Below are positions 1 through 52,753 of a DNA stretch of 52,753 nt, piece after piece; the first letter of the stretch is position 1, and each line of letters starts with the position of its first letter. The notes beneath the pieces are model-generated. The model worked only from the letters and a program-made list of their open reading frames with translations. It had not been told where the DNA came from and searched no databases. Source of the stretch: Thermoplasmatota archaeon (lineage in GTDB: Archaea; Thermoplasmatota; E2; DHVEG-1); assembly GCA_016927555.1 (NCBI GenBank), contig JAFGML010000002.1:1-52753 (forward strand), given 5' to 3'. A program made the position numbers and the translations under genes.

Positions 1-99
1 AGCGCTGAGCTCTGGAGGATGCTGAAAAAACTGAGGAGTAAAAGCATGGTTCGCGCTGTCTGGTGCATTGCCTTCCGTTCCTACCATCCATTGTCATGA
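1..99 (+). CDS. Possible 3' end of an unidentified gene (left-edge partial)
   Basis: Frame 1 is open from the first base of the window to a TGA at 97-99, giving 32 residues that are basic and contain several aromatic residues. The other two plus-strand frames close within the first 25 bases. This could be the C-terminus of a gene that begins outside the window. The stretch is too short to recognise a family, and a chance open frame of this length is quite possible. No start codon can be assigned. Confidence 0.3.
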   Translation, partial: SAELWRMLKKLRSKSMVRAVWCIAFRSYHPLS

Positions 100-499
100 T
101 AAGTAATGACTTGCTACTCTCTGTCAATGACTCTATATAAAGATTCTTGGGTAAAACGTCAAACCATCCATCTGTCACCCCTCCGAGAACACGTAGAAAA
201 TGAAAAAGTAGAAACATTTTTAAATGTTAATTGTATACATGATACAGTATAGCAGAATTAGAATGAAAAATATGGCATGTAAATAAAGAAGGAGATAGCA
301 GGAGAGGAGGAAGGGACGTTTTTGCGTTCTTCATATTATCCCCCTAAAAAAAATCCCTTCCTTCTTTAGCTACCCCCCCTCTTCACAGGCGTTTTTCCTC
401 CTAAGAGTAAAACTATTTTTTTTGTAGGTTTTTTGGAAAATGTTTTAAACAACCACCGGATAGCATCCTCCAGACCAACAGTAGGTGGAGGCATCAATT
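100..499 (+). promoter_or_regulatory. Intergenic region upstream of the beta-oxidation operon
   Basis: I see no convincing gene here. It holds an AT-rich TATA-like motif TATATAAAG near 132-140, a purine-rich stretch at 290-315 (GGAGAGGAGGAAGGGA) matched by a complementary TCCCTTCCTT near 354-363, and a second TATA-like TTTTAAAC near 443-450 that lies about 50 nt before the thiolase ATG. The last is the best promoter candidate for the thl-hbd-crt operon, giving a leader of about 25 nt that includes the Shine-Dalgarno GGTGGAGG at 484-491. Confidence 0.45.
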
Positions 500-1678
500 A
501 TGCATGAAGCAGTCATTGTCGCAGCTGTACGAACAGCACAAGGCAAATTTGATGGAACACTCAGAGGGTTCTCTGCTCCTCAACTTGGCAGCATCGTCAT
601 CAAGGAAGCAGTCCAGAGGGCATGTGTACAACCCCAGGATGTCCAGGAAGTCATCATGGGCAATGTCGTCTCAGCAGGCCTAGGGCAGAATGTTGCTCGG
701 CAAGCAGCGATAGCCGCAGGCATCCCGTATGAGGTGGGATGCTTCCACGTCGACAAGGTGTGTGGCTCCTCCCTCAAAGCAGTGATCCTCGCAGCTCAGG
801 CGATTAAACTGGGGGAGGCAGACTGCATCGTTGCAGGGGGCATGGAGAGCATGACCAACTGCCCGTACTTTTTAGACAAGGCACGGTTCGGGTACCGTCT
901 GTTCGATGGGAAGCTCATCGACGCCATGGTGCACGACGGACTCTGGGATGTGTACAATGATTTCCACATGGGGATGACCGGAGAGATCATCGCAGAGAAA
1001 TACCACATTACAAGGAAAGACTGCGATGAGATAGCGTTTGCAAGTCACCACAAGGCAGCCAAGGCAACTGACACAGGCAAGTTCAAAGAAGAAATCGTCC
1101 CTGTCTCCATTAAGCAGAAGAAGGGGGACCCCCTGGTGTTTGACAAGGATGAAGGGATACGCAGGGAGACCACCATGGAGAGCCTGGGTGGCCTCAAACC
1201 GTTTTTCAAAGAAAACGGGGTGATCACCGCAGGCAACGCCTCCCAGATCACGGATGGCGCCTCTGCGGTCGTGGTCATGAGCAAAGAACAAGCAGTGAAA
1301 GCGAAACATGAAATTCTAGGATCCATCAAAGGCTACAACGTCACAGGCGTCAAACCCGAGTACGTCATGGAGGCACCAATCCCTGGTGTCCGGAAGTTGT
1401 TCAAGACGATGAACCTCACCATCGATGACATTGACCTGGTCGAGCACAACGAGGCGTTCAGCTCAGCGTCTGCTGCCCTCATCAAGGAAATCGGCATCCC
1501 CAAGGAGAAATTCAACGTCCACGGGGGAGCCATAGCCCTGGGCCATCCTATCGGCTGTAGCGGCTCCCGTATCTTGGTCAGCTTGCTGCATGCGATGAAG
1601 CAGTACAAGAAGCATCGGGGTCTTGCCACGATCTGCCTTGGTGGTGGTCATGCAGTGTCCATGGTTGTGGAACGGTAG
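500..1678 (+). CDS. Acetyl-CoA acetyltransferase (thiolase)
   Basis: A 392-residue thiolase that would cleave acetoacetyl-CoA or longer 3-ketoacyl-CoA with CoA, or run in reverse. The catalytic triad is visible: nucleophilic Cys88 in DKVCGSS, His349 in [11 protein letters not shown] and Cys379 in CLGGGH, with the NEAFS motif before it. Positions match the usual Cys89/His348/Cys378 of the family and the length is normal. I chose ATG 500 because GGTGGAGG lies 8 nt upstream; an in-frame GTG at 485 lies within that ribosome site. It is the first gene of a tight operon with 3-hydroxyacyl-CoA dehydrogenase and crotonase, which points to short-chain acyl-CoA (butyrate-type) metabolism. The direction of flux cannot be read from sequence. 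Confidence 0.95.
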
Positions 1679-1691
1679 GAGGAAACAGTTC

Positions 1692-2549
1692 ATGACGATA
1701 AAGAAAATTGGAATTATTGGTGCTGGCACCATGGGTCACGGCATCGCCTTGGTGTCTGCCAAAGCAGGCTACGATGTCATGCTCTCAGATGTCAAAGACG
1801 AGTACGTGAAGAAAGGACTGGGGAGTGTTGAACGGTTCATCACCAAAAGCGTGGAAAAAGGGAAGATGACTGCGCAGGACAAGGAGCGGATTCTCGGGAA
1901 GATCCATGGGACCACGAGACTTGAGGACATGAGAGACGCTGACCTCGTCATTGAGGCGATTGTCGAAGAAGTTAAGATTAAAAAAGAGGTCTTCCAGAAA
2001 CTGGATGGCATCTGTAAAAAAGAGACCATTTTTGCTTCGAATACCTCTACGATTCCGATCACTGATCTTGCCTCTGCTACCAAGCGACCAGAGCAGTTCA
2101 TCGGGATGCACTTCATGAACCCAGTGCCTCTGATGAAGCTGGTGGAGGTCATCCGCGGGCTGCGCACCTCAGAAGAGACAGCAACACTGATCAAACACCT
2201 CGCTGAGAAGATGGAGAAAACACCGGTCGAGGTGAACGACGGGCCAGGATTCATCTCTAATCGGGTGTTGTTTGCGATGATCAACGAGGCTATCTTCTGC
2301 CTGCAGGACGGTACCGGGACGGTGCAGTCCATTGACAGTGTCATGAAGCTGGGGATGAACCATCCCATGGGGCCGCTGGAGCTTGCTGACCTCATTGGTC
2401 TCGACGTAAGCCTCAACATCCTCAACGTGCTCTACGATGGTTTTAATGACTCCAAGTACCGACCCTGCCCGTTGCTGAAGAAGATGGTGCAAGCAGGGTA
2501 CCTTGGCCGCAAGACCGGTAAAGGGTTCTACGACTACCCACCACGGTGA
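1692..2549 (+). CDS. 3-hydroxyacyl-CoA (3-hydroxybutyryl-CoA) dehydrogenase
   Basis: A 285-residue stand-alone NAD-dependent dehydrogenase interconverting 3-hydroxyacyl-CoA and 3-ketoacyl-CoA. The N-terminal Rossmann motif GAGTMGHG is at about residues 10-17, and the family motif with the catalytic His is seen in [16 protein letters not shown]. The C-terminal helical domain includes [11 protein letters not shown] and a closing [12 protein letters not shown]. The size is that of clostridial Hbd, so it is not fused to a crotonase as in FadB. The ATG at 1692 follows AGGAGG at the thiolase stop, spaced 10 nt; the open frame extends upstream into the thiolase gene but that part has no family similarity. 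Confidence 0.95.
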
Positions 2550-2555
2550 TTCACG

Positions 2556-3335
2556 ATGAGCTACAAACATCTGATCTTGGAGAAGAAAGACGCTGTTGCT
2601 ACCATAAAAATACACAGACCAGAGGCGCTCAACGCCCTCAACAAGGATGTTCTCACCGAGCTCACAGTGGTAGTAAAAGAGCTTGAGAAAGACACCAACG
2701 TCAAGGCCGTCATCCTGACTGGTGAAGGAAAAGCGTTCATCGCTGGTGCCGACATCAAACAGATGAAGGACATGACGATGCTTGAGGCAAAGCAGTTCGC
2801 AGAGCAAGGACACCAGCTCCTCTCCATGATTGAGCAGTCTCGTCTCCCGTACATAGCTGCAGTCAACGGCTATGCGCTTGGTGGTGGCTGTGAGGTGATG
2901 ATGGCCTGTGACATCATCCTTGCTTCTGCACAGGCAAAGATAGGGCAACCAGAGACCAACCTTGGTATCCACCCTGGATTTGGGGGGACACAACGGCTCC
3001 CACGGCTCGTCGGCATCACCAAGGCAAAAGAACTCCTCCTCACTGGAGACCCTATTGATGCGCACGAAGCTCTTCGCATCGGTCTAATCAATAAAGTTGT
3101 TGAGCCTGAGAAACTCCTCACCGAGGCAGAAGCACTCGCACAGAAACTTACGCAAAAATCAGGGATTCAAACCAGTTTTATCAAAGCACTGGTAAACAAA
3201 GGAATCAACATCGACTTACCCTCAGCATGCAGCCTGGAGATCGCATCCTTCTCCTCCTGCTTCGCAACAGAAGATCAGAAAGAAGGAATGAGTGCATTTT
3301 TAGAGAAACGGAAACCGTCGTTCAAAGAGAAATAA
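2556..3335 (+). CDS. Enoyl-CoA hydratase (crotonase)
   Basis: A 259-residue crotonase-fold protein that hydrates trans-2-enoyl-CoA to 3-hydroxyacyl-CoA. Both catalytic glutamates are present, Glu113 in GGGCE and Glu133 in GQPETNLG, 20 residues apart as in the rat enzyme (144/164). The oxyanion-hole segments AFIAGADIKQM and NGYALGGG are intact. It starts 6 nt after the dehydrogenase stop and completes the thiolase-dehydrogenase-hydratase set. The substrate is most likely crotonyl-CoA, judging from its partners; other crotonase-family reactions cannot be excluded from sequence alone. Confidence 0.95.
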   Translation: MSYKHLILEKKDAVATIKIHRPEALNALNKDVLTELTVVVKELEKDTNVKAVILTGEGKAFIAGADIKQMKDMTMLEAKQFAEQGHQLLSMIEQSRLPYIAAVNGYALGGGCEVMMACDIILASAQAKIGQPETNLGIHPGFGGTQRLPRLVGITKAKELLLTGDPIDAHEALRIGLINKVVEPEKLLTEAEALAQKLTQKSGIQTSFIKALVNKGINIDLPSACSLEIASFSSCFATEDQKEGMSAFLEKRKPSFKEK

Positions 3336-3371
3336 AGAAAGAAAAAAAAAGAAAGAAGGTTCGTTCTTCTT
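3336..3371. terminator. Convergent terminator region between crt and the exported hydrolase gene
   Basis: The 36 bases between the two convergent genes are almost purely purine on the left and T-rich on the right. A short AAGAA/TTCTT stem around GGTTCG (about 3353-3369) is followed by TTTT for the plus strand, and the A-run at 3336-3352 reads as a T-run on the minus strand. It could therefore end both transcripts. Confidence 0.5.
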
Positions 3372-6300
3372 TTACCACACTGAATACCAGAGGAGAGAAC
3401 CACCCTGTCCGATGAGATGTTCCACCGAGACGAGCTGATCGTAGCAGTCGACGCCAAATATTCGTGTGCCTCCACGAACCAAGGATCCTGGAGCAACAGC
3501 GTACATTCCAACACCAAACGCGTCTCGTCTACTCCACCCAGATCCATAGCGATAATTCACAATGTTCCCAAAGGTATTGACTGCATACAACCCAGGTATT
3601 GTTGTACTCCACATGTCATTGCCCCAGCAGAGCGACCCTGGGTGTACGTCCTTGTAATTCTCCAAGACGTGATAATACTTCAGAGTACCACTCTCCTGTC
3701 TGATGAGACACACAGTGCCCTGAGGAGTGACCCCATAGATTTCTTTATCACCAAGAATAAGTGATCCAGGGACTACTGTTCCCCAATCTGTCGTTCGCCT
3801 CTGCCACGCATTATTGACCCAACGATAATTAACGACAGTACCTTCTCGTGTGACAGCATATAACCCAGGGGCTGTTCCATCGCCGCTCCACATACTGTAG
3901 CCAAAGCAGAGTGATCCAGGCACAATGTCTGTATAGTCGCTCATCACTCGATAGTATTTTAAAAGGCCATTCTCCTGCCGAATCATACAGATACAGCCGG
4001 AGCTATCGACACCGAAGATGACGTTATTCCCATAGACGAGTGAGCCGGGAATGGGGTACCCGCCTTGTGCACTTCGTGCACACCAACCAGTGTTATAGTA
4101 GAGATTCACAGCGTTGTACCCATCTCGTGGGCCAGTCCCGTAGATGCCAGGGGCTGTGCCATTCCCTGAATTCATGGCTTTCCCAAGCACCAGAGAACCT
4201 GCAGCAACATTCACGATGCTGATAGGAGCAAACGTAATGATCCCATTATTCTTCCACGTGGTGAACACCTTCCCATTCTTGTTGACGCCATAGATGTTCT
4301 TATTGGAATCATCAGGGAACCCAGCGATGAGGGAGTAGGGGTGGAGTGCACCACTCCAATGCGGGATTGTCTGAACCTGTGTGGGGCTGTTGAGAGGATA
4401 GTGTCGAATGAGGTCGCCGTCTTGCTGGACTCTGTAGATACCATCCTCTGTGATAGCTAGCTGACCTGCACGCTGTGTCGCAAGGAACCCGTAGAGTTCA
4501 TTTTTCATAAACTCCATGTTCTCAAATGTTTCTCCAACATGTCCGATGCTATTCCCACTTTCAAAGTAGACATTATCAAATGGAGTCTTTGAGTAGAGCG
4601 CAGGGTCGGTGCCTGGTGCGTAATTCACATCTGTCGTATCAACGGCAAGGGCGCTGTAGGTCGGAATAAAACTATGATCTCCAAGAGAATACGTCATTGT
4701 TTTAATGAAGTGGATATTCCACGAGATGTGGGTTCCAAGTAAGTTGTTGATCCACTCAACAACGTTGATGACAGTGGCATCGTTGAAGGCATCAACAGCT
4801 GTTTTTATGCTGTCTCGTGTCCCCCCAGGCGCGAGGTCGAGGTACTTACACTGTGCTGCAGAACAGGTCACGGTGAGGTCTTTTCCGATTTCGAGGAGTG
4901 TTTGCCATCCAAACAAGAGGGTATGGATTTTTATTTTCACGCCAATGTATCCATCGAACACGGTACCTGGATGATCGGAGTAGGTTGCAATTTGTACTCC
5001 TGCTTCTGCTTTCAGTGGGAAGAGAGTCACACTTTTCATGTCGTCGACGTACCCATAATTCTCATAGGCATGTGTACTGAGACGGAGTCCAAAGCCGTTG
5101 CCACTAGCCACGGCAACGTTTCTGCACTGTTGTGGGAGTCCAAGAGCATTGACTTCAGTGTAGTAGCTATTGTACAACGGGTTTGGTTCGCACCAGTGCC
5201 ACACAAGATGGGGTGGTAATGGTGGTGGCATTTGTACGACGGTTGGGTATCGATTGACGGTGAGCATTTGACTTGCTGCGATGCTATTCAATCCGTTCAG
5301 CAGGTCTTGTGCTTCTCCACCAAAGGTCTTTGCAGCTAAGGTGACAAACCCCTGAAGTCCTAGGGGAATATTTGCTCCTTTAAACGGACCATCCAGGGCG
5401 ACAAACAACCCGACATGGTGATCCTCATAGTCCAGCTCAGCGGTTCGCAACGCGTACCGTGCGGTTTGCGTCCCCATGCTACCTGCCATGACCACAGCGC
5501 GTTGGCTTTCAAACCCAGGCGCCATCCACTCAGGGATGTTCTTGAAGGCTTCTCGAATCGCAAGTCCGTTCCGTTGGATGAAGTCGTTGCCCTGGGTGTA
5601 GTCAATGGAGATGAGGTCGAAGCCCATGTCAAGGAACTTCTGCATGCCACTGCCGAAATCGTACCAGATGTCATCTTGGGTCCTGTCGTTTAACACATCA
5701 AAACCATCGACGATGAACATGAGGTTCTTCAGCTGAACATCGTAGTTGCCTTGGACACCGGTGACTGTGCCTCCACTGGGATACACGCGTATGTTGATGC
5801 TTCCTTGTACTCCTATGTAAGGTATAGTTGCAGTCACTTGAGGTAGCTCTTTGTGATCAGGAATAATCAACGGTGCATACACAAATGAACCGTACATAAA
5901 AAATTGATTCCCATTGGCCATCCCTGAGAGACAGAACTGTACCATGTTGTTGGTATCACGCTTAAGATTGCTGACTGTGAATGGCTGATCGATGCGTATG
6001 TGTAGTGGTGTACTAGAGCCGCTGAAGGTGATGGTGAGATCATCAAAGATGATTGGTATTTTACTGTTGGTGAGAATGAGGGTCGACGGAATGATGAATT
6101 CGACGCTCGGTCCATAGACCTGAGGGGCAGTTACCGCAGCAGCAAAAAACGTGTGCGTATGAGAGACGGGTGTGTTATCTGTAGATCCAAGAAAATAGCC
6201 TTCTTGTGAGGTGACGCGACCATCGCCATACGCCTCTGGATCAATGCGATCATAGGTAATCACTGCAAGTGCAAGTGGTGTACGTTGGTCCTGCTCACGA

Positions 6301-6701
6301 ATGTGTTGAGCGGTTTCTTTGACCTGCGTGTAGCTTGGTAGCCGTTGCTGTATTGAGGATTGTACAAAGGCATAGTACACATTGTTAAAATCACTCGTCG
6401 TAAGGGTAGTAGAGCAATCCTTTTCGCACCCATCATTCTCCAAAATGATATCACCATAGAGCACCGCTCCTAAGTCAAACAGAATCCCTGATGAAAATTG
6501 ATTAAGGTCCATTTTGCTATACGCGGTGTACAACTGATCGAACACGGTTTGCTCATCTTCAATCATCTGTAGTTCTGGTGTTTCAACAAACGGTTCTTGT
6601 GGCTCTGATGCTGTACCTGTGGATGCAAACGTTGCGACAATGCAGAGGAGTGCACACGCCCAGGTCATGAGAATAGACATATTGTGTTTTGATTCGTTCA
6701 T
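3372..6701 (-). CDS. Large exported protein: alpha/beta-hydrolase-like domain plus C-terminal tachylectin-like repeats
   Basis: A 1109-residue exported protein. ATG 6701 is preceded by GAGG with a 9-nt gap; an in-frame TTG lies 9 nt further up. Residues about 10-32 form a signal peptide ending near ASTGTASE. A beta-rich N-terminal part follows. Residues about 325-690 look like an alpha/beta-hydrolase or lipase: FIVDGFD, ISIDYTQGNDF, then a nucleophile elbow MAGSMGTQTARYAL with Ser near 404, and ALDGPFKGANIP. From about 742 to the end there are tandem PGSL-containing repeats of alternating lengths (about 43 and 50 residues) rich in YGV/YAV, KYY and NYR, which resemble tachylectin-type beta-propeller blades. 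Function is probably a cell-surface or secreted esterase-like enzyme with a carbohydrate-binding propeller; the substrate is unknown. It is a single gene, convergent with crt. Confidence 0.75.
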   Translation of the reverse strand: MNESKHNMSILMTWACALLCIVATFASTGTASEPQEPFVETPELQMIEDEQTVFDQLYTAYSKMDLNQFSSGILFDLGAVLYGDIILENDGCEKDCSTTLTTSDFNNVYYAFVQSSIQQRLPSYTQVKETAQHIREQDQRTPLALAVITYDRIDPEAYGDGRVTSQEGYFLGSTDNTPVSHTHTFFAAAVTAPQVYGPSVEFIIPSTLILTNSKIPIIFDDLTITFSGSSTPLHIRIDQPFTVSNLKRDTNNMVQFCLSGMANGNQFFMYGSFVYAPLIIPDHKELPQVTATIPYIGVQGSINIRVYPSGGTVTGVQGNYDVQLKNLMFIVDGFDVLNDRTQDDIWYDFGSGMQKFLDMGFDLISIDYTQGNDFIQRNGLAIREAFKNIPEWMAPGFESQRAVVMAGSMGTQTARYALRTAELDYEDHHVGLFVALDGPFKGANIPLGLQGFVTLAAKTFGGEAQDLLNGLNSIAASQMLTVNRYPTVVQMPPPLPPHLVWHWCEPNPLYNSYYTEVNALGLPQQCRNVAVASGNGFGLRLSTHAYENYGYVDDMKSVTLFPLKAEAGVQIATYSDHPGTVFDGYIGVKIKIHTLLFGWQTLLEIGKDLTVTCSAAQCKYLDLAPGGTRDSIKTAVDAFNDATVINVVEWINNLLGTHISWNIHFIKTMTYSLGDHSFIPTYSALAVDTTDVNYAPGTDPALYSKTPFDNVYFESGNSIGHVGETFENMEFMKNELYGFLATQRAGQLAITEDGIYRVQQDGDLIRHYPLNSPTQVQTIPHWSGALHPYSLIAGFPDDSNKNIYGVNKNGKVFTTWKNNGIITFAPISIVNVAAGSLVLGKAMNSGNGTAPGIYGTGPRDGYNAVNLYYNTGWCARSAQGGYPIPGSLVYGNNVIFGVDSSGCICMIRQENGLLKYYRVMSDYTDIVPGSLCFGYSMWSGDGTAPGLYAVTREGTVVNYRWVNNAWQRRTTDWGTVVPGSLILGDKEIYGVTPQGTVCLIRQESGTLKYYHVLENYKDVHPGSLCWGNDMWSTTIPGLYAVNTFGNIVNYRYGSGWSRRDAFGVGMYAVAPGSLVRGGTRIFGVDCYDQLVSVEHLIGQGGSLLWYSVW

Positions 6702-6956
6702 TCGCTTCAACCTCTATTATTTCAGAGTGATTATTTTCTATGGCTTATAATTTTTATTTGGAAATATTTTACAGAAATAACATTGTTACAGGAGAGGATG
6801 GTATAGCACTCACATTTGTTGATTCCACTCTAGCTCATCGGTATAGGCAATAGGAGCTAGATGTGGACGAGGGGTCTACGAAAGGAAATAAAAGTCCTTC
6901 AAACGAGATTATTTATTTTTTTGGTAGTCATAAATGATACAATTATAGCAGATAAA

Positions 6957-6966
6957 TTTATATAAT
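6957..6966 (+). promoter_or_regulatory. TATA box for the exported protein at 7000
   Basis: TTTATATAAT lies 34 nt before ATG 7000 and 25 nt before GTG 6991, so transcription should start within about 10 nt of the coding region. The rest of 6702-6956 is AT-rich; a TTATAATTTTTAT tract near 6744-6757 could serve the divergent minus-strand gene. I see no small gene there. Confidence 0.6.
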
Positions 6967-6999
6967 ACAGTACTATTTGTTTTTCTGTTGGTGAAAAAT

Positions 7000-8007
7000 A
7001 TGAGAAAAAAACTCATGGGGGTTGTAGTGTGTTTTATGCTGCTGACAACGCTGATTACTGTAGCAAAACCAACAGTGAACCAGTATCAGCATGAAGTAAA
7101 TGAACCAGTAGCGCCATCATTTAATGTCGATGCTCCTGTCTGGGAGATCGGTGACACCTGGGTGTATAAGATAGATAACATCTCGTTTTGTCTAGATGAC
7201 GAAAATCAAACTGTTGACGTGTTTATCTCGATCAATGAGTTACCTCTTGAAGTCGTCAACGTTACAGATGAAAATTACCTGTTAACGTACACTACTGAGG
7301 TAAGCGGGATATGTAAAGTCGATGTTGACCTTGGTGACGGTCCTGTGAATTTCACTGTGACTTTTACCAACCTTGCAGTAGACGGGAATCTTGTCATCAA
7401 TAAAACTGCCTTGGGCATCAAGGATCTCTCTGTGACTCTGAAGGGCCGGTTCCTCATCGATATCATTGAGCAGCCCTACATAGAGCTTCCTTTCACGCTG
7501 CCGCAGATTCGTTTCCCTGTCAACATCAACGCAACATCCGCGTGTGAAAATCCAATAGCGATGTTGACGTTTCCCTTATCAACAGGGTTGAGTTGGGGCA
7601 TCACAGAGACAAATATTACGTTTACTGGTCAAATCCGCTCGATTTGGTTCAACATCATCCGGTTCATCAACAACATCGCTAAGTTTTTCAACCGCGCATT
7701 TTTACCCCCTGAAATCGAGGCATTACTGCCGGTGGTCAACATTCGAGAAGCATTAGCGTTGATGGGGTATAACAACACTGTTACTGTTCCTACGATTAAC
7801 CAGACCTTTACGTGTACAGCCTTAGAAACCATCACAGTGCCTGCAGGAACATATGATGTGTACAACATCAGTATCCTCCAAGGGCTTGCCTGGTTCTACT
7901 ACGCACCTGACGCGGGCAGTGTTATCAAGATCATGGGGAACTTAGAAGAACTGATTCCGTATCTGAAAAACATGAACATGGAGCTGCTAGAAACCAACCA
8001 TCGATAA
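7000..8007 (+). CDS. Exported protein of unknown function
   Basis: A 335-residue protein with an N-terminal hydrophobic export segment (about residues 5-23, after MRKK) and a mature part rich in beta-type sequence and Asn-x-Ser/Thr sites. It begins with WEIGDTWVYKID and ends with a module containing ETITVPAGTYDVYNIS and WFYYAPDAGSVIKI, a pattern typical of extracellular lipocalin- or DUF3108-like beta proteins. I do not recognise a named family with certainty and no catalytic motif is visible. The reading frame is also open back to GTG 6991 and TTG 6988. It has its own promoter and stands alone, convergent with meaB, followed by a T-tract. Confidence 0.7.
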   Translation: MRKKLMGVVVCFMLLTTLITVAKPTVNQYQHEVNEPVAPSFNVDAPVWEIGDTWVYKIDNISFCLDDENQTVDVFISINELPLEVVNVTDENYLLTYTTEVSGICKVDVDLGDGPVNFTVTFTNLAVDGNLVINKTALGIKDLSVTLKGRFLIDIIEQPYIELPFTLPQIRFPVNINATSACENPIAMLTFPLSTGLSWGITETNITFTGQIRSIWFNIIRFINNIAKFFNRAFLPPEIEALLPVVNIREALALMGYNNTVTVPTINQTFTCTALETITVPAGTYDVYNISILQGLAWFYYAPDAGSVIKIMGNLEELIPYLKNMNMELLETNHR

Positions 8008-8022
8008 GGACACTCAGCTTCC

Positions 8023-8044
8023 TCTTTTTTTCTTTCTTTTTATT
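8023..8044 (+). terminator. T-rich terminator
   Basis: A run of almost pure T broken by three C residues follows 15 nt after the stop of the exported protein. Archaeal RNA polymerase terminates on such T-tracts without a hairpin, and none is visible here. Confidence 0.55.
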
Positions 8045-8047
8045 GCT

Positions 8048-8986
8048 TTATTTGAGGATTCTTCCTAAGATTTCGTCAGCAGCGCTGTACGGATCAAGCT
8101 GTTTGTTTGAGATTTGAGTGATGCAGCGATCCACCGTGTCTCTCAAGGTTGCTTCATCAAAAATGAAGGCCAGGAGTCGTTTCTTGATGATTTCTACAAG
8201 CTCTGCCTCATAGCGCTGCCGCCGTCGTGTCTCAAACTGCTTACTCTGTTTCAAAAACTCGGAATGCTCAGTGATTCGCTGTTTCAACAGAGAAATCCCC
8301 TGTCTCTGTTTGGCAGAGGTCGCCACAATAGGAATAGCACGAGTCTGTGCCGTGGCTAAGTCAAGCATTGCTTCAAGCTCAGCAACGGTTTGTTCCACCC
8401 CGGGGGTATCAGCTTTGTTGACCACAAAAATGTCTGCTATCTCCATCAACCCTGCTTTGATGGTTTGCACAGAGTCACCTAAACCAGGGACGAGAACTAC
8501 TAGAGTAGTGTCCGCGATTTTCACTATGTCAACTTCGTCTTGACCGACACCAACCGTCTCAATGAGGATGATGTCCATGCCTGCGGCATCCAGGATGTCC
8601 ACTGCATCGTACAAGGCGCCAGTCAGACCACCCATCATCCCCCGGGTCCCCATACTGCGGATGAACACGCCACTATCGGTGGACAGCTCCATCATGCGGA
8701 TACGGTCACCAAGGAGCGCACCACCACTGAAGGGGCTTGTCGGGTCAATGGCGATGATGCCGACTTTCTTTCCCTCAGCACGATACACCACTGCTAGTTC
8801 ATAGATCAACGAGCTTTTCCCACTACCCATGACGCCAGTGACACCGATGACATGGGCACGTCCCGTGTGTGCGTAGATGTGTTTCATGGTTGGAATAGCG
8901 TCTGCTGACTCGTTTTCGACAAGGGTGATCAGTCGAGCAATGGCGCGTGGGTCACCAGACAGAATTCTGGCGGAGAGATCAGTCAT
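8048..8986 (-). CDS. meaB: MeaB/ArgK-type GTPase, chaperone of methylmalonyl-CoA mutase
   Basis: A 312-residue SIMIBI-class G protein that loads and protects adenosylcobalamin on methylmalonyl-CoA mutase. Seen in order: P-loop [13 protein letters not shown] at about 49-61, [17 protein letters not shown], the switch [12 protein letters not shown] and the guanine-specificity motif NKAD. The C-terminal helical part is the usual dimerisation arm. Its ATG overlaps the stop of the B12-binding mutase subunit by four bases (ATGA), so translation is coupled. The assignment to MeaB rather than another ArgK paralogue rests on this context. Confidence 0.95.
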
Positions 8987-9378
8987 CGTTTCACATTCTT
9001 CTTTATAAAACTGACAATTTCATCAACTGGTGTGCCTGGTCCGAAGACCTCTGCGATCCCTGCTTTCTTCAGTGTAGGAACATCGTCTTGTGGGATGATG
9101 CCACCACCGACAATGAGCACATCATGGATGTCTTTCTCCTTAAGTAAGCGTGCGACGTCAACAAACAACGTGAGATGCGCCCCTGAGAGGAGGCTTAATC
9201 CCACCACATCCACATCCTCTTGGATGGCTGTGTTGACGATCTGCTCTGCTGTCTGATGAAGGCCGGTGTACACGACCTCCATGCCTGCGTCTCGTAACGC
9301 GCGTGCAACGATTTTTGCACCCCGGTCATGGCCATCAAGACCGGGTTTGGCAACCAATACCCGTATTTTTTTTACCAT
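8983..9378 (-). CDS. Methylmalonyl-CoA mutase, B12-binding (small) subunit
   Basis: A 131-residue stand-alone cobalamin-binding domain. The DxHxxG signature is present as LDGHDRG, with His17 as the lower axial cobalt ligand, followed by the conserved GLSLLSGAH and [10 protein letters not shown] loops. In bacteria this domain is usually fused to the catalytic barrel; archaea commonly split it, as here. It begins 12 nt after the large-subunit stop and overlaps meaB. The two subunits together would isomerise (R)-methylmalonyl-CoA and succinyl-CoA. Confidence 0.95.
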
Positions 9379-9390
9379 ACTTTCACATCC

Positions 9391-11067
9391 TTAGTAAATT
9401 GCTGGTTCTCTGTACTCCCCGAACACCTCTCGGAGGACATCACACACCTCTCCTAAGGTGGCGTAGCTATGGACGCAGTCAAGGATGAAGGGCATGAGGT
9501 TCTCCTCGCCTGCTGCGGCTTTCTGTAAACGCTTGAGATGTGCGTCCACTTTGCTGTTATCTCGCTCATGTCGCAGTGTTTTCAGACGATTGATCTGCCG
9601 CTCCTCTCCTTTCTCATCCATCTTTAAAATAGGAATTGAGATTTCTTCATCCAGTTGATAGCGGTTCACTCCTACGAGGATCCGTTGGTTCGCATCAACC
9701 TCCTTTTGATACCGATACGCGCTTTCTGCTATCTCCTTTTGGAAGAACCCTTTCTCAATGGCAGGAATCACACCACCGAGTCGCTCTACTTTGTCGAAGT
9801 ACTTGTAGGTCTCCTGCTCCATGGTATCTGTCAGCCATTCGACATAGTAGGAGCCACCCAGTGGATCGACCGTATCAGTCACGCCGCTCTCCTCTGCCAG
9901 AATCTGCTGAGTACGTAAGGCGATCCGTACTGCTTTTTCTGAGGGTAACGCCAACGCCTCATCCATAGAGTTCGTATGGAGCGACTGAGTCCCCCCTAGT
10001 ACTGCTGCGAGTGCTTGCATCGTCACTCGTACGATGTTGATCTCTGGTTGCTGCGCTGTCAGGCTGCATCCTGCAGTCTGCGTGTGAAATCGCATCCACA
10101 GCGACCGTTGTTTCTTCGCACCGAGCTTTTTCATCTCACGCGCCCAAATCCGCCGTGCGGCTCGATACTTAGCTATCTCTTCGAAGAAATCATTGTGGGC
10201 GTTGAAGAAGAAGCTGAGACGTGGTGCGAAATCATCAAGCACAAGCCCCCGCTTCACCGCTGCTTTCACATATTCAATGCCATCGCCAAGCGTAAAGGCA
10301 AGCTCCTGGATGGCTGTCGAGCCAGCCTCCCGAATGTGGTACCCACTGATGCTGATCGTGTTCCATTTCGGGACATGGGTGGAGCCGTACTCAAATGTGT
10401 CAACAATCAGACGCATAGATGGCTCTGGTGGGAAGATGTAGGATTTCTGTGCTATGTACTCTTTGAGAATATCATTTTGTATAGTCCCCCCAATCATATC
10501 TTTCCTGATGCCTTGATTCTCAGCGTTTGCGATGTACATCGCCCAAATCACTGCAGCAGGACCATTGATGGTCATAGACGTCGTGATTTTATCTAACGGT
10601 ATCCCTTTGAAGAGAATCTCCATATCCTTGAGTGAAGAGACAGCGACCCCGCATTTTCCAAACTCGCCTCGCGCTAAGGGATGGTCCGTATCGTAGCCGT
10701 AGAGTGTAGGATAGTCAAAGGCGACACTTAACCCAGTTTCCCCATGTTCAAGCAAGTAGTGGTACCGTTGGTTCGTCTCCTCTGCGCTGCCAAACCCCGC
10801 AAACTGTCGCATCGTCCACAGACGTGTACGATAGAGGGTAGGATGGATGCCGCGGAGGTAGGGGAACTGACCGGGGAACCCGATATCCTCGAGGTAATTC
10901 AGATGAGCGGTATCCTCAGGTGTAAAGAGATGTTGTATTTCGATGCCTGAGAGATTTTTAAATTTTTGTTTTCGTTCTTGGTTTTCCTGAACTGCTTTCT
11001 TGTAGACGGAGGACTCCCAGTTCTGTCGTTTCTCTTGCATCTGCCTCAGTTTTTCTTTTTCCATCAT
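9391..11067 (-). CDS. Methylmalonyl-CoA mutase, catalytic (large) subunit
   Basis: A 558-residue TIM-barrel mutase subunit without its own B12 domain. Recognisable family segments are [38 protein letters not shown] and [14 protein letters not shown]. The length matches archaeal large subunits. ATG 11067 follows a GGAG with 9 nt spacing; the adjacent ATG 11064 is possible. It lies between cobalamin adenosyltransferase and the B12-binding subunit in one minus-strand operon, so cofactor supply, enzyme and repair chaperone are co-expressed. Ethylmalonyl- or isobutyryl-CoA mutase specificity is not excluded, but the split architecture and MeaB favour methylmalonyl-CoA. Confidence 0.93.
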
Positions 11068-11087
11068 GAGCGAAAACTCCCGTTGTT

Positions 11088-11612
11088 TTACCAGTCGATA
11101 CCTTTTCTGCTTTGAATCCCTTTCTGATATGGGTGTTTGATTTCAAGGATCTCACTGACCACATCAGCATGCTTGATGAGTTCAGGGGGCGCATAGCGAC
11201 CCGTGAAGATGAGTTCCATGTGCGGTGGTTTGTCTTGGAGTAACTGCAGGGCTTCTTTTACATCGATGAGGTGGTAGTCGATGGCAACATTGATTTCATC
11301 GAGAATGAGGACGTCATACAGGTCTTTGTGGAGTACCTCTTTTGCATAGGCAAGACCTTTGCAGGCGAAATCAATGTCGATCTGCTCTGGTTTTTCTTTG
11401 GAGACGAATTCATCACGCCCGAACTGAACCACCGTGAAATTGGGAAGATGTGCTAGGCCATCGAGTTCGCTGTACCGTCGTCCTTTCATGAATTGAATCA
11501 TACAGACGCGTAGTCCGTCTCCCACGGCGCGGACTCCAAGGCCAATGGCTGCTGTGGTTTTCCCTTTTCCATTACCCGTGTAGATGTGGATGTAGCCTTT
11601 TTTGAGGGACAT
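11088..11612 (-). CDS. Cob(I)alamin/corrinoid adenosyltransferase, CobA/CobO type
   Basis: A 174-residue P-loop enzyme that transfers the 5'-deoxyadenosyl group of ATP to cob(I)alamin. The N-terminal Walker [15 protein letters not shown] (about residues 11-24) and the motif VLILDEIN, followed by [13 protein letters not shown], are typical of CobA/BtuR/CobO. It is the first gene of the mutase operon, 20 nt before the large subunit, so it most likely supplies the adenosylcobalamin that the mutase needs. Confidence 0.92.
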
Positions 11613-11635
11613 ACTGAGTGTCTTAAACTTTAATC

Positions 11636-11646
11636 GGTATTATATG
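11636..11646 (-). promoter_or_regulatory. TATA box of the cobA-mutase-meaB operon
   Basis: CATATAATACC on the minus strand is centred about 29 nt before ATG 11612, which fits a leaderless or nearly leaderless transcript. The divergent acyl-CoA dehydrogenase promoter (CCTTTATG at 11704-11711, 25 nt before ATG 11736) lies in the same intergenic region. Confidence 0.6.
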
Positions 11647-11735
11647 TCTTTCTTTCCCTCAACCCCTTTTTTTCGTGTATTCCTCTGAGGAGAGGAACAG
11701 AAACCTTTATGTGACATGATTTGATTCCAAACCCC

Positions 11736-12875
11736 ATGAAACTCGAACTCAATGAGCAGCAGAAAATGATTCGGAACATGGTCCGAGAATTCGCTGAAAA
11801 AGAAATAGCACCAATCGCGGCAGAGTTAGATAAAAAAGGGGAGTATCCGACGAAAACCCTTGAAAAAATGGCGAAGCTCGGCCTCCTTGGCATTATCATC
11901 CCCACTGAGTACGGTGGTGCTGGTCTAGATGTCGTTACCTATGCAACTGTCATTGAAGAAATTTCTAGGAAATGTGCTTCAACAGGTGTCATCACCTCTG
12001 TGCATAACTCTCTTGTTGCATGGCCAATTATGAAGTATGGGACTGAGGAGCAGAAGAAGAAGTATTTACCACGACTCGCAACAGGTGAAAAAATTGGTGC
12101 CTTTGCTGGCACAGAACCAAACGCTGGCTCAGATCTTGGTGGGATGCAGACAACTGCAGTGCTGAAAGGGAATAAATACGTGATAAACGGCGATAAAACA
12201 TTTATCACCAGTGGCCCAAAAGCAGGGATTCTCATCGTTTTTGCAGTCACAGATAAGAGTGCTGCCTCAAAGGGAATCAGTGCGTTCATTGTTGAGAACA
12301 CCATGAAGGGATTCAAAGTTGGAAGTATTTTTGATAAAATGGGAATCAACGCAAACTTAGTGTCCGAACTCATCTTTGAAGATATGGAAGTGCCAAAAGA
12401 AAACCTGCTCGGTAAAGAAGGCGATGGATTCAAAATAGCACTCAGCACCTTAGATGGTGGACGTATAGGTATTGCTGCGCAGGCTGTTGGTATCGCACAG
12501 GCTGCTCTCGATGAAAGCATCACCTATGCCAAACAACGAGAGCAGTTTGGCAAGCCGATTGCCAAGTTCCAAGCGATTCAGTGGATGATTGCGGATATGG
12601 CGACTCGGATCCAAGCAGCACGGTTCTTGGTCTACAACGCAGCCTTTGTGAAAGATAAAGGAGAGCGGTTCTCCAAAGAAGCAGCCATGGCAAAACTGTA
12701 CGCCTCTGAGACCGCGATGGATGCAGTGATTAAAGCTGTACAGATTCATGGCGGCTATGGATACACGAAGGAGTACACGGTGGAGCGGTTGTTCCGCGAT
12801 GCGAAAATCACTGAGATCTACGAGGGCACCTCTGAGGTGCAACGCATGGTGATTGCCGCAAACCTGCTTGGATAA
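11736..12875 (+). CDS. Acyl-CoA dehydrogenase, short-chain (butyryl-CoA type)
   Basis: A 379-residue FAD enzyme that oxidises acyl-CoA to trans-2-enoyl-CoA and passes electrons to electron-transferring flavoprotein. Visible are SDLGGMQTTA with the FAD-contacting loop, INGDKTFITSG, the signature QAVGIAQAALDESITYA and the catalytic base Glu363 in YEGTSEVQ, the position used by short-chain enzymes. ATG 11736 fits a leaderless start from a TATA-like CCTTTATG; an in-frame TTG at 11721 is less likely. Acyl-CoA synthetase, EtfB and EtfA follow on the same strand, which gives this enzyme both its substrate source and its electron acceptor. Confidence 0.93.
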   Translation: MKLELNEQQKMIRNMVREFAEKEIAPIAAELDKKGEYPTKTLEKMAKLGLLGIIIPTEYGGAGLDVVTYATVIEEISRKCASTGVITSVHNSLVAWPIMKYGTEEQKKKYLPRLATGEKIGAFAGTEPNAGSDLGGMQTTAVLKGNKYVINGDKTFITSGPKAGILIVFAVTDKSAASKGISAFIVENTMKGFKVGSIFDKMGINANLVSELIFEDMEVPKENLLGKEGDGFKIALSTLDGGRIGIAAQAVGIAQAALDESITYAKQREQFGKPIAKFQAIQWMIADMATRIQAARFLVYNAAFVKDKGERFSKEAAMAKLYASETAMDAVIKAVQIHGGYGYTKEYTVERLFRDAKITEIYEGTSEVQRMVIAANLLG

Positions 12876-12920
12876 TAGTAATATTTTTATTGATTCGGTT
12901 CGAGCCATAGGTGAAGACAT

Positions 12921-14549
12921 ATGGGGGAGTTTGACTACACACAAGCATGTAAACACTGGAAATGGAACATTCCGAAGCAGTACAACATCGGTGCTGATGT
13001 TGTGGATAAGCATGCTTCGTCGAAGAACAGGAATAAAGTGGCGCTCTACTGGGAGAATGCCGCTGGTCAGAACGAGAAGTACACCTTCGGGGACCTCAAG
13101 ACGCTGTCAAACAAGTTCGGGAATGCCCTGAAGACGTTGGGGTTGAAACGAGGGGATCGGTTCTTAATCCGCCTGCCCAACATCCCTGCGTTTCAGATCT
13201 CTTTTCTGGGTGGTGTCAAAATCGGCGCAGTCCCCATTCCCTCTAGTGTGATGTTCCGTGAACATGAGGTGGAGTATCGTATCAATGACAGTAGTGCGAA
13301 AGCAGTAATCACCACTCCACGTTTTGCCAAGGAAGTCAATGCGATTAAAGACAGGTGTAAGACCCTCAAGCACATCATCATGGTAGGTGACGCAGCACAC
13401 GACGGACTCTCGTACGATACGCTGATGAAGGATGCATCACCACACCTGAGGGTTACAGCAACAAAAAGCACTGATGTCGCGTTCTTCTGCTACACCTCAG
13501 GGACGACAGGCAACCCAAAGGGAGCAGTGCATCTCCATCAATGGGTGCCTGGCAATGACCCGAGCGTGTTGTTCTGGCAGGATGGAAAAGAGACGGACAT
13601 CGTTGCCCATACCGGTGACTTAAACTGGATTTATCCTCTGGGAAACGGGTTTCTCTACACCTGGCGCTGGGGCATCTCAACCCTGGTGTACGATGGGAAA
13701 TTCGACGCGGCGCAGTGGTTCCAGCTCTTGGAGAAGTACCGGGTGACCAACCTGGCATCTGTGCCGACAGCCTATCGGATGTTTCTGACAGTCAAAGACG
13801 CGGAGAAAACCTATGACCTCTCAGCGCTCCGCCATTGCATCTCCGCTGGCGAACCATTGAACCCCGGGGTCATCAAGGAGTGGAAACGGCGCTTCGGGGT
13901 GGATGCCTACGATGGGATCGGCATGACCGAGGTCATGGTGTACCTCTCAAACATGAGAGGCATGCCCCTTAAACTTGGATCCTGTGGGAAGCCTCAACCC
14001 GGCCACAGCTGTGCACTGCTCAGTGACGATGGTCGTCCTGTGAAGCAGGGGGACACCGGGGTGCTGGCTGTGAGGAGAAACGACCCAGGGTTGTTCAGGG
14101 AGTACTGGAAGAAACCTGAGAAAACCACGGAGAGCTTTAAAGGCGACTGGTTCCTCAGCGGTGACGTCCTCTATCAGGATGAGGAAGGGTACTACTGGTT
14201 CAGCGGCCGCAATGACGACCTCATTAAAGCCAGCGGGTATCGCATCTCACCGTTTGAGGTGGAATCCGCCATCATCTCCTATCCTGCTGTGTTGGAGTGT
14301 GCCGTAATCGCCAGTCCAGACAAAATGCGGGGGACCATCATCAAAGCCTACGTGGTGCTCCGGGACAAACAACACGGGTCCGACCAGTTAGCCAAGGATA
14401 TCCAGGAACATACCAAGAAAGTAGCAGCTCCGTACAAGTACCCACGGGAGGTTGAGTTTGTCACCGAGCTTCCGAAGACCCAGAGCGGGAAGATAAAACG
14501 GAAGCAGTTGCGGGAACTGGAACAACAGAAAAAAGGAGGTAAACCATGA
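12921..14549 (+). CDS. AMP-forming acyl-CoA synthetase (medium-chain/ACSM type)
   Basis: A 542-residue adenylate-forming ligase that activates a carboxylic acid to acyl-CoA at the cost of ATP to AMP and PPi. It shows the AMP-binding P-loop YTSGTTGNPKG, the GIGMTEV motif, the hinge FSGRNDDLIKASGYRISP and the C-terminal catalytic lysine in LPKTQSGKIKRK. The overall pattern is closer to medium-chain and aromatic acyl ligases than to acetyl-CoA synthetase; the true substrate (butyrate, hydroxybutyrate, branched or aromatic acid) is open. AGGTGAAG stands 6 nt before ATG. Its stop overlaps the etfB start. The membrane pyrophosphatase at 34.3 kb would conserve energy from the PPi released. Confidence 0.9.
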   Translation: MGEFDYTQACKHWKWNIPKQYNIGADVVDKHASSKNRNKVALYWENAAGQNEKYTFGDLKTLSNKFGNALKTLGLKRGDRFLIRLPNIPAFQISFLGGVKIGAVPIPSSVMFREHEVEYRINDSSAKAVITTPRFAKEVNAIKDRCKTLKHIIMVGDAAHDGLSYDTLMKDASPHLRVTATKSTDVAFFCYTSGTTGNPKGAVHLHQWVPGNDPSVLFWQDGKETDIVAHTGDLNWIYPLGNGFLYTWRWGISTLVYDGKFDAAQWFQLLEKYRVTNLASVPTAYRMFLTVKDAEKTYDLSALRHCISAGEPLNPGVIKEWKRRFGVDAYDGIGMTEVMVYLSNMRGMPLKLGSCGKPQPGHSCALLSDDGRPVKQGDTGVLAVRRNDPGLFREYWKKPEKTTESFKGDWFLSGDVLYQDEEGYYWFSGRNDDLIKASGYRISPFEVESAIISYPAVLECAVIASPDKMRGTIIKAYVVLRDKQHGSDQLAKDIQEHTKKVAAPYKYPREVEFVTELPKTQSGKIKRKQLRELEQQKKGGKP

Positions 14550-15310
14550 ACATCATCGTGTGTGCAAAGCAGGTTGTAGATGTCTCTGAAATAAAGATAG
14601 ATGCCTCGACAAAAAAACCGATTCTCGCAGGCATACCTCAGAAAATCAGCGACATTGATAAGAATGCATTAGAAGAGGCCATTAAAGTAAAAGAGAAGAC
14701 CGGGGGTAAAATCACGGTGATCACCGTCGGAACTCCAGATGCAAAGGAACGCATCAAGGAGCTGCTCGCGATGGGTGCTGATGAGGGCGTACTCATCCCT
14801 CAGCCGCAACACGCGGATTACTACGTGATTGCCCATCTGCTCGCAGCTGCGGTAAAAAAAATAGGCAGCTACGACATCATCCTCTGCGGGGAAGCCTCCA
14901 TTGATATGTTCTCAGGGCAGATGGGGCCGCGGCTCGCAGGGCTGCTGAACATCCCACAAATCACCTATGCACAGAAGATAACCGTGGAGAAAGACACACT
15001 AGTGTCTGAGCGAAACCTAGGGGACAAGGCGGTCACCATTGAAACCACGTACCCCGTACTGCTCACCGTCACCAAGGAAATTAATCAACCGCGACTCCCA
15101 AGCTTAATGCAGATTCTCTCCGCAGCAAACAAACCGATACATGAGTGGTCTGTCGCAGACCTTGCGTCTGCTGATGTTACCCCAAAAGTGCACACCATTG
15201 ATGTCAAAGGCGTCCCCATGCAGCGCAAGAACATCATCTTCCAAGATGATGTGGACCAGTCGGTGACAAAACTGGTTGACGAGCTTGCGAAAGCAGGAGT
15301 GCTGAGGTGA
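14546..15310 (+). CDS. etfB: Electron transfer flavoprotein, beta subunit
   Basis: A 254-residue EtfB that partners EtfA to accept electrons from the acyl-CoA dehydrogenase. Family segments include the N-terminal VCAKQVVDV, NALEEAIKVKE, a GADEGVLI loop and the AMP/FAD-site stretch GEASIDMFSGQMGP followed by LPSLMQI. The start overlaps the synthetase stop by four bases (ATGA) and a strong AAAGGAGG precedes it. Whether this is a bifurcating Etf (two FADs, ferredoxin reduction) cannot be decided by eye. Confidence 0.93.
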   Translation: MNIIVCAKQVVDVSEIKIDASTKKPILAGIPQKISDIDKNALEEAIKVKEKTGGKITVITVGTPDAKERIKELLAMGADEGVLIPQPQHADYYVIAHLLAAAVKKIGSYDIILCGEASIDMFSGQMGPRLAGLLNIPQITYAQKITVEKDTLVSERNLGDKAVTIETTYPVLLTVTKEINQPRLPSLMQILSAANKPIHEWSVADLASADVTPKVHTIDVKGVPMQRKNIIFQDDVDQSVTKLVDELAKAGVLR

Positions 15311-16266
15311 GCACCATGGTACTTGTGTACTCAGATGAGAAGAAACTCACCTTGGAGTTGCTCCACAAAGCACATGACCTCGCGAAAGAGCAGCAGAAGA
15401 AAACCATCGCTGTCTGCATCGGCCATGAGGCTGATGCACAAGACTTTCTTGCCCATGGTGCTGATGTCGCGGTAGTCGTGCAGACTCCTCTGAAAGAGTT
15501 CAAAGCCGAGGAGTACGCCACCATCCTTCACCACCTGATCAAAGAGCATAGCAATGAGACCGTGCTCATCGGCTCAAATAAAAATGGAAAGGAACTTGCT
15601 GGCCGGCTCGCTGCCCAGCTGCAGGCCGGCTGCATCATGGATTGCACCAACGTCTACCTGAAGGATAAAAAACTCACCACAGAGCGCATGGTGTACTCTG
15701 GGAACGCGATCGCGGTGGAGCAGTTCAGCTCCCATCCACAGATTATCACTATCCCTCCCAAAGTGTTTGATCCTCTCCCAAAGAACGAGCATCACAAAGG
15801 AGAAGTCGTTAAAAAGACCATCGATGCTGGGCAGTCTGCATCAAAGATCCTGAAGGTCCAGGAGATGAAGACAGAGGGCATCAATGTGGAGGATGCCGAG
15901 ATCATTGTCTCCTGCGGCAGGGGATTCAAGAAGAAGGAAGACATCACGTTAGTCAGCCAGCTCGCGGATGTGTTGAAGGGCAGGACTGTCGGCTGCTCCC
16001 GGCCTATCGCGGCGGATCTGAAGTGGCTCTCTGAGGACCATTGGATTGGGTTGTCTGGTCATAAGGTCAAACCAAAACTCTACGTCGCCTGCGGGATCTC
16101 CGGGCAGATCCAGCATATTGCTGGGATGCGAGACTCCGGGGTGATTGTTGCCATCAACAAGGACCCTGAGGCGTTGATCTTCAAGTCCGCTGACTACGGC
16201 ATTGTGGGGGATCTCTACCAAGTCCTCCCCAAGTTAACCAATGCGATCAAAGACAAGATGGGGTAG
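15307..16266 (+). CDS. etfA: Electron transfer flavoprotein, alpha subunit
   Basis: A 319-residue EtfA. The C-terminal FAD domain has the family sequence CGRGFKKKEDI, then GCSRPIAAD, DHWIGLSGHKVKPKLYVACGISG, QHIAGM and AINKDPEALIF with ADYGIVGDL. The frame opens with GTG 15307, which overlaps the etfB stop as GTGA; ATG 15316 is an alternative that costs three residues. It is the last gene of the acd-acs-etfB-etfA operon. Confidence 0.93.
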   Translation: MSTMVLVYSDEKKLTLELLHKAHDLAKEQQKKTIAVCIGHEADAQDFLAHGADVAVVVQTPLKEFKAEEYATILHHLIKEHSNETVLIGSNKNGKELAGRLAAQLQAGCIMDCTNVYLKDKKLTTERMVYSGNAIAVEQFSSHPQIITIPPKVFDPLPKNEHHKGEVVKKTIDAGQSASKILKVQEMKTEGINVEDAEIIVSCGRGFKKKEDITLVSQLADVLKGRTVGCSRPIAADLKWLSEDHWIGLSGHKVKPKLYVACGISGQIQHIAGMRDSGVIVAINKDPEALIFKSADYGIVGDLYQVLPKLTNAIKDKMG

Positions 16267-16319
16267 GCAGAACCACTGCTCCTTCCTCTTCCTCCTCACC
16301 GATGTACTAACATGGTCCT

Positions 16320-16862
16320 ATGGTGAACATGATGAGTAGAACAGGAGATAAAAAATTACTGTCAGAGATACCCAGAGAAAAAATCCCAGAGTACATCTTC
16401 ATGCAGCTGCGGAACCTCTGGGCTGTCGATGGACTCTACTACCTCGGCATTGAAGAAGCCTATGGGACAGAGGTGGCGACAGCCATCGATGCCCACGTCT
16501 GGGAGGTGATGGGGAAAATCGAGGCACGCAAGCTCAAAGAATTCCTTGGGATCACCTCTACGGATATCCCCTCCATGATGACAGCGTTACAGTACTCGGC
16601 ATGGGGCATGGATCTTGAGGATAAAGAAATCACTGTAAAGAAGGATCATGCGATGATCCGGAACGTCAAGTGTCGGGTGCAGAACACACGGAGGCAGAAA
16701 GGCTTACCTGAGTTTGGGTGTAAACCCGTGCGCTTCGGATTCCTCAAAGCCTTTGCAAAAGAGTTTAACCCAGAGATCGAGGTGACCTGCACTGTATGTC
16801 CACCCGATGCACACCCAGAGACACTCTGGTGTCAATGGGAGTTTTCAATTAAGGAGAAATGA
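16320..16862 (+). CDS. Small conserved protein with Cys-Pro-Pro-Asp motif (DUF6125-like)
   Basis: A 180-residue soluble protein. The helical N-terminal half has LWAVDGLYYLGIEEAYG and AIDAHVWEVMGKIEA, and the C-terminal half has CTVCPPDAHPE followed by WCQWEF, with further cysteines at NVKCRVQ and FGCKP. This resembles an archaeal/bacterial family I know as DUF6125, related to the 2-amino-thiazoline-4-carboxylate hydrolase fold; the match is from memory. No function is established. It ends 3 nt before the AbfD/HpaB-like gene, so the two are almost certainly co-translated and may act together. The cysteines could bind a metal. Confidence 0.7.
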   Translation: MVNMMSRTGDKKLLSEIPREKIPEYIFMQLRNLWAVDGLYYLGIEEAYGTEVATAIDAHVWEVMGKIEARKLKEFLGITSTDIPSMMTALQYSAWGMDLEDKEITVKKDHAMIRNVKCRVQNTRRQKGLPEFGCKPVRFGFLKAFAKEFNPEIEVTCTVCPPDAHPETLWCQWEFSIKEK

Positions 16863-16865
16863 GCC

Positions 16866-18323
16866 ATGAAAACCGCAAAAGAATACAAGGCCAGCCTTCA
16901 GAAGATGCGTCCAAACATCTACAAGTTCGGGGAGCTCATCAAAGATGTCACCACGCATCCTGCGACGAAACGAACCGTTGAAGGCCATGCGCAGATCTTT
17001 GAGGCTGCACACAAACCAGAGTACAAAGACATGTTAACGACAACATCGCATCTTTCCGGCAAGCCGATTTCCCGGTACCTCTCTATCATTCAGAGTCCAG
17101 AGGACATGATAGCGAATGTCCGCATGAAACGGCTTATGTTCAATCTCACCGGGACGTGCACAGGCGGTCGGTGTGCCGGGTTTAACGCACTCAATGCGAT
17201 GTGGGCGACAACCTACGACATGGACCATGTTCTCGAGACATCGTACCATGAGCGTCTGAAGAAATGGCTTACCGATGCACAGCACCGAGACATCACCCTG
17301 GCTGGTGCGTTGACAGACCCGAAGGGGGATCGCTCAAAGACACCGTCGCAGCAACGGGACCCTGACCTCAGTCTGCGTGTCGTGGAACAACGGGATGACG
17401 GCGTGGTGATCCGGGGGGCCAAAGTCATGATCTGTGGTGTTGCTGCCTCCAATGAGATCTTTCTGATGCCTGGGACCGGCTACAAAGAACCAGATAAAGC
17501 GTACGCGTTCTCCTGTGCTCTGCCGAGGGATGCTGAGAATCTGACGATCATTGAGACCCGCAGGCCGAGTGATACTCGTGAGCTGGAGGACGGGTTTGAC
17601 GCACCAGTGGACATTGGTGGGATCACCCAGTCGTACCTCTTGTTTGAGGACGTGTTTGTTCCCACGGAGCGCATCTTTCTCAATGGGGAGTACGCGTATT
17701 CGTTACCCGCTGTGATGACCTTCGTAGCGTCGTACCGCTCTGCGATAGGAGGCTGTGTGGCAGGTCAAGGTGACGTCATGGTCGGTGCAGCAGCACTCAT
17801 GGCACGAGCCAATGGACTGTCTGAGAAGGTGTTCCGTGAGAAGATAACGCAAATGATCATCAACAATGAGACGACCTTTGGCATGGGCATCGCAGCAGGT
17901 GTCCTTGGCACGAAGCACCCCTCCGGCATGTGGATTCCCAATACCTTGCTTTCGAATGTCAACAAAGTCCATGTCGGGACGCTCCCCTATGACACCAAGA
18001 GAATCACTCAGGACATCGCCGGGGGAATCGCAGAGACAGGGTGTCTTCCTTCGTGTAAGGATATCAACGATCCCAGGTACGGCAAGCTGCTGCAGAAGTA
18101 CCTTCAAGCGAACTGTACTGGGGAGACACGGGCGAAAATCGCTCGTCTCATTGAATGGCTCACGATAGGCAGTGGCGTACCAGGCTGCATGCATGGTGGT
18201 GGATCACCGGATGGTGCCAAGCTGGTGATTAATGCAACAACGGACATGGCTCATAACATTGAGCTGGCGAAACGACTGGCGAACATCACAGAGAACATTC
18301 AGGTAGAACCCAAGAAGAAATAG
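16866..18323 (+). CDS. 4-hydroxybutyryl-CoA dehydratase / HpaB superfamily protein with non-canonical active site
   Basis: A 485-residue member of the flavin superfamily of 4-hydroxyphenylacetate 3-hydroxylase and 4-hydroxybutyryl-CoA dehydratase (AbfD). Overall similarity to AbfD is clear: GALTDPKGDR, VVIRGAKVM, LLFEDVFVPTERIFLNGEY, QDIAGGIAETG and MHGGGSP. In clostridial AbfD, Cys99, Cys103, His292 and Cys299 hold a [4Fe-4S] cluster. Here the first pair is Cys98 and Cys103 with one residue more between them, the histidine position is Tyr290, Cys297 is kept, and the positions of Tyr296, Lys300, Glu257 and Glu455 appear as Ile294, Val298, Gln and Gly. The alignment is by eye against a remembered sequence. 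The enzyme may therefore not be a true 4-hydroxybutyryl-CoA dehydratase. It sits 3 nt behind the Cys-rich small protein and close to acyl-CoA/Etf genes. Confidence 0.8.
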   Translation: MKTAKEYKASLQKMRPNIYKFGELIKDVTTHPATKRTVEGHAQIFEAAHKPEYKDMLTTTSHLSGKPISRYLSIIQSPEDMIANVRMKRLMFNLTGTCTGGRCAGFNALNAMWATTYDMDHVLETSYHERLKKWLTDAQHRDITLAGALTDPKGDRSKTPSQQRDPDLSLRVVEQRDDGVVIRGAKVMICGVAASNEIFLMPGTGYKEPDKAYAFSCALPRDAENLTIIETRRPSDTRELEDGFDAPVDIGGITQSYLLFEDVFVPTERIFLNGEYAYSLPAVMTFVASYRSAIGGCVAGQGDVMVGAAALMARANGLSEKVFREKITQMIINNETTFGMGIAAGVLGTKHPSGMWIPNTLLSNVNKVHVGTLPYDTKRITQDIAGGIAETGCLPSCKDINDPRYGKLLQKYLQANCTGETRAKIARLIEWLTIGSGVPGCMHGGGSPDGAKLVINATTDMAHNIELAKRLANITENIQVEPKKK

Positions 18324-18366
18324 AAAAACAGGTATTGGTCTTACGTTTTTCTCTTATAGAGAGAAG

Positions 18367-18441
18367 TGGGCCTGTCCGAATTTGAATCGGAGTCTCTAGC
18401 TCCCAAAGCTAAAAGGATGGACCAAGCTACCCTACAGGCCC
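18367..18441 (-). tRNA. tRNA-Pro (UGG)
   Basis: Read on the minus strand it folds as a 75-nt cloverleaf: acceptor GGGCCTG/CAGGCCC with discriminator A, a 4-bp D stem GGGT/ATCC, anticodon stem TTAGC/GCTAG with loop TTTGGGA (anticodon TGG), a 4-nt variable loop and T arm TCCGA-TTCAAAT-TCGGA. There is no intron and CCA is not encoded. Confidence 0.95.
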
Positions 18442-18468
18442 AAGCACAGACCGAGTAATAGCACCATG

Positions 18469-18476
18469 TATTTAAA
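18469..18476 (-). promoter_or_regulatory. TATA box of tRNA-Pro
   Basis: TTTAAATA on the minus strand lies 28-35 nt before the first base of the mature tRNA, the normal archaeal distance. Confidence 0.65.
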
Positions 18477-18538
18477 AATATTTAATCAAAAAAGGAGCTC
18501 CTTACCATAGCTGGATTATCATGCTTTTGTAATATAGA

Positions 18539-18546
18539 TTTATATA
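18539..18546 (+). promoter_or_regulatory. TATA box of the M14 carboxypeptidase gene
   Basis: TTTATATA stands 32 nt before ATG 18578, and a short purine stretch AAGGGG at 18570-18575 precedes the start. The remaining bases between the tRNA promoter and this motif hold nothing recognisable. Confidence 0.6.
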
Positions 18547-18577
18547 GTTCATCATTCTTCTTAGGTAGCAAGGGGTA

Positions 18578-20482
18578 ATGAAGATGAAGAACAATGGATG
18601 GAGAAAGAGTTTTGTATGGTGTATACTAGTAATTATTTTAATGCTGACGCTCGTCACTAGTTTTTTTGCAGCAGGCGATACCATTTCTCTTAATGCGTAC
18701 GATAAGGATTCTATTCACGCTGCAGCATCAGACAGCTCGTACCTCATCCGCCTCACAGCACTGCACATTGAGTCGGTTGCAGCTGACTTAGCAGCCTGCG
18801 GGTATGATGTGCAGTGGCTGACGTTGACTGACGACTCTGTTGACCTCATTGTCAATGACCACGAATACCGTGTACTCGAAGGTCAAGGGTATACCTTCTC
18901 CATTGTTGAAAAGAGCCGCCCGTTCCGAGAGATCCAAGCAGAACTCTCTGAAGGATTAGACGACGTCCCACCAGGGTACCTTGACCTTGCGGAAATCTAC
19001 GATGAGATGAATACCACTGCGACAACCTACCCGTTGCTCTGTCAGATGGTTGACCTCACGGCAACCTATGGCACTGAACCGACGTATGAAAACCGGCATC
19101 TCTACGCACTCAAAATCTCTGACAACGTGTGTGCGGATGAAGACGAACCAACGTTTCTCATGGTCAGCTGCCATCACTGTCGTGAAATCGTCACCCCGGT
19201 CATCGCCCTGTACGCAATCGAGCAGTTCACCACGCAGTATGGGAGTAATCCCCAGGTGACTGCCCTTGTTGATGCTTATGAGATCTGGGTGTGCCCTGTG
19301 TGGAACCCTGATGGGTATGAGTACGTGTTCAACGTCAACAACATGTGGAGGAAGAACCGGCATTACTTCTCGCAGTATAGCTCCTATGGTGTTGATTTGA
19401 ACAGGAACTACCCGTTTGGATGGGATGGGCCTGGTGGAGGCAGCACGGATCCCTTCTCTGACACCTATAAGGGGCCAAGCATTGCTTCAGAAGCAGAAAC
19501 GCAGACGATGATTGCATTTAGCGATGATCAGCATTTCGCAAAAGTCATGGATTACCACTCGTACGGTCGTGAGGTCCTCTACGGGTACATCCCCTCGTAC
19601 CACAGCCATCCTTTCTACTCCTTTTTTCAATCTGAAGCGGTGAGCATTTCCTACCAAGCAGGGTACGGTGGCAGCATACGGGTTCCCAGTGCGGAAGGCG
19701 AGAACTTCCAATGGCAGATATTTCGGAATGGATCGTACGCCAACCTCATGGAGACCCATACCTCGTTCCAACCAACCTATGCAAGTGCATTAGCTGAAGC
19801 TGCCCAGATATGGCCATCGACGGTGTGGTTGCTTGAACGTCCGATCTCTGTCAGCGGTAATGTCTACGATGCTTCAACAGGAGCAGCCTTAACAGCATCT
19901 GTCACCATCGAAGGTGTTTCCTTTGTTAATGGGGAATGCTTCATCACTGAGCCTTCGTTCGGGCGGTTCCACCTCTTCCTGCCCCCCGCGACCTACACGC
20001 TGACCTTTGAAGTACCAGGGTATGTCCCTCAGAGCCACCAGGTGACCGTCACGCTTGAGAGCGCAGAGATCCTCGATGTCCCAGTCCATGTGCCTAATGA
20101 GACCCCACTGGCACCAACCATTACCGGGCCGACCTCGGGTAACGCGGGGACTACGTACAAGTACACTTTTGTCACCACAGACCCTGATGGGGACGATGTG
20201 TACTACTACATTGACTGGGGTGATGGGACCTATGAAGATTGGATCGGCCCCTACCTCTCAGGACATCAGGTATTTGTGAACCATAAGTGGGATGAGAAGG
20301 GCAGCTACACGATTCAGGCGAAAGCCAAAGATACCCATAACGCAGAGAGCGGCTGGGGAACACTCGACATCGAGATGCCGCTCTCCTCAGAGCACTCTCT
20401 GAGGCTGCAAACACGAATTCATCAGCAGTCACCATCTATCGAACAGTTGTTTTTCTCCAGAGTGCTAAGAATGTTTATGTAG
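18578..20482 (+). CDS. Exported M14-family zinc carboxypeptidase with carboxypeptidase-regulatory-like and PKD domains
   Basis: A 634-residue secreted metallopeptidase. Residues about 11-32 are a signal peptide or anchor. The catalytic domain has zinc ligands His200 and Glu203 (HCRE), VCPVWNPDGYEY, MWRKNR, GVDLNRNYPFGW, third zinc ligand His327 in MDYHSYG, and candidate catalytic Glu392 in LMETHTSF. A beta-sandwich like carboxypeptidase regulatory domains follows (about 430-510, ISVSGNVYDASTGAAL, ATYTLTFEVPGY), then a PKD domain (about 520-610, DPDGDDVYYYIDWGDGT). It presumably removes C-terminal residues from extracellular protein, fitting a peptide-using lifestyle. ATG 18584 is a second possible start. 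It has its own promoter. Confidence 0.9.
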   Translation: MKMKNNGWRKSFVWCILVIILMLTLVTSFFAAGDTISLNAYDKDSIHAAASDSSYLIRLTALHIESVAADLAACGYDVQWLTLTDDSVDLIVNDHEYRVLEGQGYTFSIVEKSRPFREIQAELSEGLDDVPPGYLDLAEIYDEMNTTATTYPLLCQMVDLTATYGTEPTYENRHLYALKISDNVCADEDEPTFLMVSCHHCREIVTPVIALYAIEQFTTQYGSNPQVTALVDAYEIWVCPVWNPDGYEYVFNVNNMWRKNRHYFSQYSSYGVDLNRNYPFGWDGPGGGSTDPFSDTYKGPSIASEAETQTMIAFSDDQHFAKVMDYHSYGREVLYGYIPSYHSHPFYSFFQSEAVSISYQAGYGGSIRVPSAEGENFQWQIFRNGSYANLMETHTSFQPTYASALAEAAQIWPSTVWLLERPISVSGNVYDASTGAALTASVTIEGVSFVNGECFITEPSFGRFHLFLPPATYTLTFEVPGYVPQSHQVTVTLESAEILDVPVHVPNETPLAPTITGPTSGNAGTTYKYTFVTTDPDGDDVYYYIDWGDGTYEDWIGPYLSGHQVFVNHKWDEKGSYTIQAKAKDTHNAESGWGTLDIEMPLSSEHSLRLQTRIHQQSPSIEQLFFSRVLRMFM

Positions 20483-20504
20483 TCATATTTGTTACCTAAG
20501 CTCC

Positions 20505-21257
20505 ATGGATTTTCGCATCACAAAACCAACGCATGTCTTTGCCTTCCTGTGCGTCTGCGGGTCGTTGTTTTTATTTGTTTTGCTCCCGATTCTCTCAGTG
20601 TTTTTTCCCCTGAACATCACGTCTGTGTACTCTGAATCTATGTCAGATGCCATGAGACTTGCCCTGGAAGTCTTTCTCGTACTGTTTCAATTTGGGTTTG
20701 TGTTTATCTTTCTCATCTTAGTACCAATCCTTTGGTACGTCTTGGTCAACCACAGTTCACTTCGAGAGGTATGGGCTCGGTTACAGCTCCGGAGAGACAA
20801 TCTCTCCACCGCCCTCGTGTGGAGTGTGATAGCCATTGTAGTTGCGTTTGCAGTCAGCATCGCTATAGGAGTACTGTACTCGTACCTCATGAACGTCAAC
20901 GCGGAAGACCTCAGCAACATCCCTGACTTGCAGACGATGTTCTCTACGCCCTCGTTGTACCTCATCGTGATCATTCAACCGTTCTGTGAGGAGTTCTTCT
21001 TCAGAGGATTTCTCTTAGATAAAATAACAACCATGAGCACGCCGGTCATCGGCATCCTCCTCACCTCCATCCTCTTTGGCATTTCTCATTTGACGTACAC
21101 CTACGCGTACACAGCAGTGATAGCCATGTTCCTTGGCCTGATCTTTGCGGTTCTCGTGGTAAAAACCAAGAATCTCTACGCCGCGATCTTCGCTCATACG
21201 GTCCTCAACGTCACCAGTTTAACGTTGTATTTTCTCGGGAAATCCCTGGGCTTCTAA
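20505..21257 (+). CDS. CPBP-family intramembrane metalloprotease (CAAX protease/Abi-like)
   Basis: A 250-residue polytopic membrane protein with about seven to eight hydrophobic segments. The family motifs are clear: CEEFFFRG (motif 1, EExxxR), FGISHLTY (motif 2 with His) and FAHTVLNV (motif 3, HxxxN). These residues form the glutamate/histidine metal site of the type II CAAX protease/Rce1 fold. Its target is unknown; archaeal members may process exported or lipidated proteins. It starts 22 nt after the M14 gene, so it may be co-transcribed with it. Confidence 0.9.
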   Translation: MDFRITKPTHVFAFLCVCGSLFLFVLLPILSVFFPLNITSVYSESMSDAMRLALEVFLVLFQFGFVFIFLILVPILWYVLVNHSSLREVWARLQLRRDNLSTALVWSVIAIVVAFAVSIAIGVLYSYLMNVNAEDLSNIPDLQTMFSTPSLYLIVIIQPFCEEFFFRGFLLDKITTMSTPVIGILLTSILFGISHLTYTYAYTAVIAMFLGLIFAVLVVKTKNLYAAIFAHTVLNVTSLTLYFLGKSLGF

Positions 21258-21315
21258 TCGGTAGTTCTATAAATACAGGTGCGATGTCCTGTTCATACGA
21301 ACTGGTGAACCAGCC

Positions 21316-21771
21316 ATGCAAAGAGAACAGACCTTTGTGATGATTAAACCTGATGGTGTGCAACGCGGACTTGTTGGAGACATCATCTCCCGATTTGAGT
21401 CCAAAGGCATCAAGATAGTCGCCATGAAACTCGTAGCTGTTGAGAGGCAACTTGCTGAGAAGCACTACGGTGTGCATAAGGGAAAACCTTTCTTTGAGCC
21501 CACCGTGAAGTACATCACCTCCTCACCAGTCGTCGCCATGGTCCTTGAAGGAGTCAACGTCATTGAGATGGTGCGTGGGATGACCGGTGCAACAGATCCT
21601 CAGAAAGCAGCGATGGGTACGATACGAGGAGACTACGGGCAGTTCATCGGACGAAATATCATCCATGCTTCTGATGGGAAAGAAACCGCAGCGTTTGAAA
21701 TCAACCTCTGGTTCACCTCGAAAGAAATTGCGCAGTACTCCCGTATCGATGAAGTGTGGCTACAGGAATAA
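21316..21771 (+). CDS. ndk: Nucleoside-diphosphate kinase
   Basis: A 151-residue Ndk that balances NTP pools by phosphate transfer from ATP. Family motifs are FVMIKPDGVQRGL at the N-terminus, GATDPQKAAMGTIRGDYG and the catalytic histidine in NIIHASDG (about residue 116). Length is standard and all active-site segments are intact. Confidence 0.97.
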   Translation: MQREQTFVMIKPDGVQRGLVGDIISRFESKGIKIVAMKLVAVERQLAEKHYGVHKGKPFFEPTVKYITSSPVVAMVLEGVNVIEMVRGMTGATDPQKAAMGTIRGDYGQFIGRNIIHASDGKETAAFEINLWFTSKEIAQYSRIDEVWLQE

Positions 21772-21821
21772 CCAAGGGAGTTCTTTCGCCTGTTGTTCTC
21801 CTGGTAAAAAAAGCGATTGTT

Positions 21822-21977
21822 TTATTTCAAGAAGAACCACAGGACAAGAGAGAGAATCCCAAACACGACAAAGCAAATCCAGAGAATGTACAATAGTTTT
21901 AATCGAACGATCCACTTCGCTTTCTTCTCAGGGGTATTAAAGAACCTCCCAAGCACAGGGTCATCCTCAAGCGACAT
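21822..21977 (-). CDS. Small single-span membrane protein at the end of the ATP synthase operon
   Basis: A 51-residue protein beginning MSLEDDPVLGRFF, then a basic stretch KKAKWIVRLK and one hydrophobic helix of about 22 residues ending in LWFFLK. Its ATG lies one base after the atpD stop, so it is the last gene of the atp operon. The charge pattern predicts the N-terminus in the cytoplasm. Methanosarcina atp operons also end in a small gene after atpD (ahaG), and this protein occupies that position; I cannot claim homology. The frame extends upstream into atpD without similarity. Confidence 0.65.
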   Translation of the reverse strand: MSLEDDPVLGRFFNTPEKKAKWIVRLKLLYILWICFVVFGILSLVLWFFLK

Positions 21978-21978
21978 C

Positions 21979-22623
21979 TCAGACCTTCTTTGCTTCCAGG
22001 ATAGCTTTAATCCGTTTCCTACGGAAGAAATCCTCTCGTTCCTGCTCATCTAACTGCATCTCGATGTACTTTATCGTTGCGTACAACTTCGGAATTAAAC
22101 TGTTCTCAAGCACATTAACGCGCCGTTTTGTTTTTTCGATTTCTATGGACAGTGATTTGATGTTCTCTTCTACTTCTGCAAACTGAAGAATTACCTTCGT
22201 GACTGTGGTGAATTTATGGTACGCGTCGTCAAGAGACGCACAGGATTCTGAAAACCCGTACAGAGGCTGGGGTTCAAGGTGGAGCTGCTGTGTATTGATC
22301 TTTGAGATTTTCACACCCATGATATTGTCAGTTTCAAAAGAGACGTCACCGATGTCCTGTGAGAGGAACGACGCGAGGGACACCTGGTGTTCCCCGAGGA
22401 TCATTTGTGCTTGTATCAACGAGTGGAACGCATCAGCTAAGTCACGTGCGATTTGTTCTTTCAATGAATTCCTTTTCTTGATAATGCCAAAGAATTTTTC
22501 GACGAGTGCATCTCGTTTTTCCTCAAGCAGTTTGTGTCCTTTCTCCGCCAGGAGAACCTTTTTTCGAATCTCGAGTAGTTCCATCCGTGTGGGGTTGACC
22601 CCTTCTAATCTTTGCTCTACCAT
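21979..22623 (-). CDS. atpD: A-type ATP synthase subunit D (central stalk)
   Basis: A 214-residue coiled-coil subunit of the rotor shaft. The N-terminal PTRMELLEIRKKVLLAEKGHKLLEEKRDAL motif region is diagnostic, and the C-terminal helix includes RRVNVLENSLIPKL. It follows atpB by 11 nt in the operon. Confidence 0.95.
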   Translation of the reverse strand: MVEQRLEGVNPTRMELLEIRKKVLLAEKGHKLLEEKRDALVEKFFGIIKKRNSLKEQIARDLADAFHSLIQAQMILGEHQVSLASFLSQDIGDVSFETDNIMGVKISKINTQQLHLEPQPLYGFSESCASLDDAYHKFTTVTKVILQFAEVEENIKSLSIEIEKTKRRVNVLENSLIPKLYATIKYIEMQLDEQEREDFFRRKRIKAILEAKKV

Positions 22624-22634
22624 AGTCCGTTCAT

Positions 22635-24023
22635 CTAGTCTTTCTTGTTGAGGAGGTACTTCTTGATGTACTCCACGTTTATTTTTTTCAGTTCTGCATC
22701 AGGTAACTGTGCGAGGAGCTCCCAAGAAATCGTGAGTGTCTGTTCAATGCTACGGTCCTCAAAGGAGCCCTGGGAGACAAATCGCTGTTCAAACAAGTCT
22801 GCGAAATGAAGAAACTTTTTATCTCGCTCAGAGAGTGCATCTTCCCCGACAATAGCAACCAAATCGCGAAGGTCACAGCCCTCAGCGTACGCTGCGTATA
22901 ACTGGTTTGCGACATCGTAATGATCCTCACGTGTCCGGTCTTTGCCGATACCCTGGTTCATCAGACGAGACAAGCAGGGGAGCACTGCGATTGGGGGATA
23001 AATGTTTTTTTTGTTTAACGCACGGTCCAGCACAATCTGGCCTTCGGTGATGTACCCTGTGAGGTCTGGGATGGGGTGGGTGATGTCATCATCAGGCATC
23101 GTCAGCATCGGAATCTGGGTGATGGATCCTTTTTTGCCTTGAATACGGCCTGCACGCTCATAGATCGAGGCAAGGTCAGTGTACATGTACCCTGGGTATC
23201 CTCGTCGTCCAGGGACTTCTTCTCGAGCCGCAGCGATCTCCCGGAGTGCTTCTGCGTAGTTCGTCATATTTGTGAGAATCACAAGCACATGCATGTCAAG
23301 ATCAAACGCGAGGTACTCAGCACAGGTGAGGGCAAGACGTGGGAGAATAATCCGCTCAATAGTTGGATCATCAGCGAGATTCAAGAACATCACTGTGCGC
23401 TCCAGCGCCCCACTCTGCTCAAAACCTTTACGAAAGAGGTTGGCTTCCTCATTTGTAATACCCATGGCACAGAACACCACCGCGAACTCCTCTTCTTTCC
23501 CAAGGACTTTTGCCTGCCGGGCGATTTGCGAGGCAACCTCATTATGCGGTAACCCTGAACCAGAAAAAATCGGCAGTTTCTGCCCACGCACCAGGGTGTT
23601 CAGTCCGTCAATGGTGGAAATACCAGTTTGAATGAACTCACGAGGATACTCACGTGCGCAGGGGTTAATGGGTTCTCCGTTGATATCACGGCGCTCCTTA
23701 GCGATAATGGGTGGGGAATCATCAAGGGGTTGACCGGTTCCATCAAAGATTCTTCCGACGATATCCTTAGAGACACCAAGCTTCATAGTTTCACCAATGA
23801 ATCGCGCCGAGGTGTGCTTCGTATCAAGACCCCTGGTCCCTTCGAATACTTGGATGACGGCCCTGTGTTCAAAGACTTCTAACACCTGACCAGTACGAAC
23901 TTCACCGTTCGGCGTACGTATCTTGACGACCTCGTTATATGCGACATCAGCGACACCGTCCACTATCATCAGTGGTCCTTCGACGGCAGACACTGTCGTG
24001 TACTCGATATCCTTGTTCTTCAT
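22635..24023 (-). CDS. atpB: A-type ATP synthase subunit B (regulatory, non-catalytic)
   Basis: A 462-residue regulatory head subunit. It carries [13 protein letters not shown] in place of a functional Walker A, plus [21 protein letters not shown] and [26 protein letters not shown] segments typical of archaeal B subunits. Its ATG overlaps the atpA stop (CTATGA), so the two head subunits are translationally coupled. Confidence 0.97.
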
Positions 24024-25795
24024 AGCTCTCGCCTCTTCAGGAGTGTATCAATTTCATGTTCAAACTCATGTTCGACTTTCTGAAAGGTTTTTTCGAACTC
24101 CTCATTAGGGACCTTGCCAAGTCGGGCTAATGACTCTCGGGATTTCATAGCGATGATATCATCGATGAGCACGTTTTTACTCGCTGCCTCTAAGATGCGG
24201 TCTGAGAACTTCAGCATGAGCCGGAGCATCTCGGTCTGTTTCTTACCCGGGCAGTAGGTGTCGACATCGTGAAATGCACTCTGCTGAAGATAATTTTCCC
24301 GAATCATCCGCGCTCCTTCTAAAAGGGCACGCTCACGTACAGGCAGTGCATCTGGTCCAACTAATTTGACGATCTCTTGTAACTCAGATTCCTTCTGAAG
24401 TAACGCCATTGCTTTGGTGAGCTGTTTGAACCAGTCTGTTCCAACATGCTGTTCCCACCAGCCGTTGACATGCTCAAGGTACAGTGAATAGGATTTTAAC
24501 CAGTTAATGGACGGGAAATGCCGCCGATCAGCAAGATCAGCATCAAGCGCCCAAAACACTTTCGTAATACGAAGTGTGTTTTGAGCTACAGGCTCAGAAA
24601 AATCACCGCCTGGAGGAGATACAGCACCCATCACAGAAATAGAGCCTTCTGTCTCCTGTGATCCAAGCAGTTTCGCACGTCCAGCTCGTTCATAGAATGC
24701 AGCGAGACGCGACGCAAGATACGCAGGGTATCCTTCCTCACCAGGCATTTCTTCGAGTCTCCCTGAGATTTCCCGCATCGCTTCCGCCCACCGTGAGGTA
24801 CTATCGGCCATGAGGGCGACATCGTAGCCCATATCACGATAGTATTCAGCAATGGTAATTCCTGTATAGACACTTGCGTCTCGTGCTGCGACAGGCATAT
24901 TGGAGGTATTGGCAATTAACACGGTCCTGTTGATGAGCAGCTCACCGGTTTTCGGATCCCGTAATTTTGAGAACTCCTGTAGGACATCCGTCATTTCGTT
25001 GCCTCGTTCACCACAACCGACGTACACGACAACGGTCGCATCACTCCATTTTGCCAGCTGATGTAGCATAACCGTTTTTCCGGTTCCAAAACCGCCAGGA
25101 ATAGCTGCAGTTCCTCCTTTTGCGATCGGGAAAAATGTATCGATGACACGCTGACCAGTTATCAGAGGCACAGAGGGATCATATTTAATGATGACGGGAC
25201 GTGCTTTTCGTACAGGCCACCGCTGAACCATGGTAAGCGTTTTTAGACCCGCTGGTGTATCAATCTCTGCGATGGTCTCATCTACGGTGTACTCACCTTG
25301 TTTTACAATGGACCGCAGTGTACCATTGACCTCTGGTGGTACAAGTATTTTATGGAGAATCAAAGACGACTCTTGCACTGTGCCAAGGACATCGCCGCCG
25401 GTCACGTGATCATCTTTTTTTGCTTGGGGTGTGAACCGCCATTTCTTTTTCCGATCGAGTGGCAGGGTTTGAACACCACGGGATATAAAATCACCGGTTT
25501 GTTGTCGTATTGCCGGGAGTGGTCGTTGGATTCCATCGTAGATGTTCGCAATCAACCCTGGCCCGAGCTCAACAGAGAGTTGCTCCTGGGTCGAGAGTAC
25601 TTGTTCTCCGGGTTTTAATCCGTTGGTATCTTCGTAGACTTGAATGGTGGCGACATCCTCGTTTAATCGAATGATTTCACCGATGAGGTTTTCATCACCA
25701 ACGCGAACAACATCGTACATTTTTGATCCACGCATGTTGTTTGCTTCAATCACAGGACCAGAAATCCGTATGATTTTCCCTTTGATTTCAGACAT
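24020..25795 (-). CDS. atpA: A-type ATP synthase subunit A (catalytic)
   Basis: A 591-residue catalytic subunit. It has the P-loop GGFGTGKTV, the A-subunit-specific non-homologous insert after the N-terminal barrel, [12 protein letters not shown] and [27 protein letters not shown] segments. No intein interrupts the P-loop, a site where archaeal atpA often carries one. GGAGGT precedes the start by 5 nt. Confidence 0.97.
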
Positions 25796-25814
25796 GTTTT
25801 ACCTCCAATTCATC

Positions 25815-26138
25815 TTAAGACTCTTTTTTTGTGATATCCATTCCAACCGCTCGTTTAATCAGGTGTGAGACCATGTCAACATGATCCTTCAGTACACCGT
25901 TCTTATCTGGAATTTCAACGAATAGGGGTTGTTTCTTGTGGATCCGGAACTCTTTGAGGAGTGTGCCGAGAGCTGCAGCGTACTGTTCCGTGATAATCAC
26001 GATGCCAATATCGTCTCGTTTAATGAGTGTGTGAAATAAGGTGATGAGATTGTCCTGGTGAGGGACGAGTAGTTCATGGATGCCTGCGAATCGAAGACCA
26101 ACGGCGGTATCCTGGTCACACAGTGCAGCAATCTTCAT
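25815..26138 (-). CDS. atpF: A-type ATP synthase subunit F
   Basis: A 107-residue Rossmann-like central-stalk subunit with the usual start KIAALCDQDTAVGLRFAGI and a middle GIVIITEQYA. Its start overlaps the atpC stop as ATGA. Length is normal. Confidence 0.93.
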   Translation of the reverse strand: MKIAALCDQDTAVGLRFAGIHELLVPHQDNLITLFHTLIKRDDIGIVIITEQYAAALGTLLKEFRIHKKQPLFVEIPDKNGVLKDHVDMVSHLIKRAVGMDITKKES

Positions 26139-27253
26139 GAGGCAGTCTCCTTGGTGACGTGTGAATAAATGAAGTCTGAAGGGAGATGCTCTGACAGTCC
26201 CTTTGCGATGATTTTGAGGTTTTGTATTTCGAATTCTTTGGACACAAGAAACCGTACTGTAGGCCCCAAGGTGAGGTAGTTTTGTAAGGACAGGTCTTTT
26301 ATCCGTTTCAAAAAGGTTGTCTTGATGCCGCTGTCAAAGACTTGTGATGACTTTTCGTTGTTGTAGCGGTCTACTGCTGAGTTTAACAGAGGAAAATAGG
26401 AGGTGCCATCCAAGGCGGCAACAGCCTGAGGAACATCAGGAGCCTCTGCGAGTTCTTTGAACCGCCATGGTGCGATTTCCTTTCCTTCACCGAGAAACAT
26501 CTGTGTACAGGTTTCAGCAGGATAGTGCAGATGCTTTGCTCTGAGAAGATACTGGATCGTCAGCATGTCAATGAGGCTTTTAATGTAATCCTGTTTGAGT
26601 TGTTCGCATTTGTAGGGTACTTTGAGGTGTTGGAACTGGCGGAGGATGTATTTGTCGAATAGGATGTCGAGGGACAGGCTGTGTTGTTTGTTTTTTTCGA
26701 AGTCTTCTATGAGATCTTCGTCAAATCCGTACGAACGTAACTGGTCCGTGATGGTTTCTTTGGTCGTGGTCTGTAATTCGTGGAGGAATGTTCGCAGTTT
26801 TGTCAGAGGGACGTGTTCTGCTGGTAATACTTTGACGCCAAACAGGATGCTTTTCAGTTGATTTTTTATGAGGGGCAGGTCGTATTTTTCCAGATGCAGG
26901 TCGTAGAAGCCCTCAAGTTTTTTTGAGCTGTCTGTTCGCATCATCTCAATGGTGTGTGTGAGATGCTCGTCAAGGGAGCGTTGGATGGAGTTGGCATCAC
27001 CCCCTGAGATGTGGTAGTCGCGCAGGAGATTAACCCGGTCGATAAATATACTGAGATTTTTTGTCTCAATGAGGCTGCGTAGTTCTTTTTCTAAAAGGAA
27101 GGGGTTGCCTATGGCTTCGAATTTTGCGTTTGGGTAAATAAATTTCACGTACGTAGTGAAATACCGTCCCACCACTACAATGACCGCGGTGATAACAAGA
27201 ATGATAAGGAGCCAGAATTCAAGGCTCGTGGGGCTCAGGAGTTGCTCAAACAC
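26135..27253 (-). CDS. atpC: A-type ATP synthase subunit C (axle/rotor adapter)
   Basis: A 372-residue subunit C (V-type subunit d homologue) that joins the central stalk to the proteolipid ring. An N-terminal hydrophobic helix (about residues 12-34) precedes the helical body; this helix is not universal in the family but occurs in other archaea. The start is GTG, preceded by GGTGA at the atpE stop. Assignment rests on size, helical pattern with LLRDYHISGGDAN-like segments, and position between E and F. Confidence 0.85.
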   Translation of the reverse strand: MFEQLLSPTSLEFWLLIILVITAVIVVVGRYFTTYVKFIYPNAKFEAIGNPFLLEKELRSLIETKNLSIFIDRVNLLRDYHISGGDANSIQRSLDEHLTHTIEMMRTDSSKKLEGFYDLHLEKYDLPLIKNQLKSILFGVKVLPAEHVPLTKLRTFLHELQTTTKETITDQLRSYGFDEDLIEDFEKNKQHSLSLDILFDKYILRQFQHLKVPYKCEQLKQDYIKSLIDMLTIQYLLRAKHLHYPAETCTQMFLGEGKEIAPWRFKELAEAPDVPQAVAALDGTSYFPLLNSAVDRYNNEKSSQVFDSGIKTTFLKRIKDLSLQNYLTLGPTVRFLVSKEFEIQNLKIIAKGLSEHLPSDFIYSHVTKETAS

Positions 27254-27264
27254 CTCTTGTCACC

Positions 27265-27828
27265 CTAGGTTGGGAACAGCAGCGTCCCTATGGTTATGCG
27301 TAGTTCGTCTTTTTTTCGACTCAGGATGTTTTCAAACGTGTTGTCAAGGGTTATTTTACCATCTGATGTTTGCAAGATGACGCCTCCTTGTGAGGGAATG
27401 GTTCCTTGGATTATGAGGTTCTCTTGTGCAGCTATTGTCTTATCGATATCTCGAGAGACAAGTATCTGGCAGTCAGCTCCAAGCTGCTGCTTGCCTTTCT
27501 GGATGAGCCTAGTGACTATGTCTGTATAGTTTTTGTCTTTAAGGGTGACGAGTCGTTGGTACGCCTCTGTGAAGCATTGCTCAATAATCTCCTCCTGGAC
27601 GTTCATCATTTCTTGCTTCAGTTCTCGTTGTGCCTTTGAGATGAGGATGCGCCGTATGTTCTCTGCTTCTTCAGTTGCTTTTCGTATGATTTGGTCAGCG
27701 TCTCTTTTTGCTTGCTCCTTTGCTTCAGTAATTATTGCGTCTGCTTGTCGTTCTGCATCCTGAGTGATGCGATCAACTTCTTGTTGTGCATCGTGGTGTA
27801 TGCGTGTGATGATTTGTTCTGCAGACAT
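27265..27828 (-). CDS. atpE: A-type ATP synthase subunit E (peripheral stalk)
   Basis: A 187-residue peripheral-stalk subunit: a long alanine/glutamate/lysine-rich N-terminal helix (about residues 1-90, AEQIITRIHHDAQQEVDRI and following) and a small C-terminal globular domain. ATG 27828 is preceded by GGAAG 6 nt upstream; a GTG further up at 27852 adds eight residues without family likeness. Confidence 0.92.
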   Translation of the reverse strand: MSAEQIITRIHHDAQQEVDRITQDAERQADAIITEAKEQAKRDADQIIRKATEEAENIRRILISKAQRELKQEMMNVQEEIIEQCFTEAYQRLVTLKDKNYTDIVTRLIQKGKQQLGADCQILVSRDIDKTIAAQENLIIQGTIPSQGGVILQTSDGKITLDNTFENILSRKKDELRITIGTLLFPT

Positions 27829-27858
27829 AGTATGCTTCCGTGTGAAACGCACTCTTCC

Positions 27859-28440
27859 TTAGAGTAACCCAAGCCCGGTCATCAGTAGGATTCCTGCGAG
27901 TAATCCGAAGATAGCAATGGTTTCTGTCATAACGGTAAAGATGATGCCACGTGCTGCGACGTCTGCGTTTCTGCCGACTGCGCTGATCGATGATGAGGCA
28001 ACCATACCTTGGTTAACTGCAGAGACTCCTGTTAACCCTACGATGAGTCCAATCCACACGGCAGCAGGGCCTAGTAAAGGGCTGGTCAGGTCTGCTCGTG
28101 CAGCACCACCGAGTAACCCTGCTCCTAACATGAGTAAAATAGCGGTCAGCAGACCGTACACGGCCTGGGTCATTGGCAGCACTGAGAGGACGAGGAGCTT
28201 TCCGAACAGATTTGGTTTTTCAGCAGTGACTGCTACAGCGGCAGATCCTGCAAGACTCAGTCCAATAGCAGCTGATATCCCTGCGATGCTAATGGCAAGG
28301 GCGCACCCCAGGATGATGAGCATCTTACTGTTATCTTCTTGCGTCATGTCTGCTTCCTCTTGGGCTTGTGCAAGTCCCACGGAGAACACCATGAGCAAAA
28401 CCAGTGTAAACACCAGCGTTATAATTCTAGCTTTCTTCAT
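27859..28440 (-). CDS. atpK: A-type ATP synthase subunit K (proteolipid), two hairpins, predicted Na+ site
   Basis: A 193-residue proteolipid: an N-terminal hydrophobic segment ending AQAQEE that looks like a cleavable signal, then four membrane helices arranged as two hairpins. Hairpin one has LPMTQAVYGLL, with no carboxylate; hairpin two has AVNQGMVAS and TETIAIFGLL with the single ion-binding Glu. In Enterococcus hirae NtpK the Na+ ligands are Leu61, Thr64, Gln65, Gln110 and Glu139, and all five equivalents are visible here, so Na+ coupling is predicted. One carboxylate per four helices gives a low ion-to-ATP ratio. A GGAGGT ribosome site precedes ATG. Confidence 0.93.
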   Translation of the reverse strand: MKKARIITLVFTLVLLMVFSVGLAQAQEEADMTQEDNSKMLIILGCALAISIAGISAAIGLSLAGSAAVAVTAEKPNLFGKLLVLSVLPMTQAVYGLLTAILLMLGAGLLGGAARADLTSPLLGPAAVWIGLIVGLTGVSAVNQGMVASSSISAVGRNADVAARGIIFTVMTETIAIFGLLAGILLMTGLGLL

Positions 28441-28456
28441 ATTTTTTTTACCTCCA

Positions 28457-30442
28457 TTACTCTTTAACCTTCGTGTATTGCCTACTCAGTTGAAAGGGGG
28501 TGAAGTTTTTTCCGCCACCCTCATAAAACCGATTGAAGAACTCAACGTATTGGAGTCGTAAGGAATGCACAGCAGCTCCAAGCGCTTGGATCCCTAGGTT
28601 CGCAGCATGGGCAATGACCAAGAGAATTGGAAGCAAGATGATGCCCACAACGGGGACTAAGGCGGGGAGGAGTTCTGCGACAACGTTGAAGGCCAGTGCC
28701 ATACCTGAGGTTGCCAGACCAAGGGCTAGAATTCGAGCGTACGACAACCAATCGCCGACATAGCCGGTAATTCCGAAAAATCCAATAGGGCCTGCGTGGA
28801 TGAACAACAGGATAACGCCAAGGAGTGTTAGAATAATCGCACTAGTCATCATGATCGTGTTGATCTGCCATTTCAGGATGAACACTCCGATGAGCATGCC
28901 GCCGCCAATTTGCAGGGGAATCCATGCAAAGTGCTGGGTGATTAATAGCTTGTACTGTTTTTGTCTCATCGTTTGCACTATGCCTAAGAGAATGCCAAGG
29001 TTGAGATGAATCAGACCACACAAGAGGGCAATCGTCAGAATGGTCAATGGATCGCCTAAGGATTCCAGAGGTAAATGAATTCCCCCCAGAGAAATACTGT
29101 AGAGGGGGCGTGTCGGGTCATGGTAGATGAACCGTGGTATGAAATCCCCAAAGAAGCTATTCATCAGGAACCCAGAGATGGTGGTTGAGACGCCAAGCCA
29201 CACTCCAAGAAAACTCCAATTTTTTAAGAAGGGACTGTGTCGTCCTATGTAGAAGTAGCCGAGCAGTGAGAGGAGAAGAATGACAAGCCCGTACCCCGCA
29301 TCCCCAAGCATGAGTCCGAAGAAGATGATGAAGAAGATTCCTAAGAAGATAGTAGGGTTTACCTCGTTGTACTTAGGTGTGGCAAATAAATTGAGAAATG
29401 TCTGAAACGTTGAAGCCCACTTCGGTATTTCGAGATGGGTGGGGGGTGCATCTGGATTTGCGGATGGTGTTTCAAAGTGAACATCGTTCAGACCATGGGT
29501 GGTGTGATCGAGTAACGTCTGGAGCGCCCCTGTGTTTTTCTCTAAGCACCATCCGTTGATGATGTACGTGGTGTGGGTCTGGAGAAACTGTTTGACGATT
29601 TCCTTGCGTATGCGTTCAAGTGACAGTTCTTCTCGCAATGCGTAGAGCTCCCCAAGGTACTGTGATGCATAGTGGGCTAACTCTGATTGCGAGGTTTGTA
29701 TCTGTTGCTCAAGGTCCTTTTGCTGGTTCTGAAGGTCTGTGAGAGCCTGTGTGGGTGACCCTGACAGCTGCTTGAAATCAAAGAGCTCAAGCGTCTCACG
29801 TGCGAGGCGGTCTATTTTGTCTTTCTCAGAGATATGGGCAACGATCAAGACAGTCCATTCACTCTTCTTTTTCTGCTTGTACTCCTTTGAGGAGAGCAGG
29901 ATGAGATCCTGGGGAGTTATTGCTTGTTGGATGGATGAAAGATCCGAGGTTTTTCCAGCAATGAAGATCACATATGGTGATTCCTGGAAATACTGTACAT
30001 CAAAAGAATCATTCGGGAGAAGTGCGAGTTGTTGTGCTAACGCCTCAAGGTGTTGCTTCTGGTCGTGTAGGTGTTTTATGTGGTCTTCTTTGGTAAGCAC
30101 GGTTTGTTCTATGGCGTGGAAGAGGTTTTCAACGTCAGCTTGGATTTGATTAGCTGGACGTTTGTGGATGGTTTTAACAGGGAGGGGCTCTGGGTGGAGG
30201 AGAGCCTTTATCCCGCTTTTCCCTTTGAGTGTTCTGCTGAGGATATCGATGAGTTTGGTTAATCGGGTTTCATAGGTTGTGTAGAGTGAGACCTCTGCAG
30301 GTAGTGTGGTCTTCTCCGTCAATCCTTGGAATGGCACGTCTTCTCTGTGAACATCCGTAATTTCCAAAAGACCAGCTTCATGGAGTTTGGCTATGACGTC
30401 CTCTGCGTAGGTTTGATGGAGAACAATAGATGTTTTTTTCAT
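28457..30442 (-). CDS. atpI: A-type ATP synthase subunit I (membrane stator, a subunit)
   Basis: A 661-residue subunit: about 330 residues of cytoplasmic coiled-coil-rich sequence that binds the peripheral stalks, then about eight membrane helices. The membrane part begins near FLNLFATPKYNEVNPT and includes FFGLMLGDAGYG and the helix with the essential arginine region YARILALGLATSGMA, ending with a conserved HSLRLQYVEFFNRFYEGGG. It forms the ion path with the K ring. Length is normal. Confidence 0.95.
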   Translation of the reverse strand: MKKTSIVLHQTYAEDVIAKLHEAGLLEITDVHREDVPFQGLTEKTTLPAEVSLYTTYETRLTKLIDILSRTLKGKSGIKALLHPEPLPVKTIHKRPANQIQADVENLFHAIEQTVLTKEDHIKHLHDQKQHLEALAQQLALLPNDSFDVQYFQESPYVIFIAGKTSDLSSIQQAITPQDLILLSSKEYKQKKKSEWTVLIVAHISEKDKIDRLARETLELFDFKQLSGSPTQALTDLQNQQKDLEQQIQTSQSELAHYASQYLGELYALREELSLERIRKEIVKQFLQTHTTYIINGWCLEKNTGALQTLLDHTTHGLNDVHFETPSANPDAPPTHLEIPKWASTFQTFLNLFATPKYNEVNPTIFLGIFFIIFFGLMLGDAGYGLVILLLSLLGYFYIGRHSPFLKNWSFLGVWLGVSTTISGFLMNSFFGDFIPRFIYHDPTRPLYSISLGGIHLPLESLGDPLTILTIALLCGLIHLNLGILLGIVQTMRQKQYKLLITQHFAWIPLQIGGGMLIGVFILKWQINTIMMTSAIILTLLGVILLFIHAGPIGFFGITGYVGDWLSYARILALGLATSGMALAFNVVAELLPALVPVVGIILLPILLVIAHAANLGIQALGAAVHSLRLQYVEFFNRFYEGGGKNFTPFQLSRQYTKVKE

Positions 30443-30462
30443 CTCCGCTGGAAAAAGAATTG

Positions 30463-30774
30463 CTACGTCCCCCCTTGGACAGAGTCTATGATGTAGTCGA
30501 CTGCTGCTGGTATTTTTTCCTGAACAGTTTTTTTTAGTTCACCGATGGTTGCTTTTCCGTCTTTTTTTATTTGTTGGATGTCCTTTTTAGCGTCTTCTGT
30601 TGCTTGTGTGGCGAGTATTTTCCCTTGTTTTCTGGCTTCAGCAATGATTTTCTCTTTTTCTTTCTCAGCGATCTGATGAGCTTTTTTAATGGTAGTTTCC
30701 GCTTCTTTTTTTGCGTTTTCAATGGCGTGTACTGCATCGGTTTCCGCTTGTTTTATCTCCTTGAGAGGTATCAT
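30463..30774 (-). CDS. atpH: A-type ATP synthase subunit H (peripheral stalk)
   Basis: A 103-residue, almost wholly helical protein rich in Ala, Glu and Lys (KQAETDAVHAIENAKKEAET), the partner of subunit E in the peripheral stalks. It is the first gene of the operon in the standard archaeal order H-I-K-E-C-F-A-B-D. Confidence 0.88.
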   Translation of the reverse strand: MIPLKEIKQAETDAVHAIENAKKEAETTIKKAHQIAEKEKEKIIAEARKQGKILATQATEDAKKDIQQIKKDGKATIGELKKTVQEKIPAAVDYIIDSVQGGT

Positions 30775-30992
30775 ATCGCTATACCCGTATTCAGATACTC
30801 CTTATTAGTATTTGGATAAAGGGAGGAACGCTTATTTTTTCATCGAAAAAAAGGTCATCTGAAGAACAGGTTTTGATAGCGGCGTGGGGCATAGTGTGTT
30901 CTAGGATTTTGGGCTGTCTCAGACCGGAAATTTCTAATAGTCTGAAGAATTACGTCGGCTGGGAAAAAAACGACTCGTTGAGGTATCTAACT
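30775..30992. promoter_or_regulatory. Divergent control region between atp operon and hydrogenase genes
   Basis: A 218-nt AT-rich region without a convincing gene. On the minus strand, CTTTATCCAAATAC (about 30812-30825) could be the atp promoter. On the plus strand, AAATTTCTAATAG (about 30928-30940) lies about 55 nt before the hydrogenase ATG, and GAGGT at 30979-30983 is its ribosome site. A plus-strand frame upstream of 30993 is open back to 30873 but resembles no hydrogenase subunit. Confidence 0.4.
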
Positions 30993-31430
30993 ATGGTAAA
31001 AGCTCTTACTAAATCATTTAAGAAATCACTGTGGGTGTACCATTGTAACTCAGGGTCTTGTAACGGGTGTGATATTGAGATCATCGCAGCCCTTTGTCCT
31101 CGATATGATGTCGAACGATTTGGCATAAAACTCGTTGGAACACCACGTCACGCTGATGTCCTACTCATCACCGGTCCAGTCACGCGACAACTAGTAGAAA
31201 AAGTGAAACGAGTGTACGCGCAGATGCCAGATCCGAAGGCAGTGATTTGTGTTGGCAACTGTGGCAATACTGGGGATGTGTTCTATGAATCCTACAACCT
31301 CGTTGGTCCTATTGACCAAGTGATACCAGTTGATGTGTACGTAATTGGGTGCCCACCACGGCCTGAGAATATCATAAACGGCGTTGCAAAAGCTTGGGTG
31401 AAACTGGAGACGTTGGAGGCGAAACGATGA
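30993..31430 (+). CDS. Group 4 [NiFe]-hydrogenase small subunit (EchC/MbhJ/NuoB-like)
   Basis: A 145-residue NuoB-type subunit that carries the proximal [4Fe-4S] cluster. Candidate ligands are Cys23 and Cys26 in GSCNGCDIE, a third Cys in GNCGNTG and a fourth in IGCPPRPE; Cys18 is an extra one. ATG 30993 follows GAGGT with 9 nt spacing; the frame upstream of it adds no family sequence. It overlaps the next gene by four bases. Group 4 enzymes oxidise reduced ferredoxin and evolve H2, normally at the membrane. Confidence 0.92.
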   Translation: MVKALTKSFKKSLWVYHCNSGSCNGCDIEIIAALCPRYDVERFGIKLVGTPRHADVLLITGPVTRQLVEKVKRVYAQMPDPKAVICVGNCGNTGDVFYESYNLVGPIDQVIPVDVYVIGCPPRPENIINGVAKAWVKLETLEAKR

Positions 31431-31969
31431 GCCAAGAGTCCCGTTTAACCCCTGAACAGATCGTGCAGTCATTTCAAGAAACATTTCCAAATAATATTCG
31501 TGATTCGCGCATTGAGCGGCACACGGCAGGACTGAAGAAAACAGAGCTTGTTCACATCTGGATGCGGATGGACAGGGAGAAGTTCAAAGATATTCTGAAG
31601 CACATCATGACTATTGATAAAGCTCCGCACCTCGCAGTCGTCTCAGGGTACGACAGCAACGAGACGATTGAACTGATCTATCATTTTTCTGTGTACCATG
31701 GAACACCCTACCAAGAACTCTCGTTGAACTTTGTAGTGTCCCTCCCCAAAGCAGACCCAACAATTGAGACAATCACTGATGTGTACCCTGGCGCCCTGAT
31801 CACGGAGCAAGAGAAACAGGAGATGCTCGGTGTTGTTGTGAAGGGCATTCCTGTGAATCGCCGTGTGTTCATATCAGATGATTTCCCAAAAGGGGTGTAC
31901 CCGTGGCGTCGCGATGAGACCGGACCTGCGAAAATGGTGAAAAATTTACACCATGAGGTGAAGCCATGA
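31427..31969 (+). CDS. Group 4 [NiFe]-hydrogenase NuoC-like subunit (EchD/MbhK type)
   Basis: A 180-residue subunit similar to the 30-kDa/NuoC family. The C-terminal signature region is visible in VYHGTPYQELSLNFVVSL, ITDVYPGALITEQEKQEMLGV and RRVFISDDFPKGVYPWRRDE. It contains no cofactor motif, as usual. The start overlaps the small-subunit stop (ATGA) and its end overlaps the large-subunit start, giving a tightly coupled set. Confidence 0.88.
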   Translation: MSQESRLTPEQIVQSFQETFPNNIRDSRIERHTAGLKKTELVHIWMRMDREKFKDILKHIMTIDKAPHLAVVSGYDSNETIELIYHFSVYHGTPYQELSLNFVVSLPKADPTIETITDVYPGALITEQEKQEMLGVVVKGIPVNRRVFISDDFPKGVYPWRRDETGPAKMVKNLHHEVKP

Positions 31970-33192
31970 GCACTCTGACGAAAACTACGTATCAGATTCC
32001 CATCGGACCGATTCACCCTGCTTTAAAGGAACCGGTGATGTTTGAGTTTGAAATCGACGGGGAACAAATTGTGAATGTGGATGTCCGACTTGGTCATGTC
32101 CATCGAGCAATTGAATGGGCAGGGACAAGGCGAAACCCGATTCAAGTCCTCTACCTTGCGGAACGCATCTGTGGGATTTGCTCCTACTGTCATCCCATGG
32201 CTTTCGCTTTGGCTGTGGAACGTATCGCTGGCATTGAGGTGCCTGACCGCGCGCAGTATCTCCGAGTCATCCACGCAGAGTTGGAGAGGATTTGTTCGCA
32301 CATCCTCTGGGCAGGTGTCGCCGCCCATGAGATAGGGTTTGACTCGGTGTTGTTTTTAACCTGGGAGATGCGGGAAAGAGCATTAGATCTCACCGAGTAC
32401 CTCACAGGGAATCGTGTCACGAAAGGGATTACCATGATTGGTGGGATCCGCAGAGATATCACCCCTGACATGCATCCGCAGATACACGAAAAACTCCAGT
32501 ACTTCAAAGATAACTTTGAGAAAATTCGGCACATCTACCTTGATGATAAAACCTTCAAGATGCGCACGAAAGGGTGCGGTGTGTTAACGAAAGAGGAGGC
32601 AGTGAAGCTCAATGCGGTAGGCCCTACGGCGCGAGCATCAGGAGTGAAGATAGACGTACGACGTGATCAAAGTTTTTTTGCCTATGGGGACCTTGACTTC
32701 GACTACATCACACCCGACGTGCTCACTGGAGAAGTGAATGGTGACGTCTACGATCGTATCATTGTCCGCTTACTCGAAGTAAAGCAATCACTGGAACTCA
32801 TTGAGCAAAGTCTGAAGCAAATGCCTGAAGGACCTATTGTCGCAGAGCCAAAAATAGCAAAGTTACTGGCGATGTTGAAGAAAGCGGACGGCGAAGCTAT
32901 CGGCAGGATGGAAGCACCACGTGGTGAGGTGTTCCACTACGTGAAAATGAATGGCAGTGAATGTCCGTATTTCTGGAAAGTACGTGCACCTACGTACAGT
33001 AACATTCTCCCCTGGATACCGATGTTGAAAGGGGAGCAAATAGCAGATATCCCTATTGTCGCTGCATCAACTGATCCGTGTATGTCATGCACTAATCGAG
33101 TCACGTTTATTGAGAAGAATAACTCGTATACCCTTGATAGAGAAGAGCTGCATCGTCGCAGTGTCGAGAAGACACGGAGGTTGTGTCCATGA
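31966..33192 (+). CDS. Group 4 [NiFe]-hydrogenase large subunit (EchE/MbhL type)
   Basis: A 408-residue catalytic subunit. Both nickel motifs are intact: RICGICSYCH with Cys69 and Cys72, and DPCMSCTNR with Cys372 and Cys375. This separates it from Complex I NuoD and Mbx-type subunits, which lack these cysteines. The C-terminus extends 30 residues past the last motif; whether it is trimmed by a maturation protease is unclear, and no protease gene is in the window. The start overlaps the NuoC-like gene and the end overlaps the ferredoxin gene. Confidence 0.95.
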   Translation: MSTLTKTTYQIPIGPIHPALKEPVMFEFEIDGEQIVNVDVRLGHVHRAIEWAGTRRNPIQVLYLAERICGICSYCHPMAFALAVERIAGIEVPDRAQYLRVIHAELERICSHILWAGVAAHEIGFDSVLFLTWEMRERALDLTEYLTGNRVTKGITMIGGIRRDITPDMHPQIHEKLQYFKDNFEKIRHIYLDDKTFKMRTKGCGVLTKEEAVKLNAVGPTARASGVKIDVRRDQSFFAYGDLDFDYITPDVLTGEVNGDVYDRIIVRLLEVKQSLELIEQSLKQMPEGPIVAEPKIAKLLAMLKKADGEAIGRMEAPRGEVFHYVKMNGSECPYFWKVRAPTYSNILPWIPMLKGEQIADIPIVAASTDPCMSCTNRVTFIEKNNSYTLDREELHRRSVEKTRRLCP

Positions 33193-33590
33193 GATTTGCG
33201 ATGCTTCCTCAGGTTTTTCGTCAGATGTTTAAAAAACCATTTACAAACAAGTTCCCTGCGAAGTACGCTCCTTCATCGACGACTCAGTTCTTAGACAATG
33301 TAGCGAATGGGAACGCTCAGATGATACCTCCTGTTCCAACACCGCAGAACTTTCGAGGTAAAATTCAGTACGACAGAGAGAAATGCATAGGATGTAAACT
33401 GTGCATAAAAGTATGTCCCTCCGGAGCAATCGAGTTTAAGGAGGAGCAAAAGAAGGTAAAAATTTATCTCGCTCGATGCACGTTTTGCTCACAGTGTAAC
33501 GACATCTGCCCCACCAATTGTCTGAGCATGAGTAATGAGTTTCTGCTTGCAGATACTGACAAGTATGCACAAGCATTAATTGTAGAATAG
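33189..33590 (+). CDS. Two-[4Fe-4S] ferredoxin-like hydrogenase subunit (EchF/MbhN/NuoI-like)
   Basis: A 133-residue electron-transfer subunit with two cluster motifs, CIGCKLCIKVCP and CTFCSQCNDICP, in the C-terminal half. The N-terminal half has the PTPQNFRGKIQYD approach seen in NuoI-like proteins. ATG 33189 overlaps the large-subunit stop. It is the last gene of the hydrogenase set; no NuoH-like or antiporter-like subunit follows. Confidence 0.93.
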   Translation: MRFAMLPQVFRQMFKKPFTNKFPAKYAPSSTTQFLDNVANGNAQMIPPVPTPQNFRGKIQYDREKCIGCKLCIKVCPSGAIEFKEEQKKVKIYLARCTFCSQCNDICPTNCLSMSNEFLLADTDKYAQALIVE

Positions 33591-33645
33591 ATACAAACAG
33601 CGTATACTGTGACTAGACAGACACAATATACTCAGGACACACACA

Positions 33646-34284
33646 ATGACAACAACACGGTCAGGAGGGGCCTCTCGTCGTCTCTCCCGTTGGATTCAAC
33701 TCACTATTTTTTTACTCATCATCGGTGTTGGAGCCGCCTTCTTTTTGTACGTCTACTATTCGTTAGCCGGGGAGCAGCAGCAGTGGTATGCTGGGCTTTC
33801 TCTGGCGTATTTCATCCCACCGGCTGGGAAAGAGACAGTGATCTTCGTTGGGTTAAATAGGGGTTTACCGTTCGTTGCTTGGGTCGGTACTCTATGGGTC
33901 TTTGATCTTTTGGTATGTGTCGCGATTATGACAAACTGGTGGATTTTTGAATTACTCATTCACCATATTCCTCCCTTCCCCTTCATTGGCATCCGTCGAA
34001 AAAAACCACATGTGTACCGTACAGTAGTATCATTGAAATTCTGGTATGAGAAACTACAGCGGAAAACACAGGAAATTGAGAGGAAGTATGTCGGGAAGGT
34101 ACTGCTGCTGATGTTAATGGTGTTTATGTTCATTCCGTTCCAGGGGACGGGGGCAATGTCGACGACCATTATCGGTACGACTCTAGGTCTGCGGAAGCGA
34201 ACAATCACATGTGTCGTGCTGTTAGGATCATTTTTATCTATTCTGTTAGTCAGTTCTTTGTACTATGGGCTATTCCGTCTGTAG
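33646..34284 (+). CDS. Integral membrane protein, small-multidrug-export-like
   Basis: A 212-residue membrane protein with about four to five hydrophobic helices and a basic cytoplasmic loop in the middle (RRKKPH to [10 protein letters not shown]). The segments [16 protein letters not shown] and [22 protein letters not shown] match the family called putative small multi-drug export protein (Pfam Sm_multidrug_ex), a name with little functional support. It starts 55 nt after the hydrogenase ferredoxin gene, so it may be co-transcribed, but it has no resemblance to hydrogenase membrane subunits. True function unknown. Confidence 0.75.
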
Positions 34285-34300
34285 ACGGCTCTCTGTTTTC

Positions 34301-36397
34301 TTATCCAAAGAAGATGAAGATAGGTAGAAAGACAAGGGTGACGACAGACATGAGTTTAATGAGAATGTTCAGTGAAGGCCCTGAGGTGTCTTTGCAGGGG
34401 TCTCCGACGGTGTCACCGATGACTGTTGCTTTATGGGCATCAGAACCCTTCCCACCAAGATTGCCAGATTCAATGTACTTTTTTGCGTTATCCCACGCGC
34501 CACCTGAGTTGGCTAGAAAGATGGCGAGGAGAAACCCTGTTGAGATAGATCCAAGGAGCAGACCTGCAAGCCCAGCAAGACCTGCACCAATTGGTCCAAC
34601 GAAACCAAAGACAATCCCAACGGTAATCGGGGAGATCACTGCTAACAAACCAGGGAGGATCATCTCATGTAACGCCCGTTTCGTACTGATGGTGACGCAG
34701 CGTTTGTAATCCGGTTTGCTGTTCGGGTCAGTTAACAGCTTGAATTCTTTGAATTGGTAGCGTACCTCTTCCACCATGCTGTAGGCTGCTCTTCCAACGG
34801 CACCCATGGTCAGAGCGATGAATACAAAGGGAAGCATCGCGCCAAGGAAGAGACCCGCGACGAGATAGGGGCTGGTGAGGCTGCTCAAGGACAGGAAGCT
34901 TAACAGTTGTTCTGGTGAGTAGTAGAGACTGAGAGAGACGATGAAGGTAGATATCAAGGCAAGGGCAGTGATCGCCGCAGATCCAATGGCAAATCCTTTC
35001 CCCATGGCTGCCGTCGTGTTGCCAACAGCATCAAGTGACTCTGCGCGTTCCCGAACCTCTCGTCCCATGCCACTCATCTCAGCGATCCCAGCGGCGTTAT
35101 CAGCCACAGGCCCATAGCAGTCAGTTGCCAGAGAGATGCCAAGAACACTGAGCATCCCCACTGCTGCAAGTGCCACCCCGTAGAAATCTGCGAAGACATA
35201 GGAGAGAATCATGGCTACCACAACAGAAATAACAGGGATGACTGTGCTCATCATCCCAGTGACTAAACCTTGGATGATGACGGTTGCTGGGCCGGTTTTT
35301 GCTGCCTCTGCGATGCGTTTGACTGGTTTTTGTTTTTCTGAGGCAAAATACTCTGTGTTTAACCCAATGATGATGCCAGCTATGAGGCCAGCGAGTACTG
35401 CGTAGTATGGCCCTAAATTACCGTTGAGGAGGTACCAGGTGGCTACACCAGCGAATATTGCAACAAGAATCGTACTGGCGAAGAGACCGTTGCGCATCGC
35501 GGAATACACATTTGATTTTTTCCCAGTTCTGACAAACAACATGCCAATAATGGATGAGAGAATCCCAATAGCGGAGATGAGGAGTGGGAGAATGATAGCG
35601 TTGTACCCATAGGTCTGCAATGCGATGCCTCCAGCGACAGCAGCAAGAGACATGGGGGCGATAATGGATTCGACATAGGATTCATACAAGTCAGCGCCCA
35701 TTCCCGCAACGTCACCAACGTTATCTCCCACGAGATCAGCAACAACAGCTGGATTCCGAGGGTCATCCTCAGGGATGTTGGATTCTACCTTTCCGACAAG
35801 ATCTGCACCAACATCTGCTGATTTTGTATAGATTCCTCCACCAACCCGGGCGAACAGAGCGACGGAGGAGGCTCCAAACCCAAAACCAAAGAGGATATTT
35901 GTCGTCATAGCTATAGAGAGAGCGAAGACCTCGGTGAATAAGAGGAACAACCCGAAGACACCTAAAATCCCTAATCCGACGACACAAATCCCCATGACCG
36001 CGCCACTTGAGAAAGCAATTGATAAACCTTTGTTGACGCTCTGCTTTGCACCTTCAGCAGTTTTGGCATTTGCCATGGTTGCGATCCGCATCCCAATGTT
36101 TCCTGAAATGATAGAGAGAAACGCGCCAAGGATGAATGCAACCATAGTACCCCAATGCATGCCACTTTCGGGGATTAGTGAAGCGCCTCCAAGGACGATA
36201 CTAAGAGTAATGATGAAAATGATTAAAATTTTATTTTCACTATTTAGAAATGCAACAGCTCCTTCATGAATCGCGTTGCTTATTTCTCTCATTTTTTCCG
36301 TACCAGAGCTTTCTCGTCGAATTCTGTAGACGAGGAATCCTGCGTAGAATAACGCGATGAATCCACTGATGACGATAAATACTGCTATGAGGTCCAT
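34301..36397 (-). CDS. hppA: Membrane-bound, K+-dependent-type ion-pumping pyrophosphatase
   Basis: A 698-residue protein of about 16 membrane helices that couples PPi hydrolysis to H+ or Na+ export. Active-site motifs are complete: [11 protein letters not shown] with the [19 protein letters not shown] stretch, and the late [15 protein letters not shown]. The K+-dependence determinant is AlaAla..Gly in [12 protein letters not shown]+-independent enzymes have Lys and Thr there. Whether it pumps H+ or Na+ cannot be settled by eye. It would recover energy from PPi made by the acyl-CoA synthetase. GGAGGAGAA precedes ATG. It is convergent with the membrane protein gene. Confidence 0.96.
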
Positions 36398-36431
36398 AAG
36401 GGTTCTCCTCCGCAGCAGGCATTCTGATATT

Positions 36432-36440
36432 GCTATATAA
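36432..36440 (-). promoter_or_regulatory. TATA box of the pyrophosphatase gene
   Basis: TTATATAGC on the minus strand lies about 35-43 nt before ATG 36397, leaving a short leader that contains the GGAGGAG ribosome site. Confidence 0.6.
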
Positions 36441-36490
36441 CCGTTATGGAAAATTTATTGCACTAGAGATTCCTCTCTGATGCCGTAGTT

Positions 36491-36500
36491 CTTAAATATT
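36491..36500 (+). promoter_or_regulatory. TATA box of the CBS-antiporter pair
   Basis: CTTAAATATT ends 21 nt before ATG 36522, which suits a leaderless transcript; no Shine-Dalgarno is seen in front of the ATG. Confidence 0.55.
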
Positions 36501-36521
36501 GTATATCTGTTCTGCTACTGC

Positions 36522-37013
36522 ATGGCGAATCGATTGCTCAAAAACTTTTATGATCTTCAGGTGCGCCAGTTAATGGACAAGCGTCTCTGGGATCTCCCCA
36601 TTTGTGAGAAAAAAGAGGAGATCTCCACTGTGCTCAATATTCTTGGGGGCAGGAATCACGTGTGGGTTATCAACACTCGGAAGAAAAGAGAGCTTGTGGG
36701 TGTGATTACTGAGCATGATATCCTCTCCACCCTGACACCAACGAGATTCTCCCCGTACATGTTTGGAGTTCCTGATGTTCGTTCCTTACAGTACGGCACC
36801 GTACAAACCGCTGAAGATATCATGTGCAAACGAGTCATCACGTGTAAAGAGGATGAGAAAGTCATTGATGTCCTCCGGAGAATGACAAAGTACCGTCTGC
36901 GCAGGCTCCCTGTTGTGAAAAATAAACAGTTAGTTGGAGAAATTACTTTAAACCTCCTCATTAGAAAATATTTTGATGCCACTCAATACCATGCGATTGT
37001 AGAAGAAGGTTGA
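36522..37013 (+). CDS. CBS-domain pair protein
   Basis: A 163-residue protein made of two CBS domains. The first covers about residues 12-75 (QLMDKRLWDL to LVGVITEHDILS) and the second about 95-155 (AEDIMCKRVITC to LRRLPVVKNKQLVGEITLNLLI). Such Bateman modules bind adenosine nucleotides and regulate attached or neighbouring proteins. Its stop overlaps the start of the antiporter gene, so a role as a nucleotide-sensing regulator of that transporter is likely but inferred. Confidence 0.88.
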   Translation: MANRLLKNFYDLQVRQLMDKRLWDLPICEKKEEISTVLNILGGRNHVWVINTRKKRELVGVITEHDILSTLTPTRFSPYMFGVPDVRSLQYGTVQTAEDIMCKRVITCKEDEKVIDVLRRMTKYRLRRLPVVKNKQLVGEITLNLLIRKYFDATQYHAIVEEG

Positions 37014-38242
37014 ATACTACGACGAGTGAGATACAAATTTTTGATGTTGTACTTACTATTGCCCTAGCGTTAATCTTTGCTCGTCTTTTTGGGTATCTCT
37101 TCGAACGATTGAAGCAACCACCCGTCATTGGAGAGATTTTTGCTGGACTCCTGCTAGGTGGCTATGGTGTAGGGGTGCTTGCTGGAACGTCGTTTTCTCT
37201 CTTCTCGTGGACAATTTATATCCCAGAATTCTGCTATACCACTGAGATTTTTACTTTTCTTGCAGAGCTTGGCATCCTGTTTCTGATGTTCCTCTCCGGG
37301 CTTGAAATTAATTTTTCAGATTTACAACGGGTGAAGAAACCTTCTGTATTCGTCGCAATCGGTGGTGTTGTTGCGCCGCTCATTTTTGGGTTGTCAGTCT
37401 GCCATGCTTTTGGTTACTCATGGCACATTAGTCTAGTTGTTGGATTAATACTCGTTGCAACATCTGTTGGTGTCCCTGTTCGAACCTTGATGGATCTTCG
37501 TTTATTGAACACAGAAGTAGGTCTCACCATACTGGGGTCTGCTGTGATTGATGACGTGATCGGCATCATTCTCTTTGTGTCTATACTGGGGGTTGCGACA
37601 CCGTTAGATGTAACGTTCCTTGGAGTTAAAATCCTCATTTTTTTCCTTCTGTTCCTTTTCCTCGGCTTCAAACTTGTTGATAAGGTTTTTGACCTTGGAG
37701 AAAAAATCCAGTTACCGAAGGCGCTACTCAGTCTTTCGCTTGCAATTTTTTTACTCTACTCGTTCTTCGCGTATCAGTCGGGAATTGCAGGGATTACCGG
37801 AGCGTTTGTCGCAGGATTAGTCATCCGCCATGCGATTAAATCAAGGAAGGTCATCGATGACATCAAGACACTGAGTTATGGGTTGTTCATCCCGTTGTTC
37901 TTCGTGTGGGTTGGTGCTAATGTTGATCTAACGGTTTTTTCCATGCTTCACGTTCTTGGTTTTGCACTCGTCATCATCTTTGTTGCTATTGCTGGGAAAA
38001 TCATTGGATGTGGTATCGGGGCAAAACTTGCTGGGATGTCCTACCGCAGGTCGCTACAGATTGGCATAGGGATGATCCCGCGGTTAGAAATGGCGTTAAT
38101 TATTGTTGGTGCAGCGATTTCTCAGGGGGTGCTCACTGGACCACTCAGAGAGCAAATTCTTGCGACAACGGTGTTATTGACACTAGTGACCACGTTAACT
38201 ATGCCATTTTTACTGAAAGCTGCGTTTCGAACACGAGCATAA
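37010..38242 (+). CDS. CPA2-family cation/proton antiporter (KefB/NapA-like)
   Basis: A 410-residue transporter of about 12-13 helices. Family segments are KQPPVIGEIFAGLLLG, LAELGILFLMFLSGLEI, the double-aspartate motif AVIDDVIGI and GITGAFVAGLVI. Two adjacent aspartates are typical of electrogenic exchangers. No cytoplasmic TrkA-N domain is attached. The start codon is TTG, overlapping the CBS gene stop as TTGA with AGAAGAAGG just upstream, so translation depends on the upstream gene. The cation, Na+ or K+, is not determined by sequence; Na+ suits the predicted sodium-coupled ATP synthase. Confidence 0.9.
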   Translation: MNTTTSEIQIFDVVLTIALALIFARLFGYLFERLKQPPVIGEIFAGLLLGGYGVGVLAGTSFSLFSWTIYIPEFCYTTEIFTFLAELGILFLMFLSGLEINFSDLQRVKKPSVFVAIGGVVAPLIFGLSVCHAFGYSWHISLVVGLILVATSVGVPVRTLMDLRLLNTEVGLTILGSAVIDDVIGIILFVSILGVATPLDVTFLGVKILIFFLLFLFLGFKLVDKVFDLGEKIQLPKALLSLSLAIFLLYSFFAYQSGIAGITGAFVAGLVIRHAIKSRKVIDDIKTLSYGLFIPLFFVWVGANVDLTVFSMLHVLGFALVIIFVAIAGKIIGCGIGAKLAGMSYRRSLQIGIGMIPRLEMALIIVGAAISQGVLTGPLREQILATTVLLTLVTTLTMPFLLKAAFRTRA

Positions 38243-38268
38243 TAAAAAGCGCCGTCGTGGTGAGGGGG

Positions 38269-40032
38269 TTACATCCCCCAAAACTTGTTTGTTTTCCTCT
38301 TGATATCAATGATTTTATTGAGCACATCTTTTTCATCTTCGTTGAGGACATCGAGGCAGAGCAGTCGTTTGACATCACTCTCAGGGATATCGGTAAAAAA
38401 GATATCGCCTCCTTTTATTTGCCTGCCAATGGTGATGCCTTCGATAGAAATTGCGATTTCTGCTCCTTGGAGTGCTTCAGTAATTGCCTTATTGTCTGAT
38501 TGCATACCTTTGATAGTACCAATGCTTTTACCGTCTTGAGTAATGAGTCGCATGTTGGTTGTGATTCTTCCTGCTAAGACGCGTACGCCAAAGACCGCAG
38601 GGTGGCTGACGCGGAACACATACTCTGGGAGAAATTTAATCATGCCGGGATGGGTGTAATCCTCACGGCGTTTCTTCTCTAGTTCCTCTTTCTTTTGGAT
38701 TAGCCAGGTATCATAGTTTTCAATAATGGTGTAGATGACGTCTTCATTAAACACCGTGACTTCTGTGTTGGGGACTTCTTCTTTTGCCTCAGGGAGCATT
38801 TTTACATTGAAAGCAAAAATAACTCGTTCCAGTGGATTGGTGACAGCTGCAGTCTCCATGATGTCCCGACGAGAGATGTTCCCGATTTCAACCTTCCGTA
38901 TATGAATTCCTTTCTCCCGTGATTCTTTGACTAAGGCTTCTAGGGACCCGATGGTATCTGCTTTGATGTAGATGCCTTCTCTATCAAGCTCAATGTTGAC
39001 CTGAGACTGACTTTTTATTTCCTGACGTAATTCTTCTTCATCATTGTGAACCACCCGTAGCGGTGCGCCGGGAACAACGACGTCGAGATTTGGCGCTGAA
39101 ATCTTTATGCCACAGGCTGCATGGACTTCTGTGACTGCTTCGAACCGCTCTCGTGGATCACGGATTTCATCCATGGGTTTGGGTTTTAACAAGGCTTTTA
39201 TTTTTGTTATGATTGGCTCCTGTTGCGTCCCAAGAATAATCGTATCTTCTTTTTTCAACGTTCCACTGTAAATAATCGCATCCACCGTTGTTCCTAACCC
39301 GACATCTTCTTTGACCTCGAGGACGGTCCCTTTTCCTGCACTCGTTTCACTCTTCAGCTGTTCCTCTAAAAATCGCTGTGCTAATCCGACAAGGACCATG
39401 AGGAGTTCTGGGATGCCTTCACCTGTTTTCGAAGAAATTGGTATGATGGGCAGACTTTTTCGGAAATCCTTGATATTAAAGTACAAATCTGATTCAAACC
39501 CTTTATCATAGATGGCACCAATGAGCTCGTAGAGCTTTGTTTCAAACAAGGTTTTTGTCATGGGACGCTGCTGCTGTATCCGGTTCATCGCAATTTCAGT
39601 GCTATGTTGCCAGCCGTTGACAGCATCAATTTTATTTGCAGCGACAACAAACGGGGTTTTGTACTGTCGTAAAATCGTGATGGACTCATGAGTTTGTGGA
39701 CGGAATCCTTCGTTGATGTCAACCACAAGGATCGCGAGGTCAGCCAGAGAACCACCGCGGGTGCGTAGCGTGGTGAACGCATGGTGGCCAGGGGTATCAA
39801 TGAATAAGAGACCTGGGACAGAGAACTTTTTTCCCCCCAGGAGATGGCCGCATAAGGAGTAAATGGCATCGATGGGGACTTCTGTAGCTCCGATGTGCTG
39901 TGTGATAGCCCCTGCCTCTCGTGCTGCGACTGTTGAGCCTCTGATGAAATCTAAGAGCGATGTTTTCCCATGGTCGACATGACCGAGGACACTGACGATG
40001 GGTTGACGCGTATACTTGGAGGGAGCAGACAT
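38269..40032 (-). CDS. infB: Archaeal translation initiation factor aIF5B (IF-2 homologue)
   Basis: A 587-residue GTPase that promotes ribosomal subunit joining. G-domain motifs are GHVDHGKTSLLDF, the switch with AGAITQHIGA, DTPGHHAF, NKID and the later domains II-IV ending in a helical region with LNEDEKDVLNKI. No intein is present, although archaeal infB genes sometimes carry one. A TATA-like CTTTTTAAAG (about 40071-40080, minus strand) lies about 40 nt upstream. Confidence 0.96.
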   Translation of the reverse strand: MSAPSKYTRQPIVSVLGHVDHGKTSLLDFIRGSTVAAREAGAITQHIGATEVPIDAIYSLCGHLLGGKKFSVPGLLFIDTPGHHAFTTLRTRGGSLADLAILVVDINEGFRPQTHESITILRQYKTPFVVAANKIDAVNGWQHSTEIAMNRIQQQRPMTKTLFETKLYELIGAIYDKGFESDLYFNIKDFRKSLPIIPISSKTGEGIPELLMVLVGLAQRFLEEQLKSETSAGKGTVLEVKEDVGLGTTVDAIIYSGTLKKEDTIILGTQQEPIITKIKALLKPKPMDEIRDPRERFEAVTEVHAACGIKISAPNLDVVVPGAPLRVVHNDEEELRQEIKSQSQVNIELDREGIYIKADTIGSLEALVKESREKGIHIRKVEIGNISRRDIMETAAVTNPLERVIFAFNVKMLPEAKEEVPNTEVTVFNEDVIYTIIENYDTWLIQKKEELEKKRREDYTHPGMIKFLPEYVFRVSHPAVFGVRVLAGRITTNMRLITQDGKSIGTIKGMQSDNKAITEALQGAEIAISIEGITIGRQIKGGDIFFTDIPESDVKRLLCLDVLNEDEKDVLNKIIDIKRKTNKFWGM

Positions 40033-40137
40033 AGGTACTCACCTGGTTGCGTGAAGCGTAGAGAAAACATGCTTTAAAAAGATATGGGTACATTCCCTCC
40101 CTCATGAGGACGAGTTCAAGGAATAACGGACAGTTGT

Positions 40138-40704
40138 CTATGGAGTCTCTAGTGTGGCATGACGGGAGCGCATGGATTCTTCAGTTTCTTTTTTCTTTTC
40201 CATAAGCTTGGCAATGAGCCCATCAAGGAAAATCCAGGCACTTGCCTCAAATAAGGTCCCCAGAGGAGCTAGTTGCTTCCGTTCTCGTTCGCTGCAATCC
40301 GCGGAGAGGACCACTGAGATATCTGCGAATGTGATGATTCGAGATGCATCAGTACCCGTCAAGACAATGAGGTTTGCTCCTATGTTCTTTGTAATTTCGG
40401 CAGTCATGACTGCCGGGATCGTTTCCCCTGACCCAGACACAATGAAGACGAGGTCACCTTTTTTCACAGGAGCACCAATAGTTTCCCCGATAACAAACGT
40501 CTGAAACCCAAGGTGGACCAGTCGAATAGCAAAGGCTTTTGAGACCAGGCCCGATCGGCCAGCACCGTAGACGAAAATACGATGCGCTTTGAAAAAGCAG
40601 GTGACAATCTGTTCAATCGTAGGGGGGTTGACCAGAGCAAGAATACCCTGTATTTTTTTTGAAATGTACGTAATTGACTGGTTAAATGTATCTGTGGTGG
40701 TCAT
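40138..40704 (-). CDS. hxlB: SIS-domain isomerase, 6-phospho-3-hexuloisomerase-like
   Basis: A 188-residue SIS-fold protein. The sugar-phosphate loop GAGRSGLVSKAFAIRL and SGSGETIPAVM, with the C-terminal LGTLFEASAWIFLDGLIAKLM, are close to 3-hexulose-6-phosphate isomerase. In archaea without a pentose phosphate pathway this enzyme with HxlA converts fructose-6-phosphate towards ribulose-5-phosphate. HxlA is not in the window. Its ATG overlaps the stop of the upstream endonuclease-IV-like gene. Confidence 0.85.
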   Translation of the reverse strand: MTTTDTFNQSITYISKKIQGILALVNPPTIEQIVTCFFKAHRIFVYGAGRSGLVSKAFAIRLVHLGFQTFVIGETIGAPVKKGDLVFIVSGSGETIPAVMTAEITKNIGANLIVLTGTDASRIITFADISVVLSADCSERERKQLAPLGTLFEASAWIFLDGLIAKLMEKKKETEESMRSRHATLETP

Positions 40705-41579
40705 TTTTTTGTGACCTCAGAGAGGTTTTTGTAGTAGGCAGTTTCCTTTCCTGTTCGTTTCATAATCGCTTTTTCAACCTGAAGGCGGATGTAGACAGCA
40801 TCGTGCTCGAGGAGTGGGGACTCAGATATTAACGTGACATTCAGGTTACGATCCAAGATGACTTCAATGAGTGGCGCCAGTGGCATGTCACCTTTTTTGA
40901 TGGGGAGATGGTAGAGTTCATTCCCATTTTCGTAGAGCACACCAGTGATGTGAATGAGGTAGTGACGTAATCGTAGAGGTTTGAGCTTATCAAAGATGGC
41001 TTCAAAGTCTTCTCGCTCTTTTAACGATCCATTCTCACGAGCATGGATATGAGCAAGATCGATGACAGGGATGACATCTTTGACAGATTTACAGACTTCA
41101 ACGATTTCATCGAGGCTGCCGAAAACCTTTCGTTTTCCCATGGTTTCCATGGCAAGCTTTGTTTTTATTTTTTCTTTTTTAAAGGTGCTGTTGATTTTCT
41201 TTGCGTTTTTAATGATGAGTTTGAGGGTTTTCTTCTGGCTATTCTCAGCATAGAAGCCTGGGTGGATGATCAAGGTTTTCGAGCCAATGCTGTTAGCCAT
41301 CTGCACAGATTTCATGATTTTTTCAAAGCTCATGGTGACTTCTTCGCGGTCACCAGCGAGGTTCAAGTAGTACGGCGCATGAACATGGATTTCAATATCA
41401 TTTTTATGCGCGTAATCTTTAATGAAATGAGCTTCTTCATCGGATAGAACGTACAATCCACGGACGAATTGTATTTCGATAGCATTGAGATCAAGATTTT
41501 TATGAGTGTAGACAATCCCATCCTTATTTGTCCGTCCTTTGCAGGATAAGGGGATGCCTGCTTGTCCGATTCGTATCAT
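40701..41579 (-). CDS. Endonuclease IV-like TIM-barrel protein
   Basis: A 292-residue protein of the AP-endonuclease-2/xylose isomerase-like TIM-barrel family. Metal-site candidates follow the Nfo pattern: IHVHAPYYLNLAG, LIIHPGFYA, LAMETMGK, VIDLAHIHARE and HYLIHITG with a late LISESPLLEHDA. It may cut DNA at abasic sites, but several sugar-metabolising enzymes share this fold and its coupling to hxlB leaves that open. It starts an apparent two-gene operon. Confidence 0.78.
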   Translation of the reverse strand: MIRIGQAGIPLSCKGRTNKDGIVYTHKNLDLNAIEIQFVRGLYVLSDEEAHFIKDYAHKNDIEIHVHAPYYLNLAGDREEVTMSFEKIMKSVQMANSIGSKTLIIHPGFYAENSQKKTLKLIIKNAKKINSTFKKEKIKTKLAMETMGKRKVFGSLDEIVEVCKSVKDVIPVIDLAHIHARENGSLKEREDFEAIFDKLKPLRLRHYLIHITGVLYENGNELYHLPIKKGDMPLAPLIEVILDRNLNVTLISESPLLEHDAVYIRLQVEKAIMKRTGKETAYYKNLSEVTKK

Positions 41580-41648
41580 ATTTTCTCCCTCCCATTGTGG
41601 TTCAATGGAATAATTTTCTTTGTTTATATCCTTCAGAGCATATAAGTG

Positions 41649-41906
41649 TTATGCGAGTTCCTCCAGGCGACTCATGATGTTCCAGATTAGCGTGCGTCCG
41701 TGGAGGGGAATGTTTGGGTCGTTTGCTAACTCATCCAGACGGGAGGTAGCAGAGGCGACACGCAGGTCAATGGGATCATCTGGTTTTAAAAGGATTTGTT
41801 TGACCTCTTCAGCTCCTCTCCTGATGTTTCGTGGTATAGAATTATCCTCGCTAATCATGTTTAAACCATCGCAAATCTGATCAATCTTCTTTGAATCTTC
41901 CGGCAT
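41649..41906 (-). CDS. UPF0147 family protein
   Basis: An 85-residue helical protein of an archaea-wide family of unknown function. Recognisable are LNMISEDNSIPRNIRRGAEE and a closing RTLIWNIMSRLEEL. It stands alone between hef and the endonuclease-IV-like gene. Confidence 0.9.
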   Translation of the reverse strand: MPEDSKKIDQICDGLNMISEDNSIPRNIRRGAEEVKQILLKPDDPIDLRVASATSRLDELANDPNIPLHGRTLIWNIMSRLEELA

Positions 41907-41961
41907 ACGAAGTCACCCTTAGATTTGACGGTAATCATCAAGTGAGATAAAAATATTTGGG

Positions 41962-44226
41962 CTAGTCTGTCAGATATTCTGCATGGAGGAGTTTTAAGAT
42001 ATCTGCGGCAATGTTTTTTCCTATTCCATGCACCTCACAGAGGTCGTCTTCTGAGGCGTTGGCAAGGGCATGGATGCTGCCGAAGTGTTGGAGGAGCCGT
42101 TGTGCAAGGACCGCGGAAACGCCAGGGAGTCCTTCGACGAGGTACTGTTGGTGTTCAGCGATGGTTTTTGCTGTTTTTTCCCCTCGCAGAGCAACTGCTC
42201 TACTTCCCTGTCGTTGTTCCCGTTGGGCTGTCACGGAAAGGAAATCAGCGGTTTCATGAGCATCCCTTGTTGTGATGATGGGGATGCCAAAATCAATCAT
42301 GATAGAGCTGAAGCTCCCAAAGATAGCGTTGTGAGAAATGTTTCTTTTTGTGAGAAGTCCTTCTCCTTCTATGATCAGGAGTGGTCGTGAATAGGCACTT
42401 CGGAGGTGCTTCATCTGGACGAATAGTTTTCCTTGGATGAGTGAGGTGAGGAAATCATCAACGGTTTTTCGTTCTACTCCTATGCGAGAGGATAGGACGT
42501 AGTCTCCAACATCGAGTTGTTGCGGTTCCACAGTGATGTCTCGCTGTGTGAGACTCTTGATGACTGGTGAGCGGGACTCTCGATGATCTACGAGTATTTT
42601 TACAGATGCTTGTTGTGAGTAGTCCTCTAGCTTCTTCTGACTGTCTTGGGGAACGATCGTGTGGTACGCAGAGGTCGGATCATGAACCTGTTTATGCAAC
42701 GCTGTCCGCAGGACCTCGAGTTCTCGGTGCATGTTGCGTTCCTTCTGGCGACTCGACCAATAGTAGGCTTCATCAGGGGTTCCCTTGGCGATGAGAATGA
42801 TGACTTTCCCAGGCATTTTTCGAGCGGTTCTTCCTTTTCGTTGAATGCTGCGTATCTCAGAGGGCACAGGTTCGTAGAAGACGACTAAATCCGTGGAGGG
42901 GATATCTAATCCTTCCTCAGCGACGGAGGTTGCGATGAGGACGTTATAGGTGCCTTGTTTGAACTGCTTGATAATCTCGATTTGTTGTTTCTGGGTCAGG
43001 CCTTTATCGTGGTCTCGTTCTGCTTGTCCGATGAATCGCACTGGTTTGACCCGTGGCAGTGCCGTAAGCTGCTGGTGGACATACTGTGACGTGTCTCGGT
43101 AGTGCGTGAATACGATGATTTTTGATTCAGGGTTGTGGGTGAGTTGATCGTTGACGATCGAAGTAATTTCTTGTATCTTTGGGTGTTCAAGGTGAATAGA
43201 TTTAACGTAGGCGATGGCTTCAAGTACGGCCGGGTCTCTCATGAGGTCTCGAGAGGCTTTACTTCCGCCTCTTGTGCTTGCCTCTGTCGCGAGACGTGAG
43301 ATGTAGCTGGTCAGGGCGTTGACACCTTGCGTCTGTAGCAGTTCGATTGCATGGGTGAGCTTCATGGCTGCGCTCTGTGCAGATGCTGCTTGGAAGAGCG
43401 TCGTTGAGTCCTGTGGATGTGTGCGTAGTGCCTCTTGGATCTTGTGTTGTACTTCGAGGAGTTTCTTTCTGTTAAGTAACGCCAGTGACGCTGTGTCAAG
43501 CACACCACTTTTTTTTAGTATGGCGAGTCGTTCAGCGAGTGCTTTTCTGAGGAGTTGCAGGGAGTAGGCGAACTCGTGAGGAAGGGTGATTTCTCTCCAT
43601 TTGATATCCAGGTCATGGACGTAAGCTCTGACATCAGGGTCTTGTTTTGTGCGAATTTCTATGTTAGTTATCTCAAGGGTCTTGCAGACCTCAAGGATTT
43701 CTGAGAGGTTATCCCCGGGTGATGCAGTCATGGCAAGACAGCGTCGATCCTCCCGTTGCTTTGTGTACATGTTCGCGATGAAGACGTACGAGTAGTTCCC
43801 TGCTGCACGGTGGGCTTCATCAAAAATGATGCGGGAGATAGATGAGAGATCGTAGCGTCTGGCTATCAAATCGTTCTCAATGACTTGCGGGGTGGACACG
43901 ATGATTCGCTTTGTCTTCCACAGATCGATTCGTTTCTCTGGTGGAGTCTCCCCGGTGAACACAGCGATGATGTCTGTAGGGACGAGATGATCGGCGAGGT
44001 ATTGCGCATGTTGATTCACCAGTGGTTTGGTGGGAGACAGAAATAGTATGTTGTTCTGTGGGTTGGAGAGTTCTTGTTCGATGACGAGCAAGGCGATGAC
44101 GGTTTTTCCCATGCCGGTAGGGAGAACAACCAGTGTACTTGCTTGTTCTGCAGACCGTGCGATGTTGAGTTGGTAGTCACGCTGTTCGATAGAATCTGGT
44201 TTAATAATTTCCTGGTGATGGGACAC
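41962..44226 (-). CDS. hef: Hef helicase-nuclease (XPF/FANCM type)
   Basis: A 754-residue fused protein that processes stalled replication forks. An SF2 helicase comes first: VVLPTGMGKTVIA, IFDEAHRA, MTASPG, FTHYRDTSQY and IQRKGRTAR. The XPF nuclease follows with ILVDHRESRSPV, DVGDYVLSSRIGVERKTVDDF, then tandem helix-hairpin-helix motifs (LPGVSAVLAQRLLQHFGS, VHGIGKNIA). I prefer GTG 44226, which gives VSHHQEIIKPDSIEQRDYQ at the start as in the family and lies about 30 nt from a TATA-like CATACTAAAAC; the frame stays open to 44298 but without similarity. Confidence 0.93.
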   Translation of the reverse strand: MSHHQEIIKPDSIEQRDYQLNIARSAEQASTLVVLPTGMGKTVIALLVIEQELSNPQNNILFLSPTKPLVNQHAQYLADHLVPTDIIAVFTGETPPEKRIDLWKTKRIIVSTPQVIENDLIARRYDLSSISRIIFDEAHRAAGNYSYVFIANMYTKQREDRRCLAMTASPGDNLSEILEVCKTLEITNIEIRTKQDPDVRAYVHDLDIKWREITLPHEFAYSLQLLRKALAERLAILKKSGVLDTASLALLNRKKLLEVQHKIQEALRTHPQDSTTLFQAASAQSAAMKLTHAIELLQTQGVNALTSYISRLATEASTRGGSKASRDLMRDPAVLEAIAYVKSIHLEHPKIQEITSIVNDQLTHNPESKIIVFTHYRDTSQYVHQQLTALPRVKPVRFIGQAERDHDKGLTQKQQIEIIKQFKQGTYNVLIATSVAEEGLDIPSTDLVVFYEPVPSEIRSIQRKGRTARKMPGKVIILIAKGTPDEAYYWSSRQKERNMHRELEVLRTALHKQVHDPTSAYHTIVPQDSQKKLEDYSQQASVKILVDHRESRSPVIKSLTQRDITVEPQQLDVGDYVLSSRIGVERKTVDDFLTSLIQGKLFVQMKHLRSAYSRPLLIIEGEGLLTKRNISHNAIFGSFSSIMIDFGIPIITTRDAHETADFLSVTAQREQRQGSRAVALRGEKTAKTIAEHQQYLVEGLPGVSAVLAQRLLQHFGSIHALANASEDDLCEVHGIGKNIAADILKLLHAEYLTD

Positions 44227-44441
44227 AAACGTGACATAGCATGAGAGTTTTAGTATGTTTTGGGAGCACGAAGCATCATGACCACTCAGCTCGCCCATTT
44301 CTCAGCATAATGCAGCACTTAGTGTGAGATAAAATGTCATCATCGTGGTCGTGATGACTCATCGAATCGGATATTTTAAGAGTTTCTACTGATATGTTAT
44401 GTTTTTCCAAATCTTTAAATGAATCAAGAACATTCGAAGTG

Positions 44442-44651
44442 ATGGTGGCGATGGAGTTCCTGTCGATGTCGATTCCGCTGTGGGCTGTGTTTCTGATTCT
44501 CCTAGTAGCCTTGCTCCTCATCTGGCGGCTGATTCGTTTTACCATGCGAATCATGCTGTTTTTTTTGCTCTTTTTCGTGTTGTTAATCGGGTTGGATTTC
44601 CTAGGTGTCTTCAGTTGGATACAACAAAATATTCTCTCGCCGTTTCTCTAA
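44442..44651 (+). CDS. Small two-helix membrane protein, unknown function
   Basis: A 69-residue protein that is almost entirely hydrophobic: about two membrane helices (SIPLWAVFLILLVALLLIW and MLFFLLFFVLLIGLDFLG) joined by a basic turn RLIRFTMR. A TATA-like CTTTAAAT at 44413-44420 lies 22 nt before ATG 44442, suiting a leaderless start; ATG 44451 is an alternative. It is divergent from hef and convergent with the response regulator. No family recognised. Confidence 0.55.
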   Translation: MVAMEFLSMSIPLWAVFLILLVALLLIWRLIRFTMRIMLFFLLFFVLLIGLDFLGVFSWIQQNILSPFL

Positions 44652-44678
44652 AAAAAAATGAAGGGCGAAAGGAGGGTG

Positions 44679-45092
44679 TTACTTTCTCTTTCTATTTTTT
44701 CTGGAAAAATACATGAGTTTTGAAGAGACAGACACATTGTTGACATCTGCGATGAGTTTGTCGAGGCTGAAGGGTTTTTGGATGTATTCGTGGATGTACG
44801 GCTCTAGGCCTCTCATCTTATCAGGGTCTGCTCGTCCACTCGCCGTGATGATGGAGATGATGACGTGCTTGTCTAACCCGCCTTTGACGATTTCTCGAAG
44901 AGTGGTCCAGCCATCCATAAAAGGCATCATTAGGTCCATGAGGATGATGCCTTTGAATCCCCGTTTGATTTCTTCAATGCAGTCGGTACCACTGTCAACC
45001 GTGAGCACTTCGAAGTTTTGGCTTTCGAAGAGGATGCGCATGAAGACCAGCAGGTCCGGGTCATCATCGACGATCATGATTTTTTTGTCCAT
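44679..45092 (-). CDS. Lone response regulator receiver protein (CheY-like)
   Basis: A 137-residue single receiver domain with the acidic pair in IVDDDPDL (Asp8-Asp10), phosphoacceptor Asp in ILMDLMMPFMDGW, a Thr in IITASG and Lys in IQKPFSLDKL. There is no output domain; a short basic tail (FSRKNRKRK) follows. No histidine kinase is encoded in the window, so the phosphodonor and target are unknown. Confidence 0.92.
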   Translation of the reverse strand: MDKKIMIVDDDPDLLVFMRILFESQNFEVLTVDSGTDCIEEIKRGFKGIILMDLMMPFMDGWTTLREIVKGGLDKHVIISIITASGRADPDKMRGLEPYIHEYIQKPFSLDKLIADVNNVSVSSKLMYFSRKNRKRK

Positions 45093-45101
45093 AGGTCATC
45101 T

Positions 45102-45120
45102 CATGTCTACCAATGACATG
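45102..45120. promoter_or_regulatory. Inverted repeat in the response regulator leader
   Basis: CATGTC-n7-GACATG is a perfect 6-bp inverted repeat just before the response regulator start. A TATA-like TTTAAATAC (minus strand, about 45143-45151) would place the transcription start within or beside the repeat, a good place for an operator. Confidence 0.4.
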
Positions 45121-45218
45121 TTATACTTTCTCACTATTGGTATTTAAACTTTCGTTAGGAAAATACTAGAATGGAAAAATAGCATTCCTCCTGTAGAATG
45201 AGGTATGAGTGAGGAAGT

Positions 45219-45965
45219 CTAGGGAGATGGTGCAATCAGGTTACAAAGCTCCCCAATCTGCTGAGGGGTGAGCTGTTCGACCCGTTGATCGAGGTAGGGT
45301 AACTGGTCGTACGACGACACATACCCCTTGAGAACAGAACGTATTTTTTTCCGTCGATGGGAAAATAATTCTGCAGTGAGACGGAAGAAAAACGCTTCGT
45401 TGTGCACCACAAACAACGGTGTGTCTCGTAAAATCAACTCTACGATACAGCAATCGACCTTGGGCACTGGGGAGAAGCAGGTGCGTGGTACCTCTTCAAG
45501 GATGCGACAGTGTGCCTTGTACGCAACACCAACCGTCAGTCGTGAGTACTGCTTTGAGCCAGGGTGTGCCACGAGGCGCTCTGCGAAATCTTTCTGATAG
45601 ATGAGAACCGCCCGTGAAAAAGAGGTGGAGAGTAACTTGAAGGTAATAGGTGAGGAAATCTGGAACGGAAGGTTCGACACAACCTTTGTGAACCGTGGGA
45701 GGCTGGAGAAATCAATGGTTACGGCATCGCCAGGAATCAAGGTGACATTCGATGGGAGGGTGGGTTGCAATGCTGCAATGAGATGTGCATCGATTTCTAT
45801 CGCAAGCACAGAGGATGCGTGCTGTGCTAAGAGCTGTGTCAGTGCTCCTTTCCCAGGCCCTATCTCAAGAACCACATCATCCGGTGTGATCTGTGCATAC
45901 GTGACCTCTCGGCGTGCGACTGCTTGGTTGATGAGAAAGTGCTGTCCGAACCGCTGTTTCGCCAT
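45219..45965 (-). CDS. rsmA: 16S rRNA dimethyladenosine transferase
   Basis: A 248-residue SAM-dependent methyltransferase of the KsgA/Dim1 family that dimethylates two adjacent adenosines near the 3' end of 16S rRNA. Motifs: KQRFGQHFLIN, VLEIGPGKGALT for SAM, AIEIDAHL and the catalytic NLPFQISSP (normally NLPY). It belongs to the conserved archaeal cluster L21e-RpoF-DUF655-RsmA and starts 4 nt after the DUF655 gene. Confidence 0.95.
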   Translation of the reverse strand: MAKQRFGQHFLINQAVARREVTYAQITPDDVVLEIGPGKGALTQLLAQHASSVLAIEIDAHLIAALQPTLPSNVTLIPGDAVTIDFSSLPRFTKVVSNLPFQISSPITFKLLSTSFSRAVLIYQKDFAERLVAHPGSKQYSRLTVGVAYKAHCRILEEVPRTCFSPVPKVDCCIVELILRDTPLFVVHNEAFFFRLTAELFSHRRKKIRSVLKGYVSSYDQLPYLDQRVEQLTPQQIGELCNLIAPSP

Positions 45966-45969
45966 TCTC

Positions 45970-46542
45970 TCATTGTTGATGGTCCCGTGTCAACGGGGGA
46001 CGAGTGAACACGCGATACTTCTGATTTGGGTCCGTGAGCTCCAGTTCAATACGCTTGGAGATCAGCTTGTCTGGTGACCGTAGAAAATCAATCCGATCCT
46101 GCATCTCCTTGAACGATTCAAATGGTTTCTTCTTGCGCTCATCCAGGATTTCAATCATCATCTTCTTGCCAAGTCCCGGGAGCAGTTCAAGGACGTGAAA
46201 GCGAGTAGAGATAGCTGATGCCTCATTGAAGAACTTCACGAACCGTGCCTCGTTGTTGTGGACAATGTCAAGGAGTACGTACGGCAGTTCCCCATGCGCA
46301 GTTGAGGTGAGGTTCTCAAAATTCACCCGCCCTTTTATTTTTTCAATTTTAGTGCGTAGCGCTGCGTCTTTCCCAACGTAAATACGTTCTCCTACTGTAA
46401 ATGTCGCGTCATGCTTTGGAATGAGTTCAAGGAACGTGAACTGCGCCTCCCCAATGCCATACACGACTGGGTTCCGCTTGTAGGGAGAGAGATCCCCTCT
46501 TCCTTTTGCTAAGTAATCCAGGACATAGACATAGTCTTCCAT
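45970..46542 (-). CDS. DUF655 family protein (predicted nucleic-acid binding)
   Basis: A 190-residue archaeal protein with an N-terminal OB-like part (MEDYVYVLDYLAKGR, FTFLELIPKHDATF, GERIYVGK) and a helix-hairpin-helix LELLPGLGKKMMIEILDER. Function is unknown, but its constant place between rpoF and rsmA suggests RNA metabolism. I chose ATG 46542, the point where family similarity starts; the frame extends back to TTG 46566 over the rpoF stop. Confidence 0.88.
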   Translation of the reverse strand: MEDYVYVLDYLAKGRGDLSPYKRNPVVYGIGEAQFTFLELIPKHDATFTVGERIYVGKDAALRTKIEKIKGRVNFENLTSTAHGELPYVLLDIVHNNEARFVKFFNEASAISTRFHVLELLPGLGKKMMIEILDERKKKPFESFKEMQDRIDFLRSPDKLISKRIELELTDPNQKYRVFTRPPLTRDHQQ

Positions 46543-46558
46543 GCTCACCAACCCCCAT

Positions 46559-46903
46559 CTACTCAACCGAATGTTTTTTGATGGTCTCCAAAATATTTTT
46601 TATTTCCCTATCATTGGGTGTGTACCGTTCTTTCGCAAAGATAGCTTTGACATCATCCTCTGACATCGGGAGAATATCTGCCATTTTATACGCAATGATC
46701 TCTTCCACGTGCTCAAGTTTCTGGAGATCCGCGATTAATTCTTTTGTCTGTTTGACGTTGAGCTTACTAAATTTCTCTGCATGCTCGAGTGCGATTTTCT
46801 GCTCGTGGAGCATCTCCTTTCGTTCTTTACTGATTTTTTTTAAGATGTTTTTGACTTCGGCAAGTGACACGAGTTTCCCGGGTTGATCTGTCGCTGCTTC
46901 CAT
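46559..46903 (-). CDS. rpoF: DNA-directed RNA polymerase subunit F (Rpo4)
   Basis: A 114-residue homologue of eukaryotic Rpb4 that forms the stalk with Rpo7. The helical sequence ends in the HRDC-like part with IIAYKMADILPMSEDDVKAIFAKER, typical of the family. It begins immediately after the L21e stop. Confidence 0.93.
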   Translation of the reverse strand: MEAATDQPGKLVSLAEVKNILKKISKERKEMLHEQKIALEHAEKFSKLNVKQTKELIADLQKLEHVEEIIAYKMADILPMSEDDVKAIFAKERYTPNDREIKNILETIKKHSVE

Positions 46904-47197
46904 CTAGGTAACTCTCCCCAAATGCTCAGGTAACACAACGAGTGTTTTATGTTTCTTGCCTACAATGATACCAACGAGGTACGCCTGTCCTTGCATACCC
47001 TCGACCTTTCCGGTGTACCCTTGAAACCGGTGATGTGGCATGCCTTTCTGCACCGCTGAATCTATTGCAATGCTCACACTGTCTCCAACGTTAAAGTGTT
47101 GTAATGATCGTGTAATAGAGGATATCCCACGTGTGGATGGTTTCTTCCTCATGATGTATCTGCTTTTACTTCGTGTTCCTTTTGATCGTTTCACCAT
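46904..47197 (-). CDS. rpl21e: Large ribosomal subunit protein eL21
   Basis: A 97-residue ribosomal protein with the family N-terminus KRSKGTRSKSRYIMRKKP and the FNVGDSVSIAID, GMPHHRFQGYTGKV segments. It starts 5 nt after pus10 and abuts rpoF. Confidence 0.96.
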   Translation of the reverse strand: MVKRSKGTRSKSRYIMRKKPSTRGISSITRSLQHFNVGDSVSIAIDSAVQKGMPHHRFQGYTGKVEGMQGQAYLVGIIVGKKHKTLVVLPEHLGRVT

Positions 47198-47202
47198 AGG
47201 TC

Positions 47203-48417
47203 TTATTCCCCCTTCACCTCAATGACATCGAGTTCTGTGACGATGCACGGTATGCCGATGAGGTCACTGAGATTTGGTTGGGTTTTTTGGTCATCACCAG
47301 AGATGAATTCTTTTATGTAGGTTCCGGATTCTGTTTCTAAGGTGAGAGTAGCTCTGATGCCCTCTACCTGTTCAACGGTGCAGTTGTATATCGTACGTTC
47401 TCTAACCTTATTGGCCCGACGATGGGCCACACGTGTCGGTGTCAACTGCTTTATGGGTTTACCCCGTAATGTCTGAGCCACCTTTATAAGTTTTTCTTTA
47501 TTGAACGGTTGGGCTGCTTCAACAGTGACACGGTAGGTTTTCTGAAACTCTGCTGCTTTCAGTCGGGCGATCTCGTCCCTCGTAGAGAATCGAAGAGAGA
47601 TGACTTCGATCTGACCGGTGGTTGCGCTGTTGACCTCTCGCTCCAGTGTGGGTAAGTCAAGCCAGCGTCTCTTTGGCTCCTTGATCTCCAGAACAAACGG
47701 ACGGCCGTTGCCAAGCATCAGTGCGTCGATATCCTCTCGTCCGCACCCGTGGAATGATTCTCCAGTGCCTTGGGCAGCATGTACAAGTTTTTCTGCGATG
47801 AGCTCTTCGACGGTTGTTTCGTAGAGCTTCCCAGTGTACTGACATTTTTTACAACCCTTTCCACGACAGACTTGGCAAGGCCACTTCGTCTGCGGGATTC
47901 CCCGTTGGAGTTTCTTATAACGTCCATAGATGAACAAGGAGCTGATTTGCAGTGTTACGACGTCGTAGGCGGTGTCGACGATAGCCATGATATCAGGGTT
48001 GGGGATATCGACGGTTTTGTTGAGCTGGGGCTCGAGGATTTTCCCGATTTCCCTGTTGATTTCCATCTTGATAGGCTCAGGGTCTTGTAGCTGGAGTTGT
48101 TCCCACAGGTGATGCTCTCGTTCTTGTATTTCGTCATCTATTTTTGAGCCGACTAAAAACGTGTTAAATTCATTCTCTCGGAGGGCGTCAGTGATTAATC
48201 TGGCGAAATGAGGAATGTCCTCAATGAGTCCTTCACACAGCCAGCATTGTTTTGTAGGTACCTGGTGCGTCTGGTGCAGTGTTGTTCTGATTTTTTTTCC
48301 CTTTTCAGTATTCGAACCTTCTTTACAGGAATTTCTGAAGAGGCGACCAAGACAGGCATCGCAGAGCTGATACTGTTGCAGTACAGTGGTGATTTGTGTT
48401 GGGATGTGCTGATTCAT
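47203..48417 (-). CDS. pus10: tRNA pseudouridine synthase Pus10
   Basis: A 404-residue archaeal Pus10, which makes pseudouridine 54 and 55 in tRNA. The N-terminal THUMP-like part carries a zinc site (CDACLGRLF, CWLCEG) and an extra CQVCRGKGCKKC pair. The catalytic aspartate is in GREDIDALMLGNGRPF. The C-terminus has VAHRRANKVRERTIYN and GTYIKEFISGD. ATG 48417 agrees with the family start and with a TATA box 24 nt upstream; the frame reaches back to 48459. It opens the pus10-L21e-rpoF-DUF655-rsmA operon. Confidence 0.93.
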   Translation of the reverse strand: MNQHIPTQITTVLQQYQLCDACLGRLFRNSCKEGSNTEKGKKIRTTLHQTHQVPTKQCWLCEGLIEDIPHFARLITDALRENEFNTFLVGSKIDDEIQEREHHLWEQLQLQDPEPIKMEINREIGKILEPQLNKTVDIPNPDIMAIVDTAYDVVTLQISSLFIYGRYKKLQRGIPQTKWPCQVCRGKGCKKCQYTGKLYETTVEELIAEKLVHAAQGTGESFHGCGREDIDALMLGNGRPFVLEIKEPKRRWLDLPTLEREVNSATTGQIEVISLRFSTRDEIARLKAAEFQKTYRVTVEAAQPFNKEKLIKVAQTLRGKPIKQLTPTRVAHRRANKVRERTIYNCTVEQVEGIRATLTLETESGTYIKEFISGDDQKTQPNLSDLIGIPCIVTELDVIEVKGE

Positions 48418-48440
48418 AGCTGGTGTGCAATATCCTGTGA

Positions 48441-48448
48441 TATTTAAG
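48441..48448 (-). promoter_or_regulatory. TATA box of the pus10-rsmA operon
   Basis: CTTAAATA on the minus strand stands 24-31 nt before ATG 48417, implying a leaderless mRNA for pus10. Confidence 0.6.
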
Positions 48449-48492
48449 CGTTCTTCCACTACTAATGTTCTGGATAGAGTTGGACAAGAAAG

Positions 48493-48500
48493 TATTTAAA
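48493..48500 (+). promoter_or_regulatory. TATA box of the zinc-ribbon microprotein
   Basis: TATTTAAA ends 22 nt before ATG 48523, forming a back-to-back arrangement with the pus10 promoter. Confidence 0.55.
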
Positions 48501-48522
48501 CGCTTAGGGAGAGGTTCTCCTT

Positions 48523-48627
48523 ATGATCTGTCAGAGATGCAGATGTCGATTTGGTCGTATAGGAGAGGATTACTGGACTGCCAGAGCAGGGATTTGTCCT
48601 CTGTGCGAGGAAACAACAACAATATAA
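48523..48627 (+). CDS. 34-residue zinc-ribbon microprotein
   Basis: A 34-residue protein with two Cys-x2-Cys knuckles, MICQRC (followed by RC) and ICPLCEE, 19 residues between them, and a basic-aromatic middle (RFGRIGEDYWTARA). This is the layout of a minimal zinc ribbon. It starts at an ATG with a TATA box at the right distance. The regular knuckle spacing makes a real gene likely despite its size. Such proteins often bind nucleic acid or a protein partner; no family is recognised. Confidence 0.6.
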   Translation: MICQRCRCRFGRIGEDYWTARAGICPLCEETTTI

Positions 48628-48633
48628 TTTTTC

Positions 48634-48792
48634 TTACGTGAGCCATAGATAGTACAACGCCCATAGAAGTCCAGCAAAAAATAAGATAGGAATAATCCAA
48701 AACCATACTATTGTTGAGACACCAAGCGCATAGGCAAGAGAAAGAAAGAACCCTACTACGAGGAACGTAGTCAAAATGTCTCTATACTTCAT
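48634..48792 (-). CDS. 52-residue two-helix membrane protein
   Basis: A short hydrophobic protein starting MKYRDILTTFLVVGFF, with two predicted membrane helices (LTTFLVVGFFLSLAYALGV and VWFWIIPILFFAGLLWAL). AGGTGG lies 9 nt before the ATG, and an AT-rich TTAAATAAAAAT (minus strand, about 48849-48860) could be its promoter. It is convergent with the zinc-ribbon gene, 6 nt away. Unknown function. Confidence 0.55.
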   Translation of the reverse strand: MKYRDILTTFLVVGFFLSLAYALGVSTIVWFWIIPILFFAGLLWALYYLWLT

Positions 48793-48985
48793 AAGACTCG
48801 CCACCTGAAAGGACTATTCTAAGAAACCTTCAACACCTACAACAGAGATTTTTATTTAACACTATCGGAAAGAAATGCACTGGCGTAATGATATAACTAT
48901 TTTGGGGAACATAACACGAAAAAGCGTGAAAAGGAGGTTTTTAATAGCATCCGCGTATTAACAGGTTTCATCGGGGAGTGTGCGT

Positions 48986-49150
48986 ATGCCACAAGGCAAG
49001 GTCATCATCCATTTTGAGTATGATGAAGAGAACGAAAAATGCAGATGGGATTTAAAACAAGAAGGAAGAGATCAATTAGATAACGAGAACCTCATTTTCC
49101 TATTTCAACATGTTATTAGTGAGCTGATGTCAGATTCATCGACACCATAA
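48986..49150 (+). CDS. 54-residue acidic protein of unknown function
   Basis: A small soluble acidic protein: a beta-like start GKVIIHFEYDEENEK, Trp in CRWDLK and a helix LIFLFQHVISELMSD. GGGGAG precedes ATG by 7 nt, and TTTTTAATAG near 48938-48947 could be a TATA element. The amphipathic strand-helix pattern and good ribosome site support a real gene. No family recognised. Confidence 0.5.
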   Translation: MPQGKVIIHFEYDEENEKCRWDLKQEGRDQLDNENLIFLFQHVISELMSDSSTP

Positions 49151-49275
49151 CGAGTGTCGACTATCCCATGCCCTACAGATGAGTCCTTTTTCATCGACAA
49201 CTAACGGCTATGAGGCTGAACAATCTTTTTAATATGAGAGCATATACCGGACTCATTCAAGGAGGATTTGCGTAC

Positions 49276-50577
49276 ATGGTTGACGTTGCTCCCTTTAAAG
49301 GCCTGGTCTACAACAAGGAGAAAATACAAAACTTTGACGAGGTCATGTCTCCACCCTATGACATCATCTCAGAGAAGATGCAACACGAGCTGTACGAAAA
49401 ACATCTATATAATTTCGTCAGACTCATCTTAGGAAAAATACAGCCTTCCGATACCGAGCAGGAGAACCGATACACGAGGGCAAAGCTGTTGTTCGATGAA
49501 TGGCAGACCCAAGGGGTTCTTCTGTCGTCAACAAAACCAACCATTTACCCGTACAAAGTGGAGTACACAGTCAAGAAGCAGAAGAAACAGATGAACGGAT
49601 TCTTCGTGTTGCTGAAGCTGGACCCTGAGTATAAAACCGTCAAAGCCCATGAGAAAACCCTGGCAAAACCGAAGGCAGATCGACTGAACCTCATGCGTGC
49701 CTGTGACGCGAACCTTGAACCCATCCAACTCATGTACATGGATGAGGCAGATGGCATTCGAAAAACCATTGATGCCGCAATTGGTAAACCAATGATGAGT
49801 GTGAAAGGCTACGATGGGTTCACTCATCGGTTGTGGCGGCTGGAGGATCAACGCGTGATTCAATCTATTGTGGATAGTCTCCATGAGAAGATCCTGTTCA
49901 TCGCTGATGGCCACCATCGGTACCAGACATCCATTAACTTTGCTATGGAGAAACAACAGCAGACAGGGAACACGGACCCACACGCTCCATTCCGCTACAT
50001 CATGGTCGTGCTGTGCAACATGTTTGACCCCGGCCTCTCCATCTTGCCTACCCATCGGTTGATTCACCTCCCCAACGCTGATATTGAAGATGCTCTAACG
50101 AAACTGCAACCCTATGTGACCATCGAAAAGAAACCTTTGGAGAAACAGAAATACGATTATGTTGCTATGGGCAAGAAAATCATGAAAGACATTGAGACGG
50201 ACACCAAGCACACCTTCGCCATGTACAGCAAGAATGCGTACTACGTTCTGACGTTGAAAGACGAACAGGTGATGGATCGTCTCGCCGCGGATCATTCGAA
50301 GACCTGGCGGACACTGGATGTCTCTATTCTCCATAAATTGATTCTTGAGCCGTTTGGTATCACCGATGCGAACCTTGAGGATCATGTGAAGTACACCAGG
50401 GTGGACGCTGAGGCTGTCCAGATGGTAGACGAAGGAGACTATGATTTTTCGTTCCTCATGAACGCGACGAAAATAGAGCAGCTAAAAGCGATTGCTGATG
50501 CTGGCGAGCACATGCCGCAGAAATCAACGTATTTCCTGCCAAAGCTGCTGTCCGGCCTAGTCATGTACAAAATGTAG
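49276..50577 (+). CDS. DUF1015 family protein
   Basis: A 433-residue protein of a widespread family of unknown function. Diagnostic stretches are the N-terminal DVAPFKGLVYN, VMSPPYDIIS, NFVRLILGK, and IADGHHRYQTSINF with a His-His pair that could be catalytic or metal-binding. I chose ATG 49276 because GGAGG lies 10 nt upstream and TTTTTAATA at 49226-49234 fits as promoter; the frame is open to 49210 but the added part is outside the likely transcript. Confidence 0.9.
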   Translation: MVDVAPFKGLVYNKEKIQNFDEVMSPPYDIISEKMQHELYEKHLYNFVRLILGKIQPSDTEQENRYTRAKLLFDEWQTQGVLLSSTKPTIYPYKVEYTVKKQKKQMNGFFVLLKLDPEYKTVKAHEKTLAKPKADRLNLMRACDANLEPIQLMYMDEADGIRKTIDAAIGKPMMSVKGYDGFTHRLWRLEDQRVIQSIVDSLHEKILFIADGHHRYQTSINFAMEKQQQTGNTDPHAPFRYIMVVLCNMFDPGLSILPTHRLIHLPNADIEDALTKLQPYVTIEKKPLEKQKYDYVAMGKKIMKDIETDTKHTFAMYSKNAYYVLTLKDEQVMDRLAADHSKTWRTLDVSILHKLILEPFGITDANLEDHVKYTRVDAEAVQMVDEGDYDFSFLMNATKIEQLKAIADAGEHMPQKSTYFLPKLLSGLVMYKM

Positions 50578-50603
50578 CACTGGTTGACAGAACGACAAAA
50601 TGG

Positions 50604-50684
50604 TATTGTATCAACAATAGTTTATATACCCCGGGGTAGAGAGAAGTATCTGGTGAGGAAGGGAAATACATTCTCATTTTTTTT
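50604..50684 (+). promoter_or_regulatory. Promoter-like element with inverted repeats and hairpin in a convergent gap
   Basis: Between two convergent genes lie, in order, an inverted repeat TATTGT-n4-ACAATA (50604-50619), TTTATATA (50621-50628), a 12-bp palindrome TACCCCGGGGTA (50627-50638), a hairpin GAGAAGTAT/ATAC-A-TTCTC (50641-50675) and eight T residues (50677-50684). The hairpin and T-run could end the DUF1015 transcript. The TATA box suggests in addition a short transcript, either a small RNA or a 24-codon GTG frame at 50653. Which of these is real is open. Confidence 0.4.
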
Positions 50685-50723
50685 CTTCATATTTTTCCCC
50701 CTCCTTCCTCCCTTCATAGTAGG

Positions 50724-51815
50724 TTAGCTGTTGCTGAGCAGGGAGCAGTAGAAGATATCGCCTCGAGGAAGGCTGGTGAATGCACCGTGTCGTGTCTGCT
50801 GGAACGATGTGGTGTCTGAGAGAGAGGTGATATCGTGTATGGTAAATGAGCTCTTGTCGATGAATTGTTCAATGACTGTGGCGGTTTCTTCTGGTGTGAA
50901 CGTGCACACGGCATAGAGGAGGAACCCGCCTGATGTGACATAGTGTGCTGCTTTTTGCAGGATGTTGAGTTGCATGGGTGGGTATTCATCGATGTCTTCT
51001 ATGTATTTGATTTCTGGGTTTCTGCGTGCAGCACCCAGTCCACTGCAGGGCGCATCGACGAGCACGACGTCGTACTGCGTGTCAGGAAGATGGTCTTCAA
51101 CACGTACTGCGGCTTTGTATTGCAGGCACCGTTTGTGAAGAGTGTGTCTTTTGTCTGCGTTGATCTCGTAGGCTATGAGTTGTTTGTTATTCTGGGTGAT
51201 CGAGGCCATGGCTAGGCTTTTACCGCCGTTTCCCGCACAGTAATCCAGTATGGAGTCTCCGAGTGAAGCGGCAAGTGTCGCGATGAGTTGGCTGTTCTCA
51301 TCCTGAATGTGAGCGTGGTGCTGGGTGACTACTGGAGAGTACTTGCTTGTTGAGGTGGTGTGAATTGCGGTTGGGAGGATTGCGTGCTCAGCTGGGAGGT
51401 GCTCTTCGTGTAAGAGTGTCATGACCTGGTCAGGTGCGGTGGTGTTGAGGTTGACACACAGGGTTGTCGGTGGTGTTTCGTTGAGGTAGTCCGCCCAGTC
51501 TGGATACTGCTGGAGAATCTGTGCAACAAATGGAGAGCAGGAGTAGCGGTACTCAAAGGGATATGATGATGCTGTTGACTGTGCTCCTTCCATGGCGAGT
51601 TGAATGTAGGTCTGTGGGGAGAGCACCTGTCCTTTCGTGTCAATGATGTGGTCGTAGAGTTTCTTCCATCGGACGACGTCATGGACCAGCTCTGCTATCT
51701 CCTCCCGCTGTGTCTTTGAGAGCCCTGCAGGGGGTAAGATATCTCGTAAGCACCGTGCCATGTTTCCTTTCTTGAGGTACTTTGCGATGACCTGTGCTGC
51801 TATTTCTTGTTCCAT
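50724..51815 (-). CDS. RNA 5-methylcytosine methyltransferase (NSUN/RsmB type)
   Basis: A 363-residue SAM-dependent enzyme. The N-terminal helical part resembles the NusB-like domain of RsmB. The methyltransferase domain shows ILDYCAGNGGKSLAMA (SAM loop), AYEINADKR, the first catalytic motif DAPCSGLGAARRNPE and the second, with the nucleophile, AVCTFTPEE. Whether it acts on rRNA or tRNA is unknown. ATG 51815 is about 30 nt from a TATA-like TATTTTAAT at 51845-51853; ATG 51833 is an alternative six codons up. Confidence 0.92.
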   Translation of the reverse strand: MEQEIAAQVIAKYLKKGNMARCLRDILPPAGLSKTQREEIAELVHDVVRWKKLYDHIIDTKGQVLSPQTYIQLAMEGAQSTASSYPFEYRYSCSPFVAQILQQYPDWADYLNETPPTTLCVNLNTTAPDQVMTLLHEEHLPAEHAILPTAIHTTSTSKYSPVVTQHHAHIQDENSQLIATLAASLGDSILDYCAGNGGKSLAMASITQNNKQLIAYEINADKRHTLHKRCLQYKAAVRVEDHLPDTQYDVVLVDAPCSGLGAARRNPEIKYIEDIDEYPPMQLNILQKAAHYVTSGGFLLYAVCTFTPEETATVIEQFIDKSSFTIHDITSLSDTTSFQQTRHGAFTSLPRGDIFYCSLLSNS

Positions 51816-51890
51816 GGAGCTTCTACCCTGCATCTGCTCTTCTCATTAAAATAGCTGATGATGCTTTTTTTATTAAAAGAACGAAGTTTC

Positions 51891-51897
51891 TTTATAC
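51891..51897 (+). promoter_or_regulatory. TATA box of the LysE-family gene
   Basis: TTTATAC ends 24 nt before ATG 51922, consistent with a leaderless transcript, divergent from the methyltransferase promoter. Confidence 0.55.
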
Positions 51898-51921
51898 ACG
51901 AGTCTGGTACGGAAGTTACGT

Positions 51922-52551
51922 ATGGATTTGCTTGGTTTTGTGGTGACCGTGATTCTCCTGACTGCCTCTGGTGCGTTAGCCCCAGGTCCTCTGTTTGTTC
52001 AGACGATTGCTCAGGGTGCGAGAACCGGTGCTCGGAGTGGCTTGATTTTTTCTCTTGCTCATACTCTTGTTGAATTCTCACTCATCATGCTGTTGGCTTT
52101 TGGTTTGCTTGCGGTGAGAAACGAGGGGGTCCTTCGTAACAGTATTGGAGTGCTTGGCGGGTGTGTCTTGATTCTCTTTGGGGCGTATCAACTCCTTGGT
52201 TCGTTGAGGAAAAAGCAGCTTGAGCAGAAACCAGCAGCTGCTCCTGCGCATCGTTTGTTCTTCATTGGTGTGTTGTTTACCGCACTGAACCCGTATTTCA
52301 TTGTCTGGTGGTTGACGGTCGGGTCGACGTTGATTTTCATGGCACTGGAGCTTGCAGCGCTTGCTGGTGTGATTTTTATGTTTCTGTGTCACGTGTGGAT
52401 GGATTACGTGTGGTTAACTGCGGTGTCGTATCTCGCTAAGAGAGGTGTCAACGCCCTTGGGTCAACTTGGTACCGTGTCCTGATTGGGGTGTTTGGTGTG
52501 ATCCTCATCTATTTTGGAATGACGTTTTTAGGTGATGTCTTATGGTGGTAA
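51922..52551 (+). CDS. LysE/RhtB-family exporter
   Basis: A 209-residue membrane protein with six hydrophobic helices. The N-terminal GALAPGPLFVQTIAQGARTGARSG is the family hallmark, and LNPYFIVWWLTVG is the conserved mid-protein motif. Members export amino acids or related small molecules. The archaeal substrate is unknown. Confidence 0.9.
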   Translation: MDLLGFVVTVILLTASGALAPGPLFVQTIAQGARTGARSGLIFSLAHTLVEFSLIMLLAFGLLAVRNEGVLRNSIGVLGGCVLILFGAYQLLGSLRKKQLEQKPAAAPAHRLFFIGVLFTALNPYFIVWWLTVGSTLIFMALELAALAGVIFMFLCHVWMDYVWLTAVSYLAKRGVNALGSTWYRVLIGVFGVILIYFGMTFLGDVLWW

Positions 52552-52644
52552 ACTAAAACTTACAATGTTTTCCACGCTCAATTAATCATAACAAATATAA
52601 CAACAAAGAGTACCTCTAGTAAGACAAGAAGAACGACGAGAGGT

Positions 52645-52753
52645 TCATCCCATTTTATAGTGTTTACTCACAGCCTTCTTGATCTTCCAGTTGCATTTCA
52701 TACCTTCAGGAAATATAACGTAGTCTCCTTTCTTGAAATGAAAGGCTTTTCCT
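52645..52753 (-). CDS. 3' end of a cupin-domain protein (DUF861-like), right-edge partial
   Basis: The last 109 bases encode, on the minus strand, 35 C-terminal residues: FHFKKGDYVIFPEGMKCNW followed by KIKKAVSKHYK. The GDYVxFPEGxxCxW and KHY elements are typical of the end of small cupin proteins of the EutQ/DUF861 group. The start lies outside the window. The 93 bases between it and the exporter hold no other gene that I can see. Confidence 0.75.
   Translation of the reverse strand, partial: GKAFHFKKGDYVIFPEGMKCNWKIKKAVSKHYKMG

Follow-up and report, generated by a model that had tools for sequence, protein, structure and literature searches.

A sister clade of 4-hydroxybutyryl-CoA dehydratase with substituted ligand and catalytic residues and four invariant cysteines

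The variant gene and its neighbourhood

The window analysed here is a stretch of 52,753 nucleotides from a Thermoplasmatota archaeon (contig JAFGML010000002.1). Its forward strand carries, in this order, genes for an acyl-CoA dehydrogenase, an acyl-CoA synthetase, EtfB, EtfA, a DUF6125 protein and a relative of the Clostridium aminobutyricum 4-hydroxybutyryl-CoA (4HB-CoA) dehydratase AbfD, which is called the variant below:

11721..12875, + strand: acyl-CoA dehydrogenase (ACAD); best NCBIfam match acryloyl-CoA reductase AcrC, 541 against a cut-off of 640
12921..14549, + strand: acyl-CoA synthetase; best NCBIfam match MbcS, below its cut-off
14546..15310, + strand: EtfB, electron transfer flavoprotein beta subunit (profile matches)
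15307..16266, + strand: EtfA, electron transfer flavoprotein alpha subunit (profile matches)
16320..16862, + strand: DUF6125 (PF19620) protein, directly upstream of the variant; five cysteines (118, 134, 157, 160, 171) invariant across the 50 sequences compared
16866..18323, + strand: AbfD-sister variant gene; 485 aa, HpaB_N and HpaB domains

A methylmalonyl-CoA mutase gene and a cob(I)alamin adenosyltransferase-like gene, the latter read from the sequence, are on the opposite strand. The left end of the window encodes a 3-hydroxyacyl-CoA dehydrogenase and a crotonase. An ORF of 1112 aa with an apparent signal peptide and repeats occupies 3372-6710 on the reverse strand.

The variant ORF begins with ATG and is stop-free over 485 aa. 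The gene is under strong purifying selection, with dN values of 0.09-0.13 and saturated synonymous sites between orthologues at 82-85% identity, and dN/dS is 0.022 in the single measurable pair. The HpaB_N/HpaB fold spans the full length of the protein. In phmmer searches of the PDB the variant matches AbfD (1u8v) over its full length with 327 bits (E 1.5e-96), which confirms the end-to-end alignment with 4HB-CoA dehydratase that an earlier note on this DNA had made by eye. Nitrosopumilus maritimus 4HBD (6vjr) is also matched over its full length (E 6.4e-93), while the HpaB monooxygenases rank behind both (E 5.6e-31 or worse) and the scores against the NCBIfam HpaB equivalogs are far below the cut-offs (TIGR02309, 145.7 versus 480.2; TIGR02310, 75.9 versus 885.2). 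The top Foldseek match of the AlphaFold model is 1u8v, in support of the fold; the model is weak in its C-terminal half, with pLDDT <50 at 371-392, and cannot place Cys393.

The earlier note had described the surroundings as an Etf/acyl-CoA neighbourhood. The Etf, ACAD and acyl-CoA synthetase genes are indeed there, but adjacency to Etf is limited to one archaeal family (f1), within which the ACAD/ACS/EtfAB/DUF6125 arrangement recurs (L034, L043, L051, L057); it is missing at the variant loci of Zixibacteria and of other archaeal families. A clade-wide conserved operon was rejected because the gene surroundings are not the same across archaeal families and Zixibacteria. Redox genes seen near the variant at individual loci elsewhere in the clade include ferredoxin with AFOR, flavin reductase, nitroreductase and EB_dh. 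At Zixibacteria loci L048, L049, L135, L137-L139 and L141, an ethylbenzene-dehydrogenase-like (EB_dh) gene often lies immediately upstream of the variant, and a GAF-SpoIIE phosphatase gene is often nearby.

The DUF6125 protein is a candidate partner of the variant. Its gene adjoins the variant in several families but only in part of the clade, and the two co-occur even when unlinked. Within the phylum, the variant is present in 43 of 49 DUF6125-positive genomes versus 16 of 341 negative ones (Fisher p 3e-37, a value that ignores kinship); outside the window's order the counts, which also ignore kinship, are 11 of 12 versus 11 of 326. The predicted DUF6125 model (pLDDT 87.5) has a weak resemblance to aromatic-sensor (V4R-like), TRAPP/Bet3 and H-NOX folds, with a best E of 3.5e-3. 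A literature search on DUF6125 (PF19620) found no paper.

Ligand and active-site positions across the clade

In AbfD, the removal of unactivated protons and the hydroxyl group is aided by an iron that has a histidine ligand and by Glu, Tyr and Lys residues close by. We take the cluster ligands to be Cys99, Cys103, Cys299 and His292, and the active-site residues to be Glu257, Tyr296, Lys300 and Glu455. The corresponding features of the variant gene, all on the + strand, are:

17157..17174, +: C98-T-G-G-R-C103, cluster-cysteine pair, one residue longer than AbfD CFQRC; both Cys in 87/87
17433..17435, +: Cys190 at the AbfD Thr190 position; C 76, A 9, S 2 of 87
17628..17630, +: Gln255 at the AbfD Glu257 position (pairwise and multiple alignments)
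17733..17735, +: Tyr290, replacing the AbfD cluster ligand His292 (alignments)
17754..17759, +: Cys297 (the AbfD ligand Cys299, kept) and Val298 (AbfD Lys300, lost) (alignments)
18039..18044, +: inserted Gly392-Cys393, without counterpart in AbfD and N. maritimus 4HBD; 87/87 in the clade, 0/25 outside
18186..18188, +: Cys441 at AbfD Ser456, adjoining the lost Glu455; C 84, T 2 (87 sequences)

Relatives were collected from the window's order, its phylum, GTDB contigs and Zixibacteria; the comparison set comprises 87 distinct near-full-length clade members and 25 other superfamily members. The pairwise alignment to 1u8v places C98 at C99, C103 at C103, Y290 at H292, I294 at Y296, C297 at C299 and V298 at K300, and the multiple alignments place Q255 at E257 and a Gly at E455, with four residues absent before MHG. 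Val298 is found in 87 of the 87 clade members, Gln255 in 85 (Glu in 2), Tyr290 in 85 (Glu in 2, His in none) and Ile294 in 83 (Met in 4). The AbfD active-site set Glu257, Tyr296, Lys300 and Glu455 is thus replaced across the clade by Q (E in 2), I/M, V and G. All the replacements read by eye in the earlier note hold in these alignments and are fixed in the clade at the frequencies just given; the first cysteine pair is indeed one residue wider (CxxxC to CxxxxC), and the alignments restored neither His nor CxxxC in 87/87. Its statement that only Cys297 and the general fold remain went too far, since Cys98, Cys103, Arg102 (Leu in one member), Arg291, the TDxKG[DN]R motif and His443 are also kept.

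The basal clade members L075 and L076 have Glu at 255 and Glu in place of Tyr at 290, and their variant genes adjoin a divergent ferredoxin and an AFOR gene. Their state may represent an early step in the change of ligand.

All three AbfD cluster cysteines persist in the variant as Cys98, Cys103 and Cys297. Together with Cys393 they are each invariant in 87/87 clade members, while the remaining five cysteines of the window protein (190, 217, 397, 417, 441) vary. Cys190, Cys397, Cys417 and Cys441 were rejected as a fourth ligand for this variability. Cys393 lies on a two-residue insertion, which the earlier note overlooked, in the loop GG-x-x-E-[TV]-G-C-x-P (mostly ETGC[LMI]PS), and its presence coincides with the absence of His292 over the 87 clade members and 25 outside sequences. 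Among these 25 (archaea, Zixibacteria, plasmids, PDB) the CTGGRC motif and the Gly-Cys insertion are found in none, and no intermediate with His292 and Cys393, or with CTGGRC and His, occurs. A ligand swap would be expected to leave this pairing of a lost His292 with a fourth invariant Cys; as a single evolutionary event without independent replicates, the pairing is suggestive. The implication of the earlier note that the cluster is essentially lost finds no support, since the four invariant cysteines point to a re-ligated cluster.

In an ML tree made with the trait columns removed, the variant sequences form one clade (SH-aLRT 100), which is sister to the AbfD/4HBD clade and lies outside the characterised 4HBDs. 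A match is found in 37 of 52 genomes of the window's order, all 37 carrying a clade member, and in 70 of 133 genomes of the Zixibacteria set, mostly at 61-69% identity. Since the Zixibacteria variants nest within those of the archaea (Thermoplasmatota), the variant probably reached Zixibacteria by transfer from archaea. Phyla beyond these two were scanned once, for exact peptide patterns; no relative was found in the viral contigs searched, and nothing above 60% identity in the plasmids searched. One genome (G014) has a canonical-like copy as its best match (40% identity) as well as variant fragments near contig ends, a co-presence that hints at separate functions, with assembly contamination also possible.

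In two assemblies (L057, 6675-6690; L054, 975-985), single-base frameshifts interrupt the variant gene, probably through sequencing errors or recent decay. Programmed frameshifting was rejected, as both cases look ordinary (a C run; a one-base shift). HpaB-superfamily groups from Thermoplasmatota contigs and Rhodococcus plasmids (L147-L153, L161-L163) have a His-Arg pair (HRF/HRY) and a TDxKG motif without any paired cluster cysteines, and form a further uncharacterised CoA-type branch.

Proposed function and alternatives

From these residue patterns we infer, with a probability of roughly 0.5, that the variant belongs to the CoA-thioester branch and is an FAD enzyme with a re-ligated all-cysteine [4Fe-4S] cluster, without the dehydratase acid/base residues and with a redox role. 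That it is not a 4HB-CoA dehydratase is highly probable, the all-cysteine [4Fe-4S] cluster is rather likely, and the redox role is tentative. In the predicted site, the new Cys393, carried by the Gly-Cys insertion in the loop that follows the conserved GG, would replace the lost His292, and the cluster would be held by Cys98, Cys103, Cys297 and Cys393. Such a four-cysteine cluster would have no free iron site for the substrate hydroxyl; its saturation, together with the loss of Glu257, Tyr296, Lys300, Glu455 and His292, should abolish 4HB-CoA dehydration. A CoA thioester is the likely substrate, since the variant keeps TDxKG[DN]R, a motif whose assignment to CoA substrates comes from context: it is common to AbfD and to members whose genes neighbour those for an acyl-CoA synthetase or a CoA-transferase. 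The HpaB hydroxylases carry NPQxNR at this site, which the variant lacks.

The ligand and acid/base losses, the saturated cluster if Cys393 ligates, and the CoA-type motif favour an FAD/[4Fe-4S] acyl-CoA redox enzyme. Its most likely role would be electron transfer between acyl-CoA-bound FAD and an outside partner, which may be Etf and/or the DUF6125 protein in f1 archaea and other redox proteins elsewhere. The activity would be that of an FAD/[4Fe-4S] acyl-CoA oxidoreductase, or a redox-gated isomerase, in short-chain acyl-CoA metabolism. A reaction different from that of AbfD, as suggested earlier, is likely, given that the substitutions are confirmed and clade-fixed.

The variant might instead be a radical dehydratase or Delta-isomerase for another acyl-CoA (e.g. 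5-hydroxyacyl, branched or aryl), with cluster and FAD as in AbfD and Tyr290/Glu290 as an oxygen ligand or base. The retention of the fold, of three of the four AbfD ligands, of Arg291 and of the CoA-type motif agrees with this, as does the restriction of position 290 to Tyr and Glu, since either residue could serve as a ligand or a base. However, AbfD positions 257, 296, 300 and 455 are mostly replaced by residues incapable of acid/base work, and the new invariant Cys393 is left unexplained, so that we regard such an enzyme as plausible but on the unlikely side.

Automatic annotation and the published Thermoprofundales DC/4-HB (4-hydroxybutyrate) cycle (PMC6461988) would make the variant a true 4HB-CoA dehydratase with unusual ligands. 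Even though AbfD and N. maritimus 4HBD are the closest characterised proteins and the genome has crotonase and 3-hydroxyacyl-CoA dehydrogenase, this is very improbable: the His ligand and the acid/base residues are gone across 87 sequences, the variant is sister to the 4HBD clade and not inside it, the three steps leading to 4HB-CoA are reported missing (PMC6461988), and G014 holds both kinds of sequence. Least probable is an HpaB-type flavin-dependent aromatic hydroxylase with leftover cysteines, for which the HpaB Pfam domains speak; the TIGR02309 and TIGR02310 scores given above, the absence of NPQxNR, the four invariant cysteines and the grouping with AbfD are all against it.

If the cluster is re-ligated as predicted, the clade would be a natural experiment in cluster re-ligation. 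A bolder proposal, which we consider a long shot, is that one ligand swap turned a flavoenzyme of the radical dehydratase family into an FAD/all-cysteine [4Fe-4S] electron-transfer enzyme that joins acyl-CoA oxidation (via Etf and DUF6125) to low-potential carriers in anaerobes. If true, Etf electrons would have a new route, one that parallels ETF:quinone oxidoreductase without being related to it.

Marker use and comparison with known systems

4HB-CoA dehydratase is a marker for two autotrophic CO2-fixation cycles. It is scored as a pathway marker by K14534 in PMC12400630 and by EC 4.2.1.120 in PMC9802188, and the Thermoprofundales cycle has as its marker the SG8-52-3 'candidate 4-hydroxybutyryl-CoA dehydratase' (PMC6461988). 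Since the only HpaB-family protein in the deposited SG8-52-3 assembly is a variant, with 78% identity to the window protein, the published candidate is very probably the variant, as far as that assembly shows. Annotation of the variant as 4HB-CoA dehydratase is, judged by its residues, very probably wrong, and the misannotation predicted in the earlier note has very probably already happened here. Because clade members match the dehydratase by sequence but do not carry its residues for catalysis and cluster ligation, surveys that rely on this marker gene can assign carbon fixation to organisms that perhaps lack it. Thermoprofundales are a concrete case, and the variant is carried by most genomes of the window's order and by around half of those searched in Zixibacteria.

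AbfD (1u8v) shares with the variant its fold, a full-length alignment, the equivalents of Cys99, Cys103 and Cys299, Arg293 and the TDPKGDR motif. The variant differs in the replacement of His292 by Tyr, Tyr296 by Ile, Lys300 by Val, Glu257 by Gln, Glu455 by Gly and Thr190 by Cys, in its CxxxxC spacing, in the extra Gly-Cys insertion and in forming a separate sister clade. N. maritimus 4HBD (6vjr) also aligns over its full length and has the three cysteine positions in common with the variant, but the losses are the same as relative to AbfD and the Gly-Cys insertion is missing from 6vjr. HpaB 4-hydroxyphenylacetate 3-monooxygenase shares the HpaB_N/HpaB Pfam domains, but is without the cysteines and the CoA-type motif of the variant, which in turn scores far under the HpaB equivalog cut-offs.
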